DNA from: Candidatus Bilamarchaeum dharawalense
GTDB taxonomy: Archaea; Micrarchaeota; Micrarchaeia; Anstonellales; Bilamarchaeaceae
Direction of reading: 5' to 3'
Assembly: GCA_902386555.1 (NCBI GenBank)
Contig: CABMJJ010000007.1
Coordinates: forward strand, 1-64,000
DNA: 64,000 nucleotides
Positions 1 through 64,000 of the stretch are shown piece by piece (position 1 is the first letter of the stretch; every line of letters begins with the position of its first letter). The notes beneath the pieces are model-generated. The model saw nothing but the letters and a program-made list of their open reading frames with translations, had not been told where the DNA came from and did no database searches. The position numbers were made by a program, and so were the translations under genes.

Positions 1-365
1 GGACATCCTGGTCGTGTAGGAGCGGCCAAGGGTTGGGTTGTTCATCCATTAAAGTCCCACATGAGCTGGGTTCAGTACGTCGCGAGACAGTACGGTAGTA
101 TCTCCTGGAAGTGTTGCCCCTTGAGAGAAAGGATCTTTGAGTACGAGAGGAACGGAGATTCGGCGCCTCTAGTCGATCGGTTGTGAATTGCATTGCCGAG
201 CAGCCACGCGCCACGTCGATAAGACCTGAAAGCATCTAAGGTCGAAGCGACTCTTAAAACGAGGGGGCATATACCGCGGATAGCAGATCCGCTTGATAGG
301 ACTGAGGTGTAATGCGCTAGAGAAATCGAGCGTTTCAGCCTGCAGTTACTAACGGTCTAATCTAC
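1..365 (+). rRNA. 23S ribosomal RNA, 3' end (partial)
   Basis: This is the last part of the large-subunit rRNA; the gene begins before the window. The sarcin-ricin loop, the universal binding site of elongation factors, is visible at 140-153 as AGTACGAGAGGAAC. The downstream helix that ends in GCGCTAGAGAAATCGAGCG and the terminal TTACTAAC segment match the 3' region of archaeal 23S rRNA. The exact 3' end is uncertain by about ten bases. No 5S rRNA follows within the next 250 bases, so 5S must lie elsewhere. Confidence 0.93.
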
Positions 366-452
366 ATATTATTAACACTTGTTTTGTATAATTCACTGCT
401 GTGAAAAATACAAAACTTACGGGATATTGAACTCCTGGGTCCATGTAGATTA
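358..452 (+). other. Structured 3' trailer of the 23S rRNA transcript
   Basis: Nested inverted repeats lie directly after 23S. An outer 10-base-pair stem joins 358-367 (TAATCTACAT) with 443-452 (ATGTAGATTA). An inner 9-base-pair stem joins 381-389 (GTTTTGTAT) with 408-416 (ATACAAAAC). A competing 7-base-pair stem could join 435-441 with 472-478. The outer stem overlaps the end of the rRNA, so it may take part in 3' processing. It lacks the conserved 5S rRNA core and I do not recognise it as a known RNA. Confidence 0.5.
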
Positions 453-508
453 TAGCGTAAGCTAAAATTTCAGGACCCAACTTGTCGTTACTTCATCCAC
501 GTATGGGT

Positions 509-519
509 GCCTTTTTTTT
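509..519 (+). terminator. Oligo-T terminator of the rRNA transcript
   Basis: A run of eight T at 512-519 follows GCC and lies after the structured 23S trailer and before the promoter of the next gene. Archaeal RNA polymerase typically terminates on such oligo-T tracts, so this is the likely end of the rRNA transcript. Confidence 0.5.
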
Positions 520-556
520 ATTTTAACTACTGGTTAGCGTAAGCCATAGAGTGTTA

Positions 557-566
557 GTTTATAAAC
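557..566 (+). promoter_or_regulatory. TATA box for the 608-988 gene
   Basis: GTTTATAAAC is an archaeal TATA box lying about 45 bases before the start at 608. This leaves a leader of roughly 20 bases that contains an AGGTG ribosome binding site at 598-602. The same GTTTATAAAC core recurs before other genes in the window. Confidence 0.55.
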
Positions 567-607
567 ATTACTGGACATTGTAAATATTACAAAATATAGG
601 TGTATCT

Positions 608-988
608 ATGGCTTATGATAAAGGTGGGAAGAAAGCAGATCCATTGGAAGTTAAGAGAGACGTAACAATTATCCAAGGTAAAGGACCATTTGCAACACTC
701 AAATTTGTTTGTCAATTTCAGGGAACAGGCAGAGATGAGAGAGTAACTGTTTTTGGTGTTGTTAAAGAAACTGCAGGAGACATGAACGGTGCCTCACGTG
801 CTGCACGAGTCTTGTGCGAAAAAGGAAAACCAACATTTGTTGCTGCTGTATCTAACGGAGGTGTTTTCCTAGCACAACCATTGGAAAGCATAGATGGTCT
901 TGGAAAACAAGCAAACCAAGTCTCAGCATTCATTCTGGGAGAAAGAAGAGAACAAAGACAACGCGAATTTGGTTCTCATCACCGCTAA
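608..988 (+). CDS. Conserved-looking small basic protein of unknown function
   Basis: The product has 126 residues. I do not recognise the family. It starts with a Lys/Gly-rich stretch, then alternating hydrophobic segments that look like a small beta-rich domain (about residues 16-95), and ends in a charged Arg/Gln-rich helix with a His-His-Arg terminus. It has no signal peptide and no membrane segment, so it should be cytoplasmic, and the charge pattern would suit nucleic-acid binding, which is only inference. An AGGTG site lies 5 bases before the ATG and a TATA box lies at 557. The 3' end overlaps the end of the convergent lemA gene by four bases. Confidence 0.75.
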   Translation: MAYDKGGKKADPLEVKRDVTIIQGKGPFATLKFVCQFQGTGRDERVTVFGVVKETAGDMNGASRAARVLCEKGKPTFVAAVSNGGVFLAQPLESIDGLGKQANQVSAFILGERREQRQREFGSHHR

Positions 989-1563
989 TTTTCTATTTTT
1001 ACTTCAACTAATTTTTTTTCATCTTCAGTTGCTTTGAAGTATTCTTTTGGTTGCATACCCAGCATGGAAGCTGCAAACGAATCAGGTATTGAAGCTATTC
1101 TTGTGTTATAGAGAACAACGGAATCGTTGTAAAATTCTCTCCGATCTGCAATTTGATTTTCCATTGCAGTAAGCTGTTCCTGTAATTTCAAAAAGTTCTC
1201 ATTGGCTTGAAGTTTTGGATAATTCTCCGCGACTGCAAAAATAGATTTAAGACTAGCAGAAAGAGCATCGTTAGCTCTTGCTTTTTCACTTGGGCCAGTG
1301 GCACTCATCATTGCAGTTCGCAATTTAGTAAGATCTTCCAGAACACCTTTCTCATATTTTGCATAACCTTTGACAGTTTCAACTAAATTAGGTATCAAAT
1401 CAGATCTTTGTTTGAGAACCACGTCTATATTTGCCCAGGATTTATCAATATTATTTTTAAGTGAGATTAAACCATTGAAGATTGAGACAATATAAAACAG
1501 AACAAGAAGTATGGAAACAACAACAAAAAACCCAACACATGCAATTAATGCAAATTCAGCCAT
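985..1563 (-). CDS. lemA: LemA family membrane protein
   Basis: The 192-residue protein has one N-terminal membrane helix (about residues 5-30) followed by a long alpha-helical cytoplasmic part. It carries LemA hallmarks: a conserved segment with RSDLIPNLVETVKGYA near residue 55, and NENFLKLQEQL followed by E-N-Q-I-A-D-R-R-E-F-Y-N near 120-145. The molecular function of LemA proteins is not established. It is the second gene after a GIDE-domain protein, a partnership seen in many prokaryotes. A GGGTGA ribosome binding site precedes the ATG. The 121-base gap to the upstream gene is packed with hairpins. Confidence 0.93.
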   Translation of the reverse strand: MAEFALIACVGFFVVVSILLVLFYIVSIFNGLISLKNNIDKSWANIDVVLKQRSDLIPNLVETVKGYAKYEKGVLEDLTKLRTAMMSATGPSEKARANDALSASLKSIFAVAENYPKLQANENFLKLQEQLTAMENQIADRREFYNDSVVLYNTRIASIPDSFAASMLGMQPKEYFKATEDEKKLVEVKIEN

Positions 1564-1603
1564 AAAAATTTCACCCTCATTCTAATTAATAAAATTTTTA
1601 TTA

Positions 1604-1679
1604 TTGACCGGAATGCCGGTCAAAGCCATAAAAAATCACCATTTTTTATATTTGATCGCGTTTCATCCGGGCGATCAAA
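1604..1679 (-). repeat. Array of three perfect hairpins between the GIDE-domain gene and lemA
   Basis: Three consecutive perfect stems lie between two genes read on the minus strand. TTGACCGG pairs with CCGGTCAA (1604-1623, AATG loop). ATAAAAAA pairs with TTTTTTAT (1628-1649, six-base loop). TTTGATCGC pairs with GCGATCAAA (1651-1679, eleven-base loop). A weaker AT-only palindrome lies at 1587-1603. Read on the minus strand, the first and third hairpins both follow the word ATGGCTTTGA, so part of the unit is duplicated. Possible roles are processing or attenuation between the two genes. Confidence 0.6.
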
Positions 1680-1684
1680 GCCAT

Positions 1685-2458
1685 TTAAACACCAGCCAGG
1701 TCAAGCAATAGGTATAATCCTATAGCTGCAAATATAAATCCACCCACGATCATGGGCCAAATGGACCACCAAATTTTTTCAACTGCTTTTTTTTCATTGG
1801 AATCGCTCACATACATAATCTGATCAGTTTTTCCTTTTCGAATAATCAAATTTTCCTGTTGAACTGCACTACTTGCACCTTCCTTAGGTTCAGCAGAACC
1901 AAGAATATACAAAGGATCGCCCTCTGCAATGAAGGATTCGGTTACCCGAAGCTCGGTATGGGAATGAGATTTGAACTTGGCTAGAACATCTGGGGCGTTA
2001 TTGAGATAATCCAGAATCTTTGGATCCAGTGTTTTCCGTTTCATACCAAGAAAGCCCTTGTCGTCCAAATATCCAGTTGATGTTAAATCCGACGGTATAT
2101 CGATTTCAGCTCCATTGGGATCGATTAACATTTTGCCAGTATCATCTTCAAGATAAAATTGTTTGTTGGTGGATGGAGTGTAAAAATCTCGCCAACCACC
2201 GTGTTTGCCACTTTTGTAGTATTCACATTTCAAACTCCAGTAAATACACTTAACTTTGGAAATTGGACTGTTTAAACTATCAAGACATTTTGCTTTTCCA
2301 AATATTTCAACTAGACCCACGGCAACAGACCGAACCTTGGATGTTGGTATGTTCTTTATTTTTTGTTCCAGAAGATAACGTTGTACACCGCCGTAGATCA
2401 TTCCAAGTCCTGCAAGGAAGAACATGGGGCCAGCAATACAAACACCGCAATCTGCCAT
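1685..2458 (-). CDS. GIDE-domain membrane protein (E3 ubiquitin ligase-like fold)
   Basis: The 257-residue protein has an N-terminal membrane helix (about residues 5-25), a soluble beta-rich middle domain and a C-terminal membrane helix (about 232-254). The middle part has the look of the GIDE domain: a Cys followed by YWSLKCEYYKSG near 72-84, a region with FYLEDDTGKMLIDPNGAEID near 100-120, and EGDPLYILGSAEP near 180. In eukaryotes this domain sits in MUL1-type ligases, but no RING finger is present here. Pairing with lemA downstream is a common prokaryotic arrangement. Biological role unknown. Confidence 0.82.
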   Translation of the reverse strand: MADCGVCIAGPMFFLAGLGMIYGGVQRYLLEQKIKNIPTSKVRSVAVGLVEIFGKAKCLDSLNSPISKVKCIYWSLKCEYYKSGKHGGWRDFYTPSTNKQFYLEDDTGKMLIDPNGAEIDIPSDLTSTGYLDDKGFLGMKRKTLDPKILDYLNNAPDVLAKFKSHSHTELRVTESFIAEGDPLYILGSAEPKEGASSAVQQENLIIRKGKTDQIMYVSDSNEKKAVEKIWWSIWPMIVGGFIFAAIGLYLLLDLAGV

Positions 2459-2489
2459 AGGTACACCAATGATGAAAAAACGCTGAGAA

Positions 2490-2500
2490 GTTTTATAAAC
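2490..2500 (+). promoter_or_regulatory. TATA box and leader of the PEP synthase gene
   Basis: GTTTTATAAAC at 2490-2500 looks like a TATA box about 95 bases before the PEP synthase start. This implies a leader of about 65 bases. The leader can form a small hairpin from GGAC at 2537-2540 and GTCC at 2550-2553, and it ends in GAGGGA before the ATG. I see no known riboswitch in it. Confidence 0.4.
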
Positions 2501-2590
2501 GATATATACGATTGTAGGTTAAGTCGCGGGAGCCAGGACAATTGATAGGTCCAGTGCTAACCCGAATTAATCATCACGAGGGAGTTTGAT

Positions 2591-4999
2591 ATGAAAAATG
2601 TCATGTGGTTTAAAGAACTGAGTAGAGCTAGCTTAGCTGAGGCAGGAGGAAAGGGCGCTAATCTTGGAGAAATGCTCAGAAATGGATTCCCAATCCCAAA
2701 TGGCTATGTCGTCACAAGTGGTTCCTATCTGAAACATTTGGAAGCAAATAATTTGATAGATCCAATAACCAAAATTCTCGGCAATCTTGATGTGGATGAT
2801 AATGATGCACTTATGGCTGCTTCTGAAAAAATCAAAGAGATGATAATCCAGGGATCGGTTCCGAAAGATGTTGAAGAGGAAATTATTCGATCATACAAAG
2901 AACTTAATGAGATGGCCGGAAGGCAGTGTTATGTTGCAGTTAGAAGTAGTGCAACTGCCGAGGATCTTCCAACGGCAAGTTTTGCTGGCCAGCAATCAAC
3001 CTTCCTGAATGTTTTTGGTGGTGAAAATGTGGTTGCCGCAGTGAAAGAGTGCTGGGCATCCCTATTCGAACCAAGAGCCATATATTACAGAGTCGAGAAT
3101 AAATTCGAACACATGAAAGTTCGCCTTGCTGCAGTGGTCCAGATGATGGTACAGAGCGAGAAAGCAGGCGTAGTATTTACTGTGGACCCGCTCTACCAAG
3201 ACCCAGATATTCTATCCATTGAAACCGCCTATGGTCTAGGGGAAGTGGTTGTCAGTGGGCAGGTAACACCAGATACCTATCGTATTGACAAGAAAGAATT
3301 TGGTATTATTGATAAAAGCGTTGCAAAACAAACCTGGATGCTTATCAAAATAGACGGTAAAAATAAAAAAGTTGATATAAAAGAGGAAGCACAACAAAAA
3401 CAAAAACTTTCTGATTTGGAGATAAAGGATCTTGCAAAAATTTGCAAACGAATTGAAGAACATTACAGTTATCCTCAGGATATTGAATATGCATTTGAAA
3501 AAGGTAATTTATATATCGTCCAATCCAGACCGATTACAACACTGACAGATAAATCCGGATTGGAAAAAGGAACCGGCGGAGAATTGGTTAAACAAAAGGA
3601 AAAAGGTGAAAAAATGCAAGCTCCAAAAGAAACAAAAATACAGGGTATGGGACAGGCAAAAATATTGGTTCGTGGTCTTGGATCATCACCTGGAATAGGT
3701 ATGGGTAAGGTCAGGATAGTAAAAAGCGCAAAAGAGATAAAGAACATACAACGAGGGGACATTCTTGTAACTGAGATGACCACCCCAGATTTTGTACCTG
3801 GAATGAAAAAATCCGCAGCAATTATTACTGATACTGGTGGCATGACAAGCCATGCTGCCATAGTTAGCAGAGAATTGGGTGTGCCATGTGTCGTTGGTAC
3901 TGGTAATGCAACAACTGTTTTGAAGGATGATATGGAGATCAGCGTTGATGGAAGCCATGGTATTGTTTACGAGGGATTTGTGTCTGCTCCAGAAACGGCA
4001 AAAGATAACGCTGGAACAACCGCTCATGTTACCGGTTCAGTGCCAGTAACTGGAACAAAGATATATGTGAACATGGCTGACGTTGATCAGGCAGAGAAGA
4101 TAGCCAATCTTCCAGCAGATGGTGTCGGACTTTTACGGGCAGAATTTATGGTAGCTGGCATGGGCCAACATCCGAGAAAGATGCTTGAAGATGGCAGGAA
4201 AAAAGAGTTTGTGGATAAACTTGCCGATGACCTACGAAGATTTGCTGCAGCATTCTACCCTAGACCCGTGGTATACAGAGCAACAGATTTCAAAACCAAT
4301 GAATATCGCAACCTGGAAGGTGGGGAGAAGTACGAACCCCATGAAGAGAATCCAATGATGGGATATCGAGGTGCGGCTAGATACATTCAGGAACCAGAAC
4401 TCTTCAAAATGGAGCTGGAAGCCATAAAAAAAGTTAGAGAGGAATATAATCTTCCAAATCTCTGGTTGATGATTCCGTTTGTGAGAAGGATCGGCGAACT
4501 TCGTGCCATAAAGGATATGATGACCGAGGTCAAACTTTATCGTACAAGGGACTTTAAATTATGGATAATGGTCGAAGTACCAAGTACGGTAGTTTTGATT
4601 GATCTATTCTGTAAGGAAGGTATAGATGGGATTTCAATAGGTACAAACGACCTAACCCAATTAACACTCGGTATCGACAGAGATAATGCAACACTTGCAA
4701 AAGGATTTGATGAGCGAAATGAAGCAGTCTTGCGCTCGTTAAAACGCGTGGTAACCATTTGCAACAAATATGGAGTTACCAGTTCGCTATGTGGCCAGGC
4801 ACCTTCAGTTTACCCTGAATTTGCTGAGAAACTAGTTGAATTTGGTATCACCAGTATGTCAGTTAATCCAGATGCCGTAGAAAGAACAAGAAGGATTGTT
4901 GCCAGTGCCGAACAGAAGATTATGTTGCGCAGGCTTTCTGCTTTGTCAAAAGGTGACAAGGATAAGGACGATTCTGCAATTCAATACGAGGATGAATAA
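2591..4999 (+). CDS. ppsA: Phosphoenolpyruvate synthase
   Basis: This 802-residue enzyme (pyruvate, water dikinase) converts pyruvate and ATP to PEP, AMP and phosphate, feeding gluconeogenesis. The order is classical: an N-terminal ATP-grasp nucleotide-binding domain (about 1-320, starting with AGGKGANLGEM), a swivelling phosphohistidine domain with GGMTSHAAIVSRELGVPC (catalytic His near 421), and a C-terminal PEP-binding TIM barrel with SIGTNDLTQL and the active-site Cys in SSLCGQAPS (about residue 733). Length is normal for the family. A Lys/Glu-rich linker of about 35 residues near 325-360 joins the first two domains. It is transcribed alone from its own promoter. Confidence 0.98.
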   Translation: MKNVMWFKELSRASLAEAGGKGANLGEMLRNGFPIPNGYVVTSGSYLKHLEANNLIDPITKILGNLDVDDNDALMAASEKIKEMIIQGSVPKDVEEEIIRSYKELNEMAGRQCYVAVRSSATAEDLPTASFAGQQSTFLNVFGGENVVAAVKECWASLFEPRAIYYRVENKFEHMKVRLAAVVQMMVQSEKAGVVFTVDPLYQDPDILSIETAYGLGEVVVSGQVTPDTYRIDKKEFGIIDKSVAKQTWMLIKIDGKNKKVDIKEEAQQKQKLSDLEIKDLAKICKRIEEHYSYPQDIEYAFEKGNLYIVQSRPITTLTDKSGLEKGTGGELVKQKEKGEKMQAPKETKIQGMGQAKILVRGLGSSPGIGMGKVRIVKSAKEIKNIQRGDILVTEMTTPDFVPGMKKSAAIITDTGGMTSHAAIVSRELGVPCVVGTGNATTVLKDDMEISVDGSHGIVYEGFVSAPETAKDNAGTTAHVTGSVPVTGTKIYVNMADVDQAEKIANLPADGVGLLRAEFMVAGMGQHPRKMLEDGRKKEFVDKLADDLRRFAAAFYPRPVVYRATDFKTNEYRNLEGGEKYEPHEENPMMGYRGAARYIQEPELFKMELEAIKKVREEYNLPNLWLMIPFVRRIGELRAIKDMMTEVKLYRTRDFKLWIMVEVPSTVVLIDLFCKEGIDGISIGTNDLTQLTLGIDRDNATLAKGFDERNEAVLRSLKRVVTICNKYGVTSSLCGQAPSVYPEFAEKLVEFGITSMSVNPDAVERTRRIVASAEQKIMLRRLSALSKGDKDKDDSAIQYEDE

Positions 5000-5146
5000 T
5001 TAGAGAACATTCTGTTTATGTTCTAGCATAGAATCCAATCTTTCTTTCCATTTTTTAGCATATTTAACTGATGAAAAGTCCACACCAGTAACATCACGTA
5101 GAGTTTTATCTCTTGATTCTGAAGCTCTCCCTACCATACCATTCAT
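5000..5146 (-). CDS. Small basic protein, unknown
   Basis: A 48-residue reading frame runs on the minus strand between ppsA and the PhoU-like gene, starting MNGMVGRASESRDKTLRDVT and ending EHKQNVL. It fills most of the intergenic space and has a mixed, non-repetitive composition with an amphipathic Lys/Trp/Arg helix near residues 28-45, which suggests a real microprotein. Its stop codon touches the end of ppsA (convergent). I do not recognise it and see no strong ribosome binding site, so confidence is moderate. Confidence 0.5.
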   Translation of the reverse strand: MNGMVGRASESRDKTLRDVTGVDFSSVKYAKKWKERLDSMLEHKQNVL

Positions 5147-5180
5147 ATTTTCACAATTAGTGAAAGACTAGCGCTATTTA

Positions 5181-5229
5181 TATACTTTTCGTACATAGTA
5201 TATATTTGAATAATATTGGTATATACCAA
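5181..5229 (+). promoter_or_regulatory. Promoter and palindromic operator candidates before the PhoU-like gene
   Basis: Two inverted repeats lie in the 90 bases before the PhoU-like gene. TATACT at 5181-5186 pairs with AGTATA at 5197-5202, and TTGGTATATACCAA at 5216-5229 is a perfect 14-base palindrome just before the GGTGA ribosome binding site. The first element closely resembles sequence at 58542-58570 before a small membrane-protein gene. The gene product has an AbrB-type DNA-binding domain, so autoregulation is plausible but unproven. Confidence 0.5.
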
Positions 5230-5240
5230 GGTGAATGCAT

Positions 5241-6182
5241 ATGGAGACTCCGAGAAAGATACAGCTTACAGGAAGGAATACATATATCGTATCCTTACCC
5301 CATGGATGGATAGAAAAATTATCGCTTGGAAAGGGTGCGCCGGTTTATATAACTGATAATAACGACGGAACCATCACGATTTCACCCAAACAGGTAAAAA
5401 AAGAGCCAAAAATATACACCATATCAGTCACTGAAGGCGAGCATGCAACCATGCGAAATATAGTATCTGCCTATATTGCAGGAGCAGATAAAATAATTCT
5501 GAAAGGCAAGGAAACCAGCACCTATGCTGAAAAAACAAGACAACTTTTATCTGGCGTTGAGATTATAGCCGAAGGGGATGGTGAAATTACACTTAGCATT
5601 TTGACCTACGAGGATTTGGATATTGAAAATGTGGTTAAACGAGAATTTAACGTTACAAAATCAATGTTCGGACTAGTTGTTGAAACCTGTAAAGGTGAGA
5701 ATAATTGTACAGAGATATCAAAAAAAGAAGAAGAAGTGGATCGACTGTATATCCTTTTACTAAGAGACCTGGTGGTTAATACCATCCCACAACGAGAGGC
5801 AGTATTTAGCGCAATGGTTGCAAAAAGCATAGAAAAGGTGGGGGATCACCTGGTGGATATTTGTAAGAGTGCAAAAGAAGCAGGACGAAACGAATGGTTA
5901 GCAAATATTGTATTGAACGCCTCGGATGTCTATTGCCAAGCCTATGAAGCATTTACAAAAAAAGAACTTGACTCCAGTAAATTCAAAATAGCGATTGCAA
6001 AATATAAGGAGTCCTATCAAAAAGCTGACAGTACACTAAAAAAACAAAAAGATATATCAAAAACATTCCTACTGCTTATGCTATTGGAAAAGTGCAATAA
6101 GATAGTCAGATATTCTGAAGATATAATGGAAAGTAATACAGATATAATTTTTGCACGAATGGAAACCCAGGAAAAGGGTTAA
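5241..6182 (+). CDS. phoU: AbrB-PhoU phosphate-uptake type regulator
   Basis: The protein is about 313 residues long. Residues 1-45 form an AbrB/SpoVT swapped-hairpin DNA-binding domain (RKIQLTGRNTYIVSLPHGWI). The rest is helical and PhoU-like, with MVAKSIEKVGDHLVDICKSA near residues 195-215. Such fusions are widespread in archaea and are thought to regulate phosphate uptake, though targets are rarely known. No Pst transport genes are nearby. I prefer the ATG at 5241 over the one at 5235, because AAGGTGA ends at 5234 and needs about six bases of spacing. Palindromes upstream suggest autoregulation. Confidence 0.9.
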   Translation: METPRKIQLTGRNTYIVSLPHGWIEKLSLGKGAPVYITDNNDGTITISPKQVKKEPKIYTISVTEGEHATMRNIVSAYIAGADKIILKGKETSTYAEKTRQLLSGVEIIAEGDGEITLSILTYEDLDIENVVKREFNVTKSMFGLVVETCKGENNCTEISKKEEEVDRLYILLLRDLVVNTIPQREAVFSAMVAKSIEKVGDHLVDICKSAKEAGRNEWLANIVLNASDVYCQAYEAFTKKELDSSKFKIAIAKYKESYQKADSTLKKQKDISKTFLLLMLLEKCNKIVRYSEDIMESNTDIIFARMETQEKG

Positions 6183-6206
6183 ATACTTCTAAAGCGAAGG
6201 GATAGT

Positions 6207-6512
6207 ATGCCAAAACTCGAAAGCGAGGAAAAAAAGGCGAAACAAAGGAAGGTAAGTACTTCCTATTTCGACATAAATCAACTGGAACTAGCAATAATCA
6301 ACAGAGCATTGGAAAACCAGCTAGATCAACAACCACCGGATTATGTTTCCATTGGAAAAAATGCAAGAATTCTAACTATACAAAAAAGAAATTTAGAAAC
6401 TCTGTGCCGCAAGATGAAAAGAGAGTATAAAGGACCGGCACTGGAAGCAGAACTGAAAAAAATACTTTCTGGATCCAAAGTATTCTCATTATTCTGCTTT
6501 GCACGTGATTAA
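6207..6512 (+). CDS. Small basic helical protein, unknown
   Basis: The 101-residue product begins with a Lys/Glu-rich tail and continues with predicted helices rich in Leu, Asn and Lys. I do not recognise the family. No membrane segment or metal site is visible apart from a lone Cys near residue 72 and another near 97. It starts 24 bases after the PhoU-like gene and ends 15 bases before dph2, so it is probably co-transcribed with both. Confidence 0.7.
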   Translation: MPKLESEEKKAKQRKVSTSYFDINQLELAIINRALENQLDQQPPDYVSIGKNARILTIQKRNLETLCRKMKREYKGPALEAELKKILSGSKVFSLFCFARD

Positions 6513-6527
6513 AAAATGAGGATTAAA

Positions 6528-7436
6528 ATGAAAATTTTACTTCAATTCCCAGATGGACTTAAACAGAAAGCCATGGAATATGCTAAAAAATATGAAAAAG
6601 AGGGCCATGAGATTTATCTTTCTGCCTCTTCCTGCTATGGCGCATGCGACATTGCCATCGACGAAGCACGTGCACTTAAAGTGGATAAGATTGTTCATTT
6701 TGGACACAATAAATTTGGCAAACTTGATATGGGGGTACCAGTTGAGTATATCGAATTTAGAGTAGATATCAAAATCAAGGATCTTGAAAAAGCGCTCCCT
6801 GCACTTAAAGAGTATAAAAAAATAACAATAGGGATGACAGTTCAACAGTCCCATCAATTTAAACAAATTAAAGAGTTTTTTGAAAAAAACGGAAAAGAAG
6901 TGGTATCAAATAAAGGCCAACTTACACAGGAAGAGGGACAGGTACTTGGTTGCGATGCTGGTGCCGTACTTAAAAACGAAGATGGGGTTGATGCGATCCT
7001 CTTTATCGGCAATGGTATGTTTCACCCCCTTGCCATTGATAGTAAAAAACCAATTTTTATCTTCAATCCGCTCAGTTCTAGCATAAAACAGATAAATAGC
7101 GAAATAGAAATTCTGAGGAAAAAAAGAAAAGGAACGATAGTAAAAGCGCTTAATTGTACTAAATTCGGAATTTTATTAAGCACCAAACCAGGCCAGTTTA
7201 ATCTCACTAATGCGAAATGGGCAAAAAAAGAAATGGAAAAGAGAAAACTGGAAGCAGAAATTCTAGTTGCCAATGAGTTGGAACCATTAAACGTTAATAA
7301 TTTCATGGTCTTTGATTGTTATATCAACACCGCCTGCCCTAGAATGTCAGACGATGTAGAAGAATACGGAAAACCAGTTTTAACAATTCCAATGCTTATG
7401 GAACTATTGAAACTGATGGATCAGACAAAAAAATAA
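6528..7436 (+). CDS. dph2: Diphthamide biosynthesis enzyme Dph2
   Basis: Dph2 is the iron-sulfur radical enzyme that transfers the aminocarboxypropyl group of S-adenosylmethionine to a histidine of elongation factor 2, the first step of diphthamide formation. Three cluster cysteines are visible: SSCYGACDIA near residue 36, LGCDAGAVLK near 145 and INTACPRMSDD near 267. The length (about 302 residues) is somewhat short for archaeal Dph2 but complete across all three repeats. I chose the ATG at 6528 because GAGG at 6518-6521 is correctly spaced from it; an in-frame ATG at 6516 overlaps that site. Confidence 0.93.
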   Translation: MKILLQFPDGLKQKAMEYAKKYEKEGHEIYLSASSCYGACDIAIDEARALKVDKIVHFGHNKFGKLDMGVPVEYIEFRVDIKIKDLEKALPALKEYKKITIGMTVQQSHQFKQIKEFFEKNGKEVVSNKGQLTQEEGQVLGCDAGAVLKNEDGVDAILFIGNGMFHPLAIDSKKPIFIFNPLSSSIKQINSEIEILRKKRKGTIVKALNCTKFGILLSTKPGQFNLTNAKWAKKEMEKRKLEAEILVANELEPLNVNNFMVFDCYINTACPRMSDDVEEYGKPVLTIPMLMELLKLMDQTKK

Positions 7437-7466
7437 ACTTATAAATTTCTTCTACATAAGCAAAAT

Positions 7467-8342
7467 ATGGAAACTATTAGAGAAACTAATCTTGATCTAT
7501 CGCTTCTTAGAAAAGGAAAAGTCAGAGACACCTATATTATCAATGACCATTTGTTGATGGTTGCAACGGACAGATTAAGTGCATTTGATGTTGTTTTCAA
7601 CGAAGCAATTCCACGCAAAGGTGAGGTGCTTACTAAACTCTCTATTTTTTGGTTTACAAGAACATCTGACATAATTGGAAACCATTTTTTGACAAATGCG
7701 ATACCAGCGAATCTGCCTAGTTATTTGAACGGAAGAAGCATGATAGTAAATAAAGCAGAGCCTTTACCTCTTGAATGTGTGGTACGTGGGCATATTACAG
7801 GCAGTGCATGGAAGGAATATCAAAAATCAGGTACTGTCTGCGGAATGGAACTGCCCAAAGGGCTGAAAAATGGTAGTGAGCTACCAAAACCGATATTTAC
7901 ACCATCCACAAAGGCAGAAAAAGGACATGATGAGAATATAAGTGAGGGACAGGCAAAACAAATTGTTGGTGAGTCAACCTATAACACCATAAAACAAAAA
8001 AGCATTGAACTTTACAATTTTGGGAAACAACAGGCAGAAAAATCGGGTTTGGTTTTAGCAGATACCAAATTCGAATTCGGTAATTACACAGAAAAGGATG
8101 GAAGGAAAAAGATAATTCTGATTGATGAGGCACTCACCCCAGACTCATCACGATATTGGTTGAAGGAAAAATATGATAATGGTGTTCTGGAAAGTTTGGA
8201 CAAACAGTTTGTAAGAGACTATTTAGAAAAGACCAATTGGAACAAAACCCCACCTCCTCCGACACTGCCAAAGGATGTGATAACAAAAACAAGTGAACGA
8301 TATCTACTGGCCTACAATATGCTTACTGGCAAGGAACTTTAA
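7467..8342 (+). CDS. purC: Phosphoribosylaminoimidazole-succinocarboxamide synthase
   Basis: PurC ligates aspartate to CAIR with ATP, giving SAICAR in de novo purine synthesis. The 291-residue sequence shows LRKGKVRDTY (glycine-rich phosphate region), ATDRLSAFDVV, PLECVVRGHITGSAWKEY, FTPSTKAEKGHDENIS and LIDEALTPDSSRYW, all family signatures. The long form with insertions resembles the yeast Ade1 type rather than short bacterial PurC. PurD is encoded at 33.9 kb, but the other purine genes are not in the window. The gene has its own short upstream region; its stop overlaps that of the convergent orphan by four bases. Confidence 0.97.
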   Translation: METIRETNLDLSLLRKGKVRDTYIINDHLLMVATDRLSAFDVVFNEAIPRKGEVLTKLSIFWFTRTSDIIGNHFLTNAIPANLPSYLNGRSMIVNKAEPLPLECVVRGHITGSAWKEYQKSGTVCGMELPKGLKNGSELPKPIFTPSTKAEKGHDENISEGQAKQIVGESTYNTIKQKSIELYNFGKQQAEKSGLVLADTKFEFGNYTEKDGRKKIILIDEALTPDSSRYWLKEKYDNGVLESLDKQFVRDYLEKTNWNKTPPPPTLPKDVITKTSERYLLAYNMLTGKEL

Positions 8343-8938
8343 CGAAGCATGGTTGGAACGTAGGTCAATTTGGCTTTGAGTTGAGCAAGAGCCTCGCCCA
8401 GGGAAGTTGGGGAACCACCTGCAACCTCTTGAACGGCTGATAAAATTTCCCCTGGAACCTTGTTCAAAATTTCTGGTATTACATGGAGGGTTTGTACAAC
8501 ATCGGCAAGTGAGAAACCAGCAGATAGTAATGTTTGAACAGTTATTTCGGTATGCCTTGACATTGCTTCTCGACTGGTAAGTAAACGCAATTCATGTATA
8601 CTCATATCATGCATGCCAGCACGAATAATTTCATCTCTTTTGGCAAATGTTAAACGTTCCTGAAATGGTAGGGAAGAAATAGCTGCATAGGGGATTGACT
8701 TTGCCAAGTCATCCAGAGCCTTTCTACGGGCAGAAGCTATTGCCAACATTGACACACGATCGATTGTAGATTCTGGGACTAGTTTGCGAATATCTGTTCG
8801 TTTTGGCGGTTTTGGAACTGGTTTGATGAGATTGATTGTCATGAGAGGAGATTTGTTTTTGAATCCCCGTCTGGAAGTAGGAATGTGCACCAAACCTAGT
8901 GCATCCAATAGTGCTGAGCCTAACCGTCTTGCTTCCAT
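8339..8938 (-). CDS. Orphan helical protein, unknown
   Basis: The 199-residue protein is not recognised. Residues 1-45 are basic and Pro/Lys-rich, and the remainder looks all-helical with a hydrophobic Leu/Ala-rich C-terminal half. No signal peptide or clear membrane helix is seen. A TATA-like TTTAAAAAG on the minus strand is centred about 24 bases before the ATG, which implies a leaderless mRNA. The promoter segment is nearly identical to that of the next orphan (9022-9480), so the two genes are probably co-regulated. Confidence 0.7.
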   Translation of the reverse strand: MEARRLGSALLDALGLVHIPTSRRGFKNKSPLMTINLIKPVPKPPKRTDIRKLVPESTIDRVSMLAIASARRKALDDLAKSIPYAAISSLPFQERLTFAKRDEIIRAGMHDMSIHELRLLTSREAMSRHTEITVQTLLSAGFSLADVVQTLHVIPEILNKVPGEILSAVQEVAGGSPTSLGEALAQLKAKLTYVPTMLR

Positions 8939-8953
8939 AATGATATATGAGTG

Positions 8954-8995
8954 AAACTCTTTTTAAATGTTACTAAAAGTGGAAAAGTAGGTATA
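8954..8995 (-). promoter_or_regulatory. Duplicated 42-base promoter element, copy 1
   Basis: This 42-base segment is repeated at 9497-9538 with a single mismatch. It contains the TATA-like TTTAAAAAG (minus strand), placed so that transcription would begin at or very near the ATG at 8938. Upstream of the TATA box, the conserved part extends about 25 bases farther than a basal promoter needs, so it probably includes a regulator site. Confidence 0.75.
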
Positions 8996-9021
8996 AACAA
9001 TCATAATAATGATAAAAAAGA

Positions 9022-9480
9022 TTAGGGTGTTGCTGTTCCTCTTCTGCGGATAGCTTCTACGAGGCTTGTAACCAGGGAAATTGCTGCCAGAGCGATTGCC
9101 CCCCAGCCACCATAGTTATACCATTTATTTGGTGATTTGTCTGCCCTGGCTTCTGGTTCGCATTCGGCATAGGGAGTTAATGAACGCCTATCGATTATTT
9201 TTTTAGCAACTTCCATGTCGCCACGAGCATGTGCTGATGCGTCTGCAAGCAATCCGATTTTACAGCGTTCAGTATCATCTTTAGCGCCTTTAAGACCTGA
9301 CTTAAGACCTTGAATCATTCTTTCCTGTGCCGAGGGATCTGCCCTCATTAGCATCTCTATTTTAGGTTTTGTACGCTGGAAAACACTTTCAGCTGAATAT
9401 TCTCTGTTCATTTGACTGTGACCGTAATAAAGCATGGCTGCTCCTGCTGCTGCCAAAATAATACCGGTTTTGACTCTCAT
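9022..9480 (-). CDS. Orphan protein with two membrane segments
   Basis: The protein (152 residues from the ATG at 9480) has a hydrophobic N-terminus (about residues 4-22) and a second membrane helix near the C-terminus (about 122-145, starting WYNYGGWGAIALAA), followed by an Arg-rich end. The middle is a soluble helical stretch with three Cys. The family is unknown. I choose ATG 9480 rather than an upstream TTG at 9498 because the TATA box in the duplicated promoter lies about 25 bases before 9480, giving a leaderless transcript as for the neighbouring orphan. Confidence 0.68.
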   Translation of the reverse strand: MRVKTGIILAAAGAAMLYYGHSQMNREYSAESVFQRTKPKIEMLMRADPSAQERMIQGLKSGLKGAKDDTERCKIGLLADASAHARGDMEVAKKIIDRRSLTPYAECEPEARADKSPNKWYNYGGWGAIALAAISLVTSLVEAIRRRGTATP

Positions 9481-9496
9481 AAACTTATTGTGGTGC

Positions 9497-9538
9497 AAAC
9501 TCTTTTTAAATGTTACTAAAAGTGGAAAAGTAAGTATA
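9497..9538 (-). promoter_or_regulatory. Duplicated 42-base promoter element, copy 2
   Basis: Second copy of the element at 8954-8995, with one A/G difference. It holds the same TTTAAAAAG TATA box about 25 bases before the ATG at 9480. The flanking sequence and the two proteins themselves are not similar, so only the promoter is conserved. Confidence 0.75.
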
Positions 9539-9539
9539 G

Positions 9540-9995
9540 TCAGGGTAAATAATGGCTTACCATTTTTAGAGCGAATTTCGCTTGACCTGGATTGAGATCA
9601 AACAGCAGAATTAGATTTTGTAACTCATCACTGGTGCGTATTTTTGAGGGGGTATCAGCAAAGCTGGCAAATGAGTAATAGGCACCGTATTTAACACATA
9701 ATCTTAGAAAATTGCGGATTTTGGAAAATGCAACAGCACGAGATATGCCATGGGAGCGAATTAATCTACCAAGATCAATCAAAAAACAAACTTGTTTTTT
9801 CTCTGCGATTATACGTATGGCACCCTCGTCAAAAGCATAGTCATTGAGCACAATCAGAACTTTTTTATTTTTGTAATTGGCTGCTGCTTCCAGATTTTCA
9901 ACGATCACAATTTTATTTTTAACAGATTCGAAATTAAAAAAATTAGAAAAACCAAAAGAAGACGCCTCGGCGGAACATTTTATTATGTCGTACAT
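9540..9995 (-). CDS. rnp3: RNase P protein component 3 (Rpp30), short form
   Basis: RNP3 is a TIM-barrel-like protein subunit of archaeal RNase P, which trims tRNA 5' ends. The 151-residue protein keeps the family C-terminal pattern SKIRTSDELQNLILLFDLNP followed by a helix with QAKFAL, and beta-strand segments such as VLIVLNDYAFDEGAIRIIAE. It is clearly shorter than the usual 200 or more residues, so part of the barrel is missing or minimised. It starts three bases after the stop of the L15e gene, an operon pairing known in archaea. Confidence 0.82.
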   Translation of the reverse strand: MYDIIKCSAEASSFGFSNFFNFESVKNKIVIVENLEAAANYKNKKVLIVLNDYAFDEGAIRIIAEKKQVCFLIDLGRLIRSHGISRAVAFSKIRNFLRLCVKYGAYYSFASFADTPSKIRTSDELQNLILLFDLNPGQAKFALKMVSHYLP

Positions 9996-9998
9996 AGG

Positions 9999-10580
9999 CT
10001 ACGCGTTTTTCTTGGCAACATAGGGCTTGAAGTGGAATACTTTTTTTGTAAGTAATTTTCTTCTAAGTCTTTTGTTTAGGCCTTTCTTCCTGCTTGGTGT
10101 TCTTGAATTACCTGCTGAGGTAAGACCACGGAATGCTTTACCCTGTCTAATGGCAGAGCTTACATTAACAGTTGCCTTTGTTGGATCAGCAAGAATTACT
10201 TCGAAAAATTTGTAATTTCCATCTTCACCAACCCAATAGGAATTAAGAACTTCCAGATTTTTATAAACACGATTAACTCTCTGTTCAGCAATGGCCTGAT
10301 GAGATTGTTGTGGTTGAACAAACAGATAGTAGTTTTTTTGTTTTCTACCACCACTGGTTCTTCTCCTTGTTCTTCGTCCTTTATCAACTCTAACACGTAC
10401 GATGGCATAACCTTGTTTTGCTTTGTAACCAAGTCTGCGTGCACGAATTAAATTTGATGGAACTTCAGCGCGAACCATTGCCGGACCGGATCTCCAGGAT
10501 ACGACTTTGTTTCGGTAAGTTGAATCTCTATCTTTATACTGTTTCTGTAGAGTTTTTGCTATATACTTGTAGGCACCCAT
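9999..10580 (-). CDS. rpl15e: Ribosomal protein L15e
   Basis: L15e is a large-subunit protein shared by archaea and eukaryotes. The sequence begins MGAYKYIAKTLQ, contains WRSGPAMVRAEVPSNLIRARRLGYKA, and has the Arg-rich central segment followed by LNSYWVGEDGNYKFFEVIL and a basic C-terminal tail. The length of about 193 residues is typical. The start at 10580 has GGTGA five bases upstream and matches the family; an upstream in-frame start would add eight unrelated residues. It heads a two-gene operon with rnp3 and is divergent from the ATP synthase operon. Confidence 0.96.
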   Translation of the reverse strand: MGAYKYIAKTLQKQYKDRDSTYRNKVVSWRSGPAMVRAEVPSNLIRARRLGYKAKQGYAIVRVRVDKGRRTRRRTSGGRKQKNYYLFVQPQQSHQAIAEQRVNRVYKNLEVLNSYWVGEDGNYKFFEVILADPTKATVNVSSAIRQGKAFRGLTSAGNSRTPSRKKGLNKRLRRKLLTKKVFHFKPYVAKKNA

Positions 10581-10642
10581 ATAATCACCATTACACGTCA
10601 TCAATAATGTATAGAAAACGGTAGAGGAATATTCGTTGGCTC

Positions 10643-10656
10643 ATGTTTATAAACAT
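10643..10656. promoter_or_regulatory. Palindromic TATA region between L15e and the ATP synthase operon
   Basis: ATGTTTATAAACAT is a perfect 14-base palindrome in the divergent gap between rpl15e and the ATP synthase genes. It contains a TATA box about 50 bases before the first ATP synthase ATG. Being symmetrical, it could in principle serve either direction, but its distance to rpl15e (about 65 bases) is less favourable. Confidence 0.5.
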
Positions 10657-10695
10657 TTCTTCTTTAATTAAGGTTTAACTTGTTTTGGTGTTAGT

Positions 10696-11031
10696 ATGCA
10701 TCAAGTATCTGAACATCCAGAGTTTGTTAAGACCATTCGGGAAATAAGAGACGCTGAAGAGGAGTACGACCGTCTGATTAATTCGGCTAAAGAAAAGGCC
10801 GATAAAACAATGCGTGATGCGAAAGAAAAAATTTCACATGAACGCATGAAAAACGAGGAAGAACTTACTACTTACAAAAACGAACATTTGCAAAAAGGAA
10901 GCAAGGAAATCGAACAGGAAGTGGAAAAATTAGTTAGCAAAGCAAAGGATGATGGGTCCAAGCTTTCAAAGAAAAAACTTGAAAACAGTGAGATAAGCAA
11001 GCTCGTAAAAGATTTCCTAGCTACCCTTTGA
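10696..11031 (+). CDS. ahaH: A-type ATP synthase subunit H (peripheral stalk coiled coil)
   Basis: The 111-residue protein is almost entirely a charged heptad-repeat coiled coil (about residues 15-90), as expected for the stalk subunit that pairs with subunit E and links the membrane motor to the catalytic head. Position as first gene of the operon, directly before subunit I, is the standard archaeal order. Sequence alone is weakly diagnostic; the operon context carries the call. A TATA box lies at about 10646-10653. Confidence 0.88.
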   Translation: MHQVSEHPEFVKTIREIRDAEEEYDRLINSAKEKADKTMRDAKEKISHERMKNEEELTTYKNEHLQKGSKEIEQEVEKLVSKAKDDGSKLSKKKLENSEISKLVKDFLATL

Positions 11032-11039
11032 GGTATAAC

Positions 11040-12938
11040 ATGTTTAAACCGAAAAGCATGAGAAAGGTTAGATTGATCGTACTTAAATCAGTAGTTGAAA
11101 ACCTAATTAAAGATCTTCATGAAATCGGTCTTGTTGATATAAGAAAAACAAAATACGAAGGGTTGGATAGCGGTAGACCACTGGCAGCATTTGATGAAGT
11201 GTCAGGTGTTTTGCTCGAACTTCGTGCAATTCTAAATCTTATGGAAGCTTCCATTGGAAAAAGAGATGGAAGTGAACCTAAAATTATTGATGGTAAGAAA
11301 GCAATTGTAATGGCTAGGAGTTTGAAATCCGAGGAACAGCTTCGAAAACTTAACCAGGAAGTAAATGAATTAAATGAAAGAATAAAAACCTTGGAAAATG
11401 AATCGGCGGTAGTAAACAAAGTTCTTCATTTTAAAAATATAGATTTTAGCGGCCTCTCAACAAGAACAATTGATTATAGAGTTGGAGAAGTTCCAGTTGC
11501 AAAATTATCAAAACTCATGGGGGCCCTTGATAAACTTGGAACCAACAGTAATGTGATAAATGAAAAGGATAGTAATATTATACTAATATTATTTGAAAAG
11601 AAATTTGCTCAGATAATTGATCCAATACTCTCAGATAATGGGTTTAATGATATTGAACTCCCTCGAGATATGGTAGCCCCTAAAAATGTCATAGCCAGGA
11701 TAAAGACAGAACTGGATGAGAAGAAAGCGAGACTGAAAATAGTTCAAAAGGAAATGCTCGAAGTTTCAAAAGCAAATATACAGACAGTTAAAAGCTTGAT
11801 TGCATCCCTGGAAGTTGAATCTGATAGGGCTGAGATCGTATCCAGATTTTCTTCATCAAAATCACTATACGTGCTTGAAGGATGGATCATCGGTTCTGAT
11901 CTCAATAAAATTGAGACCATTGTCCAGAAATATGGCAGCAAAGCACACCTTGAGGATGTTCATTTTGGTCATGATGAAACTCCGCCAACAGTTCTGGACA
12001 ATCCAGGACTAGCTTCTCCAATGGAATTTGTTACAAAAAGCTATTCAATGCCGAATTATTTTGAGATAGATCCAACCATGATGTATCTTGTTGCGTTGCC
12101 CGTACTCTATGGGATGATTGTGGGTGATGTATTATACGGAGTGATATCAGCATTACTCGCATTATTTCTTATGAAGAAATTTGAAAAAAGCTACATAATG
12201 TATAATGTTTCCAAAATTTGGCTCTATTCATCCATACCAACAATTTTCTTTGGTTTGGTTTTTGATGAGTGGGCAGGAATGACCCATTTCCATTTTTCAG
12301 AGTTCATTGGTGACTGGACTGGCGTGCAACTTCTCCATGAACCATTATACCATGGATTAGCTAGAATGGAGAATATCCTGATACTGGTTGGTTTGAGCGT
12401 TGCCATGGGCATGATTCATCTTGCAATCGGCTTTGTTTTGGGTGCACTAAACGAATGGAACCACAATAAAAAACATGCAATAGCAAAAATAGCCTGGATT
12501 GGTGTTGAACTTGCCATCGTATTGGCCTTGGGTCCACAACTAGGACTTCTTCCACAAGATTTTACCATAGCAGGATTGGTAGTGTTGGTATTATCAGTAA
12601 TAATAATAGGGATAACCGAGGGAATTATAGGCATCATCGAAGTGCCTGGTTTTACTGGGAATATACTATCCTACAGCCGAATTGCGGCAGTTGGCATAGC
12701 AGGTGTAGTCATCGCCGAACTTCTCAATGAGTTTCTTAGACCATTACCCACCCAAGGGTTACTGGCTATTATCATGGTACCGGTTTTTCTAGTACTTCAT
12801 ATCCTCAACTGCTTTGTTGCAATGTTTGAAGCATTGATACAGGGCGGCAGACTTAACATAGTTGAATTCAGATCGAAATTTTTACACGGCGGAGGGGATG
12901 TTTTCATTCCATTCGCTTTGTACAATAAAAAATTATAA
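11040..12938 (+). CDS. atpI: A-type ATP synthase subunit I (membrane stator a)
   Basis: This is the membrane stator that provides the ion half-channels next to the c-ring. The first half (about residues 1-330) is soluble with coiled-coil stretches, and the second half holds about seven to eight membrane helices, including the family segments LPVLYGMIVGDVLYG and GFTGNILSYSRIAAVGIAG. Length (about 632 residues) is normal. I choose the ATG at 11040, with GAGGT at 11030-11034 five bases before it. The ribosome binding site overlaps the stop of subunit H. Confidence 0.97.
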   Translation: MFKPKSMRKVRLIVLKSVVENLIKDLHEIGLVDIRKTKYEGLDSGRPLAAFDEVSGVLLELRAILNLMEASIGKRDGSEPKIIDGKKAIVMARSLKSEEQLRKLNQEVNELNERIKTLENESAVVNKVLHFKNIDFSGLSTRTIDYRVGEVPVAKLSKLMGALDKLGTNSNVINEKDSNIILILFEKKFAQIIDPILSDNGFNDIELPRDMVAPKNVIARIKTELDEKKARLKIVQKEMLEVSKANIQTVKSLIASLEVESDRAEIVSRFSSSKSLYVLEGWIIGSDLNKIETIVQKYGSKAHLEDVHFGHDETPPTVLDNPGLASPMEFVTKSYSMPNYFEIDPTMMYLVALPVLYGMIVGDVLYGVISALLALFLMKKFEKSYIMYNVSKIWLYSSIPTIFFGLVFDEWAGMTHFHFSEFIGDWTGVQLLHEPLYHGLARMENILILVGLSVAMGMIHLAIGFVLGALNEWNHNKKHAIAKIAWIGVELAIVLALGPQLGLLPQDFTIAGLVVLVLSVIIIGITEGIIGIIEVPGFTGNILSYSRIAAVGIAGVVIAELLNEFLRPLPTQGLLAIIMVPVFLVLHILNCFVAMFEALIQGGRLNIVEFRSKFLHGGGDVFIPFALYNKKL

Positions 12939-12950
12939 AGGTGAAAATAA

Positions 12951-13202
12951 ATGGCAGAAGCAATAGCAGCTTTAACATCGGAAGGCGGACTTGCAATTGG
13001 TGCAGGAATCGCAATGGGATTGAGTGCTCTAGCAGCAGCTTGGTCACAGGGTACGTTGGGTGCAGCAGCTCTTGGAACTGTTGCAGAAAGACCAGAGATG
13101 GAAAAGAACATCTTGATTTATATCGTACTTCCAGAAGTTCTGGCAGTTTTCGGTTTCCTCGTCGCAGTACTTCTATGGTTGAAGATCGGCGGCGCAGCTT
13201 AA
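12951..13202 (+). CDS. atpK: A-type ATP synthase subunit K (c-ring proteolipid)
   Basis: The 83-residue protein is a two-helix hairpin, the single-hairpin form of the rotor proteolipid. Helix 1 is Gly/Ala-rich (about residues 12-40), the loop holds ERPEM, and helix 2 has the ion-binding glutamate E62 in VLPEVLAVFGF. E62 is followed by Val, not the Ser or Thr often seen in sodium-binding rings, which favours proton coupling, though this is inference. AGGTGA precedes the ATG. The gene is immediately after subunit I. Confidence 0.95.
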   Translation: MAEAIAALTSEGGLAIGAGIAMGLSALAAAWSQGTLGAAALGTVAERPEMEKNILIYIVLPEVLAVFGFLVAVLLWLKIGGAA

Positions 13203-13212
13203 GGTGCTCACA

Positions 13213-13782
13213 ATGGGAATAGAGAAGCTGAAAGGCTCTCTTCTCACTGAGGCCAATGAGGATGCGCGAAAGATAATCGAAACCGCAGAAGCCCACGTAC
13301 GAAAGATGGTTGAGGAAGAGCGTTCCAAAGCATCGGCAATGAAATCCGGTGCTGAAAAAGAAGTGGACGGACTTCTTAATGACCAAAAAAACGAACGTCT
13401 GGCTTGGGCGAGATTAGAATCTAAGCGCATTCTTGCCGAAGCAAGAGAGGACGCAATCAAGAGTGTACTAGAGGAGTTTTTTGATGCTCTTAAGAATGTA
13501 AAAAAGAACCCTGAGTACAAAAAATTCCTAGGTAGAGCTGTAGCGGACGCTGCAACCGAATTGGATTCGCCAGTAACCGTCCATGTTCTTAAGGGTGATA
13601 AATCCCTGATCCCTGCATTGAAAAATGCGAAGATTGTCGAGGACCTGGAATCTTTGGGCGGAGCACTTGTTGAAACCAACGACGGCAAGATCATTATTGA
13701 TCTAACCTTGGAAACCTTGTTTGAATCCAAAAGAGATGAGATCAGAAAACAGGTCTATGATAGATTATTCGGGGCTAAATAA
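13213..13782 (+). CDS. atpE: A-type ATP synthase subunit E (peripheral stalk)
   Basis: Subunit E pairs with H to form the outer stalk. The 189-residue protein has a long N-terminal coiled coil (about 5-95) with many Ala, Lys and Glu, and a C-terminal globular domain ending in GGALVETNDGKIIIDLTLET followed by a helix with LFESKRDEIRKQVYDRLF, a strong family signature. Start at ATG 13213 is supported by AAGGTG at 13201-13206. It overlaps the next gene by one base (TAATG). Confidence 0.95.
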   Translation: MGIEKLKGSLLTEANEDARKIIETAEAHVRKMVEEERSKASAMKSGAEKEVDGLLNDQKNERLAWARLESKRILAEAREDAIKSVLEEFFDALKNVKKNPEYKKFLGRAVADAATELDSPVTVHVLKGDKSLIPALKNAKIVEDLESLGGALVETNDGKIIIDLTLETLFESKRDEIRKQVYDRLFGAK

Positions 13783-14885
13783 TGAATCTTCAAATGCCAA
13801 AACTTGAGAGCCGTGCACTAAAATACGGTTACTCCAATGCCAGAGTCAAGGCCATGAAAGGTCTTCTTCTAAAATCAAACCAATTGGAAGAAATGATCAG
13901 AGTAAATTCTGTCGAAGCCATGGTGGAACTCCTCTATAAAACAGGATATAAAAACGAATTGGCTGGAGCGGCAGTAAACTATTCTGGCTCGGCTCTGGTA
14001 GAATTGGCAGCTTCCAGAAATTTTGCAAAAATAGTTCGGAAGCTTATCAAAATAACCCCGAAAGAAGATCAGGCGGTTGTCCGTGCTTTGCTCATTCGCT
14101 GGGATCTGTTGAATCTCAAATCGCTTATGCATGCAAAAAGACTCAAGCGCAGCTACGATGAGGTAAGACCCTATCTTTTTGAAGTCGGCGGACTTAGGGA
14201 AGAGGACTTTAAGAGGATAATGAAAGCTGACGAAGCAAGTATTATGCGAGAATTAAGACGAACAGAACTTGGAGAAAAGATGCTTGCCATAGGTACGGCT
14301 AATCTATCAAGACGAATGCGTGAAAGCTTCACAAGTGCATTACGAAGCTTGGACATGTTCCTTCAGATGGAAACCATTATCGACGCCTATATCTACATGT
14401 TCATGGACCATGCACTTTCAGAAGTTGGTGCAAAGGAAGTTGGAGATATTAGACAGCTTCTTAGAAGAGAGATTGATGCGAAGAATATACTCATTATTGA
14501 AAGACTTAAGAGGCATGGTATAAACAAAGAAAAGATTTTTGGTAGTTTGATAAAAGGTGGAACGCTCAATGAGCTCACACTTAATAGAGTAATCGAAGCC
14601 AAGGATTTGCAGGCAGTTATCCATATCATCAGACCAAAATTCCGTCAGATCGAGTTGAAGGGCGAAGCAGGTAAGCTGAAGCTCACGGATTTGGAAATTG
14701 CACTTGAAAAATCCATTACAGCACAGAAGGTGCTTGCATTCCACACCACTGTTCTATCGGTTGGTGTGATAGTTGGTTTTCTACTTTTGAAAGAAGAGGA
14801 AATCAACAACATAAGAAAAATAGCAAAATGCAAAGAATTCAATGTTCCTGAAAACGAAGTTCGTGAGATGTTAGTGGTTGTCTAG
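13782..14885 (+). CDS. atpC: A-type ATP synthase subunit C (central stalk-ring adaptor)
   Basis: Subunit C (d in V-ATPases) is the funnel that couples the central rotor to the proteolipid ring. The 367-residue helical protein carries the usual threefold repeat pattern with YGYSNARVKAMKGLLL at the start and VLSVGVIVGFLLLKEEEINN near the C-terminus, the latter being the best preserved family segment. Its ATG overlaps the stop codon of subunit E, indicating translational coupling. Confidence 0.95.
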   Translation: MNLQMPKLESRALKYGYSNARVKAMKGLLLKSNQLEEMIRVNSVEAMVELLYKTGYKNELAGAAVNYSGSALVELAASRNFAKIVRKLIKITPKEDQAVVRALLIRWDLLNLKSLMHAKRLKRSYDEVRPYLFEVGGLREEDFKRIMKADEASIMRELRRTELGEKMLAIGTANLSRRMRESFTSALRSLDMFLQMETIIDAYIYMFMDHALSEVGAKEVGDIRQLLRREIDAKNILIIERLKRHGINKEKIFGSLIKGGTLNELTLNRVIEAKDLQAVIHIIRPKFRQIELKGEAGKLKLTDLEIALEKSITAQKVLAFHTTVLSVGVIVGFLLLKEEEINNIRKIAKCKEFNVPENEVREMLVVV

Positions 14886-14894
14886 AGGTAAAAA

Positions 14895-15218
14895 ATGAAA
14901 GCCAAAATAATAGTTATTGGTGACGCGCCCCTGGTGATGGGGTTCAAGCTTGCAGGTATAGATAATACAATTACTGCAACAGATAAAACCATTCAAACCG
15001 AACTTGAAAAAACCCTTGAAAACAAGGAATATGGAATTATCATCACCAGCGAAGTCATGCTCAACAAAGTGGATTGGAGATTGAAGAGAAAACTTAGTAC
15101 CATTGCCTATCCAGTGGTTATTCCAATGCCAGACTACAGTGGGAAAAGTACCGAAGGAGATGAAATCAGAACGTTGATAAAACGCGCGTTGGGTTTTGAC
15201 CTGGCGGCGAAAAAATAA
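14895..15218 (+). CDS. atpF: A-type ATP synthase subunit F (central rotor)
   Basis: The 107-residue protein has the Rossmann-like F subunit fold: IIVIGDAPLVMGFKLAGI at the N-terminus, then a helix, the strand YGIIITSEVML and a C-terminal helix that inserts into the head. Subunit F binds D in the central shaft and regulates ATP hydrolysis. It sits between C and A as in other euryarchaeal-type operons, with GAGG before the ATG. Confidence 0.95.
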   Translation: MKAKIIVIGDAPLVMGFKLAGIDNTITATDKTIQTELEKTLENKEYGIIITSEVMLNKVDWRLKRKLSTIAYPVVIPMPDYSGKSTEGDEIRTLIKRALGFDLAAKK

Positions 15219-15239
15219 TACTTTTAAGGTGAAAAAACT

Positions 15240-16991
15240 ATGGCAAAAGAACAAGGTCATATTAAGAGAATAAGCGGTCCTGTTGTGGAAGCGTATGTAC
15301 CAGGAGCCAGACTTTACGATGTTATTAAAGTTGGCAATGAAAAACTTCTTGGAGAAATTATCAAAATAGTTGGTGATACTTCAGTTGTTCAAGTTTACGA
15401 AGATACTTCTGGGCTTAGACCAGGTGAACCAGCTGAAACCACTGGTCAGCCATTATCAGTTGAACTTGGCCCAGGGATTCTAGAGAGTATTTACGATGGT
15501 ATCCAAAGACCATTGAAAGTTATTGAAGAACGAGCTGGAGGTGTATTTATTACACGAGGTATTGAAGCACCTGCGCTAGACCGAAAAAAAGTTTGGGAAT
15601 TCAAAGCCGTAGTGAAAAAAGGCGACAAAGTCAAAGTTGGAGATGTTATAGGTACCGTTCAAGAAACAGATATCATTGTTCATAAAATTATGTCGCCATA
15701 CGAAGGTAAGATTGAGACAATTTCATCTGGAAAATATAAAATTGAAGATGATGTTGGCTCCATTTCCTACGAAGGTAAAAAATACCCGCTTAAAATGTAT
15801 CAACGATGGTTCGTAAGAAAATCAAGACCAGTCATTGAAAAATTCCCGCCAACCATTCCACTTATTACAGGCCAAAGAATCGTTGATACCTTTTTCCCGA
15901 TTGCAAAAGGTGGAACTGCTTGCATTCCGGGTCCATTCGGTTCTGGTAAAACAGTTACCCAGCAAAGCCTTGCCAAATATTCAGATACGCAAATTGTGGT
16001 TTACATTGGTTGTGGTGAACGTGGAAACGAAATGACCGATGTGCTTAAGGAATTCCCACACCTGGTTGACCCGAAAACAGGCAAACCATTGATGATGAGA
16101 ACCGTATTGATAGCCAACACATCCAACATGCCTGTGGCTGCTCGTGAAGCAAGTGTTTACACTGGTGTTACCATTGCTGAATATTTCAGAGACATGGGCT
16201 ATGATGTTGCTTTGATGGCTGACTCAACTTCACGATGGGCAGAAGCCATGCGTGAAATTGGTGGTCGTCTTGAGGAAATGCCTGGTGAAGAAGGTTATCC
16301 TGCTTACCTTGCAAGAAGACTGGCTGAATTCTATGAAAGAGCTGGCCGTGTACGATGCTTGGGAACTGATGAAAGATATGGATCGGTTTCGATTATCGGT
16401 GCTGTTTCACCTCCAGGTGGTGATATTTCAGAACCAGTTTCACAGAACACCCTGCGTGTTACCAAGGTGTTTCTTGCATTGGATGCGTCCTTAGCTTACA
16501 GAAGACACTTCCCAGCAATTAACTGGCTTAAGAGCTATACGCTCTATAGTGATGCTTTGGAAGAATTCTATGCAGAAAATGTATCATCTGATTTCACAAA
16601 AATGATCAAAGGTGCCATGGGACTTCTTCAGAAAGAATCAGAATTACAGGAAGTTGTCCAGTTGGTTGGTCCAGATGCACTACCAGAAAAAGAACAGGCA
16701 GTGCTCATGGTAACCAAGATGATCCGTGAGGACTTCCTTCAACAAAATGCTTACAGTGACGTTGATGCAAGATGCGAACTCAAAAAACAATATCAGATGC
16801 TTAAAACCATCATGAAGTTCGGTGAAAGAACGAACAATGCTCTTGATCTTGGTGTGCAGTTGAAAAGAATCAACGAATTAAAGGTAAAGGGAACCATCGG
16901 CAGAATGAAGGAAATTGCCGATATGAAAGAATTTGACAAACTCCAGAAGGAGATAGACGTTAATTTTGATGATCTTCTCAAAATGAGGTGA
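15240..16991 (+). CDS. atpA: A-type ATP synthase catalytic subunit A
   Basis: This 583-residue subunit binds and converts ATP. It has the N-terminal beta barrel, the A-specific non-homologous insert (about 110-190), the Walker A loop GPFGSGKTV (about 231-239), the catalytic GERGNEM region (about 260), DSTSRWAEA and the SPPGGD segment. No intein is present, whereas several archaeal atpA genes have one. An AAGGTGA site precedes the ATG. It adjoins subunit B with a 5-base gap. Confidence 0.99.
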
Positions 16992-16996
16992 TACTA

Positions 16997-18382
16997 ATGA
17001 AAGAATATAAAACAATCACTGAAATCGCAGGTCCTCTGGTCGTAGTTTCCGATGTTAGCGGTGTGGCTTACAATGAAATCGTTGAAATTATGATGCCAAA
17101 TGGCGAAAGAAGAAAAGGTCAGGTGCTTGATGTTAGTACCAACACTGCAGTTGTGCAGGTCTTCGGTTCAACAACAGGTATTAGTACCACACAATCAACA
17201 GTTCGATTCCTTGGAGAAACAATGAGACTTGGATTGACCACAGATATGCTTGGTCGTGTTTTCACTGGTCTTGGTGAACCACGAGATAAGGGACCAAGAG
17301 TTATTCCAAAAGAAAAAGTAGACATTACCGGTCTTCCAATCAACCCATATTCACGTGAAATGCCAAACGAATTCATTCAAACAGGTGTTTCAACCATTGA
17401 TGGTATGAACACACTAGTCAGAGGTCAGAAATTGCCTATTTTCTCTGGTGCAGGTCTTCCCCACAACCAGCTAACTGTGCAGATTGCAAGGCAGGCAAAG
17501 GTCCGGGGAACTGGTGAAAAATTCGCAGTTGTTTTCGCAGCAATTGGTATTACACACGAAGAAGCTTCGTTTTTCATGAGGGACTTTGAAAAAACAGGTG
17601 CTTTGGAAAGTGCCGTGCTATTTTTGAACTTGGCTGATGATCCATCAGTTGAACGTATTATTACTCCACGTCTTGCTTTGACAACAGCTGAATATCTTGC
17701 CTACGAACAGGGGATGCACGTGCTTACGCTTATTACGGACATGACCAACTACTGCGAAGCCTTGCGTGAAATTTCGTCTGCAAGACAGGAAGTACCCGGT
17801 CGACGTGGTTATCCTGGTTACATGTACACAGACCTTTCAACAATTTATGAAAGAGCTGGCCGTGTTCGTGGAAGCAAAGGTTCGGTTACACAAATTCCTG
17901 TTTTAACCATGCCTGGTGATGATAAAACCCACCCAATTGCAGATCTAACTGGTTACATTACAGAAGGTCAGATTTTGCTTAGCAGAGATCTTCACAGAAA
18001 GAACATTTACCCACCAGTTGATCCATTACCTTCACTTTCAAGGTTGATGAACTCGGGTATCGGTGATAAGAAAACAAGAGAAGATCACAAGGGAGTTTCA
18101 GACCAGCTTTACGCAGGTTATGCAAACGGCAGAGATTTGAGAAGCTTAAGTGCAGTTGTAGGTGAAGAAGCATTATCTGCAACTGATAGGCGATTCCTGA
18201 GACTTGCTGATGAATTTGAAAAGAAATTTGTACAACAGGGTGCCTACGAAAACAGAGACATAGAAACAACTCTTGACATTGCATGGGATTTGCTTTCAAT
18301 TCTACCTGAAGAAGAACTCAAGAGAGTTAAGAAAGAACACATTCCAAAATACATGAAGAAAAACGGAAATGGGGATAGCTAA
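16997..18382 (+). CDS. atpB: A-type ATP synthase regulatory subunit B
   Basis: Subunit B alternates with A in the head and carries the non-catalytic nucleotide sites. The sequence of about 461 residues lacks a canonical P-loop, showing [20 protein letters not shown] where A has its Walker motif, as is typical. The segments [13 protein letters not shown] and [20 protein letters not shown] are family hallmarks. I choose the ATG at 16997, since GAGGTGA at 16985-16991 lies five bases before it and itself overlaps the atpA stop. Confidence 0.98.
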
Positions 18383-18391
18383 GGGGGTTTC

Positions 18392-18414
18392 AAAAAGAAC
18401 CGTGGGTTCTTTTT
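18392..18414 (+). repeat. Intercistronic hairpin between subunits B and D
   Basis: A perfect 10-base-pair hairpin with arms AAAAAGAACC and GGTTCTTTTT and a three-base loop lies between the stop of subunit B and the GAGGG site of subunit D. The same arms recur at 24289-24311, and close relatives lie at 30576-30597 and 25211-25285. The T5 on the descending arm resembles a partial intrinsic terminator, which would lower expression of subunit D relative to A and B. Confidence 0.75.
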
Positions 18415-18427
18415 AGAGGGAACATAA

Positions 18428-19084
18428 ATGGGAGCAACGGACGTAAATCCAACAAGGATGGAACTGATAAAAACCAAGGAGCGCATTACGCTAGCAGTTA
18501 AAGGGCACAAGCTCCTGAAACAAAAAAGAGATGCGCTTATTTTGGAATTTTTCAAGATTCTTAAAAAGGCACAGGATCTCCGTGGCCAGCTTGCCCAACG
18601 AATGGCCCAGGGATATCACTCTCTTGCTCTTGCTGAAACATACCATAACATGCAGGAACTGACCAAGGTATCGCTTGATCTTAAGAAAGAGATAGACATT
18701 GACATTGAAGTTAGAAATGTCATGGGCGTAAAAATACCTAATATAGATGCAAAAATGGAACATAAACACTTTCTTAGCTTGCCAACCTATTCGGTGGCAG
18801 CCACAAGCGCAAAGATCGATGCGGCAGTTGATGATTTTAATGAAATATTGCAGATGGTGATCCGATTGGCTGAAACCGAGACTGCAATGAAAAGACTAAT
18901 CGTTGAGATAGAAAAAACGAAAAGAAGGGTTAATGCTCTTGAGTTCGTGCTTATTCCAAGGCTCGAGGAGACTAAGAAATCTATTACCTTCAGACTTGAA
19001 GAAATGGAAAGAGACAGTTTTGTCAGCCTAAAAGCAATTAAAAGAAAATTAGATAAAGAAAAGAAAGCAAAAATGGCAGGTTAG
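18428..19084 (+). CDS. atpD: A-type ATP synthase subunit D (central shaft)
   Basis: Subunit D is the long antiparallel coiled coil that turns inside the A3B3 head. The 218-residue sequence begins with NPTRMELIKTKERITLAVKG and ends with VNALEFVLIPRLEETKKSI, both canonical ends of the family that contact the head and subunit F. It is the last gene of the operon and is separated from subunit B by a hairpin. Confidence 0.97.
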   Translation: MGATDVNPTRMELIKTKERITLAVKGHKLLKQKRDALILEFFKILKKAQDLRGQLAQRMAQGYHSLALAETYHNMQELTKVSLDLKKEIDIDIEVRNVMGVKIPNIDAKMEHKHFLSLPTYSVAATSAKIDAAVDDFNEILQMVIRLAETETAMKRLIVEIEKTKRRVNALEFVLIPRLEETKKSITFRLEEMERDSFVSLKAIKRKLDKEKKAKMAG

Positions 19085-19095
19085 ACTTTCTTTGG

Positions 19096-20256
19096 CTAAT
19101 TGTATCTCGAAGCATTGCATGTTTTTCCATCATGAGTATGTGCATGCATATCCTCAGCTAGTTTTAGATAGCGAGTTAACGCTTGAACACAGGTATGGTC
19201 AGCGATTATTTTGAATAAATCAGAAAAGTCAACTCTGATTCGGCTACTACCAAGCCCGTGAAAACCAGAGATTAGAGGGATTACGGCACCTAGAGGTTCA
19301 CGGAGTTTGGCTTGCGCCCTATCGCAAAGCATCTTTTCCATTGCTTTTACAGTATGACAGGGTTGGCAACCAGTATCATGAACAACATCGGTTTCTAGGA
19401 TAGTTCTAACGCTAGTAATACCGCTAACATCTCGTCCGGTTAGCTCCCCTGCCATTTTTATAGCAGTTTCACCATCTCTGGGAAGCCAAAGACCGGCACC
19501 ACGATAAAGCATATGGCCAAGGGTAGTAGGATCTATATTTGGAAGAGCAGTTGGATTGGTTCTAACAGCTGCCATCAAGCGTTCGGTCTGAAGTGAAACC
19601 GAACGAAGTGTTGCCAATGATAAAAGTGCATCATCTGATAGAATTTCGTAGCCAGTAACCGCAGAAGTCACTCTAATCGGAATAGGTCTTGGAAATGGAT
19701 AGCCAAGAATCTGTGGCTCGGGTTCTGGAATAAAAACCACTGGCAATGCTTGGACAACCTCTCCGCCAACAACAGAAAGAAGGGCTCTGGTGCCTTTAAT
19801 ATGGGGTGAATTGCCATCATAATGCATATAACCAACAAAAGATGGGAGACCAAGCCTGCGCAGTACACCCACAGTAAGCAGAACCAGATCTTCTAGATCA
19901 ATTGCCCTGGCATTGCCGTAGGGAGTTGAGATTGGTTCCTTGGAAGCAACATCACCAGATGAGAAAGATGGCAAACTTTTGAACGAAAATACAAATGGTG
20001 TATCCAACAATGGCCTTTCAATTTGTAGGGTATTAACTGGCAAAAGAGTTAGCGCGGTTGCAGATACTGGGTCCATGCCGCTTGAGGTCATTTTAGCTAA
20101 GACAGCCTCGAGAATAGGTGCAAGAGAATGTTTTGAATCTGAAAATGGACCTTCAAGACCTAATCCTGTATTGCCCATATCATTTCTGAATTTTCTAACT
20201 TGAGCATGGATAGCTCTGTCAGTAGGCATATTAACTATAAATACTGATTTTGACAT
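19096..20256 (-). CDS. Orphan protein, unknown
   Basis: The product has about 386 residues, with no signal peptide and no clear membrane helix. A segment near 115-160 (DLEDLVLLTVGVLRRLGLPS followed by a Tyr/His/Asp loop) vaguely resembles the core of transglutaminase-like domains, but the catalytic Cys is absent, so I do not assign it. A CQPC pair near residue 300 and His-rich HAHTHDGKTC near the end could bind metal. A minus-strand TATA-like TTTTTATAAC at about 20277-20286 lies about 25 bases before ATG 20256, implying a leaderless mRNA and favouring this start over ATG 20268. Confidence 0.72.
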   Translation of the reverse strand: MSKSVFIVNMPTDRAIHAQVRKFRNDMGNTGLGLEGPFSDSKHSLAPILEAVLAKMTSSGMDPVSATALTLLPVNTLQIERPLLDTPFVFSFKSLPSFSSGDVASKEPISTPYGNARAIDLEDLVLLTVGVLRRLGLPSFVGYMHYDGNSPHIKGTRALLSVVGGEVVQALPVVFIPEPEPQILGYPFPRPIPIRVTSAVTGYEILSDDALLSLATLRSVSLQTERLMAAVRTNPTALPNIDPTTLGHMLYRGAGLWLPRDGETAIKMAGELTGRDVSGITSVRTILETDVVHDTGCQPCHTVKAMEKMLCDRAQAKLREPLGAVIPLISGFHGLGSSRIRVDFSDLFKIIADHTCVQALTRYLKLAEDMHAHTHDGKTCNASRYN

Positions 20257-20331
20257 AATTATAAACATGTAGAATAAGTTATAAAAAGTTAACCGAAATG
20301 GCTCTACTCAATAGAATTAGACTGTAGACTA

Positions 20332-21333
20332 TTAATTTTTAGAGGCCACCCAGATATTCCAAGCAAGTTTAGGATTTCCATTAGATGAAAAAAGACCCAT
20401 GCTATCAAATGGTTTGGTTGTATTTTGATCATAGAGGAAACTCCAGACCACAAATTCCGGATTAAGATTTTTAGTGCGGTTGAAGAAAACTGAAACAAAT
20501 TCTGCTTGTTTTTCTTCGCTACTTTCCCACCCAACAGGCTCTGCAGCACTATGCCAACCTATTTCAGTAAACGCTATGGGTTTTGAGGTATGAGTTAGGA
20601 TATCAGAATAGTAATCTGCTGGTATTTCCGATGGGGACTTGTAAACTAGACCAGGGTAGGTAGTAAAAGCGAGGATATCGGATTTTGGAAATTTATCAAG
20701 CAATGACCACTCAGCTTGGCTATTTGGCGTACCAAAAAATCCCAGCCCTTTCAACTTTTCCAATTGGAAAACCGTAAAGATTTTTGTATTTGGGGATTTT
20801 GCTTTAACTGCGTCATAAACTTCACCATAGAATTGAACAAAATTTTCAAACTCTGCGGGTGATTTTTCAGATAGAACATTTGTTTCGATACCAAAACCAA
20901 GGTAGGCTGGCTTGTATTGTTCCGCAAACGCAACTGCTTTTGCCTTGTAATCTGACTTGGTCTTTTCATCAAATGGCCTTAGTAATTGACCATTAGATTG
21001 AGTAAAAAATTGAACTTCTATGACCGGGGTATAATCATAGGTAGAAGCGAGCTCAGCTGTAACCTCTGGCCCATTTTTATCTCCTCCCAATTCATTCCAA
21101 TCCCCGGCCCACGCCACGATCTGGCCAGCTTGTTTAGCTTTAACAAAAAAATCAGTGAAATCATTAGACTGGAAACTTTTTGGGGTAATTGTAACCCCTT
21201 TCAGCACAGTACCATTAAGGTTAGGCATATTTGGGGTTGGAGATTTCTGCTGGCCACAACCAGATAGTAGGACTAGAGTGATGGTAAATAATACAACCAA
21301 CCACAAAAAAAATTTATTTTTTATATGCAACAT
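20332..21333 (-). CDS. Secreted lipoprotein with glycoside hydrolase-like TIM barrel
   Basis: The precursor has a signal peptide ending in a lipobox (VLLSGCG, Cys near residue 26), so it should be lipid-anchored outside the cell. The mature part looks like a clan GH-A barrel, for example GH53-like endo-galactanases: GFGIETNVL holds a plausible acid/base Glu, and IAFTEIGWHS a plausible nucleophile Glu. Substrate cannot be told. Start at ATG 21333 overlaps the end of the upstream propeller gene by 20 bases, showing operon organisation. Confidence 0.8.
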   Translation of the reverse strand: MLHIKNKFFLWLVVLFTITLVLLSGCGQQKSPTPNMPNLNGTVLKGVTITPKSFQSNDFTDFFVKAKQAGQIVAWAGDWNELGGDKNGPEVTAELASTYDYTPVIEVQFFTQSNGQLLRPFDEKTKSDYKAKAVAFAEQYKPAYLGFGIETNVLSEKSPAEFENFVQFYGEVYDAVKAKSPNTKIFTVFQLEKLKGLGFFGTPNSQAEWSLLDKFPKSDILAFTTYPGLVYKSPSEIPADYYSDILTHTSKPIAFTEIGWHSAAEPVGWESSEEKQAEFVSVFFNRTKNLNPEFVVWSFLYDQNTTKPFDSMGLFSSNGNPKLAWNIWVASKN

Positions 21334-22249
21334 AGATATCCGCTTCAATCATCGTGTTATTATTGTAAAAATGATGGACAAAATACAGATTACCATGATT
21401 ATCAAGACTCGGTTCACCTGCAAATTGTGAGATTATAAGCTCTGGCTCAGCCCAGCTCCCATTAATTTTCGTGGATCGAAAAATAGCAGGAGAACCTTGG
21501 TAGAACCTCAAGAACCAAAGCTCATTACCGTCTTGACTTAGAAATGGCCAGCCCTCATTATCCAGGGTGTTGACAACCAGAACATTTTCAGGCTCTGCCC
21601 ACTGTCCATTGGATTTTTTTGTAACCCAGAGGTCAAGCCCTCCTTTGCCACCAGCTCTAGATGAATGGAAATACAGTTCATCGCCACCAGTATTAATGTG
21701 AAGTTCCCCTACTTCGTAACTTGGTTTGAATTGATCTCCTGCATATTTCCAGTTTTGCCAGATGCCATTTTTGTTCATCTCCGCAGTAAACCAATTGATT
21801 CCAGTATAGCCTTCTCTTGCCGAACAAAACCACATCGTGGTATCTTGAACAAACTCGCAACCATCAAGAGCAAGTTTCCCTGAATCTTGCAAAACCACTC
21901 TTTCAGATTTGGTCCAGGTACCATTAACTTTTTTTGAAACGTAAATACCAGTAACCCCATCTGCTACCTGCTTTTCCACAGGAATCCTGACGTCAGGTGT
22001 AAAGAAGAAATAAAGAGTATTACCATCAGGAGTTATGAATGGAGAATCCTCCCCGCCAGGTGTGTTTATAGCACTTGAAAGGGGGATAGGTTCGTTCCAG
22101 TCTGATGAATGTAATATTGGAGGGTAGATATCAGTTTGCGGAGTCATTTTTATGGCATCTGATGGGATAGCGTCTAAACGATCTTTAGTTGCTGGACTAG
22201 TACAACCATAAAAAAGAAGGATAAGCGATAATAAAAAATACAGTTTCAT
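21314..22249 (-). CDS. Secreted PD40 beta-propeller lipoprotein
   Basis: The 311-residue protein has a short signal peptide with lipobox LFYGCTS. The mature part contains repeated blades of the PD40/WD40-like type (TolB-like), such as SPFITPDGNTLYFFF near residue 70, LYFHSSRAGGKGGLDLWVTK near 195-215 and PFLSQDGNELWFLRF near 235. Such propellers bind proteins or glycans at the cell surface. It is the first gene of a pair with the TIM-barrel lipoprotein, whose start lies inside its 3' end. Confidence 0.85.
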   Translation of the reverse strand: MKLYFLLSLILLFYGCTSPATKDRLDAIPSDAIKMTPQTDIYPPILHSSDWNEPIPLSSAINTPGGEDSPFITPDGNTLYFFFTPDVRIPVEKQVADGVTGIYVSKKVNGTWTKSERVVLQDSGKLALDGCEFVQDTTMWFCSAREGYTGINWFTAEMNKNGIWQNWKYAGDQFKPSYEVGELHINTGGDELYFHSSRAGGKGGLDLWVTKKSNGQWAEPENVLVVNTLDNEGWPFLSQDGNELWFLRFYQGSPAIFRSTKINGSWAEPELIISQFAGEPSLDNHGNLYFVHHFYNNNTMIEADIYVAYKK

Positions 22250-22292
22250 GAGTATGAATCGTAGGGTTAAATTAAAATTCTTGCCTGAACAG

Positions 22293-22940
22293 TTACTTTC
22301 TTTTCTTTGTTACTCTCCAGTAAAGGTAAACAGCGAGTATTAGGAGAAGAACGATGGGCAGAGCATATAGGAATGTCCAATCCTGCGAAACGTATACCTG
22401 CGGTGGGTTTTCAATTGGTTTTGTTGATGAAAGCGCATCTACGGTTACTGATTGGATTATTTGACCATTTCTAATGATGGAAACGCGATAGGTACCATTC
22501 ACTTGTAATGGTAAGGTAAAGGTACCAGCCTCATCGGTCTTACCCGTGTAGATCTTTCCAACCGGATCGACTATTTGGTAATCACAATTCTTACACACTT
22601 GTTCTTCCTGAAGAACAGTGCAGGTTTTGTTTGTACCTACCAATCCATTATTTGGACAATTTAGGTTTTCGTTTAATGGCACGCAGGCATAGTTCTTGCA
22701 AGTATAACCATCTGAACAAACTGGGCAGGTAGTGTTGATTAGAATGGTATTGTTTTCAGTTGAGATATTGTGATCGGAAGGGAAGGTATTATTTTCTTGA
22801 GGTATTGTAATATTCCCAGGTGGTATTTCAACAGTACACAGAGTCAGATCAAAATTAAGTTCATCTGCTTTTTCATAGCCAGATTTAGTCTCTGAATTAA
22901 TCAGTCTATAGCTTCCATTTTGTGAGATCGTGAATAGTGC
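22293..22940 (-). pseudogene. C-terminal part of a frameshifted surface protein
   Basis: This open frame continues the beta-helix gene at 22901-23536 after a +1 shift near 22940. It encodes a linker, a Cys-rich segment (CPVCSDGYTCKNYACVP and CKNC), a carboxypeptidase-regulatory-like beta domain with TGKTDEAGTFTLPLQVNGTYRV, and a C-terminal membrane helix followed by RVTKKRK. The only available start within it is a GTG at 22682, far inside, with no ribosome binding site. I therefore read it as the anchor half of one broken gene, either a real frameshift or an assembly indel. Confidence 0.65.
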
Positions 22941-23536
22941 TCGTCCATTGGACCTTGGATGTAAACCCCATATCTACAGTCATACACACTACCATCAGAT
23001 ATTGTTGAAAAACTATCCCAGGACAACAGATAACCAATATCAGTATTGTGAATATTTATGTGTGAAAAATTACTGTATGATGCAAAACCGAGAACCCCAT
23101 AACCATCTATTTCACCATCATCACCAAGAAGTTCTGAAATGTCTATGTTATCGATATTCAAATGAGCGCCTTCTGCCCAAATACCCGACTCTCCATAATT
23201 AAGTGACGTTTCAATAGTAAAATTAGAAAAATTTACATTGTCCGCCAGGATTTTTACGACTCCTGTACCATCAGGTGAAGCAAGCTTTACTCCGGACTCG
23301 TACCCATAAAGATTAATTTGCTTTTCAATCAGGATATTTTCATAATAAGGTTCGGTGCCATTAGCACATACAATGATTGTATCACCATCCACCGAATCGT
23401 CTATGGCAGATTGAATTGTTGAGTAATAGGAGTCTCCTAGAGTACAGACAACGGTTGTATATACGACTAGCGTCTGAGTTGCAAAAATAGGTAGGGAAAA
23501 AAGAATTAGAAATAGCAGAATAGAACCAAAACGCAT
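22901..23536 (-). pseudogene. N-terminal part of a frameshifted beta-helix surface protein
   Basis: The frame encodes a signal peptide (about residues 1-20) and then a right-handed parallel beta-helix of the pectin-lyase type, with DSYYSTIQSAIDDSVDGDTI (the standard opening of such domains) and repeated coils rich in Asn, Ile and Gly. The last 18 codons before the stop look out of frame. The +1 frame from about 22940 onwards continues into a Cys-rich region and a membrane anchor. The intact protein would have about 410 residues and be displayed on the cell surface. Confidence 0.7.
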
Positions 23537-23650
23537 GAGAGTATAGGTTAACGAAGACTTAAATAGCTAATTTTTCGATAACGACACGAATTTCGGCTAG
23601 GACCGAATCAAAAAAGAAATGGTTTAAATATTGCCAGAGTTAGCTAGAAC

Positions 23651-24277
23651 ATGAAAATGTTCATATTTGCAATGTTGGTGTTTGCAGGTGGGTTACTATT
23701 TTTTGGCTGTTTGGGTGACAACCAACCAGGTAATGGAACTGTGGTCGGAAATGACAGTGATTCACACGGATGTAAATTGTCTGCCGGCTATAACTGGTGT
23801 GATGCTAAACAAAAGTGTATACGTCCATGGGAAGAGAATTGCACAGTAATGTGTCCAGATGACGCGAGAGTATGTCCGGATGGTAGTGCAGTAGGCAGAA
23901 CCGGACCCAATTGTACATTTGCACCATGTCCAGATTATTCAAACATCACAAACTTTGATGAATGTGCTGCTGCAGGATATCCAATACTTGAAAGCTATCC
24001 ACCACAGTGCAGAACTCCAGACAATAGGACATTTGTACAGAAAATAAATGGAACACTTACCGAGGTAACATGCACCACTGCAGGTGGACATTGGAATCCC
24101 TGCGGATCAGCCTGCCGAGGTGCACTGGAAGGAACTATATGTACCCTACAATGCGTACAATACTGTGAGTGCGGAGGAATAGCTGGTTTTAATTGCCCAG
24201 ATAGTTATTACTGTACAGACTATTTACCAGAAAATGCTGCAGATGCCATGGGCATTTGCAAGCCAATATCAAATTAA
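23651..24277 (+). CDS. Cysteine-rich lipoprotein
   Basis: The 208-residue precursor has a signal peptide with lipobox FFGCLG and a mature part with more than twenty Cys, consistent with a disulfide-stabilised extracellular protein. Recognisable modules are GYNWCDAKQKCIRPWEENC near 48-66 and VCPDGSAVGRTGPNC near 77-92, motifs that recur in predicted secreted proteins of archaea and candidate-phyla bacteria. Several N-x-S/T sequons could be glycosylated. Function unknown. It is followed by a hairpin and the SIMPL gene. Confidence 0.8.
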   Translation: MKMFIFAMLVFAGGLLFFGCLGDNQPGNGTVVGNDSDSHGCKLSAGYNWCDAKQKCIRPWEENCTVMCPDDARVCPDGSAVGRTGPNCTFAPCPDYSNITNFDECAAAGYPILESYPPQCRTPDNRTFVQKINGTLTEVTCTTAGGHWNPCGSACRGALEGTICTLQCVQYCECGGIAGFNCPDSYYCTDYLPENAADAMGICKPISN

Positions 24278-24288
24278 AAAGGAGATTC

Positions 24289-24311
24289 AAAAAGAACCTA
24301 AGGTTCTTTTT
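24289..24311 (+). repeat. Intercistronic hairpin before the SIMPL gene
   Basis: A perfect hairpin with arms AAAAAGAACC and GGTTCTTTTT and loop TAA lies between the lipoprotein stop and the GAGGTGA site of the next gene. Its arms are identical to those of the hairpin at 18392-18414. Confidence 0.75.
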
Positions 24312-24324
24312 ATGAGGTGAAAAT

Positions 24325-25179
24325 ATGAAAGAAGGTTACGAAGACGGTGGAGGTTGCGGAAAGATGATGATTTTTGCAGCTCTTCTACTTGCTTTAGGTA
24401 TGATAGGAGGGGGATATATGCTAGCTCAAGGAGATTATTCACCAAAAGTGGATTTGTCTCACTTTAATAGCACCCCCAATGTTTATGTTTCAAGTGCACC
24501 ACCAGAACATGATTTGAGTGTTTCTGCTACGGCAACAAGAAAAGTTGCCCCAGACTTACTTCAGATAGATCTTAGAGTGGAAACTGAAGCATTGAATGCT
24601 AAGGATGCACAACAGCAAAATGCCCAGGTAATGACTGATCTTTTAACCAAGTTAAAGAATCTTGGTATTCCAGAAGAAAAGATACAAACCTCTTCCTACA
24701 GCGTTGATGAGGTAAGAGAAAGCAACTATGTATGTGATAAGGATGACAGAAACTGTCACTGGGATTACGAATTAAAAGGATACAAAGCAGTTCACAGACT
24801 CACAGTAGATGTAGAACAGCTAGATAAAGGTGGAGATGTTATAGATGCTGCAGCAACCGCAGGTGTGAATCAAACTTTTGTTGACTCTGTTTCATTCACA
24901 TTAAAGGAAACAACAAGAAGCGAAATGGCAAAAACACTATTGCAAGAGGCAGCAGTTGCAGCAAAAGCAAAAGCCCAGAGAATTGCCACCGGTTTAGAGA
25001 TTACACTTGGAAAGGTAGTCTATGCAAGTGAAAACAGCTATGCAACTCCGTATTACTACAATAACTACAAGGCATTGCCATCAGCAGGTGCATCCTATGA
25101 AGATGTATCAACCACAATTTCGCCAGGCCAGGTTGATATGAGTGCATCGGTTAGTGTATCCTACGAGTTAAACAACTAA
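24325..25179 (+). CDS. SIMPL domain (DUF541) membrane-anchored protein
   Basis: The 284-residue protein has an N-terminal membrane helix (about 12-34) and an extracytoplasmic SIMPL/DUF541 domain with LSVSATATRKVAPDLLQIDL, LKNLGIPEEKIQTSSYSV and VYASENSYATPYYYNN. The family forms oligomeric periplasmic assemblies in bacteria; its archaeal role is unclear, with stress protection suggested in some cases. A good GAGGTGA site precedes the ATG. It lies within the block of secreted proteins. Confidence 0.92.
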   Translation: MKEGYEDGGGCGKMMIFAALLLALGMIGGGYMLAQGDYSPKVDLSHFNSTPNVYVSSAPPEHDLSVSATATRKVAPDLLQIDLRVETEALNAKDAQQQNAQVMTDLLTKLKNLGIPEEKIQTSSYSVDEVRESNYVCDKDDRNCHWDYELKGYKAVHRLTVDVEQLDKGGDVIDAAATAGVNQTFVDSVSFTLKETTRSEMAKTLLQEAAVAAKAKAQRIATGLEITLGKVVYASENSYATPYYYNNYKALPSAGASYEDVSTTISPGQVDMSASVSVSYELNN

Positions 25180-25210
25180 TTTTTTAATTTTTTCAAATTT
25201 AAAGGAGATT

Positions 25211-25285
25211 AAAAAGGTGTTGTGAAATCTCGTTTCACAACTGTCTTGAACGGTTCGCCGTTCAAGGACAACCTAGGTCCTTTTT
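25211..25285 (+). repeat. Compound hairpin element between the SIMPL and DUF457 genes
   Basis: Two perfect 9-base-pair hairpins, GTTGTGAAA with TTTCACAAC (25219-25241) and CTTGAACGG with CCGTTCAAG closed by a TTCG tetraloop (25245-25266), are enclosed by AAAAAGG (25211-25217) and CCTTTTT (25279-25285). The outer arms resemble the simpler hairpins at 18392, 24289 and 30576. The element has the form of a multi-branched RNA and ends in a T-tract, so it may act as a terminator or processing site. Confidence 0.65.
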
Positions 25286-25308
25286 AATTTTCTTTTCCTT
25301 TTTATTAT

Positions 25309-25767
25309 ATGCGTTGGCGTTCCCATGCCGTAATAGGTGCTTTATGCTCAGTGCTAATACTTTACCTACTTAGTACACATGAGGTTAGTGATCTTCTGGT
25401 AATAGCAATATTTGGTGCACTTAGCGCATTGACACCAGATTTAGACCATGAAATGAGCAAGGGTCGAAAACTTCTGGATATTGGATTTATTTTTTCAAGT
25501 TTTGCCATTCTTTATTGGTCTGGATGTCATGGTGAAATATGCAGTCCAGATGTTTCGATTTTCATCATGTGGTTGGCAGTTCTGGGCGGTTATTTTCTAT
25601 TATTCCGATTTTTCAAACCAAAACATAGGGGGATTACCCATTCGTTGGTTGCAACTTTTGTTTTTGGGATGATAATTTATGTCTTACTGGATTGGAAGTT
25701 TACAGTAGTGGGCGTCCTAGGATACCTATCACATTTATTGGCAGACAAAGAGATAAAACTAATATAG
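25309..25767 (+). CDS. YdjM/DUF457-family membrane protein (predicted metal-dependent hydrolase)
   Basis: The 152-residue protein has four membrane helices and the family histidines and acids: MRWRSHAVIGAL at the start, ALTPDLDHEMSKGR near residue 43-56, KHRGITHSLVAT near 105-116 and LSHLLADK near the end. These motifs define the YdjM group of predicted membrane metal-dependent hydrolases; in E. coli YdjM is a LexA-regulated membrane protein. The substrate is unknown. Confidence 0.9.
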   Translation: MRWRSHAVIGALCSVLILYLLSTHEVSDLLVIAIFGALSALTPDLDHEMSKGRKLLDIGFIFSSFAILYWSGCHGEICSPDVSIFIMWLAVLGGYFLLFRFFKPKHRGITHSLVATFVFGMIIYVLLDWKFTVVGVLGYLSHLLADKEIKLI

Positions 25768-26139
25768 CTAGATTGATGCCTCTTTTTTTACTTCACAACG
25801 GATATTCACGGATTTTTCCAATCTGTGTTCTATTACACCATCCCGGCTGAATGAGTAAACAATTATGGAACATTTGTACATGCGCGGATGGGTTAACGTT
25901 GTGCTGTATACGCGTACGGCTTTTTCCAAAAATTCATTTTTGCCGATTATACCGATCCTCACACGGCCTTTGCTCAGAGAATTGTGAGGACTAAGCGAAA
26001 GGTGTTCTGGAACCGAAATGTCAGCTTCCATCCACACTGCATGCTCCTTGGGATTCTCTGCACGTATGATTAGTTCAACGTGGTGGTTTGTATAACCAAA
26101 AAGCACATCCGGATGACAGCGAACATTGACATTTACCAC
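25768..26139 (-). CDS. Beta-rich protein, unknown
   Basis: The 123-residue protein alternates short hydrophobic strands and polar turns, with VELIIRAENPKEHAVWMEAD and FLEKAVRVYSTTLTHPRMYK, a pattern like an immunoglobulin-type beta sandwich. It has no signal peptide, so it is probably cytoplasmic. It is divergent from the winged-helix gene with a gap of about 50 bases, so the two may share a control region. Its stop abuts that of the convergent membrane-protein gene. I do not recognise the family. Confidence 0.7.
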   Translation of the reverse strand: MVNVNVRCHPDVLFGYTNHHVELIIRAENPKEHAVWMEADISVPEHLSLSPHNSLSKGRVRIGIIGKNEFLEKAVRVYSTTLTHPRMYKCSIIVYSFSRDGVIEHRLEKSVNIRCEVKKEASI

Positions 26140-26190
26140 GAGAGTTACTTACACAACTATTATTATAATCTTTCTCATAGAAATCGAACC

Positions 26191-26643
26191 ATGATCCCTG
26201 AGTCAAAGCTCATACGTTCAGAGCTAACGATAAGAGAACTTGCTCTGCCAGAGGAGGTTATCCTGGCGCGTAAGTCTCTTGTAAGATGGTTGGCACTTTC
26301 TCTTGGCCTCATAATGCCAAATGAAAGCAGGAAACTTCTACTGGATATCCTAGAAGTAATATTTGAGTTACACGTGGAAAAGGAATCGCCAACAACAAGG
26401 GATATTATTGCCAAACTTGAAAGCAATACCAAGGAAAAACAAAATCCAAAGGCAGTCTATTATCATTTACAGAGATTGACAAAACTCGGGGTATTGAGCA
26501 GGAAAAAAGGGAGGTACCTATTGGGTGATGGTGAAACCAGAAATCTCAAGGAGATATTCAAAGGGTTTTATCTGAAAAAAGTAGATGGTGCCTTTGTAAA
26601 TATTGCAACCGCATTGGACAAATTGGAGAATAATTATAGGTAG
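26191..26643 (+). CDS. Winged helix-turn-helix protein
   Basis: The 150-residue protein has an N-terminal helical region and a winged helix (about residues 55-110) with SPTTRDIIAKLESN as helix-turn-helix, YYHLQRLTKLGVLSRKKGRY as recognition helix and wing, then a C-terminal helical tail. This is typical of archaeal ArsR/MarR-like DNA-binding proteins. I start at ATG 26191 because a longer frame would run into the divergent neighbour and lacks homology-like sequence. It ends five bases before the HMG-CoA reductase gene, so it may regulate or be co-expressed with it. Confidence 0.75.
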   Translation: MIPESKLIRSELTIRELALPEEVILARKSLVRWLALSLGLIMPNESRKLLLDILEVIFELHVEKESPTTRDIIAKLESNTKEKQNPKAVYYHLQRLTKLGVLSRKKGRYLLGDGETRNLKEIFKGFYLKKVDGAFVNIATALDKLENNYR

Positions 26644-26648
26644 ATTGT

Positions 26649-27902
26649 ATGGAAGAACTTTCAGGATTTTACAAATTAAGCATAGAGGAAAGGCTAACAA
26701 AAATAAAAAAAATTGCAAATCTTACTGATGATGAGGCTAAAGTACTAACAGACAGCGGAGCACTTGAACTGGATCGGGCAGACAAGATAGTGGAAAATGT
26801 AGTTGGTGCAGTCCACATCCCCCTTGGTCTTGGACTTAATTTTGTTATAAATGGAAAACCAGTTCTGATTCCAATGGCTGTGGAAGAGCCTTCCGTAATA
26901 GCTGCTGCATGTAAGTCAGCAAAATTGGCTTTGCCAGAGGGTTTCAAAGCAGATACCGATGAATCAATTATGTTCGGACAGATCCAACTGGTTGGCATTG
27001 AGAATCTGGATCAGGCAGTTAAAAAAATCGAACAAAATCGGAAAAAGATCATGGATGTTGCTTCTGAATTTATGAAACCACATGAAAGATTTGGTTGTGG
27101 TGCTCGTGGATTTGAAATAAAAAAATACACGACCAGCAGAGGCAACATGATCGTGGTTGATTTTGCCATTGCCGTGGGTGATGCCCAAGGAGCAAATATG
27201 ACCAATACGGTTTTGGAAAACGTGGCTCCAACACTCGCCGAATTAACTGGTGGGAAGATAAGACTTAGGATAATTAGCAATTTGGCAACCAAGAGAAAGG
27301 CTAGAGCATCAGCAGTATGGAAAAAAGAGATTATAGGTGAAGAAGCAATAGAAGGAATTCTGGATGGTTATGAATTTGCCAAAGTAGACCCCTATCGCTG
27401 TGCAACCCATAACAAGGGCATCATGAATGGTATTGATGCAGTAGTCGTTGCAACAGGAAATGATTGGCGATCAGTTGAAGCTGGTGCTCATTCCTATGCT
27501 GCAATTGGGGGATATCACTCACTGACCCATTATCATAAAAATGAAACGGGAGACCTGGTGGGCTCCATTGAATTACCACTCCCAGTGGCAACTGTTGGCC
27601 CTGCAATAAATACCAGTCCGACAGCAAAAATTGCTTTGAAAATTATGAATGCTAAAACATCAAAAGAACTTGCAATGGCCATGGCATGCGTCGGTCTAGC
27701 CAATAATATGGCTGCTTTGATGGCCCTTAGTACCGTCGGGATACAACAGGGGCATATGAAATTGCATGCAAGAAACGTTGCGCTTTACGTGGGTGCTACT
27801 GCTGAAGAAGCTGAACAGGTGGCGGAGATTTTAAGCAAGGAAAAGAATTTTGACAGTGAATATGCAAAAAAAGTGATTGAAAAAATTCGATCAAAAAAAT
27901 AA
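26649..27902 (+). CDS. hmgA: Hydroxymethylglutaryl-CoA reductase, class II
   Basis: The 417-residue enzyme reduces HMG-CoA to mevalonate, the committed step toward archaeal membrane isoprenoids. Motifs are ENVVGAVHIPLGLGLNF, EEPSVIAAACKSAKLA (catalytic Glu), DAQGANMTNT (cofactor/substrate region), HNKGIMNGIDAV (catalytic Lys region) and GHMKLHARN (catalytic His). The EEPSV and DAxGANM forms and the short length mark the class II type known from Pseudomonas mevalonii and some archaea, not the class I type of most archaea. The rest of the pathway is encoded at 49.6 and 55.6-64 kb. Confidence 0.96.
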   Translation: MEELSGFYKLSIEERLTKIKKIANLTDDEAKVLTDSGALELDRADKIVENVVGAVHIPLGLGLNFVINGKPVLIPMAVEEPSVIAAACKSAKLALPEGFKADTDESIMFGQIQLVGIENLDQAVKKIEQNRKKIMDVASEFMKPHERFGCGARGFEIKKYTTSRGNMIVVDFAIAVGDAQGANMTNTVLENVAPTLAELTGGKIRLRIISNLATKRKARASAVWKKEIIGEEAIEGILDGYEFAKVDPYRCATHNKGIMNGIDAVVVATGNDWRSVEAGAHSYAAIGGYHSLTHYHKNETGDLVGSIELPLPVATVGPAINTSPTAKIALKIMNAKTSKELAMAMACVGLANNMAALMALSTVGIQQGHMKLHARNVALYVGATAEEAEQVAEILSKEKNFDSEYAKKVIEKIRSKK

Positions 27903-28829
27903 TCAGAAACAGGCACGCCATTTCATTGTTCTTTTCAAACCATTTTCAAGAGTAGTATTGGCACTAAATCCAAGAAGAGTCTCTGCTTTTTTTGTATCTG
28001 CATAAGAGTATTTTATGTCCCCAACCCTTTCTCCATCATAAACTGGCTGAATGTTTTTCCCATAGAGGGTGTTTAGGGTAGCCACAAGTTGATTGAGATC
28101 GATAGATTTCCCAGTAGCAACGTTTATTGCCTCACCATCAGCTTTTGATGTTTCCATTGCCCTTAGATTTGCCAGGGCCACATCTCTCACGTAGATGAAA
28201 TCTCGGGTTTGTTTCCCATCACCAAAAACAACAGGAACCTTATTTTTATGAAAATCATCAAGAAAAGTCGCAATAACACCAGATTCTGATGATGCTGATT
28301 GTCTTGGTCCGTAAACATTGAAGTAGCGAAGGGCAACAAATTTCAAACCATTACTTTTATGGTACTGCTTCAATAGGAGTTCTACTTCAAGTTTTGATTT
28401 GCCATATGGTGAAAGCGGTTTGCCTTCCAGGTCTTCCGAGAGAGGGGGTTTGGTGTCACCGTAGACCGCAGCTGACGAAGCAAAAATAACTTTTTTTGCA
28501 TTGTTTTCCAATGCTGCCTCTAAAACATTTTTTGAACCGTTGATGTTAATGTTTGTTGTTTTTATCGGATCTTTTATGGACTGGGAAACAGAAACAACTG
28601 CAGCCTCATGGAAAATAAAATCCACGGATTTCGAGGCTTTATTCACTGTGGATTTGTTACAAATATCTCCTTTTATGACTGATAATTCACCCGTAGCATT
28701 TGCTAGATTTTCAACCTTGCCAGTGGAAAAGTCATCCAAAACCCTAACAGTGTGACCTTTGGTTAAAAGTAATTCCACCAGATGGGATCCAATAAAACCT
28801 GCGCCACCAGTTACAAGACAGATTGCCAT
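27903..28829 (-). CDS. NAD-dependent sugar nucleotide epimerase
   Basis: The 308-residue protein is an extended short-chain dehydrogenase of the UDP-glucose 4-epimerase type. It has the Rossmann motif VTGGAGFIGSHL at the N-terminus, the catalytic SSAAVYGD and YGKSK (Tyr-x-x-x-Lys, about residues 143-147), and the substrate-domain segment RYFNVYGPRQ. It probably interconverts UDP-sugars for surface glycans. The gene is divergent from the glycan-lipid transferase gene and convergent with HMG-CoA reductase. The exact sugar substrate cannot be told. Confidence 0.92.
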   Translation of the reverse strand: MAICLVTGGAGFIGSHLVELLLTKGHTVRVLDDFSTGKVENLANATGELSVIKGDICNKSTVNKASKSVDFIFHEAAVVSVSQSIKDPIKTTNININGSKNVLEAALENNAKKVIFASSAAVYGDTKPPLSEDLEGKPLSPYGKSKLEVELLLKQYHKSNGLKFVALRYFNVYGPRQSASSESGVIATFLDDFHKNKVPVVFGDGKQTRDFIYVRDVALANLRAMETSKADGEAINVATGKSIDLNQLVATLNTLYGKNIQPVYDGERVGDIKYSYADTKKAETLLGFSANTTLENGLKRTMKWRACF

Positions 28830-28891
28830 TGACTTTATCGGGTACGCAAAACTATTTAATTGTTCTTGGAGATTCCCAGACGGGAGTATCG

Positions 28892-29860
28892 ATGATAGGT
28901 TATTTACTGATTTTCCTTATTTCTCTTACTGCTTCATTGGTCCTTACATTTTTTCTTATTCCCAGATTGCTTAGGGCAAAGATGGTTGGAAACGACATCA
29001 ATAAGTCAAACAGACCAGAAATAGCTGAGATGGGAGGAATTGCCATTGTAGCTGGTACAACCGGTGGAATTCTCTTTGCAATTTTTCTTCATACTTTTTT
29101 TGGATGGACATTTGATTTGACATTTATGCTTGCTGCGTTGATAACCATCCATTCCATAGCATTTATCGGGCTAGTGGATGATATAGTGGACATACCCCAG
29201 GCGGTAAAGGCCCTATTGCCATTGGTTGCTGCAATCCCGCTTATTGTTGTAAAAGCAGCAGGGAGTACTGCTCTAACCATTCCGATTATTGGAACATTGG
29301 ATTTTGGTCTGCTTTACATTCTTGTGCTCATACCAATAGGAATTGCAGTTGCTTCGAATTTGACAAACATGCTTGCAGGATTCAATGGGATGGAATCAGG
29401 TATGGGGATCGTGATGTTTCTGGCCATTGCCATCATCAGTCTTTTGACTGGTAATAATTTGATGCTAATAATATCACTGAGCATGCTGGGAGCATTGTTA
29501 GGATTTTTTTGGTTTAATCGCTACCCATCTAAAGTTTTTCCAGGGGATGTGGGTAATCTGGTGATTGGCGGAACCCTGGCTTGCACGGTTATTGTTGGTA
29601 ACACTGAGGGGATTGGGGCCATTCTCGTAATACCCTATGTTATTGATTTTTTCATTAAAGCATTAAACAAATTCCCAAGTAAGGGATGGGCAGGCATTTT
29701 GAAAAACGGAAAACTTTATGCACCAGATAAACCAATTAGTTTCGCTCAGTATGTGATGAAGTTTTCCAAAGGTATCAGCGAGGCTAAACTTGCTCTGTTT
29801 TTCATTACACTGGAAGTTATTTTTGCAATAATCGCAATTCTACTCTATGCTAGATTCTAG
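28892..29860 (+). CDS. Polyprenyl-phosphate GlcNAc-1-phosphate transferase (AglH/Alg7-like)
   Basis: The protein of about 322 residues has nine or ten membrane helices and the PNPT family motifs: NRPEIAEMGGIAI (N-terminal site), IGLVDDIVDIP (catalytic Asp-Asp), NLTNMLAGFNGMESG (nucleophile region) and FPGDVGNL. It links a sugar phosphate to dolichyl phosphate, the first step of N-glycan precursor assembly in archaea. I start at ATG 28892, preceded by GGGAG, because longer frames overlap the divergent epimerase start. Its stop overlaps that of the convergent nucleotidyltransferase. Confidence 0.92.
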   Translation: MIGYLLIFLISLTASLVLTFFLIPRLLRAKMVGNDINKSNRPEIAEMGGIAIVAGTTGGILFAIFLHTFFGWTFDLTFMLAALITIHSIAFIGLVDDIVDIPQAVKALLPLVAAIPLIVVKAAGSTALTIPIIGTLDFGLLYILVLIPIGIAVASNLTNMLAGFNGMESGMGIVMFLAIAIISLLTGNNLMLIISLSMLGALLGFFWFNRYPSKVFPGDVGNLVIGGTLACTVIVGNTEGIGAILVIPYVIDFFIKALNKFPSKGWAGILKNGKLYAPDKPISFAQYVMKFSKGISEAKLALFFITLEVIFAIIAILLYARF

Positions 29861-30561
29861 ATTTTGCCGAGCATCCTAGCTATTTCCTTACCATCTTTCA
29901 ATTTTTCGTATTCTTCGAGACGTCCGATGTCCACCCAAACTCCTTTTTCAACTTTAAAAGCAGCTATTTTTTTACCTTTTGAAAGCAGACGGGGGAAAAC
30001 ATCCTTGGCAAAGTCCTCTTTTTCCTTTATGAAATTGAATATTTCTGGTGAAAGCACATATATACCAATGTTAATGTAATTTTCAAGTTCTGGTTTTTCC
30101 TGGAATTGTACGATAAAACCGTTGTTTACGTTTGCCACACCATAGGGGATTTTGGTTTTGTATTTCAGAAGTGCGACCGTGGCAATGGCACCGGATTTCT
30201 TATGTGCATCTGCCAGAGCTTTGAGGTCCAAATCCATTATGGCATCTCCCATGACTACAAAAAACGGCTCCTTTGGATGTTCCTTGGATGCCAGAATTGA
30301 ACCTGCAGTACCCAATGCTTCTTTTTCAACAGCATAGGTTATTTTCATACCGAATTTTTGTCCATCGGAAAAGTAATCGGATATTTTTTCGTGTAAATAT
30401 CCAACTGCCAGAACGACTTCTTTAACGCCGCTGGACTTTAGATGTTCTAGAACATAGTGAATGATTGGTTTTCCGCCAACTGGAAGCATTGGTTTTGGCA
30501 AGGTATATGTATATGGTCTAAGTCTGGTGCCTTCACCACCTGCAATGATAAACGCTTTCAT
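29857..30561 (-). CDS. Sugar-1-phosphate nucleotidyltransferase
   Basis: The 234-residue enzyme has the nucleotidyltransferase signature FIIAGGEGTRLRPYTYTLPK (N-terminal GxGTRLxPxT...PK), FVVMGDAIMDLDL with the metal Asp, and VQFQEKPELENYINIGIYV. It makes an NDP-sugar, either GDP-mannose or dTDP/UDP-glucose; the family cannot be resolved further by eye. It lacks the C-terminal left-handed beta-helix found in longer relatives. A hairpin and GGAG site lie directly upstream, after the DUF92 gene, so the two probably share a transcript. Confidence 0.93.
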   Translation of the reverse strand: MKAFIIAGGEGTRLRPYTYTLPKPMLPVGGKPIIHYVLEHLKSSGVKEVVLAVGYLHEKISDYFSDGQKFGMKITYAVEKEALGTAGSILASKEHPKEPFFVVMGDAIMDLDLKALADAHKKSGAIATVALLKYKTKIPYGVANVNNGFIVQFQEKPELENYINIGIYVLSPEIFNFIKEKEDFAKDVFPRLLSKGKKIAAFKVEKGVWVDIGRLEEYEKLKDGKEIARMLGKI

Positions 30562-30575
30562 GTGAATCTATCTCC

Positions 30576-30597
30576 AAAAAGGACCTTGGTCCTTTTT
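30576..30597 (-). repeat. Intercistronic hairpin between DUF92 and nucleotidyltransferase genes
   Basis: Arms AAAAAGGACC and GGTCCTTTTT with a TT loop form a 22-base palindrome. On the minus strand it starts at the stop codon of the DUF92 gene and ends just before the GGAG site of the nucleotidyltransferase gene. It is a one-base variant in each arm of the hairpins at 18392 and 24289. Confidence 0.72.
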
Positions 30598-31213
30598 ATT
30601 TTATAAAGTAATATCCTATTATCGCACCGATCACGGAACAGATAAAATTGGTGGTGCCTTTTGTACCAATACCTCGTTCTTCCAGTACACCAAATAGTGT
30701 ATCAAATATGGAACCAATCATACCTGCAATTGAGATCATGAGCGCTTGGGATGGATCCAGGTTAAAGATGAATATGGATACAACAGCAATCGAACCCGCA
30801 CCTGCGAATGACCCCACCGTACCCATCACGCTCATTGCACCACTTGTTCCAGGTTTTACTGGTTTGAAATCAAGAACAGAGACTGGATTTTTTGGATCCA
30901 GCACCCCGATTTCTGAACCAAATTTATCCGCAGTTACTGCAGCCAATGATGCGATGAATGGCATTGGTCCGGTTATGGGACTTAGAACAGCCAAAAAGGA
31001 AGGCAATAAGCCGTTGGATAGAACATTTTCCCAACCACGTTCATGTTCATAGAGACCAAGCTCGCGTTTTAGCTCATGCTCATAACGGGTAACTAGTATG
31101 GCAAGAAGAAGGAAGATTAGCATTAGAGCAAGGTAACTGAACCCACCAAAAACAAAAAGAACAAAACCAAAAAAAAGGGCAAGTAAAATGCCCTTACCAT
31201 CTAGAATTTTCAT
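30596..31213 (-). CDS. DUF92 (TIGR00297) integral membrane protein
   Basis: The 205-residue protein has about six membrane helices and the DUF92 pattern: LSNGLLPSFLAVLS, AAVTADKFGSEIGVLDP, VKPGTSGAMSVMGTVGSFAG and IGSIFDTLFGVLEERGI. Plant VTE6, in the same family, phosphorylates phytyl phosphate, so a role in isoprenoid alcohol or polyprenyl phosphate metabolism is possible but not shown for archaea. It is transcribed after alba with a nine-base gap and before the nucleotidyltransferase gene. Confidence 0.9.
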   Translation of the reverse strand: MKILDGKGILLALFFGFVLFVFGGFSYLALMLIFLLLAILVTRYEHELKRELGLYEHERGWENVLSNGLLPSFLAVLSPITGPMPFIASLAAVTADKFGSEIGVLDPKNPVSVLDFKPVKPGTSGAMSVMGTVGSFAGAGSIAVVSIFIFNLDPSQALMISIAGMIGSIFDTLFGVLEERGIGTKGTTNFICSVIGAIIGYYFIK

Positions 31214-31221
31214 GGCACCGC

Positions 31222-31533
31222 TTATTTCATTACCCTTATTTCAATGGAAGAGACCTTATTTTTAGATCCATCTTCCGAGGTAAGTTCTTCAGTAGAAATA
31301 GCGATCTCATGGATTTTCGCATTTGGCATGAATCGGTGGCGAACGATTTCAACAACATCAACTGCTCTCGAAATTAGTTTACCCCTAGCCTTTACGCAGA
31401 CTTCAGTTGCCCCGTTGTTAAATTGGGTAACCACAGCTAGCACATAACCCATTGTGCCTTTTTTACCGATATAAACTGTGTTGTCGTCTCTTCGTTTTTC
31501 CGGTAGATTTGTACTCTCAGTGTGTTCTTCCAT
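31222..31533 (-). CDS. albA: Alba DNA/RNA-binding chromatin protein
   Basis: The 103-residue protein has an N-terminal acidic tail and the Alba fold: [20 protein letters not shown] (with the loop Lys that is acetylated or methylated in relatives), [20 protein letters not shown] and the beta hairpin that inserts in the minor groove. Alba dimers coat DNA and also bind RNA. AGGTGA precedes the ATG. Its 5' leader region contains a striking array of four hairpins (31544-31641), a possible self-binding site. Confidence 0.95.
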
Positions 31534-31543
31534 GTTTTCACCT

Positions 31544-31641
31544 CATAAAAATTCCTATTTTTATGAAGACAAAATTGGTTCAATTTTGCCACTCATTGAA
31601 ATTCTGATTTCAATTAAGTAAAAATGCATCCGCATTTTTAC
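31544..31641. repeat. Array of four perfect hairpins between alba and the Dus gene
   Basis: Four perfect stems stand in a row with only three to six bases between them: CATAAAAA/TTTTTATG (31544-31565), CAAAATTG/CAATTTTG (31570-31588), ATTGAAAT/ATTTCAAT (31595-31614) and GTAAAAATGC/GCATTTTTAC (31618-31641). Loops are three to six bases. The arms differ in sequence, so this is not a CRISPR or simple tandem repeat. The flanking genes diverge, so these are not terminators of either gene. They would lie in the alba leader or the shared promoter region. Confidence 0.8.
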
Positions 31642-31715
31642 ACCTCTTGTGTCAATGAACTCCTGAATAGAAAAACCTGACAAACAATATAAATGTTTCT
31701 GGTTAATGGCTGGAT

Positions 31716-32609
31716 ATGGTTTATGCTAATTATCTGGCACCAATTGACGAATATACGAACCTACCATTTAGACTTTTGTGCCAGAAATACAATGCCTGCG
31801 CAACCTGTGCTCCGCTTGTGAATTCAACTGCCATTGCACGAGGAGAAAAAATAGGCCGCGTGGATGCTCACAGAGATGAAACGAACATAGGTATCCAGTT
31901 GGTTGGTAACAATCCAGCAGATATTGGGAGGAGTATGGAGATATTGGCTGAGAAAATGCCATTTGTTAGTTGGTTTAATCTGAATTGTGGTTGCCCGTCA
32001 GTACGAACAAGAGATAGTGGTGGAGGAGGGGCATTGCTTGACCAACCAGAGATTATAGAAAAATTGATCGGAGAAATGAAAAAACACACAAAAAAACCAG
32101 TGAGTGTAAAAATTAGACTGAAGCACAGCATAAAAGAGACTGTGGTGCTCTGTAAAAAAATTGAAGCTGCTGGAGTGAATTTCATAATAATCCATGGTCG
32201 GACAGTGAAACAGGGGTATTCTGGCAAATGCAATTGGAACGAGATAAAAATGATTAACGAGCAGTTGGAAGTACCTGTCGTGGGCAATGGGGATATTCAA
32301 TCATTGGAACAGGGAAATGGTCTTGTAAAAGAAGGATACTGTGACTCGTTTATGATAGGTCGTGCTGCAATGACCAATCCTATGATTTTCGCTGGAAAAC
32401 AACCAGATGATTTGAAAGATCGGATAAAATTGCTTAAAGATTATCAAAAACTATATGAAAAGTATGTTGGCACCGTGGAAACTGGAGATATGAAATTAAA
32501 GGCAGTGAATTTTGTTTCCAGTGTAGCCAAAGCCTCTGAACTGAGAAATAAAATTTGCAGAGCTAATTCAGCATCAATGGTTCTGGATATTTTAGAAAAA
32601 CAGAATTAA
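31716..32609 (+). CDS. dus: tRNA-dihydrouridine synthase
   Basis: Dus enzymes use FMN and NADPH to reduce uridines in the tRNA D-loop. The 297-residue sequence opens with NYLAPIDEYTNLPFRLLC, holds the active-site Cys in WFNLNCGCPSVRTR (about residue 92), VKIRLKH, FIIIHGRTVKQGYSG and GRAAMTNPMIF. The length is near normal. The start is preceded by a TATA-like TATAAA at about 31688-31694, which suggests a leaderless transcript. Confidence 0.93.
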   Translation: MVYANYLAPIDEYTNLPFRLLCQKYNACATCAPLVNSTAIARGEKIGRVDAHRDETNIGIQLVGNNPADIGRSMEILAEKMPFVSWFNLNCGCPSVRTRDSGGGGALLDQPEIIEKLIGEMKKHTKKPVSVKIRLKHSIKETVVLCKKIEAAGVNFIIIHGRTVKQGYSGKCNWNEIKMINEQLEVPVVGNGDIQSLEQGNGLVKEGYCDSFMIGRAAMTNPMIFAGKQPDDLKDRIKLLKDYQKLYEKYVGTVETGDMKLKAVNFVSSVAKASELRNKICRANSASMVLDILEKQN

Positions 32610-32654
32610 TAAAAAAATAATATAAATAGGATTCCGTAATCTCTAAAAATGATT

Positions 32655-32798
32655 TCAGAATCGTGATTTTGGTTTGTAGCAATTTCTGCAGTAAACCGGT
32701 CTACCTTCAGATGGTTTGAACGGTACTTGGCAGGGCTGACCACATTTTGAACAAACTGCATCAAACATTGGCCTATCGCTACCTCTATCTCCTTCCAT
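32655..32798 (-). CDS. Zinc-ribbon microprotein (CxxC-x17-CxxC)
   Basis: A 47-residue protein with MFDAVCSKCGQPCQVPFKPS followed by RPVYCRNCYKPK. The spacing of the two CxxC knuckles and the VPFKP-x3-RPVYC core match a small zinc-ribbon family common in archaea and candidate-phyla bacteria. AAGGTGA stands correctly before the ATG. Zinc binding is very likely; the biological role is unknown. It is a single gene between convergent and co-oriented neighbours. Confidence 0.85.
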   Translation of the reverse strand: MEGDRGSDRPMFDAVCSKCGQPCQVPFKPSEGRPVYCRNCYKPKSRF

Positions 32799-32901
32799 TA
32801 TATTTCACCTTATTTTATACTTCAGGCATAGCCTGATTATTTTGATAGTTAATTCAAACTACCTGATAAAATATGAAATGTGTTCTTTAATAAATCTTTG
32901 C

Positions 32902-33711
32902 TTAAAGTCGTCGGAGGAAACGCAGAGCAGTTTGAAGGTGGGCCAAAGGCATCATCTGCTCGGGCTTATCAAAATGCCCATAGACAACAGGCCCAAATGC
33001 AAATGACGGACAAAGATGATCGTACACAATGGCCTCATCATGGCCATGAAAGTCTCTAACTGCTACTTTTGGACTTTTGAAACGTTTTACGACTTCCACA
33101 CCAAGTCTTCTAGAAACAGGACGGGAAAATCCATCAACATAGCAGTGGGTTGTGTCATTTACATCAAAAAGCTTTTCATAACTCTGATCCCAGTTCAGAT
33201 TTTCCTGGGGGTGAAGCAACTTGGGATAGGTAACATCCACAGTAACGCAATAATCAGGATGGATTTTTCTTTTTTTAAGTTGTTTGACTATTTCCCTCGC
33301 ACTTCTGGCAAACATTCTTGGATGATTTCGTTTAATTTCCTCGGAAGCAGTAAAAATGTAGATTGCACGACCTTTTTTTGGACCTTTTTGAGCAAGTAGC
33401 ATGTTGATATAGCAGCCAACCGCGTTATCAAGAACCCCAAGCATTATTCTTCGATTTCCATCATTCTGATATCGAAAGACCAATTGGCGAATTCTCGGAT
33501 CAACATCATAATGAGAAGAAAATAATCTGAATGGAGTACCGCTACCTTTCACTACCCAGATATTATTGTAACGGTCAACTTTGGGTTTGCACCCACGTTT
33601 GGTAAGCTGATCGAGTAAATATGCATGCCGACTGCCAATTCTTTTGTCGCCATTGAAGGGCCGCCGGGCGATGCCTTTAATTCCGCCGACCATGGGTATA
33701 GACTTCATCAT
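32902..33711 (-). CDS. M28/M42-like zinc peptidase
   Basis: The 269-residue protein has metal-ligand motifs of the co-catalytic zinc peptidase fold: FSSHYDVD (His and Asp), GVLDNAVGCY (bridging Asp), FTASEEI (catalytic Glu pair), VTVDVTYP (Asp) and a C-terminal GHFDKPEQM with His. It lacks a signal peptide, so it acts in the cytoplasm, perhaps as an aminopeptidase or amidohydrolase. It is shorter than typical M42 enzymes and lacks an obvious large dimerisation domain. Substrate unknown. Confidence 0.82.
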   Translation of the reverse strand: MMKSIPMVGGIKGIARRPFNGDKRIGSRHAYLLDQLTKRGCKPKVDRYNNIWVVKGSGTPFRLFSSHYDVDPRIRQLVFRYQNDGNRRIMLGVLDNAVGCYINMLLAQKGPKKGRAIYIFTASEEIKRNHPRMFARSAREIVKQLKKRKIHPDYCVTVDVTYPKLLHPQENLNWDQSYEKLFDVNDTTHCYVDGFSRPVSRRLGVEVVKRFKSPKVAVRDFHGHDEAIVYDHLCPSFAFGPVVYGHFDKPEQMMPLAHLQTALRFLRRL

Positions 33712-33872
33712 TTGCTTATAAAAAGCTATTTGGATGGTAAAAAATAGATAAAAATGGCTAGAAATTGAATTTTTGTTTTGAATTTCCAGATTAACAAAAA
33801 TTTATTGAAAATGGTGCTAAAAAATTATAAAAAAATACGAAAGCAAATAAATATTCACTAGCAAATAACTAC

Positions 33873-35174
33873 ATGAACGGAAATAATGCACCAAAAAAAT
33901 CACTTAAAGTACTTTTTGTCTCGATTGATGCTTTGATTGGAGATACTGCATGGGCAGTAAAAAAAGAAGGCCACGAAGTAAAATATTATATCCAAGATAA
34001 GGAACAGAAAGATGTTTGCGATGGTTTTGTAGATAAGGTTGATGATTGGAAAGACGAAACCGATTGGGCAGATCTAATTGTATTCGATGATTTTGGCTTT
34101 GGTGAAGAAGCAGAAAAACTAAGAAAAGCCGGCAAGGCAGTTGTTGGTGGCAGCATTTACACTGATAAGCTGGAGATGGACCGGGAATTTGGACAGAGTG
34201 AGATGAAAGCGGTTGGTATTTCTATTATTCCAAGATGGAATTTCACGAATTTTGATGATGCAGTAGAATTCATTGTTAAAAATCCAGATAGATATGTTTT
34301 GAAACCAAGTGGACTTGCACAAAACGAAAAGGAACTGCTATTTGTTGGACAGGAAGAAGATGGCAAGGACATTGTGGAAATGCTTGAAAGATATAAGAAA
34401 AACTGGGGTAAAAAAATCAAAGAATTCCAAATTCAGAAATATATTTCGGGCGTGGAAGTAGCAGTTGGAGCGTTTTTCAATGGCGAAGATTTTATTTATC
34501 CGATAAACGTTAATTTTGAGCATAAGAGAATGTTTCCTGGGGACATCGGCCCCAGTACTGGTGAAATGGGCACCACCATGTTTTTCACCAATAGAAGCCC
34601 AATCTTTGAAGCAACACTTGTAAAGATGAAAGAGAAACTTGCAGCCTCCGGTTATGTTGGCTACATTGACATTAATTGCATAGTAAATTCACGAGGTATT
34701 TATCCATTGGAATTTACAAGCAGATTTGGATACCCCCACATTAGCATTTGCATGGAAGGAGTGCTCAGTGAATGGGGTACCTTCCTATATGGAATTGCAA
34801 AAAAGGAAAAACCAGAATTAAGAACTAAACGAGCTTTTGAAATAGGCATTGTTGTTGCTGTGCCTCCATTTCCTTTCAATGATCCTGAATCATTCAAAAG
34901 ATACTCGGAAGATGCATCAATAATTTTCAAAAAACCAAACTTTGAAGGAGTTCACCCAGGCGATGTGAAATTCGTGGATAACGACTGGAGATTGGCTGGA
35001 AATAGTGGTTATGCATTGGTTGTGACTGGTTCGGGGACCACAATGGAAGAAGCACGAAAAATAGTTTACAATAGAATAAGGAATATCATTATTCCGAATA
35101 TGTTCTACCGCACGGATATTGGTGTGAGATGGGTGGAAGATAGCGACAGACTAACAATGTGGGGCTATTTGTAA
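33873..35174 (+). CDS. purD: Phosphoribosylamine-glycine ligase
   Basis: PurD joins glycine to phosphoribosylamine in de novo purine synthesis. The 433-residue protein has an N-terminal nucleotide-binding-like domain, a central ATP-grasp domain with RYVLKPSGLAQNEKELLFVG, the family signature FEHKRMFPGDIGPSTGEMGT (about residues 222-241) and IDINCIVNSRGIYPLEFTSR. Its first ten residues are unusual and polar. It is transcribed alone after a 160-base AT-rich gap that contains a TATA-like AAAATTATAAA element but no gene. Confidence 0.9.
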   Translation: MNGNNAPKKSLKVLFVSIDALIGDTAWAVKKEGHEVKYYIQDKEQKDVCDGFVDKVDDWKDETDWADLIVFDDFGFGEEAEKLRKAGKAVVGGSIYTDKLEMDREFGQSEMKAVGISIIPRWNFTNFDDAVEFIVKNPDRYVLKPSGLAQNEKELLFVGQEEDGKDIVEMLERYKKNWGKKIKEFQIQKYISGVEVAVGAFFNGEDFIYPINVNFEHKRMFPGDIGPSTGEMGTTMFFTNRSPIFEATLVKMKEKLAASGYVGYIDINCIVNSRGIYPLEFTSRFGYPHISICMEGVLSEWGTFLYGIAKKEKPELRTKRAFEIGIVVAVPPFPFNDPESFKRYSEDASIIFKKPNFEGVHPGDVKFVDNDWRLAGNSGYALVVTGSGTTMEEARKIVYNRIRNIIIPNMFYRTDIGVRWVEDSDRLTMWGYL

Positions 35175-35519
35175 TTAAAATTCAAGCTTCCAAAAAAGCT
35201 TATTACCGGTTACTGTTATTGTTCCCAAATCGCTTAGCCTGTCATCTAGTTTTTTTAATTCAAAACGAGATAATTTGTCGAAGAATGTTTTTCCACCAAA
35301 AGCATCAGTTGCACAATAGGCAGCTAAAAATCCAAGTGCATATGTAAGTTTCATTGCAGTTTGAGGATCAGCAGTAAATGAAATGCCTTTTCGATTATGG
35401 GAAAAATAATCTTTAACAATCGTGGCAGGCAAGGCATGTTTAGTAAGGATATCAGTTAGTGGCTGAGGAAGTATAAGCTCTGACGACCCGGGTTTTACAG
35501 AAACTAATTTTTCAGCCAT
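35175..35519 (-). CDS. Small protein, unknown
   Basis: The 114-residue product is not recognised. It has a Pro-rich start followed by helices, including LTYALGFLAAYCATDAFGG in the middle, which is too weak and polar for a secure membrane helix. It abuts the stop of purD (convergent) and lies 12 bases downstream of a zinc-ribbon microprotein gene read in the same direction, so the two probably share a transcript. Confidence 0.62.
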   Translation of the reverse strand: MAEKLVSVKPGSSELILPQPLTDILTKHALPATIVKDYFSHNRKGISFTADPQTAMKLTYALGFLAAYCATDAFGGKTFFDKLSRFELKKLDDRLSDLGTITVTGNKLFWKLEF

Positions 35520-35531
35520 GGAACCACCAAA

Positions 35532-35696
35532 TCAATTATGTTCGTCGTGTAAGATTTTCTTTATCTCGTCTTTTTGGGCGACGATACACTTATCGCAAAA
35601 AACATAGGTTAACCCTAGCAAGCTTACACCAAAATTTTTCTCTTTTTCAGCAAGCGCTGATTTGCAGATACTGCATTCTCTGTTTCCTTCAAACAT
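35532..35696 (-). CDS. Zinc-ribbon microprotein
   Basis: A 54-residue protein with two CxxC knuckles, RECSICKSAL near the start and YVFCDKCIVAQ near residue 31-41, separated by a Lys/Glu-rich loop. This should bind one zinc ion. The family is not recognised further. The gene lies just upstream of a 114-residue unknown on the same strand. Confidence 0.72.
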   Translation of the reverse strand: MFEGNRECSICKSALAEKEKNFGVSLLGLTYVFCDKCIVAQKDEIKKILHDEHN

Positions 35697-35768
35697 AAAG
35701 ATACCTAAAAGTAGATAACAAGAGAAAATTAAAATGGTTTGGATTATGAAACAGGGTAGGTGCTAGTA

Positions 35769-36356
35769 ATGACCGAATATAAAACATTGGAAAACTTGGC
35801 AAAGGCATTCATTGGAGAGAGCATGGCAAGAAATCGTTATACCATGTACGCGAGTATTGCCAGAAAGGAAGGATATCAGAATATCGGTAATATTTTCATA
35901 ACAACTGCAGACAATGAATTTGAACACGCTGAATGGAATATGAGAATGCTGAATTCGGTTATGGAAAAAACTGGCAAAAAGATTGAATTGACGGTCGACT
36001 CGGATGTTCCACATGTCGTGGGAACCACGGTGGAGAATCTGGCCGCTGCAATTGAAGGAGAGCATTACGAAACCACGAAAATGTATCCTGATTTTGCTGA
36101 CCTGGCTCAAAAAGAAGGTTTCGCAGATGTGGCAACAAGATTACGAGCAATAGGTAGAGCAGAAGCCCATCATGAAGAGCGATATAACAAACTTTTAGAA
36201 CAAATAAAAGCAGGAACACTTTTCAAAAAAACAGAGAGAGTACAATGGGTTTGTGGCAAATGTGGCTATGTACACGACGGTTTAACCCCACCAAACAAAT
36301 GCCCGGCCTGTGATCACGATAAAAGCTATTACATGCTCAAATCCGAGCTGTTCTAA
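35769..36356 (+). CDS. rbr: Rubrerythrin
   Basis: Rubrerythrin reduces hydrogen peroxide in anaerobes and microaerophiles. The 195-residue protein has the four-helix ferritin-like di-iron domain with the ligands in FIGESMARNRYTMYA, NEFEHAEW, AIEGEHYE and AEAHHEERY, followed by a C-terminal rubredoxin domain with WVCGKCGYVHDG and NKCPACDHDKSYY. I choose the ATG at 35769 because the GTG at 35760 overlaps the AGGTG ribosome binding site. The gene suggests an oxygen-sensitive lifestyle. Confidence 0.97.
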   Translation: MTEYKTLENLAKAFIGESMARNRYTMYASIARKEGYQNIGNIFITTADNEFEHAEWNMRMLNSVMEKTGKKIELTVDSDVPHVVGTTVENLAAAIEGEHYETTKMYPDFADLAQKEGFADVATRLRAIGRAEAHHEERYNKLLEQIKAGTLFKKTERVQWVCGKCGYVHDGLTPPNKCPACDHDKSYYMLKSELF

Positions 36357-36403
36357 GGGATAGGATTATAATCCATAATGCTGTTCATTTCAGAGTGAAA
36401 TAG

Positions 36404-36820
36404 ATGGCACTACCAAAAAAGAGACTGTTTGATCACAAAAATCTTTTGAAAGATGTGAAAAGGTACAAACTATTAACCGCATTTTTTGTCATCTCACTTG
36501 TCTTTTTCTTTGCAGGTATTTTTATTGAAGAAAATGTGATGAAATTCGCTGCATTGGGGTTGATTCTATTCGGTGGAATTTCAGTTTATTTGACCTGGGC
36601 ACAGCCATCGTTTATGTCTGAAGAAACCATGATGTTCAACGTTTCCGTTGCAACTTCCCATTCGTTTTGTTTCCTGGCATTTATTATTGGAGTAATATTC
36701 ATTATTGATAGATTTGTCAACCCAATCTCAGATATGCTTTTTGCCCTCCTGGGATCCATATTCTTGAGTATCATGGCTGGTGGGTTATACCTAGCATTTA
36801 AGCTTAAGGATTATGTCTAA
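36404..36820 (+). CDS. Four-helix membrane protein, unknown
   Basis: The 138-residue protein has a basic N-terminus (about residues 1-25) and four predicted membrane helices at about 26-47, 49-67, 84-105 and 110-132. No catalytic motif is seen. It starts 47 bases after rubrerythrin on the same strand and may be part of the same transcript. Confidence 0.72.
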   Translation: MALPKKRLFDHKNLLKDVKRYKLLTAFFVISLVFFFAGIFIEENVMKFAALGLILFGGISVYLTWAQPSFMSEETMMFNVSVATSHSFCFLAFIIGVIFIIDRFVNPISDMLFALLGSIFLSIMAGGLYLAFKLKDYV

Positions 36821-36917
36821 CTTTAGGATAGGTTAGTGGTTCGAAGCCGGGCTCACAATGAGATATGCAGAATAGACTTGAACCGGTTCATACTTCCTCA
36901 GACTAGTGTGCGAAATA

Positions 36918-37001
36918 TGCAGAGGAAGAGATTCGAACTCTCGAAGGCACTAAGCCACTAGCCCCTCAAGCTAGCGCGTTTGGCCGCTCCGCCACCTCTG
37001 C
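36918..37001 (-). tRNA. tRNA-Leu (GAG anticodon)
   Basis: The 84-base gene folds as a class II tRNA. The acceptor GCAGAGG pairs with CCTCTGC, followed by discriminator A. The anticodon stem CTAGC/GCTAG encloses the loop TTGAGGG with anticodon GAG at 36965-36967 (minus strand), reading the Leu codon CUC. A long variable arm and the T-loop TTCGAAT are present. There is no intron, unlike the two other tRNA genes in the window. It lies eight bases downstream of rpoD on the same strand. Confidence 0.93.
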
Positions 37002-37009
37002 TTGAAGTA

Positions 37010-37630
37010 TTATTCTTCTTTTTTCTTTTTAGCTTTTTTTGCTGGCTTTTCTTTTTTCTCTGGCTTCTTACCAAGTGCAGCTTCCACTTTTTCAATGTCA
37101 TCTAGAATAAGATCGCAGGTTCGTAAAACAACTTCAGATGGTTCCATCTGGAAGAATGTTTCCACAACATATTTGATGGTGTCATCTTCAACACCATAAC
37201 CAATCAGACCAGCCTGGTACTTGGCATGTGTTCTTGCTGTTCCTGAAATAGCTTTACATTCAAATCGCAGATGCTGATTTGGACCTAGAGTAACTACTGG
37301 TATGGCACCTTTTGCAACAGTAATCTCCTTGTCTGAGCTAACCAGATCAGAAGCATAGACAACCTTGGGGCCTTCTGCATCCAGAGAAAAAGTAACTTCG
37401 GTTGTCTTTGGAGTATTTTCTGGGGTTAGTAACGGTAGAAGACCAAGCCTGTGGGAAAGGTATTCATCCCAAAAAGCACTGGTATTGTCATAGAAGGTAA
37501 CAGCATCTATGGCCATCACAGAAATTCGTGACATTCCATAGCGTCGCACCATATTGGCGAATGTAGAAACTGAATCCTTTGCAACAAACACAACCCTATT
37601 TGCATGTTTTTTATCCAAGGTGAGCTTCAT
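37010..37630 (-). CDS. rpoD: DNA-directed RNA polymerase subunit D
   Basis: Archaeal RpoD corresponds to eukaryotic Rpb3 and forms the assembly platform with subunit L. The 206-residue sequence shows [20 protein letters not shown] followed by [24 protein letters not shown], the family core. The ferredoxin-like cluster domain is not evident, as in many lineages that lost it. The C-terminal 25 residues are almost pure Lys/Glu/Ala/Pro, an extra tail also seen in the three ribosomal proteins upstream. Its start overlaps the rps11 stop. Confidence 0.97.
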
Positions 37631-38151
37631 ACTCTTCTTCCTCTTCTTCCGCCTTTTCTCTTCATGGAGTCAGTTGGAACTGGAGTAACATCTTCGATTC
37701 TTCCGATGCGAACGCCAGTTCTTGCAATTGTTCTGACAACTGCCTGTGCACCAGATCCTGGTGTTTTGGTACCAGCTCCACCCGGTGCTCGGATTTTTAC
37801 ATGAACGTGAGTAATTCCCTTATCTTTCAGGGTGTTTACAACTTTTATGGCGGCCTGCATGGCTGCATAGGGTCGGCCTTCTTCTCTGTGTGATTTGACC
37901 ATCATTCCACCGCTTGCCCAAGCAAGAGTTTCTGCACCACTCACATCAGTTGCGGTAATGATGGTATCGTTTTTAGATGAGTAAACGTGAACCACAGCAA
38001 CACGGATTTTTCTTGGTTTCTTGATTTCTTCTTTTGGAGGAGCTTCAGCCTTTACTTCTTCTTTTACTTCAGGCTTGGCTTCGACTTTTAGATCTGGTTT
38101 GATTTCTGGTTTTTTTACTTCAGTTTTAATTTCTGGTTTTGGATCAGTCAT
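37627..38151 (-). CDS. rps11: Ribosomal protein S11
   Basis: S11 sits on the platform of the small subunit. The core starts near residue 47 with [20 protein letters not shown] and includes VRIRAP-like [20 protein letters not shown] and [20 protein letters not shown]. The first 46 residues are a Pro/Glu/Lys repeat-like extension with no counterpart in typical S11. It lies between rps4 and rpoD, the standard archaeal order. Confidence 0.97.
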
Positions 38152-38162
38152 AAATACACCTT

Positions 38163-38720
38163 TTATGATGCGGGTTCTTCAACCTTTACTTCAGGTTTTT
38201 CAGCTGGAGTTGGAGGTTTATCTTCTACAACCTTCGATTGTAATTCAATCGGTCGAGCATGAGATAGGACTGATTCTTCAGCAACACTGACAAGGTAACC
38301 CGGTCTGGTAACAATCTTGTTGTTTACTGCAATAAAACCGTGGGTAATTAACTGTCTGGATTGGGCAGAGGTTAATGCGAGACCTTTTCTAAGAACCATG
38401 GTTTGAAGTCTGCGTTCAAGAACTGCACGTACTTCCAATGAAAGAACGTCATCAAGAACCGAACCGTCTTTTAATATGCCAAATTTAGCAAGTTTAGTAA
38501 GAATCTTCTTTGCATCATCCTTTCTTTCTTCATCAGTAAGTGAAAGTAGACGTCTAGCTTCACGTCGGTATTTTTTAAGTTCAGCAGTGGCTCTCCAAAG
38601 CTCACGCATGTTTTTTAGACCATATTCAGATTCCAATGCTTTATCATGTCTAAGTCTATCAACATCCCATAATTTTTTTGGACGTTCATATTTGTTCCGA
38701 AGTTTTCGTGGATCACCCAT
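38163..38720 (-). CDS. rps4: Ribosomal protein S4
   Basis: S4 nucleates assembly of the small subunit body. The 185-residue archaeal-type protein (matching eukaryotic S9) begins [19 protein letters not shown], continues with [12 protein letters not shown]-type helices and has the S4 RNA-binding domain with [20 protein letters not shown] and [20 protein letters not shown]. The last 20 residues form a Pro/Glu/Lys-rich tail. It lies downstream of rps13 with a 13-base gap. Confidence 0.97.
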
Positions 38721-38733
38721 GTAAACACCTCAA

Positions 38734-39384
38734 TTATTTCTTCTCTGCTGTCTTTGCAGCTGGCTTTGCAGCTGGTGCCTTCTCTGCTGGTTTTCCAGCT
38801 GCTGCCGGTGCAGCTCCTGCGGCTGGTGCTGCGCCAGGTTTTGCACCTGCAACTGCACCACCCTGTGCTGCGATAATTGCTTTTCTTAACACACCCACAG
38901 CCATACCAGTTCTACCGGTGTTTCTAGTTTTCTGACCACGAACCTTTTGTCCGAATGTATGTCTAAAACCAGTCCAACTGTATGCTTTTTTATCTCGTTC
39001 AACATCCTGAGTGTTTTCGAATATGAGATCATTCATTATAACATGTCTGTCAGTTCCGCTGTTGAAATCAGTTCTTCTATTCAAAAGATATTTTGGAACA
39101 TCACGTTCATGAAGTGTGTATAGAACCTGGTCTATTTTTTCAATTTGGTCTTCAGTCAAATCACCAACACGTGATTTGGGATCGATGGATAATTCTTTTT
39201 GTATTATACTAGCTGCAACCATGGCCAGTGTGTGCCCGATACCACGAACAGCAGATAAAGAGCGCTGAAGTGTCTTTTCACCTTTGACATCTTTTCCAGC
39301 GATACGAACTATACCTCGGAAGCTTTCGGCTTCTTCTTTCTTTTTAACAGGTTTTTTTTCTATTTTTTCAACTTTTTTTACCAT
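38734..39384 (-). CDS. rps13: Ribosomal protein S13
   Basis: S13 lies in the head of the small subunit and contacts the P-site tRNA. The core (about residues 22-155) has FRGIVRIAGKDVKGEKTLQR, LSAVRGIGHTLA, VPKYLLNRRTDFNSGTDRH and the C-terminal GQKVRGQKTRNTGRTGMAVG. After that comes an Ala/Pro/Gly/Lys-rich tail of about 55 residues, unusual for S13, and the N-terminus has a Lys/Glu-rich extension of about 20 residues. The gene is three bases after the aEF-1beta stop. Confidence 0.96.
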   Translation of the reverse strand: MVKKVEKIEKKPVKKKEEAESFRGIVRIAGKDVKGEKTLQRSLSAVRGIGHTLAMVAASIIQKELSIDPKSRVGDLTEDQIEKIDQVLYTLHERDVPKYLLNRRTDFNSGTDRHVIMNDLIFENTQDVERDKKAYSWTGFRHTFGQKVRGQKTRNTGRTGMAVGVLRKAIIAAQGGAVAGAKPGAAPAAGAAPAAAGKPAEKAPAAKPAAKTAEKK

Positions 39385-39386
39385 GA

Positions 39387-39650
39387 TTACACCAACCTTG
39401 TAACTGATTCAACTTCAAATTCACTAACTCCCTTTACTTCACGGATATTTTGTTCAATTTTATCCATTCCACCCTCGGAATCTTTAAGAAGTAGGTTTGC
39501 TTTCAAAACTTTTATTCCAAAGCCCAAATCCTCTTCCCAGAATTTCTGGACTTTAGTAACCTTCTCGATACCAGCCTTTACGCTAGGAAGCGAGGCTGGA
39601 TCATCCACATAAATTTTTACTTGGGCCGCGACATTGTATTCATCAGACAT
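39387..39650 (-). CDS. aef1b: Elongation factor 1-beta
   Basis: aEF-1beta is the guanine nucleotide exchange factor of elongation factor 1-alpha. The protein of 87 residues has NVAAQVKIYVDDP at the start, the LGFGIKVLKANLLLKDSEGG segment and a C-terminal VSEFEVESVTRLV strand, which together form the alpha-beta sandwich. I choose ATG 39650, preceded by AGGTG, because it matches family length; a longer frame would overlap the upstream zinc-ribbon gene. Confidence 0.92.
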   Translation of the reverse strand: MSDEYNVAAQVKIYVDDPASLPSVKAGIEKVTKVQKFWEEDLGFGIKVLKANLLLKDSEGGMDKIEQNIREVKGVSEFEVESVTRLV

Positions 39651-39658
39651 TAACGCAC

Positions 39659-39805
39659 CTATGGACCTGTAAAGCCGCATTTGCAGCTGTATTTATTCCT
39701 GTTCTCTCTACAGTAATGGCAGCGAACAATCTTCTCGCCACAGTCTGCACAAGGGAATTCCGCAAAATCTTTGGTATTTTTACCACACGTTGTACATCGT
39801 TTCAA
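39659..39805 (-). CDS. Zinc-ribbon protein of the aEF-1beta operon (DUF1610-like)
   Basis: A 48-residue protein with four CxxC or CxC knuckles: RCTTCGKNTK, FPCADCGEKIVR, CHYCRENRNK and SCKCGFTGP. This double zinc-ribbon arrangement directly before aEF-1beta is conserved across archaea, which supports the call. The only suitable start is TTG at 39805, preceded by GGTGG. The conserved context suggests a role in translation. Confidence 0.85.
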   Translation of the reverse strand: MKRCTTCGKNTKDFAEFPCADCGEKIVRCHYCRENRNKYSCKCGFTGP

Positions 39806-39906
39806 TATACCACCTAAGCGTTATAGCATTCTAAGAACTATAGATTTCTCTACAGAAAATGCAGGAATAATTTAAAAGGTATAGTTATTTAAATATGTTC
39901 GTTAGT

Positions 39907-40198
39907 GCCCCAATAGTCTAACCTGGATAGATTTTGAATAAAAATTCAACTTCACCGGAAAGGACGTGACCCTGCGAACCCGCTTTTAGGAAAAGCGGGA
40001 CCAAAACTCGCTGTTGTAAAACGCTTCGCGTTTTAGATAACTTGTTTTCGGATCGAACCTTTTTAATGCAGTTTTTCCTCAAGATTATAAAAAGGTTCGA
40101 AGAGGAAAGGTTACGGTCCGCGTTCAATGTTCTTTTTTAGGAAAAAAGAACCAAAAACTGGTTCGTTAAAAAAGAACGAACATATCGCGGTTGGGGCG
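39907..40198 (+). tRNA. tRNA-Arg (GCG anticodon) with three apparent introns
   Basis: The acceptor GCCCCAA (39907-39913) pairs with TTGGGGC (40191-40197), followed by discriminator G. The D-stem GTCT (39916-39919) pairs with GGAC (39962-39965), and an insert of about 33 bases lies within the D-loop (about 39924-39956). The anticodon stem TGACC (39967-39971) pairs with GGTTA (40109-40113); the loop CTGCGA-A has anticodon GCG (39974-39976) and a 130-base insert (39978-40107) at the canonical position 37/38. The T-stem CCGCG (40118-40122) pairs with CGCGG (40186-40190) and its loop TTCAA-AT holds a 56-base insert (40128-40183). Removing all three gives a standard 73-base tRNA with A20, an Arg identity base. 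Insert edges in the D-loop are ambiguous by a few bases. Confidence 0.85.
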
Positions 40199-40241
40199 TA
40201 TTTTTTTAAATCCTTCTAATAGTTATACTAAATAGATCAAA

Positions 40242-40961
40242 ATGGTTAGAGCTATCTTTTTCGGACATGTTAATGGTGCAGCAGTAGTTGCCAACTTTGC
40301 AGGCTTGCCACAAACTAGAGCCAGATTAGATACTGTAAGACAACGATTAACTGCATGGAAAACCCACGGTGAAAAGAGCAGCTATCCAGGATGGGTCGTA
40401 CAGGATATCAAAACTGCAAAGACCACAGCAGAACAGGAGATAGGAAAACAAAGAGCAGCATTGGAGAGAAGAATAGAAGCCAGTAAGCAAAAAGGAGCAC
40501 TGACTCAGACAGTTGGAATTCACAAGGAAGCAGATGGAACAAGATCAGTTTTTTTTGTGGTGCAACTTACAAAAGATGTAACCACCATGGCAAGAAGAAA
40601 TGAAAAAGGAGAATTTGACGTTACCGCAATAGCAACTGATGATTATCAAAAATTAGTACGCAAAAGAAGGGAGGATAAAATATCAAAGGCGGTATTTTGG
40701 ACTGGAATGATTGCTGCTGGAGTTCTCACCTATCTTGAAGGAAATGCTGGATTTGCTTTGGCAGCCGCATTACAACTGGGAATTCTTCGGTTACTACATA
40801 AAATAATTATCAACACGAATCCTGTTTTTAGAGCATTTAAGGGAGCAGAACATACTGATTTTGTACTAAAATTCTTCGAGGATACACGAAACGTCATTAT
40901 TGAAAAACTCGAAAAAGTAGAAAACGGAATACAACAATTAACTGGACAAAAAAGTACATAG
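40242..40961 (+). CDS. Orphan protein with a membrane region, unknown
   Basis: The 239-residue product is not recognised. It has a soluble N-terminal part with a Lys/Glu/Gln-rich helix (about 55-85), a beta-containing middle (about 90-125), and a hydrophobic stretch near 148-185 that could cross the membrane once or twice, then an amphipathic C-terminal helix. A TATA-like TTTTTTTAAA at 40200-40210 lies about 35 bases before the ATG, directly after the tRNA-Arg gene, so the mRNA would have almost no leader. Confidence 0.7.
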   Translation: MVRAIFFGHVNGAAVVANFAGLPQTRARLDTVRQRLTAWKTHGEKSSYPGWVVQDIKTAKTTAEQEIGKQRAALERRIEASKQKGALTQTVGIHKEADGTRSVFFVVQLTKDVTTMARRNEKGEFDVTAIATDDYQKLVRKRREDKISKAVFWTGMIAAGVLTYLEGNAGFALAAALQLGILRLLHKIIINTNPVFRAFKGAEHTDFVLKFFEDTRNVIIEKLEKVENGIQQLTGQKST

Positions 40962-41036
40962 CTTTATATACTTTATTCTCGATGGAAATCTACGACCAGA
41001 AATATGCCGATACCCCAATCGGCGGAGTAGATTCCC

Positions 41037-41186
41037 ATGAGTGATTTTGTAAAAGGTTGCCCGGAATGTAGTATGAGCTTTGGTATGAGTTCTGCACTTT
41101 CAAAAGCAGATAATGAATTTAGATGCACTGCTAACCCAGCACATAAATTCAAGCTAGGCAACGATGGTTTCCTACAATCAATTTAA
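41037..41186 (+). CDS. Small Cys3His zinc-binding protein, copy A
   Basis: The 49-residue protein has a CPEC knuckle near residue 8 and a second half FRCTANPAHKFKLGNDGF in which Cys and His probably complete a zinc site. The pattern C-P-x-C then C-x3-N/P-x-A-H-K/R-F recurs in the microprotein at 41974-42117, so the two are probably paralogs lying on either side of a lipoprotein gene. GGAG stands before the ATG. The end overlaps the convergent lipoprotein gene by nine bases. Confidence 0.72.
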   Translation: MSDFVKGCPECSMSFGMSSALSKADNEFRCTANPAHKFKLGNDGFLQSI

Positions 41187-41900
41187 TTTTTCACATTCGA
41201 AATAGTAGGTAACAGCCGAATCCTGGGTGTATTGTTTATTGTAAACCACGCAGCCCGACAACGTTCCGTCTATGAGTTTGGGTGTGTAGGTTATATCAAA
41301 ACTTCCAGTGAATCCGTAGTTATCCAACGATGTGGTTGTTGCATTGAAAATCGCAACACCAAAAATATCTGTTGAGTCTGCACCATCAAAGATAGTGAAA
41401 CCTGATGCCTGTATTGTGGCTATTGACTTTCCATTGAATTTGACTTCTGAGGGAGTGGTATCAAAAGAATCACCAGGGCCAGAAATGCGATACCAGGTAT
41501 GAGTTTTCTCATTAAACATGCCACTATGATCAGAATAAAATTCATTGTTAATTTGGCTTAATGCATTGTCTAAAATTTTAGTAAAATTAACAGGGGTTTT
41601 TGGAAGTTCATCTGGGGGCAACGGGGGAGTTGAATTGTTCTGGGTATCGTTTGTAATAACCACATTGAGACAGCTAAAATGGCAGTTGCAATCAGGATAG
41701 GTTCCTGATATGTTCCAGGATCCGTTACATGATGGAGCAACAGCAGTGCGACAATAGCTATCACAGGAAGTTGTTTGATTATTTGATTGTGGTGGGGTTG
41801 TATTTGGAGTGGACGGTGGATTTTGTTGGATATTTGTTTGACCAGTACAACCTAATATCAGTAATGCCATTGCAAATAAAATTACAAAAATTCGTTTCAT
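41178..41900 (-). CDS. Lipoprotein, unknown
   Basis: The 240-residue precursor has a signal peptide with lipobox ALLILGCTG, then an Asn/Pro/Thr/Gln-rich linker typical of archaeal surface lipoproteins and a Cys-containing segment (CDSYCRTAVAPSCNGSWN and CNCHFSC). The C-terminal domain (about 105-240) looks beta-rich. No enzyme motif is seen. It is expected on the outer face of the membrane. Confidence 0.78.
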   Translation of the reverse strand: MKRIFVILFAMALLILGCTGQTNIQQNPPSTPNTTPPQSNNQTTSCDSYCRTAVAPSCNGSWNISGTYPDCNCHFSCLNVVITNDTQNNSTPPLPPDELPKTPVNFTKILDNALSQINNEFYSDHSGMFNEKTHTWYRISGPGDSFDTTPSEVKFNGKSIATIQASGFTIFDGADSTDIFGVAIFNATTTSLDNYGFTGSFDITYTPKLIDGTLSGCVVYNKQYTQDSAVTYYFECEKLN

Positions 41901-41973
41901 AGAACAGAAGATAGCAGGAAACTATTTAAATCTAGCTGCATTATCAAATACCGACCAATAGAGGTGTTATCCC

Positions 41974-42117
41974 ATGCCAGCGTGTCCAAATTGCCATGTA
42001 TACCAAGGACTTTGGTCTCCATTGAACCAGAGTAATGAAGGAGTTTATGTTTGTAAAATAAACATTGCACATAGATTCACAAGAGACAAAGATGGAAATT
42101 TCCATTCCATGCATTAA
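41974..42117 (+). CDS. Small Cys3His zinc-binding protein, copy B
   Basis: The 47-residue protein begins MPACPNCHVYQGLW and has YVCKINIAHRFTRDKDGNFH in its second half, matching the layout of the microprotein at 41037-41186. A GAGGTG site lies seven bases before the ATG. It probably binds zinc through three Cys and a His. Its stop overlaps the convergent ATP-citrate lyase gene by four bases. Confidence 0.72.
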   Translation: MPACPNCHVYQGLWSPLNQSNEGVYVCKINIAHRFTRDKDGNFHSMH

Positions 42118-43925
42118 AGGAACAGAATATCATCCCAGGGATGCCTGTAGAGTGGTTGTTTCAGTCTTTTTTGATCAAACACATGACCCATTAACCCAAT
42201 ACTTCGGGCCAATACAAACACACCGTTTAGGTAACCCAATTCCACCATTTCACTTACCTCTTCCTTTGAAAATTCACTGCAGGAATCAAACAGATCAACA
42301 AACAAAACGCCGATGCAACCATCAACATTCAGAATGAGATTATCTGCTTTTTTCAAAGTGACCTGCTCAACAGCAAGGGCATAGTCAAGATATTTATGGG
42401 ATGGAAAATTCTTTTTCGCATATTCTTTCAACAGTTCAACACGTTTGTCTGGATTCTTTGCTGATTTGATCCTGTGGCCTATACCTGGAATGAGAATGCC
42501 CTTCTTTTTCATGTCATCAACAAATTGTTCTGCTGACATTCCCTTGTCGCATCCGTCTTTGAAGTATCTTGCAGCATCATCTATGGCACCACCGAATCGT
42601 GGGCCAATGGTAAGTAATCCACTACATAGGGAAGAAACAGTATCTTTGCCTGCACGTGCAGCAACAATTGCATTGTGCGCCCCGCTCACCGCAGGTCCAT
42701 GATCAGCTGCTATAATTATGCATGTTTCAATGAATTTGGTGGCGTACTTTGGCAGTTTTTTCTTAAACCATAACAAAGAAATAACATCACCAACGGAATA
42801 GTCTTCCTCGATAAGCTTGCTCATGGGTATTCCAGCATAGTAGGGCTCATCTTTTCGGTCATCACTTATGGATGATATAAAATTTGTTGGTTTTCTGATC
42901 ATTGCCTTTTTGACAGCGGCATCATAATCAAGTGGCAGTCTTGGCACTTCTGGTTCGTTAATCGCAGGAAGATTAAGGGATTGGAATGTGGTGGCAATGG
43001 TTTTATCAAAATCTTCAAACGAATTGGGAACTATGATTCCCGATTCACGCAATGCTTTGTTTTTTGCATCAGCACTTTCTGTTTGTTTTCCTGTTTTTGC
43101 ACCAGCATGACCGAATTGTACTTCACCTGGGAACATTTTCGCACAGGTACCTGCAACCCACATCACAATGGGTTTTTTTAACAGATTTTTTTTCTTTGCA
43201 TCAATTATTGCATATTCTTCATCGCCACCAAGCTCGCCCAAACCAACAATCATTTTTATTTCTGGGTTTTGTTCGAATCTTAACATATGCTCAAGCATGG
43301 TGGAACCAGGATAGCGATCTCCGCCAATGGCAATTGCCTCATAAACACCATCAGTGGTTCTTCCAATAACATTGCACATTTCATTTGTCAGACCACCGCT
43401 TTTTGAGACAAATCCAACATGACCGGGACGATAAAGTTTACATGAAATAATATTTTCTATTGTTCCTGCGGTATTACCTATACGAAATGCACCAGCAGTT
43501 ATACCACCGACAGTAGCCGGACCAATTATCATTTTTTTGTTTTTCTGGGCAAGGACAACCAACTGTCGAACTTCACGCTCAGGCATACCTTCAGCGATTA
43601 TGGCAACTGTTCTGATGGTTTTTGTTTCTAGAGCCTCCTTGCTGGACGGATAGGCAGAACGGAAAGAGGCAAAATTCACCATTACATCTGCATTTGGATG
43701 GGCTAGAGCAGCTTTAGCTATGGTTGAATAGATGGGGATTAGCACCTCGCTAGTTCCGAAAAATGCTTTGTGATAACCATCACCACCAGGCTGGATTACT
43801 GCGGCAACGCTGGGTTTGCTTCTTTTGCAGATAAAATCAAAGTCAAGCATGCGCTGGATGGGGGCTGCCTTTAGATTATAGATAAATGCCTCGGTATTTT
43901 TGGAAAATAATTCATAGGTTTGCAT
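42114..43925 (-). CDS. aclA: ATP-citrate lyase, large subunit (CoA-ligase and citryl-CoA lyase domains)
   Basis: ATP-citrate lyase splits citrate with ATP and CoA to acetyl-CoA and oxaloacetate. The 603-residue subunit has a CoA-binding/ligase domain with MLDFDFICKRSKPSVAAVIQ, IIGPATVGGI and the phospho-histidine motif VQFGHAGA, then a citrate-synthase-like C-terminal domain with DHGPAVSGAHN and GIGHRIKS that lyses citryl-CoA. It aligns well by eye with the C-terminal two-thirds of human ACLY. I start at ATG 43925, with GGTG upstream; it directly follows the small-subunit stop. Confidence 0.96.
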   Translation of the reverse strand: MQTYELFSKNTEAFIYNLKAAPIQRMLDFDFICKRSKPSVAAVIQPGGDGYHKAFFGTSEVLIPIYSTIAKAALAHPNADVMVNFASFRSAYPSSKEALETKTIRTVAIIAEGMPEREVRQLVVLAQKNKKMIIGPATVGGITAGAFRIGNTAGTIENIISCKLYRPGHVGFVSKSGGLTNEMCNVIGRTTDGVYEAIAIGGDRYPGSTMLEHMLRFEQNPEIKMIVGLGELGGDEEYAIIDAKKKNLLKKPIVMWVAGTCAKMFPGEVQFGHAGAKTGKQTESADAKNKALRESGIIVPNSFEDFDKTIATTFQSLNLPAINEPEVPRLPLDYDAAVKKAMIRKPTNFISSISDDRKDEPYYAGIPMSKLIEEDYSVGDVISLLWFKKKLPKYATKFIETCIIIAADHGPAVSGAHNAIVAARAGKDTVSSLCSGLLTIGPRFGGAIDDAARYFKDGCDKGMSAEQFVDDMKKKGILIPGIGHRIKSAKNPDKRVELLKEYAKKNFPSHKYLDYALAVEQVTLKKADNLILNVDGCIGVLFVDLFDSCSEFSKEEVSEMVELGYLNGVFVLARSIGLMGHVFDQKRLKQPLYRHPWDDILFL

Positions 43926-43926
43926 G

Positions 43927-45204
43927 TTAAACACCACTCATGTGAGCTATGGCCAACTCAACGATTTTTGTCATATGCGTTTCCGGTCCATAGACTTCCA
44001 TTGGAATGTCAAGTTCCTTCCCAAGACCCTTCATCATTTTTAGACCTTCTTCGAAATTAGGTCCACCACGACGTACATAAATCTGCATTTTATTTTTTTG
44101 CAATTTTGCCTTTGCCTCACGCAATGCGCGGATTATACCTTTGAATGTATTGGCAACATTTGTAAAATTTGCAACTCCTCCGCCTATGATAAGTACCTTA
44201 CCATTTTTTCTTGTTGCAAGATCAATCACTGTTTTTGAATATTGATAGGTTTCCTCTTCATTCGGATCCCCACTATATTCACCATAATTTCCGAGCTCTT
44301 TACCATACCCAAGATCAACAACTGTATCAGTGTAGATAACACTGGCTCCGCCACCAGCAACAAGAAGCCAAATTTTTCCATCTGGATTTATTACTGTCAA
44401 TTTGAGTGATGCACCGGTTTTATCGTCAAGTTCTGCCACAAATTCTTCTTCAGGATATTTCTTCCTGCCAAATTGCTCTGGAAATTCAAGCCCAGCCCAT
44501 TTGCTTTCGCACTTGAAAAATGCACAGTCATCAAGTTCAGTCACAAGTCCAAGAGGTACCAGTTGACCGCCATTACTAAACGCAAGCGGATTCATTTCAA
44601 TATAGGTACATCCAAAATCAACAAAATATTTGTGAAGTGCTTTGATGAATGATGCGAGTTTTTCCTTTTTATCATCTGGTAGAGAAATCGTACCCAGTGA
44701 GTTTTTTACATCAGTGTCAGAAATATTTGCATCAATGGGTACTGGAATTTGGATCAGTCTATCCCAGTGTTCTTCAACATCAACACCGCCCTTATCAGAA
44801 AAGAGGATGGTATCTTCATTGCGTTTGGAAACGATTGCCAAGAAATATTCTTCCTTGTGTTCAACAAAAGGTTCGATGATGAAATGGGTGAGCACACCAG
44901 AGATGCCCTGGACTTCCAGGGTTTTTCCCATATTCTCCTTGATGAATTTTTTCGCGCCATCAAAATCTGCATTTAATAAAACCAAATTGTGTTTGCCCTT
45001 TTTACCAATAAGCTGATCTGGTTTCACCACAAGCTTTTTTGTTTTCAGCCATGGATTTTCACGGATAAGTTTTTGGAAATTGTCTTCTACGGATCCTGCA
45101 TCCGCAAGTGCAACTTCCAGCTGAAGATCAGCATAACCATACCTACCCAGATTGGTGGACAGCATCTTTTTTGCATCGTGCTCACGAATTTTTTTTCTTG
45201 ACAT
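43927..45204 (-). CDS. aclB: ATP-citrate lyase, small subunit (ATP-grasp)
   Basis: The 425-residue subunit corresponds to the N-terminal part of human ACLY. It has the ATP-grasp domain with LVVKPDQLIGKKGKHNLVLL, FGCTYIEMNPLAFSNGG (metal site), and a CoA-ligase beta-like C-terminal domain with IWLLVAGGGASVIYTDTVVD, NYGEYSGDPNEEET, KVLIIGGGVANFTNVA and YVRRGGPNFEEGLKMM. It activates citrate in complex with the large subunit encoded next. The two genes follow isocitrate dehydrogenase and aconitase in one operon. Confidence 0.96.
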   Translation of the reverse strand: MSRKKIREHDAKKMLSTNLGRYGYADLQLEVALADAGSVEDNFQKLIRENPWLKTKKLVVKPDQLIGKKGKHNLVLLNADFDGAKKFIKENMGKTLEVQGISGVLTHFIIEPFVEHKEEYFLAIVSKRNEDTILFSDKGGVDVEEHWDRLIQIPVPIDANISDTDVKNSLGTISLPDDKKEKLASFIKALHKYFVDFGCTYIEMNPLAFSNGGQLVPLGLVTELDDCAFFKCESKWAGLEFPEQFGRKKYPEEEFVAELDDKTGASLKLTVINPDGKIWLLVAGGGASVIYTDTVVDLGYGKELGNYGEYSGDPNEEETYQYSKTVIDLATRKNGKVLIIGGGVANFTNVANTFKGIIRALREAKAKLQKNKMQIYVRRGGPNFEEGLKMMKGLGKELDIPMEVYGPETHMTKIVELAIAHMSGV

Positions 45205-45238
45205 TTAGGTTACCCCGTATACTCGAACATTTTGAATT

Positions 45239-46483
45239 TCATTCTAGATTTTTGATAATCGCATCTCCAAATTCCGAACATTTGACTTCTTTTGCACCTT
45301 CGGTTTGTCTTGCAAGATCATAGGTCACGATTTTTTGTTTTATTGTCTCCTCAAAGGCTTTTGTGATCAGATCTGCTGCCTCGGTCCACCCCATGTACTC
45401 AAGCATCATCACTGCTGAGAGAATAAGCGACCCAGGATTTACCTTATCCTGTCCGGCATGCTTTGGTGCAGTTCCGTGGGTTGCTTCAAAAAATCCATGA
45501 CCGGTTTTATAATTAATATTACCGCCAGGCGCTATACCAAGACCACCAACCTGAGCTGCGGCTGCATCACTAATATAATCGCCGTTAAGATTGGTTGTTG
45601 CGATTACATCATATTCATCTGGCCGTAGTAGGATTTGTTGGAACATGCTGTCGGCAATACGATCGTTAACCAGAATCTTTCCTTCTTTGCTTGCACCTGC
45701 ATTTACCTCTTCTTCAGTAACAATCCTATCACGGAATTTTTCCTTTGCAACTTCATAGCCCCATTCACGAAACGCACCTTCGGTGAATTTCATAATGTTT
45801 CCCTTGTGCATAATGGTTACGGTCTTACGATTGTACTTTATGGCATACTCAATTGCAGCTTCTATCAATCGTTTTGTTCTTGCTATGCTTATTGGTTTTA
45901 TACCAACACCAGAATCCGTGGCAACTTTTTTACCCATTGTTGTGTTTAGAAATTCGATTACTTTTTTCACTTCTTCTGTTCCCTGCTTCCATTCTATGCC
46001 AGCATAAACATCTTCTGTGTTTTCACGGAAGATGACAACGTTAAGTTTTTCAGGTTCCTTTACTGGAGCTGGTACGCCAAGGAAGTATCTAACAGGTCTA
46101 ACGCAGCAGTATAAATCAAGCATCTGCCTCATGGTAACATTAAGACTTCTGTGACCGCCGCCAACTGGTGTGGTAAGAGGTCCTTTAATTGCAACAAGAT
46201 AATGTTGCACTGCTTTTACAGTATCATCTGGAAGATAGGTTTTGTATTTGTTAAAACTCTCATCCCCAGCAAGAATCTTGAACCATACGATATGTTTTTT
46301 TCCGTTATAGGCTTTTTTCACAGCAGCATCTACGACTTTTTTCATCACTGGAGAGATATCAATGCCAACACCATCACCCTCTATAATCGGGATTACTGGG
46401 TCATCAGGTACATGCAGTTTACCGTCTCTCATGGAAATAACACTGCCTTCTGTCGGGGGTTTCAAATCAGAAAATTCCACCAT
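45239..46483 (-). CDS. icd: NADP-dependent isocitrate dehydrogenase
   Basis: The enzyme interconverts isocitrate and 2-oxoglutarate with NADP. The protein of about 414 residues closely resembles bacterial Icd: [15 protein letters not shown], the substrate site [10 protein letters not shown] with the regulatory-type Ser, [35 protein letters not shown] and [20 protein letters not shown]. The Lys before His keeps one NADP determinant, while the usual Tyr is His here. The E. coli-like sequence suggests old transfer from bacteria. AGGAG lies before ATG 46483. Confidence 0.96.
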
Positions 46484-46497
46484 ATGTTTCACACTCC

Positions 46498-48429
46498 TTA
46501 GGGTTTTGCCCTTTCTTTTGTCAGGTTTATTAGCCCGCCTGCTAAAAGCATTTCTGCATTTCTTTTAGTAGCATCAGATTTTGTCAAAAATTCATAATTT
46601 TTAGTGATATTTTTTACCCTAATGGTACCGCCATTTTTAACAGCATCAACAATGCCATCAAGTTCAAGAACATCACCCTGTTCCACTTTATCATAGTCGG
46701 CTGGATCGGCAAAGGTAAGGGGTAGGATTCCAAAATTTAGTAGATTTGCCTTGTGAATTCTTGCGAATTTTTTTACTATAACAGCCTTAACACCAAGATA
46801 AAGTGGTGCGATTGCCGCATGCTCACGAGAACTTCCTTGGCCGTAATTGTCACCGCCAATAACGATGCCGCCCTGTTTTTCTTTTGCACGTGCCACGAAT
46901 TTTGGATCAACAGCACTGAATACAAATTCGCTAATGGCTGGGATATTACTTCTCAGAGGCAATACCTTGGCACCAGCTGGCATTATGTGATCGGTGGTAA
47001 CATTATCCCCGAGCTTTAGCAGCACTTCTTTTTTGAAAGAATTTTCCAATGGCTTCATATCAGGCAATGGTTTGATATTTGGTCCGCGAATGATTTGCAC
47101 CTCGCCAGGATTTTGTTTTGGTGCAATAATCATTGAATCATCAATAGATATACCGGCCGGCCAATCTATTTTTGGTGCAGCACCAAGTTCCCTTGGATCA
47201 ACTATCTCGCCACGAATAGCACAGGCTGCACATACTTCTGGTGAAGCAAGGTAAACCGAAGCATCTGGAGTACCGCATCTTCCTTGGAAATTTCTATTGA
47301 ATGAACGAATGCTCACACCACCACTTGATGGTGCCTGACCCATACCAATGCATGGACCGCAGGCACTTTCCAAAATCCTTGCACCTGCACTAATTAAATC
47401 AGCAAGAGCACCGTTTCTGGCAATTTGTTCGTATACCTGTTTGGAACCAGGAACAACTGCAAAACTAACATTGGGATGTACTTTCCTTCCTTTCATAACT
47501 GCAGCCACGGTCATAAGATCCTTGTAGGAACTGTTGGTACAGGAACCAACAATAACCTGGTTAACTTTTGTACCCTTAAGCTCCTTGGCTGAGACAACCG
47601 CATCTGGAGAGTGTGGTTTTGCAAGTAGCGGCTCAGTTTTACTAAGGTCAAGTTCAATGATTTCAGAATAATCAGAATCCGTACCATCGCCACACATTTC
47701 TTTCCAGGAATGTTCGCGCGATTGCATTTTCAGATATTTCAAGGTCACCTGATCGCTTGGAAAGATACTAGTTGTAGCTCCAAGTTCAGCACCCATATTG
47801 GTTATGGTTGCACGTTCAGGAACAGACAAAGTATCCACACCAGGCCCGAAATACTCGAATACCTTTCCAACTCCGCCTTTTACTGTGAGTTTTCTTAGCA
47901 GTTCAAGAATAACATCTTTGGCAGAGCTCCAATCTGGGAGTTTGCCTGTGAGTTTTACACCAACCACCTTTGGCATTTCAAAATAAAATGGTCCGCCTCC
48001 CATGGCTATTGCAACGTCAAGACCACCAGCACCTATTGCAATTGCACCAACACCACCAGCAGTTGGAGTATGTGAATCGCTTCCAAGAACAGTTTTTCCA
48101 GGAGCTGCGAATCTTTCTAAATGGACTTGATGACAAATACCGTTTCCTGCTCTTGAAAAGTGTACGCCGAATTTTTCTGCAACACTCTGGAGATAAAGAT
48201 GGTCATCCTGATTTCTGAAATCAGTCTGGAGGGTGTTATGATCAACATAGCTCACTGCAGTTTCGGCAGCTACACGAGGCAGACCCATGGCTTCGAATTC
48301 AAGATAGGCCATGGTTCCAGTGGCATCCTGTGTGAGTGTTTGATCGATCTTGATTGCAATTTCTTGACCAATGATTGTTTCTCCTTCCTCTAAATGTGCT
48401 TTGATAATCTTTTCAGTTAAGCTGCTCAT
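46498..48429 (-). CDS. acn: Aconitate hydratase
   Basis: Aconitase isomerises citrate and isocitrate through cis-aconitate using a 4Fe-4S cluster. The 643-residue protein has the cluster Cys in [12 protein letters not shown] and [14 protein letters not shown], the substrate segments [15 protein letters not shown] and [11 protein letters not shown], and the C-terminal swivel domain with [14 protein letters not shown]. It is the compact archaeal/mitochondrial-like type. As first gene of the acn-icd-aclB-aclA operon it feeds citrate to, or receives it from, its neighbours. Confidence 0.97.
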
Positions 48430-48564
48430 AGGTATCCAACCGCCTTGACATATACTGATTATATTTCATAACACAGAATTAGAGTAGGGAATTGATTAGA
48501 AAATTTATAAATGTTGTTGAAATTTAGAACGACAGCTGACGGATTAGTTTATTGAAAAATAGGA

Positions 48565-48719
48565 AGCCCCCGGCGAGAATTGAACTCGCGGCCTCGTCCT
48601 TACCAAGGACGCGCGCTACCTTTGCACCCGCTTCTTATTAGAAGATCGCAAAAACGCGAAGCATTCAAAGAACCAATTTTTGCCAAGCTTTTCTAAAAAG
48701 CGGACTGCGCTACAGGGGC
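48565..48719 (-). tRNA. tRNA-Thr (GGT anticodon) with an 81-base D-loop insert
   Basis: On the minus strand the acceptor GCCCCTG pairs with CGGGGGC, followed by discriminator T as in archaeal tRNA-Thr. The D-stem GCGC pairs with GCGC, the anticodon stem CGTCC/GGACG holds loop TTGGTAA (anticodon GGT at 48602-48604), the variable loop is AGGCC, and the T-arm GCGAG-TTCAATT-CTCGC is intact. The D-loop reads AGTCC, then an insert at 48621-48701, then GGTA. The insert ends can pair (CCGCTT with AAGCGG), as expected for an archaeal intron. Without it a normal 74-base tRNA remains. Confidence 0.88.
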
Positions 48720-48776
48720 ATAACTACAAAAGATGACCAATTAGCTTTTTATTATTGTCCCTCGCACATTGTAACC

Positions 48777-49556
48777 ATGTTTGGCGGAGATGAAGTAATA
48801 TTTACTGGACAATATAAGGGATTTAAACTGGGAATTGCATTCGATCTTAAGGGAAAAGAACCAGAAGAAGTTGCTCAGGTTCTTGCCTATGTAAGTTCGA
48901 AATTAGAACAACCGGCATTTGAATTTTCTGAAATTGATACAAAGAAAATAGATGGCATGGCCAAAGTAAAAGGAACTGGTTTGAAAGCAATTGTCGAGTT
49001 TATAGAAAGTGCGGGAAAATTAAGAGACGAATTGGGAAAATGCGTAAATAACCCCAAGCTCATTTGCGTTGCAGAATGCTATTTGTTCAACAAACTACTT
49101 ACCCAGGCAAATGTGCAATTCAAAATAGTGCCAACAAATGCACCAAAGCCATCGGATGAGAAAATAGAGGATTTCATTGGATTTGTTGGAAAATACAAAG
49201 AATGGGTTGCAATAAAAAAATTAGGGCTTGGAAAAGTTCAGGATTACGAAGTCTCTGGAATTCTGTCTGGTGTAAACCATTCCATAGTTAACAAAGCATT
49301 TGATTTTGCTGGGGTAAACAAAAACGATGCTCTGGTTGATTCGGTAGTGAAAGGAAAGAGAAAATCCTACAACAACCTGGCTGCTGCACTAAAAGAACTT
49401 GAACCAAAACTTAGCAAAAACCAAGATGATGCCTATGTTGTTTGTAAAGTTTTCGAGAATCTTGGTTACAAACCCTATGCCAGCCCAGATATGTTAACAG
49501 ACGCCCATCCGGATATCAAACCACCCAAAGTAAAGGGAAGAAAACCAAAAGGGTGA
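48777..49556 (+). CDS. Archaeal DUF2666-like protein with internal duplication
   Basis: The 259-residue soluble protein appears to be made of two related halves: FTGQYKGFKLGIAFDL and FVGKYKEWVAIKKL start the repeats (near residues 9 and 131), each followed by a segment with a basic turn and a helix ending in Ala/Leu. This resembles the archaeal DUF2666 family from memory, with low certainty on the name. It ends in a Lys/Pro-rich tail. It lies five bases before mevalonate kinase, so the two are co-transcribed. A TATA-like CTTTTTATTA lies about 30 bases before the ATG. Confidence 0.72.
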   Translation: MFGGDEVIFTGQYKGFKLGIAFDLKGKEPEEVAQVLAYVSSKLEQPAFEFSEIDTKKIDGMAKVKGTGLKAIVEFIESAGKLRDELGKCVNNPKLICVAECYLFNKLLTQANVQFKIVPTNAPKPSDEKIEDFIGFVGKYKEWVAIKKLGLGKVQDYEVSGILSGVNHSIVNKAFDFAGVNKNDALVDSVVKGKRKSYNNLAAALKELEPKLSKNQDDAYVVCKVFENLGYKPYASPDMLTDAHPDIKPPKVKGRKPKG

Positions 49557-49560
49557 GATT

Positions 49561-50463
49561 TTGGGTAAAGGAATAGGCCATGGGAAAACAATTCTATTTG
49601 GCGAACATTTTGTTGTGCAGGGAGCTCCAGCCATTGCGGGTGGTATTGGCAATGCTGCAATTGTGGAGGTAAAAGAAGCACCGATAAACAAAATAGTAAC
49701 TGATCTTACGGTTGTTGAAGAGATGAGCCTTGCGGGTATTCAAGCAGTTTTGGATAGTCTGAAAATAAAACAAAAATATGAAGTAAAACTAACTGGAGAT
49801 TTACCAACCTATGGAGGACTGGGATCTTCGGCGGCTTTTTGTGTTGGTCTTGTACGCGCGTTTGCAGATGAAAAAAAACTTAAACTAACAGATGAGCAGG
49901 TAAACAGACATGCCTATGACGGAGAGATGGCATTTCATGGAAATCCAAGCGGGATAGATAATACCATGGCAACCTATAGAGGCGTTGTGGAGTACATAAG
50001 AGGAAAAACCATGGCCCAGAGCAAATTTGAATTTATAAAACTTGGAAAACCATTGGATATTGTAATAGCATTCAGTGGAAAGTATAGTGAAACTGCAAAG
50101 ATGATTGCACGAGTACAAAAATTCAAAGATGATGATAGGGATGAGTTTTCGCAATTAATGGATGAATACCAAGATCTGGAAATGGAAGCACGGGATGCCA
50201 TAGAAAAAGGCGATCTTGAAAAAATTGGCACGTTAATGAATGTTAACCAAATTTTATTATCTGAAGTTGGAGTTTCGGATGAAAAAAATGATGAAATTAA
50301 TTCCATTGCTTTGGGTGAGGGTGCATTGGGTGCAAAAGTTACTGGCGGAGGAGGGGGAGGGTGTTGTATTGCCCTGGCAAAGGATGAAAAACACTCTCAG
50401 AAAATTGCAACTGCCTTGAATGACCAAAAATTCGAAGCATTTTCAACCAGAATAATTAAATAG
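49561..50463 (+). CDS. mvk: Mevalonate kinase
   Basis: The enzyme phosphorylates mevalonate to mevalonate 5-phosphate. The 300-residue GHMP kinase has GHGKTILFGEHFVVQGAPAI at the N-terminus, the ATP-binding PTYGGLGSSAAFCVGLVRAF, HGNPSGIDNTMATY and the C-terminal TGGGGGGCCIAL. The start is TTG at 49561, with GGTGAG four bases upstream; no ATG in this frame fits the conserved N-terminus. It adjoins a DUF2666-like gene. It belongs to the alternative mevalonate pathway encoded across the window. Confidence 0.95.
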   Translation: MGKGIGHGKTILFGEHFVVQGAPAIAGGIGNAAIVEVKEAPINKIVTDLTVVEEMSLAGIQAVLDSLKIKQKYEVKLTGDLPTYGGLGSSAAFCVGLVRAFADEKKLKLTDEQVNRHAYDGEMAFHGNPSGIDNTMATYRGVVEYIRGKTMAQSKFEFIKLGKPLDIVIAFSGKYSETAKMIARVQKFKDDDRDEFSQLMDEYQDLEMEARDAIEKGDLEKIGTLMNVNQILLSEVGVSDEKNDEINSIALGEGALGAKVTGGGGGGCCIALAKDEKHSQKIATALNDQKFEAFSTRIIK

Positions 50464-50485
50464 TGTTTTTTACATAAAATAACAC

Positions 50486-51433
50486 ATGGCAATCGATTTA
50501 TGGAGTATGTTCTGGCTTTGTGTACCGCTTTTAGTCATCGGTGTTCTAATTTATTTGGCTGCCGCGGTAAAGATAATAAGGCCTGTGGAAAAAGCGCTTG
50601 TAGAAAGATTTGGTAAGTTCAGTAGAACTGCTGAACCCGGACTTCTTCTGGTAATACCTGGAATAGAAAATGTAGTTCATGTTCCAACAACTGAGATGAG
50701 AGTCGATGTTGCAGAACAAACTGTTATCACCAGTGATAACCTAAATGCAGTTGTTGATGCAATTGTATACTATAGAATCAACGACGTGGTAAAGGCAGTA
50801 TATAACATAGATAACTTCCGAACTGCTATTCCTTCACTGGCCCAGACTACCCTAAGGGCAGTTATGGGTAAGATGACCCTGGCAGAAGCTAATGGTAATA
50901 GACAGCAGATTAATGCTTCTCTTGAAGAGGAACTTGATAAGGAAACCCAACAATGGGGTGTTGATATTATCAGAGTTGAACTTCAGAGAATAGATCCGCC
51001 ACATGATGTTCAACAGGCAATGAACAATGTTGTGAAAGCAGAAAACGAGAAACGAGCTGCTGTTGATCTGGCAACCGCTGCTGAAACAAACGCAGATGGT
51101 ATTAGAAGAGCTGCAGTAAAGGCCGCTGAGGGTGATGCAAAATCCATTGAACTTAAGGCTCTTGCAAATGCACACGCAGTGGAGATGGCTGCCCAGGCAA
51201 ATGCCAAGGCTGTTGAACTTAGGGCTCAGGCAGATGCTAAAGCTATTCAATTGGTTAATGAAGCAGCACAAAAATATTTCAAAGGAGATGCACAGACACT
51301 TAAAAAATTACAGGTGGCAGAAAAATCACTAAGCGAAAATACAAAATATGTGATACCTGAAGGCACGGACATATCAACAATTATTACAGAAGCAGCTGGC
51401 ATAACCCCAATACCAAAGAAAAAGTCTGACTAA
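50486..51433 (+). CDS. Stomatin/SPFH-domain membrane protein
   Basis: The 315-residue protein has one N-terminal membrane helix (about 8-30), an SPFH/band 7 domain with VERFGKFSRTAEPGLLLVIP and VVDAIVYYRINDVVKAVYNI, and a C-terminal coiled coil rich in Ala and Glu (about 180-260) that drives ring formation. Such proteins scaffold membrane microdomains. The NfeD/STOPP partner commonly encoded next to archaeal stomatins is absent here. It is co-directional with mevalonate kinase at a 22-base distance. Confidence 0.93.
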   Translation: MAIDLWSMFWLCVPLLVIGVLIYLAAAVKIIRPVEKALVERFGKFSRTAEPGLLLVIPGIENVVHVPTTEMRVDVAEQTVITSDNLNAVVDAIVYYRINDVVKAVYNIDNFRTAIPSLAQTTLRAVMGKMTLAEANGNRQQINASLEEELDKETQQWGVDIIRVELQRIDPPHDVQQAMNNVVKAENEKRAAVDLATAAETNADGIRRAAVKAAEGDAKSIELKALANAHAVEMAAQANAKAVELRAQADAKAIQLVNEAAQKYFKGDAQTLKKLQVAEKSLSENTKYVIPEGTDISTIITEAAGITPIPKKKSD

Positions 51434-51440
51434 TTTTTTA

Positions 51441-52106
51441 TTATTTATTTATTATTTTTCTTACTACACCTTGTTTTGGACAAAGTTTCTCAAGTGGACA
51501 GTGTGAACAATCTGGATTTCTGGGTAAACAAACGGTCTGACCAAATGCAACGAAATTACGATTAAATTTCCTAATGTGTTTTGACGGTAGTATTTTCAGT
51601 AGTGCAATCTCAGTTTCTTCTGGTTTTTTAGTTTTAACAAGACCAAGCCGATTGGAAATTCGATGAACGTGAACATCAACCCCGAGGGTTTTTTGATTAA
51701 ACGCTCTTGCAAGAACAATATTTGCAGTTTTTCTTCCAACGCCTTGAAGTTCAAGTAATTTTTCCAGAGTGTTAGGGATAGTGCCATCTTGAAGTATCTT
51801 ACACATTTCCAAAAGATGCTTGGTTTTGGTCCGATAAAAACCAACACCATAGAGTATTTTTTCCAGTTGTTTTTGACCAAGGGCGCGTATTGCTTTTGGG
51901 GTCGCAGCCATCGCAAAGAGATGATTAACAACTTTTATGGTTGTGGCATCCTTGGTACGTGCAGAGAGCATGGTAAAAACTAAAATTTTGAATGGGTTTT
52001 TTCTAGTTTTATCTTCAGCATAAAGAACAGGTGCTTTACGTTTTAGTGCAGTGGAGTACATGGACTTTAGAGCCCAGTCAAGTTTTTGTAAAAATTTCAC
52101 GTTCAC
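51441..52106 (-). CDS. nth: Endonuclease III (DNA glycosylase/AP lyase)
   Basis: Nth removes oxidised pyrimidines in base excision repair. The 221-residue protein shows the helix-hairpin-helix LLELQGVGRKTANIVLARAF with the catalytic Lys, the catalytic Asp in GVDVHVHRISNRLGL, and the C-terminal 4Fe-4S motif CLPRNPDCSHCPLEKLC (spacing 6-2-5). Length and order are standard. The gene is convergent with the SPFH gene. Confidence 0.96.
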   Translation of the reverse strand: MNVKFLQKLDWALKSMYSTALKRKAPVLYAEDKTRKNPFKILVFTMLSARTKDATTIKVVNHLFAMAATPKAIRALGQKQLEKILYGVGFYRTKTKHLLEMCKILQDGTIPNTLEKLLELQGVGRKTANIVLARAFNQKTLGVDVHVHRISNRLGLVKTKKPEETEIALLKILPSKHIRKFNRNFVAFGQTVCLPRNPDCSHCPLEKLCPKQGVVRKIINK

Positions 52107-52147
52107 GAATTGAATAATGCAGAAGTAGCATTAAAATATTAATGAAA

Positions 52148-52243
52148 TTATTCTAGGAATTTTTTCCTTTGTATTTTTCCTTCTCTGTAGAGTCGGAACA
52201 CGCGGGAGATATCCAAATTGGTTTTTAATATCCATCCGAACAT
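52148..52243 (-). CDS. Possible 31-residue microprotein
   Basis: A short frame starting MFGWILKTNLDISRVFRLYR and ending RKKFLE has an ideal AGGTGA site five bases before its ATG. It is strongly basic and may form one amphipathic helix. It lies alone in the gap between nth and a lipoprotein gene. The ribosome binding site is the main support, and chance cannot be excluded for so short a frame. Confidence 0.4.
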   Translation of the reverse strand: MFGWILKTNLDISRVFRLYREGKIQRKKFLE

Positions 52244-52339
52244 ATTGGTCACCTTTTACATGGGGGATATCTCAACGTTAAGAGAATTTATAAACATTTG
52301 TACCAGTTTAATGGAAAAATAGTGTAAAAATACATAGAA

Positions 52340-53416
52340 TTAGGGGGTACTACCCTCAACACAGTGGTCCACATCGCAGAAATAGTCAACGCCACACTGT
52401 AGTTTTTGATAGGTTGTATCGTCTGCAATGCAATAATATTCGATAATTGTTTTTTTATCTTGACAAACATCGGTGTGTTCTAGTTTATCCTTACCTTTAG
52501 CAGTACCAACTTTGTAAATGTTAAAACCACCGTCACTATCATTGCAGGCACTCTTGACACATCGACCATCAAAACACTTGAAACCAGTTCCGCAATCGAT
52601 ATTTTCACTTGTGGCAGTGTTGTTTGGTAGACAATAATATTCCGTCAGAGTACTTGTGTCAACACATTCATCGAAATTTTCTGAGATCACCATTATGCCA
52701 AGAAGGGCAGTGGTCTTACCAGTGGATGAAATGTTTTTGCCGCCATCGTTTTCACTGCAACTATACTGCCTTAGCTCGCACCTACCAAGATTACAATAGT
52801 AACCAGGATTACATTGGATATTGATGGATTCCAATTTATCATTTTTACAATAATATTTTTTTACAAGATCATAGCTCATGCAAGTGTCTTTGTTGGTCCT
52901 ATTGGCAAATGTTGTAGTGTATGCGGTTGAGATATCCACTTCGCTAGGACCAACACAGGCCGAGACTGGGGTGATATTCTCATGATAGTTTGGATCAACA
53001 ATGCAGGCACCATTCATACAGATATTACCCAGACCACAGGGAATACCAACAAGAGAAATGTTACTGTCAGCACAATAGTATTCGGCCAATTGATTAGAAT
53101 CCATGCAATAATCAGTAAAACTCTCACTTCCTTTCGTTACAGTACCGATCATATTTTTGTTATTGCCACCATCGCTATCAATACAGTTTTCAACAACCAA
53201 ACAGGCTTTCTTATAGGCAATTTCAACATTTTCGTTTTCTGCATCACAATCGGTATTATAGGTTTGACCATCAACTCCACAAACTGGTCCAGTACAATTT
53301 TTCGGTATGACAATGGTATCATTGGTGTTGTTGGTTTGATTATCAACAGGAGGAGGATTGGTACAACCGAAAACAAATAACAGACCCAAAAGCAACAAAA
53401 GATAATGAATTCTCAT
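52340..53416 (-). CDS. Lipoprotein with a Kazal-like domain and four Cys-rich repeats
   Basis: The 358-residue precursor has a lipobox (LLFVFGCTN) and a Thr/Asn-rich linker. Residues about 40-72 form a Kazal-type protease-inhibitor pattern: CTGPVCGVDGQTYNTDC followed by a spacer and YKKAC. After that come four tandem repeats of about 65 residues, each with the layout C-x-DSDGG (or a variant), a D-x-C pair, an EYYC or KYYC word and C-x4-C-x4-C. The protein is probably displayed outside the cell, disulfide-bonded, and may inhibit proteases of neighbours or hosts. Confidence 0.8.
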   Translation of the reverse strand: MRIHYLLLLLGLLFVFGCTNPPPVDNQTNNTNDTIVIPKNCTGPVCGVDGQTYNTDCDAENENVEIAYKKACLVVENCIDSDGGNNKNMIGTVTKGSESFTDYCMDSNQLAEYYCADSNISLVGIPCGLGNICMNGACIVDPNYHENITPVSACVGPSEVDISTAYTTTFANRTNKDTCMSYDLVKKYYCKNDKLESINIQCNPGYYCNLGRCELRQYSCSENDGGKNISSTGKTTALLGIMVISENFDECVDTSTLTEYYCLPNNTATSENIDCGTGFKCFDGRCVKSACNDSDGGFNIYKVGTAKGKDKLEHTDVCQDKKTIIEYYCIADDTTYQKLQCGVDYFCDVDHCVEGSTP

Positions 53417-53437
53417 GAAACGGTTTTTCGTTTATAA

Positions 53438-54193
53438 TTATTTAAGCTTTACTAATTCATCAAAACCAGTCTGAAGACGTTTTTCTGTATAGGTCCACTC
53501 CATTAATTTCTTAAGATTGGAGATATCAGCGGCATTGTAGCGAACAAGCCTATCCAGCACAGTTTTGTCCTTGGTTTTTAGATAGGATTGCCACATGCGA
53601 ACTGCATCATAGCCATTCAGCCCCTTGAGATCGTCTTCACGTTCAAAACCAAATTTGGTTTCGATTTTCTTTAGGCCACCAGTAACATTAAGCGAAGCAA
53701 GAGCAAAACGAAGATCAACATGTAATTTTGGAAGACTGACGCCGGTAAAACTTTTTCTGATAAATGGAAGATCAAAAAAGGCCCCGTTGAAGGTGACCAC
53801 CGCATCATATTTTTGGATATCCATGACAAAGTCATCAAGATTTTGACCGTGGATATAGCTGTAAACTTTTTCACCATCATAGACACCGATAACCGTGATG
53901 TAATCAGTTGCACTTCCCAGACCGGTGGTTTCTATATCAAGATAGGCAACCTTGTTAAAGTGGGGAAATGCACGCCAGGATTCTCCGGAAGGAAGATTAT
54001 TGGCAAAATATTCTGCATCGCCAAGATGAAGTGCATTTTTTGAGCTGGCTAGTTTGGTGCAAAACATTTTGTGAAATTGGGATGAACCATAGTGTTCCAA
54101 AAAGTCATCCCAGGTGGTTATTCCATTCATCCAAAGTCTTCGCTCACGCCAGGGTCCAAAATTAGGAAGATGGATGAAGGTGTGTTCGAGCAT
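53438..54193 (-). CDS. RNase H-like 3'-5' exonuclease (YprB-type)
   Basis: The 251-residue protein has a DEDD-type exonuclease core: YLDIETTGLG (Asp and Glu, about residue 84), VTFNGAFFDLPFI (about 132-144) and LVRYNAADISNLKKLMEW (about 215-232). This matches the YprB/ribonuclease-H-like family. The N-terminal 75 residues include FGPWRERRLWMNGITTWDDF, a helix-hairpin-helix-like segment seen in the same family. Substrate unknown. It is divergent from the GTPase gene. Confidence 0.85.
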   Translation of the reverse strand: MLEHTFIHLPNFGPWRERRLWMNGITTWDDFLEHYGSSQFHKMFCTKLASSKNALHLGDAEYFANNLPSGESWRAFPHFNKVAYLDIETTGLGSATDYITVIGVYDGEKVYSYIHGQNLDDFVMDIQKYDAVVTFNGAFFDLPFIRKSFTGVSLPKLHVDLRFALASLNVTGGLKKIETKFGFEREDDLKGLNGYDAVRMWQSYLKTKDKTVLDRLVRYNAADISNLKKLMEWTYTEKRLQTGFDELVKLK

Positions 54194-54269
54194 GTTTTTT
54201 TATTGCTAAAAATGGTTATTAAACTAATCAGTTAATTGGATGTATATGGTAGGAAGAGAAAGAGGCAAG

Positions 54270-55007
54270 ATGAATCCTTGGTTTTCACTAAAAAAAATGA
54301 TTCACGGTGTGGATGTTGTTATCGAGGTAATCGATGCCAGAGATATGGACAAGACAAGATTGCCGCTTGCTGAAAAATGGTCAGGATCAAAAAGATTACT
54401 GATGGTTGCAAATAAAACTGATCTTCTTCCAAAAGGGACACATCTTCCAAAACTGGAAAATGGTGGAGTCTACATAAGCGCAAAAACGTGCGATGAAGAG
54501 GAAGGGAAAAAACTAGTGAGACTAATACTCGCAAGAACAGAAAATCGTCCGGCCAAAGCTCTGATAATAGGCTATCCAAACGTCGGAAAAAGTACTCTGA
54601 TTAACATGCTGGTACATAGAAAAGTGGCCAGGGTATCAGCAGTGGCCGGAACAACAAAAAATATGCAATGGATAAATGTTGGACCGGAACTTATTGTTAC
54701 AGACTACCGCGGGATGTTCCCGGTTTTTGAAAAAAAGGATGAACTGGTTAGAAAAGGTGCGTTGAATGTCCAGGGTGATGAGGACAGATATGCCCATGGC
54801 TTTGCAGAAAAAATCCTGAAATCAGAACAGTTGAGAAAATGGCTTGAAAAAAAGTATGATGTTGATCTTAAGGATGCAAAAAATTCAGAAGAGTTGCTTG
54901 CAAAAATAGCTGAGAGAAGAAAATGGTTTTTGAAAGGCGGTGAACTTAACCTGCAGGAAGCTGCCCGGAATCTGGTACGTGCAATGATGGAAGCACCGGA
55001 AATGTAG
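54270..55007 (+). CDS. Circularly permuted GTPase (YlqF/RbgA-like)
   Basis: GTPases of this group assist large-subunit ribosome assembly. The order of motifs is permuted: NKTD (G4, about residue 50) comes first, then SAKT (G5), then GYPNVGKSTLI (G1, about 104-114) and DYRGMFP (G3-like, with DxxG). The length of about 245 residues lacks the long C-terminal domain of bacterial RbgA but includes a helical tail. I choose ATG 54270, since GAGG lies five bases upstream and family members start here; ATGs at 54240 and 54246 would add ten or eight residues. It is co-transcribed with hjc. Confidence 0.9.
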   Translation: MNPWFSLKKMIHGVDVVIEVIDARDMDKTRLPLAEKWSGSKRLLMVANKTDLLPKGTHLPKLENGGVYISAKTCDEEEGKKLVRLILARTENRPAKALIIGYPNVGKSTLINMLVHRKVARVSAVAGTTKNMQWINVGPELIVTDYRGMFPVFEKKDELVRKGALNVQGDEDRYAHGFAEKILKSEQLRKWLEKKYDVDLKDAKNSEELLAKIAERRKWFLKGGELNLQEAARNLVRAMMEAPEM

Positions 55008-55016
55008 AGGAAAAAG

Positions 55017-55397
55017 ATGTTAACCTATAGAAAAGGATCCAGAGCGGAACGGGAACTGATAGACTATTTCTCAACACGGGGGTTCTGTGTAATTCGAGCC
55101 GCAGGCAGCGGGGTAAATTCCTTAAGCCCTGATATTCTAGTCTTTAAACGCGGCATGCAGATGGGGATAGAAGCTAAAGCCTGGGAAAAGGAAAACCTGA
55201 ACATTGATCATGAACAATTTTTGAACCTGAAAAAATGGGAAGATATTAGCGGCATCACCTGCTATGTTGGATGGAGAAGAAACAGGGAGCCATGGCTCTT
55301 TTTACCTCTTGGAATTTTCAAAGAAAACAGTAAATCATTTGCAATAAACTGGGAGAATGCCAAGGGATTGGGAAAGAAATTAGAAGAATTTATCTAG
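55017..55397 (+). CDS. hjc: Holliday junction resolvase Hjc
   Basis: Hjc cuts four-way DNA junctions in archaeal recombination. The 126-residue protein has YRKGSRAERELIDYFSTRGF with the first Glu, SPDILVF with the Asp and GIEAKAWE with the Glu-x-Lys pair of the PD-(D/E)xK nuclease core. The start follows the GTPase stop by nine bases with GAGG before the ATG. Its last four bases overlap a microprotein gene on the other strand. Confidence 0.95.
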   Translation: MLTYRKGSRAERELIDYFSTRGFCVIRAAGSGVNSLSPDILVFKRGMQMGIEAKAWEKENLNIDHEQFLNLKKWEDISGITCYVGWRRNREPWLFLPLGIFKENSKSFAINWENAKGLGKKLEEFI

Positions 55398-55525
55398 AGG
55401 AAATTTCTTTTGAAACAATCGGTACATACCCAGCACTCCCCGCTGGGAATGCCACTTGCACCATTTCCACACATTTGTATTACCGGATGAGTACCAGTTC
55501 CGCATCTACTACAAGATTGTGACAT
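55394..55525 (-). CDS. Zinc-ribbon microprotein
   Basis: A 43-residue protein with MSQSCSRCGTGTHPVIQMCG and, after a Gly/Ser loop, CWVCTDCFKRNFL. The two Cys pairs should bind zinc. It fills the gap between hjc and ubiX on the opposite strand. Family not recognised. Confidence 0.68.
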   Translation of the reverse strand: MSQSCSRCGTGTHPVIQMCGNGASGIPSGECWVCTDCFKRNFL

Positions 55526-55568
55526 GTATTCAACTAGAATAGAATGTTTAAAATTCTGTTGGAACCCA

Positions 55569-56111
55569 ATGGATATTATGCGTATTTTGGTAGTTATTTC
55601 TGGCGCATCGGGCCTGGAGTATGGTAAACGACTAGTTGAAGAAATGAAAAAAATGAGAATAGATATGAAAGTGGTTGTAAGTTCAGGTGCAAAAAAAGTT
55701 GCAGAAGCTGAAAATACAGAATTGCCAAAAGCAGATTATCAGGAAAACGACTTCTCTTGTCCATATGCATCTGGATCCAATCCGCCAGACGCTGTTGTTA
55801 TAATTCCATGTTCACTCAAGACCCTGGGTGAAATAGCAAATGGGGTGGGGAATAGTTTGATCACCAGAGCTTCGGAAGTTGCTCTTAAGGAGAGGAAAAA
55901 ACTTATTTTGGTGGTTCGAGAAACGCCCTATTCCCTAATTACCATAAGAAACATGGAAAGTGTGACTCTTGCTGGCGGAGTGATTCTACCTGCAACTCCG
56001 GGATTTTATGGAAAACCAAAAACAGTGGAAGATATGATTGATTTTGTTGTTGCAAGGGTACTGGATCAATTAGCTATCAGACATGATCTAAGTAAAAGAT
56101 GGAAAGGCTGA
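55569..56111 (+). CDS. ubiX: Flavin prenyltransferase UbiX
   Basis: UbiX joins dimethylallyl phosphate to FMN, making the prenyl-FMN cofactor of UbiD-type decarboxylases. The protein of 180 residues has RILVVISGASGLEYGKRL (FMN site), VVVSSGAKKVA, VIIPCSLKTLGEIANGVGNS and LVVRETPYSLITIRNME with the prenyl-binding Arg and Tyr. I choose ATG 55569 because an upstream ATG at 55524 lies within the divergent microprotein start; ATG 55578 is also possible. A UbiD gene lies 1.1 kb downstream, consistent with shared use. Confidence 0.95.
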   Translation: MDIMRILVVISGASGLEYGKRLVEEMKKMRIDMKVVVSSGAKKVAEAENTELPKADYQENDFSCPYASGSNPPDAVVIIPCSLKTLGEIANGVGNSLITRASEVALKERKKLILVVRETPYSLITIRNMESVTLAGGVILPATPGFYGKPKTVEDMIDFVVARVLDQLAIRHDLSKRWKG

Positions 56112-56150
56112 AAATTTATATATTTAAACATATTTATACACAATTTTACC

Positions 56151-57185
56151 ATGGGTGGAGAGCAAAAAATAGAGACCGCTAGAACAGATGGTAGCTCTTT
56201 AGTAGTCAGAAGAACCACTCTTCCTGCCCCAACAGGTTTAATGGGCCGTTTTTTAGGTCAGCTAGCTGAATTGGAACCTGCAACCCACATTCACCCACGT
56301 ACCATAGACGAAAATCGACTGTATAGAGTTTACAGTGAGATGAAAGGAAACATAGAGAAGGAGGATACATCAACAAAAACCAGACTTTTACTATTACTAC
56401 ATTCAACAAATCCAGATTCAGTAATAGAAACTCTTAGAAGGCAAGTGTTACTTGGTTTACTGGAGGACTTTTTAGATGAGAAGATAGTCGCCAAGGCAAT
56501 CAGAACTGAGCACATTAGAAAAGAATTTTTGTTTACCTTTGCTTTGAACACCGAACAGGAAGGACGGGTGGTGATAAAACTTGCAGAACCAACATGTGAT
56601 GTGCTTCGAAGAATATCAGAAACCCATGAAAAATCCTATGTGAGATTACGGGAGTTTTTAGATTACCTTCCAGATGACCAAAGAGCGAGATTTGATTTGG
56701 CAACTGCCCAATATCTTGATCATGGTGGGAAAAGATATGCCTATCGAATTCAATACGAAGGGAAAAATACTGTGTTGGTTATAGCCATGGCAAGTGCCAA
56801 TGAAGGAAACGGTGCTGCATTCCTCCCGATTATGAGGAAGGAAGCGGATCTCTACGAAATTGCACGACAGCAACCACTTAAGGTTTTACATGTGCCAGAT
56901 GTTTTTGGAGTTGTAGGAAAACTGGATGATGCTGGAATCGTGCTAACAGATATAACCAAAGGGGGAAATGCACGCCTAATGTGCATACAATGTAACACAG
57001 ATCTGATTCCACAGGAATTGGTTACAGACTATTACCAGGATATGGGGTTGTTACACCGAGTCATGTCAGATCACGGAGTTAGAAACTTTGATATCAGAGC
57101 AGAAGGGTCAGTTTATGTACAGCGAAGTTTGAAAGATGGTTTAACAAGGATATATGCATTGGATTTCGAGAATCTTGTTGATTGA
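56151..57185 (+). CDS. Orphan protein with kinase-like C-terminal half
   Basis: The 344-residue protein is not recognised as a known family. Its C-terminal part has a protein-kinase or aminoglycoside-phosphotransferase look: YQDMGLLHRVMSDHGVRNFD resembles a catalytic loop with its HG and N, and YALDFENLVD resembles the DFG/DFE metal site at the very end. The usual catalytic Asp of the loop (HGD) is replaced by Val, so activity is doubtful. A TATA-like TTTATATATTTAAA lies about 30 bases before the ATG. It separates ubiX from ubiD and overlaps no neighbour. Confidence 0.68.
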   Translation: MGGEQKIETARTDGSSLVVRRTTLPAPTGLMGRFLGQLAELEPATHIHPRTIDENRLYRVYSEMKGNIEKEDTSTKTRLLLLLHSTNPDSVIETLRRQVLLGLLEDFLDEKIVAKAIRTEHIRKEFLFTFALNTEQEGRVVIKLAEPTCDVLRRISETHEKSYVRLREFLDYLPDDQRARFDLATAQYLDHGGKRYAYRIQYEGKNTVLVIAMASANEGNGAAFLPIMRKEADLYEIARQQPLKVLHVPDVFGVVGKLDDAGIVLTDITKGGNARLMCIQCNTDLIPQELVTDYYQDMGLLHRVMSDHGVRNFDIRAEGSVYVQRSLKDGLTRIYALDFENLVD

Positions 57186-57217
57186 TTTATTTTAAATCTT
57201 GTAGGTTAATATTGTTC

Positions 57218-58516
57218 ATGCTTTCTTTTAGAGACTTTATTGAGAAATTAAGAAGACAGGGAAGAGTCAAAGAGATAAAAAAACAAGTATCAAAAAACCT
57301 TGACCTGGCTGGAATCATGTATGCATTAGACGGCAATGTGGTCTATGCACCCCAGGTTGAAAATTCAGATTTCAAAGCAGTTGGAAATGTTTTTTCAACT
57401 AGAGACCTGGTTTGCGAATATCTTGGAGTTGGAAAAGAGGAACTGATCCCAAAATTAGTTCATGCCATAGCAAATCCAACAAAGCCGACCCTTGTTAAAG
57501 AAGGACCAGTGCTTGAGAACAGCACAACCAAAGTGGACCTTAACCGATTGCCAGTACCCATCCATTTTGAAAAAGACGGGGGACCCTATTTCTCTTCCGC
57601 AATAGTAATCGCCCATGACAAGGAACTTGGTAGAAATCTATCTTTTCATAGAATGATGGTTATTGATAAGGACCGGGTAGTGATGAGAATTTTGAAACGA
57701 CATTTGCAGGAATTCATAACCCGAGCAGGTGGAGAATTGGATGTGGCGATTGTTGTTGGAGCACCGATTAACGTTCTTCTATCTGCTGCAATGTCAGTTC
57801 AGATAGGCCAGGACGAACTTGAATTTGCAAATTCTCTAACTCCAGTTAAAACAGTAAAACTGGGCAATGGAATAGAAGTTCCAGCAGATTGTGAATTTGC
57901 ATTTGAAGGTAGGATAACAAAAGAGCTTCACGATGAAGGTCCCTTTGTTGATTTAACTGAAACCTATGACATAGTTAGAAAACAGCAAGTGATGAAGATA
58001 ACAAAAATGTATCATAGAAACGATGCTCTTTGGCATGTTCTGCCCCCAGGGGGACTGGAACATAAAGTTTTGATGGGAATGCCAAGAGAACCCACAATTT
58101 TTACTGAAGTCAATAAGGTTTGCGAATGTAAACGAGTGAACATAACCCCCGGAGGATGTTCCTGGCTTCACGCGATTGTTTCAATAAAAAAGAAACATGA
58201 TGATGATGGTAAAAAAGCAATGGAAGCCGCATTTGCTGGCCACAAATCACTGAAACATGTGGTTATTGTTGACGATGACATTGATGTGGATAATCCCATG
58301 GATGTGGAATGGGCAATCGCCACAAGAATGCAGGCGGATAAAGACGTGATGATAAAAACAAAACAAAAAGGTTCATCATTGGATCCAAGCGCTGATCCGC
58401 ACACCTATGATACTACGAAGATGGGTATTGATGCAACAAAACCTCTTGTTGTCCACGGTAAAAATTTCACAAAAGCAAAGTGGAAAAAAATTGATTTGAA
58501 AAAATACGTGGATTAG
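57218..58516 (+). CDS. UbiD-family decarboxylase, probable anhydromevalonate phosphate decarboxylase
   Basis: UbiD enzymes use prenyl-FMN for reversible decarboxylation. The protein of about 432 residues starts FRDFIEKLRRQGRVKEIKK, has LPVPIHFEKDGGPYFSSAIV and the Glu-Arg-Glu region in ADCEFAFEGRITKELHDEGP, then FVDLTETYD. With both phosphomevalonate dehydratase subunits, UbiX and isopentenyl phosphate kinase in the same cluster, it most likely decarboxylates trans-anhydromevalonate 5-phosphate to isopentenyl phosphate. I choose ATG 57218 at the conserved N-terminus rather than a TTG overlapping the upstream stop. Confidence 0.9.
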   Translation: MLSFRDFIEKLRRQGRVKEIKKQVSKNLDLAGIMYALDGNVVYAPQVENSDFKAVGNVFSTRDLVCEYLGVGKEELIPKLVHAIANPTKPTLVKEGPVLENSTTKVDLNRLPVPIHFEKDGGPYFSSAIVIAHDKELGRNLSFHRMMVIDKDRVVMRILKRHLQEFITRAGGELDVAIVVGAPINVLLSAAMSVQIGQDELEFANSLTPVKTVKLGNGIEVPADCEFAFEGRITKELHDEGPFVDLTETYDIVRKQQVMKITKMYHRNDALWHVLPPGGLEHKVLMGMPREPTIFTEVNKVCECKRVNITPGGCSWLHAIVSIKKKHDDDGKKAMEAAFAGHKSLKHVVIVDDDIDVDNPMDVEWAIATRMQADKDVMIKTKQKGSSLDPSADPHTYDTTKMGIDATKPLVVHGKNFTKAKWKKIDLKKYVD

Positions 58517-58541
58517 TAGTAGGTGATTAAACACACAAATA

Positions 58542-58570
58542 AATACTTTTCGACACATATAGTATATAGC
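58542..58570 (+). promoter_or_regulatory. Promoter element resembling the PhoU-like gene promoter
   Basis: AATACTTTTCG, then ACATA and AGTATATA, closely match the segment at 5181-5205 before the PhoU-like gene, including an inverted ATACT...AGTAT pair. The element lies 8-36 bases before the start of the small membrane protein at 58578. It may be a shared regulator site plus TATA box. Confidence 0.45.
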
Positions 58571-58577
58571 TGATAAT

Positions 58578-58802
58578 ATGAAAAAACATGCTGGAAAGGC
58601 ATTCTACCTTGGCGTGATGACCCTGGTATTCGGGTTAATACTCATGGGTGCTGTCAACTTTGCAACCAACGTCAAAAGTGATGGATTTCTAGCAGACGTT
58701 TCAAAGAGCATGGTAAAGACCACAAGCGAGATATCTTTTGGACTGGTAGTTATAGGTGTTCTTGCACTAATTTTAGGAATTTTCATGCATACCAGAAATT
58801 AG
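58578..58802 (+). CDS. Two-helix small membrane protein, unknown
   Basis: The 74-residue protein has a basic N-terminus, a membrane helix at about 9-29, a short charged loop and a second helix at about 48-68. It lacks known motifs. It is placed between the UbiD and phosphomevalonate dehydratase genes but has its own promoter-like upstream region, similar to that of the PhoU-like gene at 5.2 kb. Confidence 0.65.
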   Translation: MKKHAGKAFYLGVMTLVFGLILMGAVNFATNVKSDGFLADVSKSMVKTTSEISFGLVVIGVLALILGIFMHTRN

Positions 58803-58854
58803 TTTAATAAATAAAGTTTCAGATTCTATTACCTACAGATCAGGGTGTATGCTA

Positions 58855-60027
58855 ATGAAATTAACAAAAGAAGAACAACAAATGTTTAACGGAGAGATGG
58901 GCGAAGCAGCTCAGCAATCCATGGAAATTCTTGTGGCATTGGGCAAGATATATGGTGCTGAAAAGATGGTAGAGATTAGCAGTGCGCAAATTTCTGGAGT
59001 GTCCTACAAGACCATTGGTCAGGCAGGCCTTGAATATTTAGATGATCTTGCCAGGAAAGGTGCCAGGGTAAAGATTCCAACTTTTCTAAATCCTGCTGGC
59101 ATGGATGTGGAACAATGGGAGGAAATGAGAATCCCAAAAGATTTCGCAAAAAAACAACTTGAAGTTTTGGATGCCTATGGAAAGATGGGCATAATGAAAA
59201 CCTGTACCTGCACCCCCTATTTCATTGGTATACGACCAAAAAAAGGCGAACATGTTGCCTGGGCCGAATCCAGTGCAGTTGCTTTTTGCAATTCAGTTTT
59301 AGGTGCACGAACAAATCGTGAAGGAGGACCATCTGCCCTGGCCGGTGCCATTTGTGGTGTAACGCCAGAGTATGGTTTGCACAAAGATGAAAATCGGGTT
59401 GCAAAGCTATTGGTAACTGTAAAATGCGAACTCAAAACAGTGGCTGATTTTGGTGCCCTTGGTTCCTATGTTGGGAAAATGGCAAAAACCAATTACCCGG
59501 CATTTGAGGGGATAAAATCAAACAAAGAAGAGCATCTTAAGGTCCTGGGTGCTTCCATGGCAGCAACCGGCTCAGTACCATTATTTTTTATTAAAGGAGT
59601 GACACCAGAGTGGAATATTGCTGACGACGCTCAGAGAATTGAGATTACTGAAAAGGAATTGAAGGCAACGCGAGCAGAGATTGACTCTAAACTAAAACCA
59701 AACCTGGTGACCATCGGCTGCCCTCATGCCTCGTTGGACGAGATAGGACAAATAGCAGAGATGGTTAGTAAAAAGAAACCAACCTGCGAATTTTGGGTTT
59801 GCACTGCAAGAAAAACAAAGGAAGATGCAATAAAAAAAGGATATGAGAAACCAATTCTAGCGGCAGGTGGAAGAATAGTAGCTGATACCTGCATGGTAGT
59901 CTGCCCACTTGAGCAGATGGGATATCAAATTACCGGTACCAATTCGGGTAAGGCAGCAGCCTATTTACCAAATTTATGCAAACAACGGGTAGCATTTGGC
60001 GATGCTGAAGATATCCTCTATAGGTGA
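58855..60027 (+). CDS. Phosphomevalonate dehydratase large subunit (aconitase X)
   Basis: With its small subunit this enzyme dehydrates mevalonate 5-phosphate to trans-anhydromevalonate 5-phosphate in the alternative archaeal mevalonate pathway. The 390-residue AcnX-type protein has LTKEEQQMFNGEMGEAAQQS, CTCTPYFIG (likely cluster Cys), ESSAVAFCNSVLGARTNREG, TIGCPHASLDEIGQIAE and VADTCMVVCPLEQMG with further cluster Cys. I choose ATG 58855, seven bases after GGGTG. A membrane-protein gene separates it from the small-subunit gene. Confidence 0.93.
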   Translation: MKLTKEEQQMFNGEMGEAAQQSMEILVALGKIYGAEKMVEISSAQISGVSYKTIGQAGLEYLDDLARKGARVKIPTFLNPAGMDVEQWEEMRIPKDFAKKQLEVLDAYGKMGIMKTCTCTPYFIGIRPKKGEHVAWAESSAVAFCNSVLGARTNREGGPSALAGAICGVTPEYGLHKDENRVAKLLVTVKCELKTVADFGALGSYVGKMAKTNYPAFEGIKSNKEEHLKVLGASMAATGSVPLFFIKGVTPEWNIADDAQRIEITEKELKATRAEIDSKLKPNLVTIGCPHASLDEIGQIAEMVSKKKPTCEFWVCTARKTKEDAIKKGYEKPILAAGGRIVADTCMVVCPLEQMGYQITGTNSGKAAAYLPNLCKQRVAFGDAEDILYR

Positions 60028-60031
60028 AGGG

Positions 60032-60592
60032 ATGATTCCGAAAAAATCTTCTCAAAAATATAGCAGCATCATTTTCTATGTTGGTTTAGTGGCCATGGGA
60101 ATTCTCATCGCAGGAGTGCTATCAGAACCAGCATCATTACTCCAGAAAATACTATTTTTTCTTGGAGCTTTAGGTCTAACGGTAGTTGCCCATGGAAATA
60201 AACAATTGATGCTATTTGTACTCCAAATTATCATTTGTTTGGGTTCCATTTTAGCGTTTTTGGATATTGGAGACATGGTTAAATACGCCATCCTACTGGG
60301 TGCAGGTATTTTTGTAATTGGCCATGTTGTGATGACCAAAAAGTATAAAAAAGATAGATGGGGACCGATCTGCATTGTCGGTTTGATGCTCATAGCTGCG
60401 GGAATGGCAACCAACGCAGCGACCTACCCACTTTATTTTGGATTGTTCCTAGCCATGGGAAGTATCTTGGTTGCATTTTACTCGTTCATGGATTATGTTT
60501 ATAATAAGGATAAGATTGCAATTATCTGGTTGATTTTGAACCTGATTTTTGCAATAAATCCAATATTGCTTGTTATTTCGATAGTAAAATGA
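60032..60592 (+). CDS. Six-helix membrane protein between dehydratase subunits
   Basis: The 186-residue protein has about six membrane helices, for example around residues 15-32, 40-57, 62-82, 90-108, 118-134 and 140-185 (paired), with no catalytic motif visible. It starts four bases after the stop of the dehydratase large subunit and ends eight bases before the small subunit start, with AGGTGA before its ATG, so all three are in one transcript. Function unknown; its place suggests a link with isoprenoid synthesis. Confidence 0.75.
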   Translation: MIPKKSSQKYSSIIFYVGLVAMGILIAGVLSEPASLLQKILFFLGALGLTVVAHGNKQLMLFVLQIIICLGSILAFLDIGDMVKYAILLGAGIFVIGHVVMTKKYKKDRWGPICIVGLMLIAAGMATNAATYPLYFGLFLAMGSILVAFYSFMDYVYNKDKIAIIWLILNLIFAINPILLVISIVK

Positions 60593-60600
60593 GGGATATA

Positions 60601-60999
60601 ATGAAAATCAAAGCACGTTCAATTGCAAGAGGAAAAGCATCGGGGGAAGTACTAATGAGCAAAGATCCGATTGGATTTTTAGGTGGAGTGGACCCAGCCA
60701 CCGGTTTAGTTATGGAGAAGGGCCATCCACTAGAAGGAAAAAGCATTGTTGGAAAGGTGTTGGTTTTTCCAAATGGCAAAGGATCCACCGTCGGGTCATA
60801 TGTGATGCTTCAGCTGGCAAAAAACAAAAAAGCCCCAGCTGCAATAATCAATGTCTCAGCAGAACCAATAATCGTGGTGGGGGCAATAATTTCAAAGATA
60901 CCCATGGTGGATAGGACTGGTCAGGATATATTTGAAATTTTAAAGGATGGAATGAAAGTAGAAGTTGATGGGGATAGCGGACAGATTACTATTTTCTGA
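60601..60999 (+). CDS. Phosphomevalonate dehydratase small subunit (DUF126)
   Basis: The swivel-domain subunit of aconitase X has 132 residues. It shows KARSIARGKASGEVLMSKDP, ISFLGGVDP-like GFLGGVDPATGLV, GKVLVFPNGKGSTVGSYVM and the C-terminal MVDRTGQDIF and GDSGQITIF, which are DUF126 hallmarks; the Ser in GKGSTVGSY is the substrate-binding region. I choose ATG 60601 with GAGGGA upstream, over ATG 60589. It acts with the large subunit encoded at 58855. Confidence 0.95.
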   Translation: MKIKARSIARGKASGEVLMSKDPIGFLGGVDPATGLVMEKGHPLEGKSIVGKVLVFPNGKGSTVGSYVMLQLAKNKKAPAAIINVSAEPIIVVGAIISKIPMVDRTGQDIFEILKDGMKVEVDGDSGQITIF

Positions 61000-61062
61000 T
61001 TTTTGTTATATAAAGTTGCATTACATGTATATTTAAATAAGTTATAGAATATAGATAGATGT

Positions 61063-63390
61063 ATGAGTAGAAGGCACTTCCAGGTTTTTAGAAACCGCCC
61101 AGCTTTAGCTAGACCTAGAAGTGTCAGACAGGAAACTGAGGAAGACAGGGCAAGAGATGAATTGGCTAGATTTTTTTATACCATAAACCCACCGCTTGGT
61201 GGAAAAAGACTTGAAAAATTACCCAGGGAAGATGCAGAAAGATTAATTCGAACTCCAGACAGTTTTAGAAGGATTACCCAAAGCTGCTCGGATGCACACA
61301 TGGAAGAACTTGAACCACTAAAACCATGGATACAGGGAATGCTTAGGGATAAAATTGAAATGAAGGACGCAGTAAGGGGAGAAACAGATCGCCCCATGGA
61401 CTCTGCAACAATATGGACAGAACATGCCGGGGAAATAGAAAGAGTAAGAGCAATAGCAAAGAGACAGTTAGCAGATGTCGATGCGACGATTGCAGAGGTT
61501 AGGCAATGCTCAGCAAAGCTTGCTGAATTAATGGCTCTGCTACCAACTTTAGTTTGCAGTGACAACGAAGAAGTAGCTCAAAGAAACAAACAGCTCGGAG
61601 AAGTGTTGAAGCAAACAGATCAGTTGATTGCCCGTGTTTCAAGAATAGAACAGACAATTAGACCGATTGAATTGGAAAGAATAGACATAAATGAGAAGGC
61701 TAAGGCAGTGGACGAATCAAGATCAGAACTTATTAGGATGGTCCGTGAAATAAATAGCGCGGTAGAGGAGTTTAACAAAAAAGTTACGCAACAATTTAGG
61801 ATGCTAAAATGTAAAGGCTGTATCCTCAAAAAATTCGTAAAAGCATATTATGACCATTGGCAAACAGTTCGATGGTTGAGACTGCTTTTATCAAACGATT
61901 TTCCAAACCTTTCAAAGGAAACAAAAACAACAACAAAAGCATTGGGAAAAGAGATAGATGATAAGCTGAAGGAACTAGAAGAACGTAGGAAAGTTCATCA
62001 GTTCAATGGAGCAGTACATGCCATGTATGCAGCCAATAGAGAGAGGATAAGGAGCGTTAATGATTGCATAAAGGATGTTAATAGAATGGTACTGGAAGTT
62101 GCTAGGGCAACTGAGGACTTGAGAAGATGCATGGAAAGAGTACCAAGTTGTGAAACACCAAATTTCACTGAGGTAGAAGGAGACCTTCGTCACCCAGAAA
62201 CACTTATCAAACTTTTAGAACAGTCACGAACCATCAGAAAGTTCTATTTGCAACGATTGACAGCCATGAGAGAAGTGTTGGGAGGGATGGAACGAAGTCT
62301 GGATCAGATGAGGGAGAGATGCCAGGGCATAGTTAGTAGATGTGAAACAACAGAAAGATTTCTAGGAGTGCATAGTGTGGACAAGGAGATGCGGGGGGTT
62401 ACAGGACGCAGCATAAGCATAGACGAAGCAATAGTTTCCTTGTCCAATGGAGCTCATTTGAGAGAATTGATAGAGAGGAGAATGCCCTATCCTGAGGAAT
62501 TAGTAGACTTGGCAAAATTATTAGCCATATACGGAAAAAAACCCGGGCCGTTGGCAAAGGCATTAAATGAATTTGAAGAATTGGATCGCGAATTAACCTC
62601 ACCAACAGATGAAGTTACTGTTCAGAATGGGCTAAAAAGATTGAGAAGAAATGCAGTATACGAATTTCTACTTAGTGGAACTTTGGAAATATTCGAAAGA
62701 GCATTGATATCCGATACTGATGATGAGATAGCAAGAGCAGTAGTAAATATTTATCTAGCTAGAAGAGATTGTGAAACAGACATAGAAACCGAGCTACATA
62801 GAAGAGCTTGGGCGGACTTGTTAAGAAGCGGAAAGAGAGAAAAGATTGTAATGGATGGTGTAATAATAACAAGAGAAGAACTTGTCAGATCATTCACCCC
62901 TAGACTTAACAGATTTTTAGAAACATTGTCTTTATTGATCCGCGAAAATGACCAATATCTAATGGATCATGCAGCAAAGCACGCGGGATTTAGAGTGGAT
63001 AGACCAGTGCCAGTTGACAGAGAAGAGATTGAATTATGGAGAATGGTAAGACGGGGGGATGGACCCTTGTCAGCTGCTGCTTTAAGAATAAAACATGGAA
63101 ACAATGATGATATTAGAACACACTATGCACGAGTCGCAAGAAGAACTGCCATACATAGCGCACCCCTTCTAGCTGGTTTTGGATATCCGTTCATAACACC
63201 AGGGGTAAAACCTGTGCTACTATTTGCCCATGATTTAACTGACGATGGGTTAGAACACCATCTTATGTATACCTCATTTGGATTAGACAATATGAGATGG
63301 AGAACAACATTCATAACATCTAAAGACGAATTCGAACAAAAAGGTAAGATATCTTTGATAACACCAATACCAAAAACCACGCTACTCTAA
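61063..63390 (+). CDS. Large orphan coiled-coil protein
   Basis: The 775-residue protein is not recognised. It starts with an Arg-rich tail, has long helical and coiled-coil stretches (about residues 120-250 and 290-440), a KCKGC pair near 249, and a more globular helical C-terminal half ending in a beta-rich segment with FGYPFITPGVKPVLLFAHDL. No membrane helix or signal peptide is seen, so it is probably a cytoplasmic scaffold. TATA-like elements at about 61004-61012 and 61030-61037 precede it. It is strikingly large for an orphan in a compact genome. Confidence 0.72.
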   Translation: MSRRHFQVFRNRPALARPRSVRQETEEDRARDELARFFYTINPPLGGKRLEKLPREDAERLIRTPDSFRRITQSCSDAHMEELEPLKPWIQGMLRDKIEMKDAVRGETDRPMDSATIWTEHAGEIERVRAIAKRQLADVDATIAEVRQCSAKLAELMALLPTLVCSDNEEVAQRNKQLGEVLKQTDQLIARVSRIEQTIRPIELERIDINEKAKAVDESRSELIRMVREINSAVEEFNKKVTQQFRMLKCKGCILKKFVKAYYDHWQTVRWLRLLLSNDFPNLSKETKTTTKALGKEIDDKLKELEERRKVHQFNGAVHAMYAANRERIRSVNDCIKDVNRMVLEVARATEDLRRCMERVPSCETPNFTEVEGDLRHPETLIKLLEQSRTIRKFYLQRLTAMREVLGGMERSLDQMRERCQGIVSRCETTERFLGVHSVDKEMRGVTGRSISIDEAIVSLSNGAHLRELIERRMPYPEELVDLAKLLAIYGKKPGPLAKALNEFEELDRELTSPTDEVTVQNGLKRLRRNAVYEFLLSGTLEIFERALISDTDDEIARAVVNIYLARRDCETDIETELHRRAWADLLRSGKREKIVMDGVIITREELVRSFTPRLNRFLETLSLLIRENDQYLMDHAAKHAGFRVDRPVPVDREEIELWRMVRRGDGPLSAAALRIKHGNNDDIRTHYARVARRTAIHSAPLLAGFGYPFITPGVKPVLLFAHDLTDDGLEHHLMYTSFGLDNMRWRTTFITSKDEFEQKGKISLITPIPKTTLL

Positions 63391-63392
63391 AA

Positions 63393-64000
63393 TTATTTTT
63401 TAGCTACTTTAGTGCACAGTGCTTCCCTACCAAGCATTAGAGCTTCCACCCGTTCTGGGGTTAAACCATTGACAATATAGGAAGGAGTTTCAAGTTCCAA
63501 AAGTTCTTTTAACTTACCAGCCATGGCTCCGGTGACATCTTTTTTACCAGAATCTTTCAGATGCTTAGAAATTTCATTAAAATTGGATTGGGTTACCATT
63601 GGAATAACCTTACCAGAATCATCCAAAACACCATCAACATTAGTTGCAAGAATTATTTGTTCAGCAGATTTACCAAGATAGGAGATTACTTGATCTCCAG
63701 AACAAACCGAACCACCTAGTTCAAGGTCAGGAACCATATCACCGAATAAAAGCGGTACATAGCCAGATTTCAAATAATTATCGATCAGTTCAACATTGAA
63801 TGAGTGAATTCTCTTGTTTTTTGAAGTGATGATCATAGCGGGGGGGATTGAGATCGCGGGTACGCCTTCGGCATTTAGTGCAGAACAAACCAAAACGGAA
63901 AGTTCCATGCACGCATCATGGGTTAGAGCAAAGGAAAGTTTTTGCGCTGTGTTCTTGACACCATCATTTATTTTGTATTTGACCACCAGGGGATGACCGA
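63393..64000 (-). CDS. ipk: Isopentenyl phosphate kinase (N-terminus beyond window)
   Basis: IPK phosphorylates isopentenyl phosphate to isopentenyl diphosphate, the last step of the alternative mevalonate pathway. About 202 residues of this amino-acid-kinase-fold protein are present. They include the GHP of the catalytic GGGSFGHP loop at the window edge, YVPLLFGDMVPDLELGGSVC, SGDQVISYLGKSAEQIILAT and NVDGVLDDSG, followed by DVTGAMAGKLKELLEL. Roughly 50-60 N-terminal residues lie outside the window. It is convergent with the large coiled-coil gene. Confidence 0.93.
   Translation of the reverse strand, partial: GHPLVVKYKINDGVKNTAQKLSFALTHDACMELSVLVCSALNAEGVPAISIPPAMIITSKNKRIHSFNVELIDNYLKSGYVPLLFGDMVPDLELGGSVCSGDQVISYLGKSAEQIILATNVDGVLDDSGKVIPMVTQSNFNEISKHLKDSGKKDVTGAMAGKLKELLELETPSYIVNGLTPERVEALMLGREALCTKVAKK

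Follow-up and report, generated by a model that had tools for sequence, protein, structure and literature searches.

The question raised by this locus is whether a tRNA-Arg(GCG) gene interrupted in the D-loop, the anticodon loop and the T-loop can still give rise to a functional tRNA, and where the interrupting sequences come from. The window, by which we mean the whole stretch of 64,000 nucleotides that was analysed, comprises bases 1-64000 of contig C7 in a 1.27-Mb genome assembly of 11 contigs (G000) that is 88% complete. Its relatives place the genome in the Micrarchaeota: when named genomes were searched with an S11-like ribosomal protein, the leading matches were for the most part Candidatus Micrarchaeota, with groundwater and sediment among their sources, although the best two bear the labels 'archaeon' and, unexpectedly, 'Smithellaceae bacterium'. 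The answer we consider likely is that this is a working tRNA-Arg(GCG) gene, that its three introns are removed by an epsilon2-type EndA together with the ligase RtcB, and that two of the three derive from E1, an element dispersed in the structural RNA genes of the genus. E1 copies were recognised with R1, a covariance model built on 17 E1 copies that had been picked for having the stem and that include both copies in the window. The features of the gene are as follows.

39907-40197, + strand: tRNA-Arg(GCG) gene, from our own intron-tolerant search and syntenic orthologs
39907..39928, + strand: exon 1, with the acceptor 5' strand, the D-stem 5' strand and most of the D-loop; its letters equal those of the intron-free G009 ortholog
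39929..39960, + strand: D-loop intron, 32 nt, no E1 match, from the comparison with orthologs
39961..39977, + strand: exon 2, with the D-stem 3' strand, the anticodon stem 5' strand, the anticodon GCG and position 37, from the G009 comparison
39978..40107, + strand: anticodon intron at 37/38, 130 nt, with E1 first (5' end) and further hairpins behind
39979..40018, + strand: E1 copy in the anticodon intron, sense; R1 match of 44.7 bits, E=7.1e-7, among the 17 training copies of R1
40108..40127, + strand: exon 3, with position 38, the anticodon stem 3' strand, the variable loop, the T-stem 5' strand and TTCAA, from the G009 comparison
40128..40183, + strand: T-loop intron, 56 nt, nearly all of it one solitary E1
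40130..40169, + strand: E1 copy in the T-loop intron, sense; R1 match of 45.1 bits, E=5.9e-7, a training copy of R1
40184..40197, + strand: exon 4, with the final T-loop bases, the T-stem 3' strand and the acceptor 3' strand, from the G009 comparison

Neither ARAGORN nor the Rfam tRNA model calls the Arg gene in the window. Our own intron-tolerant search, which scores structure, returns it at the positions above with the anticodon GCG and a score of 20.3; the best false match in three Markov-shuffled copies of the window reached 19.9, so the structure score lies near chance and is by itself indecisive, and it is the syntenic comparison that decides. The adjoining aEF1-beta gene was located in 15 of the 17 same-genus genomes, and a tRNA-Arg(GCG) stands beside it in 14 of those 15 loci when our own is counted (G001 has none). 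The ortholog in G009 carries no intron. Once 32 + 130 + 56 nt are taken out of the window gene, 73 bases are left, four of which differ from the G009 gene; two of these four form a compensatory change, the C-G pair 27-43 of G009 being U-A in the window. The three interruptions described in the initial annotation are thereby confirmed, as is its statement that all stems are intact, and its insert sizes of about 33, 130 and 56 nt need correction only in the D-loop, where the insert measures 32 nt. The spliced sequence is, by ortholog comparison, a normal and conserved tRNA, as expected for archaeal tRNA introns excised through bulge-helix-bulge (BHB) motifs. Among the 14 Arg orthologs the D-loop intron occurs in four (ours, G012, G013 and G005), the anticodon-loop intron at 37/38 in 12 and the T-loop intron in five, with all three present together in G012.

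Three other identities were considered for the locus and rejected: a pseudogene, a group I intron and another RNA family, the last a possibility that the initial annotation had named for checking. Against them stand the syntenic orthologs, one of which is intron-free, and the fact that no rival Rfam family matches there at the gathering score. For a group I intron in particular, the window has no Rfam group I match at the gathering score, and the introns measure 32, 130 and 56 nt as against some 200 nt or more. An intron-free copy elsewhere in the genome had been suggested as a further check, and no second GCG gene was found among the 28 RF00005 matches (E<=10; several partial, judged by eye) or among the modelled tRNAs of this 88% complete assembly, from which a copy may be missing.

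The splice motifs of the three introns differ. At the T-loop intron, exon GTTC can pair with GAAC near the intron 3' end, leaving the bulges AA|U and AU|A, and the closing stem is GUUCUUUUUU/AAAAAAGAAC; cuts at the two bulges give exactly the G009 sequence. Its BHB score of 30 (p=0.005 against resampled introns) is the best of the three introns of the Arg gene. The helix is present in the fold of the isolated 67-nt segment (z=-4.2); when the whole precursor is folded at minimum energy, G53 is taken up by the T-stem and GTTC/GAAC therefore does not form. At the D-loop intron, exon CTGG pairs with CCGG at the intron 3' end (4 bp, central helix 4/4) next to the 3-nt bulge AU|A, and this helix is also paired in the whole-precursor fold; the inner helix is weak and the BHB score is not above that of shuffled introns (p=0.37). 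The 130-nt anticodon intron, whose E1 is laid out as the hairpin CCCGCTTTT-AGG-AAAAGCGGG followed by ACCAAAACTCGC, is without a clean BHB motif (p=0.56); in its strongest motif the true 3' site is used again, and the partner 5' site falls 74 nt into the intron. Nested two-step splicing was searched for at this intron, and no convincing second step was obtained. As modelled, the T-loop intron has good BHB support, whereas that of the D-loop intron is partial and that of the anticodon intron poor.

The same test was applied to 45 introns in 37 modelled tRNAs, the null being introns generated from a first-order Markov chain; it covers all tRNAs collected apart from the Glu-like match of L021 (score 19.0), the hand-read L092, L093, L105 and L026, and the tRNA-Ala of L005, which is intron-free and was missed by our own tRNA finder. 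A p-value below 0.05 was obtained for 27 of the 45 introns and not for the other 18, and a 4-bp central helix was observed in 15 introns where 6.0 were expected.

The genome encodes both enzymes that such splicing would use. The special endonuclease type of ARMAN archaea, to which the initial annotation had pointed, is present: a three-unit EndA of 391 amino acids (about 390 being typical of the epsilon2 type) matches the ARMAN-2 enzyme (4fz2) at 441 bits over residues 4-391, that is, over its full length, and in the alignment, read by eye, the catalytic triad Y236/H251/K282 and the loop lysine K161 are identical residues. The triad and the loop lysine of the epsilon2 enzyme are named in a passage of PMC6379350. 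RtcB is encoded as well (558 bits), so that endonuclease and ligase are both available. A second, small EndA paralog of 166 amino acids lies on L002 at 1462-1959 (- strand; G000:C11, about 87.8-88.3 kb). It has the invariant stretch LRLHRKGxRPGED and, compared by eye with 1a79, His in place of the catalytic Tyr and Lys in place of the catalytic His. This paralog is found in 16 of the 17 same-genus genomes, the only absence being G003, which is also the sole genome without E1.

What the initial annotation missed is that two of the three introns of the Arg gene hold one element that is common to tRNA genes throughout the genus. The E1 unit consists of a hairpin with a variable, covarying stem around TTTT-NNN-AAAA, followed by a short CCAAAACTGG hairpin, and it carries one or two inverted hairpin ends. 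At least four further base pairs were present in 126 of 165 pattern-picked copies, compared with 18.9 (maximum 32) when the partners were shuffled; the 165 were chosen by loop and downstream sequence only, and many of their loci had been fetched with the structure-aware R1, which makes the test partly dependent. The genome contains at least 54 E1 copies (R1, E<=0.01), of which 34 lie in tRNA genes, six abut tRNA ends and 14 lie elsewhere; seven of the 34 and one of the six come from three hand-read tRNAs with approximate ends or from the weak Glu-like match. Within tRNA genes the orientation is sense for 19 copies and antisense for 15. All six abutting copies turn the hairpin side towards the tRNA, four of them at 3' ends and two, reversed, at 5' ends. 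E1 is multi-copy, dispersed, present in both orientations and bounded by inverted ends, features that it shares with MITE-like elements.

When matches to E 0.02 are used, which adds four (E 0.010 to 0.019) to those of the placement count, E1 occurs in 24 of the 45 modelled introns (11 sense only, eight antisense only, five both; five of the 24 hold both ends), while 21 introns, the Arg D-loop intron among them, have no E1 match. The introns of tRNA-Asp and tRNA-Pro, which lie at different sites, contain copies whose interiors are nearly identical and whose end stems differ; near-identical interiors in separate tRNA genes within a genome are the mark of transposed introns of the Thermoproteales type, here with ends that differ. 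In L030 and L092 we observed full-length E1 copies with a near-identical interior and end stems that are different, yet each self-complementary, as if the ends had been rewritten or exchanged. Outside tRNA genes, the end of an archaeal RNase P RNA match is followed at a distance of 4 nt by an E1 copy (E=0.0102; L102, G000:C9:310489). An inverted E1 pair at G000:C4:51117-51184 (L091) lies between apparent D' (CTGA) and C' (TGATGA) boxes of what we take, by eye, to be a candidate C/D-type small RNA, for which no Rfam model match was obtained at E<=5.

Introns are frequent in the tRNA genes of this genome. They were found in 29 of the 37 modelled tRNA genes (15 with one, 12 with two and two with three), a biased fraction, as the loci were collected through RF00005 or E1 matches. 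The second gene with three introns, tRNA-Gly(CCC), scores only 19.9, equal to the best shuffled match, yet has two E1 copies inside. The initial annotation had called three introns in one tRNA exceptional, a view that proves too narrow given this gene, the Arg ortholog of G012 and the tRNAs with three introns already described in passages of PMC4090602 and PMC6379350. One further tRNA gene of the window belongs here.

48566..48719, - strand: tRNA-Thr(GGT), whose D-loop carries an intron of 81 nt (48622-48702)

Its intron contains a degenerate E1-like hairpin by pattern and has no R1 match at E<=1. Several other observations were made on the tRNA genes. The genes for tRNA-Arg(CCT) in L028 and tRNA-Arg(TCT) in L029 are 90% identical over 136 bp, a stretch that covers the tRNA together with a long insertion inside the anticodon intron. 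A second type of T-loop intron, which ends in GCAAAGCTGAC, was seen in two tRNA-Leu genes of this genome and again in tRNAs from two relatives (L101, L106, L121, L231). The gene of L005 on the - strand (G000:C9:240269-240155) is printed with the anticodon TGG and has its intron in an unusual place within the anticodon arm (by eye); most likely the TGG call is an initiator tRNA-Met misread around its intron.

Comparison with relatives extends these counts. E1 (E<=0.01) is present in 16 of the 17 same-genus genomes, our own included, with 7 to at least 99 copies in 15 of them, two in G007 and none in G003; all E1 counts are lower bounds, the candidates scored per genome being 150 (same-genus search), 77, and 21 (phylum search). 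The phylum search (E<=1e-4) gave E1 matches in at least 24 of 301 genomes, among them 15 of the 17 of the home genus. The remaining genomes that match are the two of a second genus in the same family, G076 (another family) with at least nine matches, G275 (another family of the same class) with at least six, and five further genomes with a single match each. The E1-free G003 has 35 RF00005 matches (E<=1e-5) and G014, with at least 99 E1 copies, has two; across the 17 genomes, with kinship ignored, E1 copies and RF00005 matches are negatively correlated (Spearman -0.53, p=0.03). The E1-like hairpins of G076 abut the 3' ends of intact tRNAs and none of the three G275 copies read lies in a tRNA, from which it follows that E1 is not always an intron.

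An insertion in 23S rRNA can be compared directly with its empty site, which lies at the start of the window.

1-371: 3' end of the 23S rRNA, at the contig edge (Rfam)
235..236, + strand: 23S rRNA junction that is the empty site of the G014 E1 insertion (blastn)

The 23S rRNA of G014 is split by a 188-nt E1 unit (L218, 869-1056), and that of the window continues without interruption at the exact site: in the blastn comparison, window positions 17-235 align with L218 650-868 at 95.9% and 236-362 with 1057-1183 at 91.3%. Read by eye, AAGC and GCUU of the G014 intron form a helix of 4 bp, with bulges of 3 nt.

We propose that the precursor of tRNA-Arg(GCG) would be cut by the epsilon2-type endonuclease and its exons joined by RtcB, that the T-loop and anticodon introns derive from E1, and that E1 is probably mobile, a dispersing family of introns excised through BHB motifs. 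E1 would spread as a short DNA element, and an insertion would survive where its own two ends pair and the last intron bases pair with the 5' exon, making a bulge-helix-bulge. Such insertions would be tolerated because the broad-specificity epsilon2 enzyme then excises E1, and spread as a DNA element would account for the two orientations, the copies flush with gene ends and the empty sites. The intron-free ortholog, the compensatory exon change, the BHB statistics, the E1 copies in both orientations, the covarying stem, the near-identical interiors in tRNA-Asp and tRNA-Pro, the negative correlation with RF00005 matches, the 23S empty site and the genes for EndA and RtcB argue for this reading. 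Against it stand the structure score near chance, the poor motif of the anticodon intron, the weak inner helix of the D-loop intron and the T-loop helix that is absent from the whole-precursor fold, together with the 18 of 45 introns at p>=0.05, the 21 of 45 without E1, the lack of a Y1 or reverse transcriptase match here and the non-intron E1 copies of G076 and G275.

More tentatively, E1 may be an introner of archaea. It would then be a non-autonomous DNA element, short and with hairpin ends, that enters tRNA, rRNA and small-RNA genes in either direction, supplies most of the splice motif and has filled the genus with introns, and its removal by the epsilon2 enzyme would be aided by the lineage-specific, non-catalytic EndA subunit (in 16 of 17 genomes and absent only from the E1-free G003). 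Two enzyme families were searched as candidate movers of E1: Y1 transposase and reverse transcriptase each have matches in 5 of the 17 same-genus genomes, and neither has a match in the genome of the window. Two exact E1 patterns searched on viral contigs gave no match.

It is unlikely that these are instead ordinary, vertically inherited archaeal introns whose hairpin is a structure favoured by epsilon2 selection and which spread only rarely, through the gene conversion or reverse splicing that has been put forward for Thermoproteales. The sharing of the Arg D-loop intron by 4 and of the 37/38 intron by 12 of the 14 orthologs fits such inheritance, as does the variation of E1 stems with retained pairing, and spread of introns between tRNAs is already known from a passage of PMC4090602. 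Vertical inheritance does not lead one to expect that 15 of the 34 copies in tRNA genes are antisense, that some copies lie away from tRNA genes and others directly against tRNA ends, that one interior recurs in tRNA-Asp and tRNA-Pro at different sites, or that E1 is patchy across taxa.

E1 could also be a host element for the 3'-end formation or processing of stable RNAs, with the intron copies captured by recombination between tRNA genes and trailers, an origin that we regard as improbable. Its position at tRNA 3' ends in our genome (four of the six abutting copies) and in G076, and the copy 4 nt after the RNase P RNA match, agree with such a role; the E1-like hairpins next to the 3' ends of intact tRNAs in G076 and the three non-tRNA copies read in G275 allow for it as well. 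The other two abutting copies, however, lie reversed and upstream of the tRNA, 34 of the 54 copies are within tRNA genes, and the copy number, 7 to at least 99 in 15 of the 17 genus genomes, falls to two in G007 and none in G003. That the tRNA gene at the Arg locus is dead or in decay, which the initial annotation had judged the less likely alternative, is highly improbable, since the three insertions and the failure of ARAGORN and the Rfam model to find it are set against intact stems, a compensatory change in the anticodon stem, the same neighbour in 14 of 15 loci and the lack of any other GCG gene among those found.

Short hairpin elements that look mobile, have covarying stems and lie in RNA genes are known as the double-hairpin elements of fungal mitochondria, and introners of eukaryotes are elements that make introns. 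E1, compared by description, is similar in kind to both and differs in belonging to another domain of life with another splicing machinery. The hairpin repeats derived from IS200/IS605 are likewise short, non-autonomous repeats with hairpin ends; the ends of E1 are alike in being hairpins but are inverted, and the genome has no Y1 transposase match. Among archaeal rRNA introns of the BHB type, the G014 23S intron is alike in its 4-bp helix and 3-nt bulges and differs in its length of 188 nt, too short for a homing endonuclease gene, and in ends that it has in common with tRNA introns.

The closest parallel comes from Thermoproteales, where canonical as well as non-canonical sites of different tRNA genes carry introns that are very similar to one another (Fujishima et al. 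2010, in the account given by a passage of PMC4090602). E1 resembles these transposed introns in the near-identical intron sequence of different tRNA genes and is set apart, by description, in that it is found in Micrarchaeota with an epsilon2 endonuclease, forms a defined hairpin-ended unit in both orientations and also occupies 23S rRNA and non-tRNA sites. The epsilon2 endonuclease of ARMAN-2 (Ca. Micrarchaeum), treated in parts of PMC12397907 and PMC6379350, is of the same type as ours, with identical triad and loop lysine; the dispersed intron family found here goes unmentioned in those parts of the two papers, and this genus has, in addition, a conserved small EndA paralog without the Tyr and His. 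BHB introns, tRNAs with three introns, epsilon2 enzymes and the transposition of introns in Thermoproteales are thus already in print in passages of PMC12397907, PMC4090602 and PMC6379350. For a hairpin-ended intron family in two orientations in the tRNA and rRNA genes of Micrarchaeota we found no report in the open-access literature, a search that cannot prove absence.

For the origin and movement of archaeal tRNA introns, E1 offers a defined unit with recognisable ends. Genomes contain as many as about 100 copies, relatives show matching empty sites and one genome of the genus is free of E1, so that the gain of introns, their orientation and their excision become testable. Introns derived from E1 would explain why only two tRNAs are found by the Rfam model at E<=1e-5 in G014, which is estimated to be 90% complete, and tRNA genes hidden by E1 in this way can distort estimates of tRNA content and codon use for the group.
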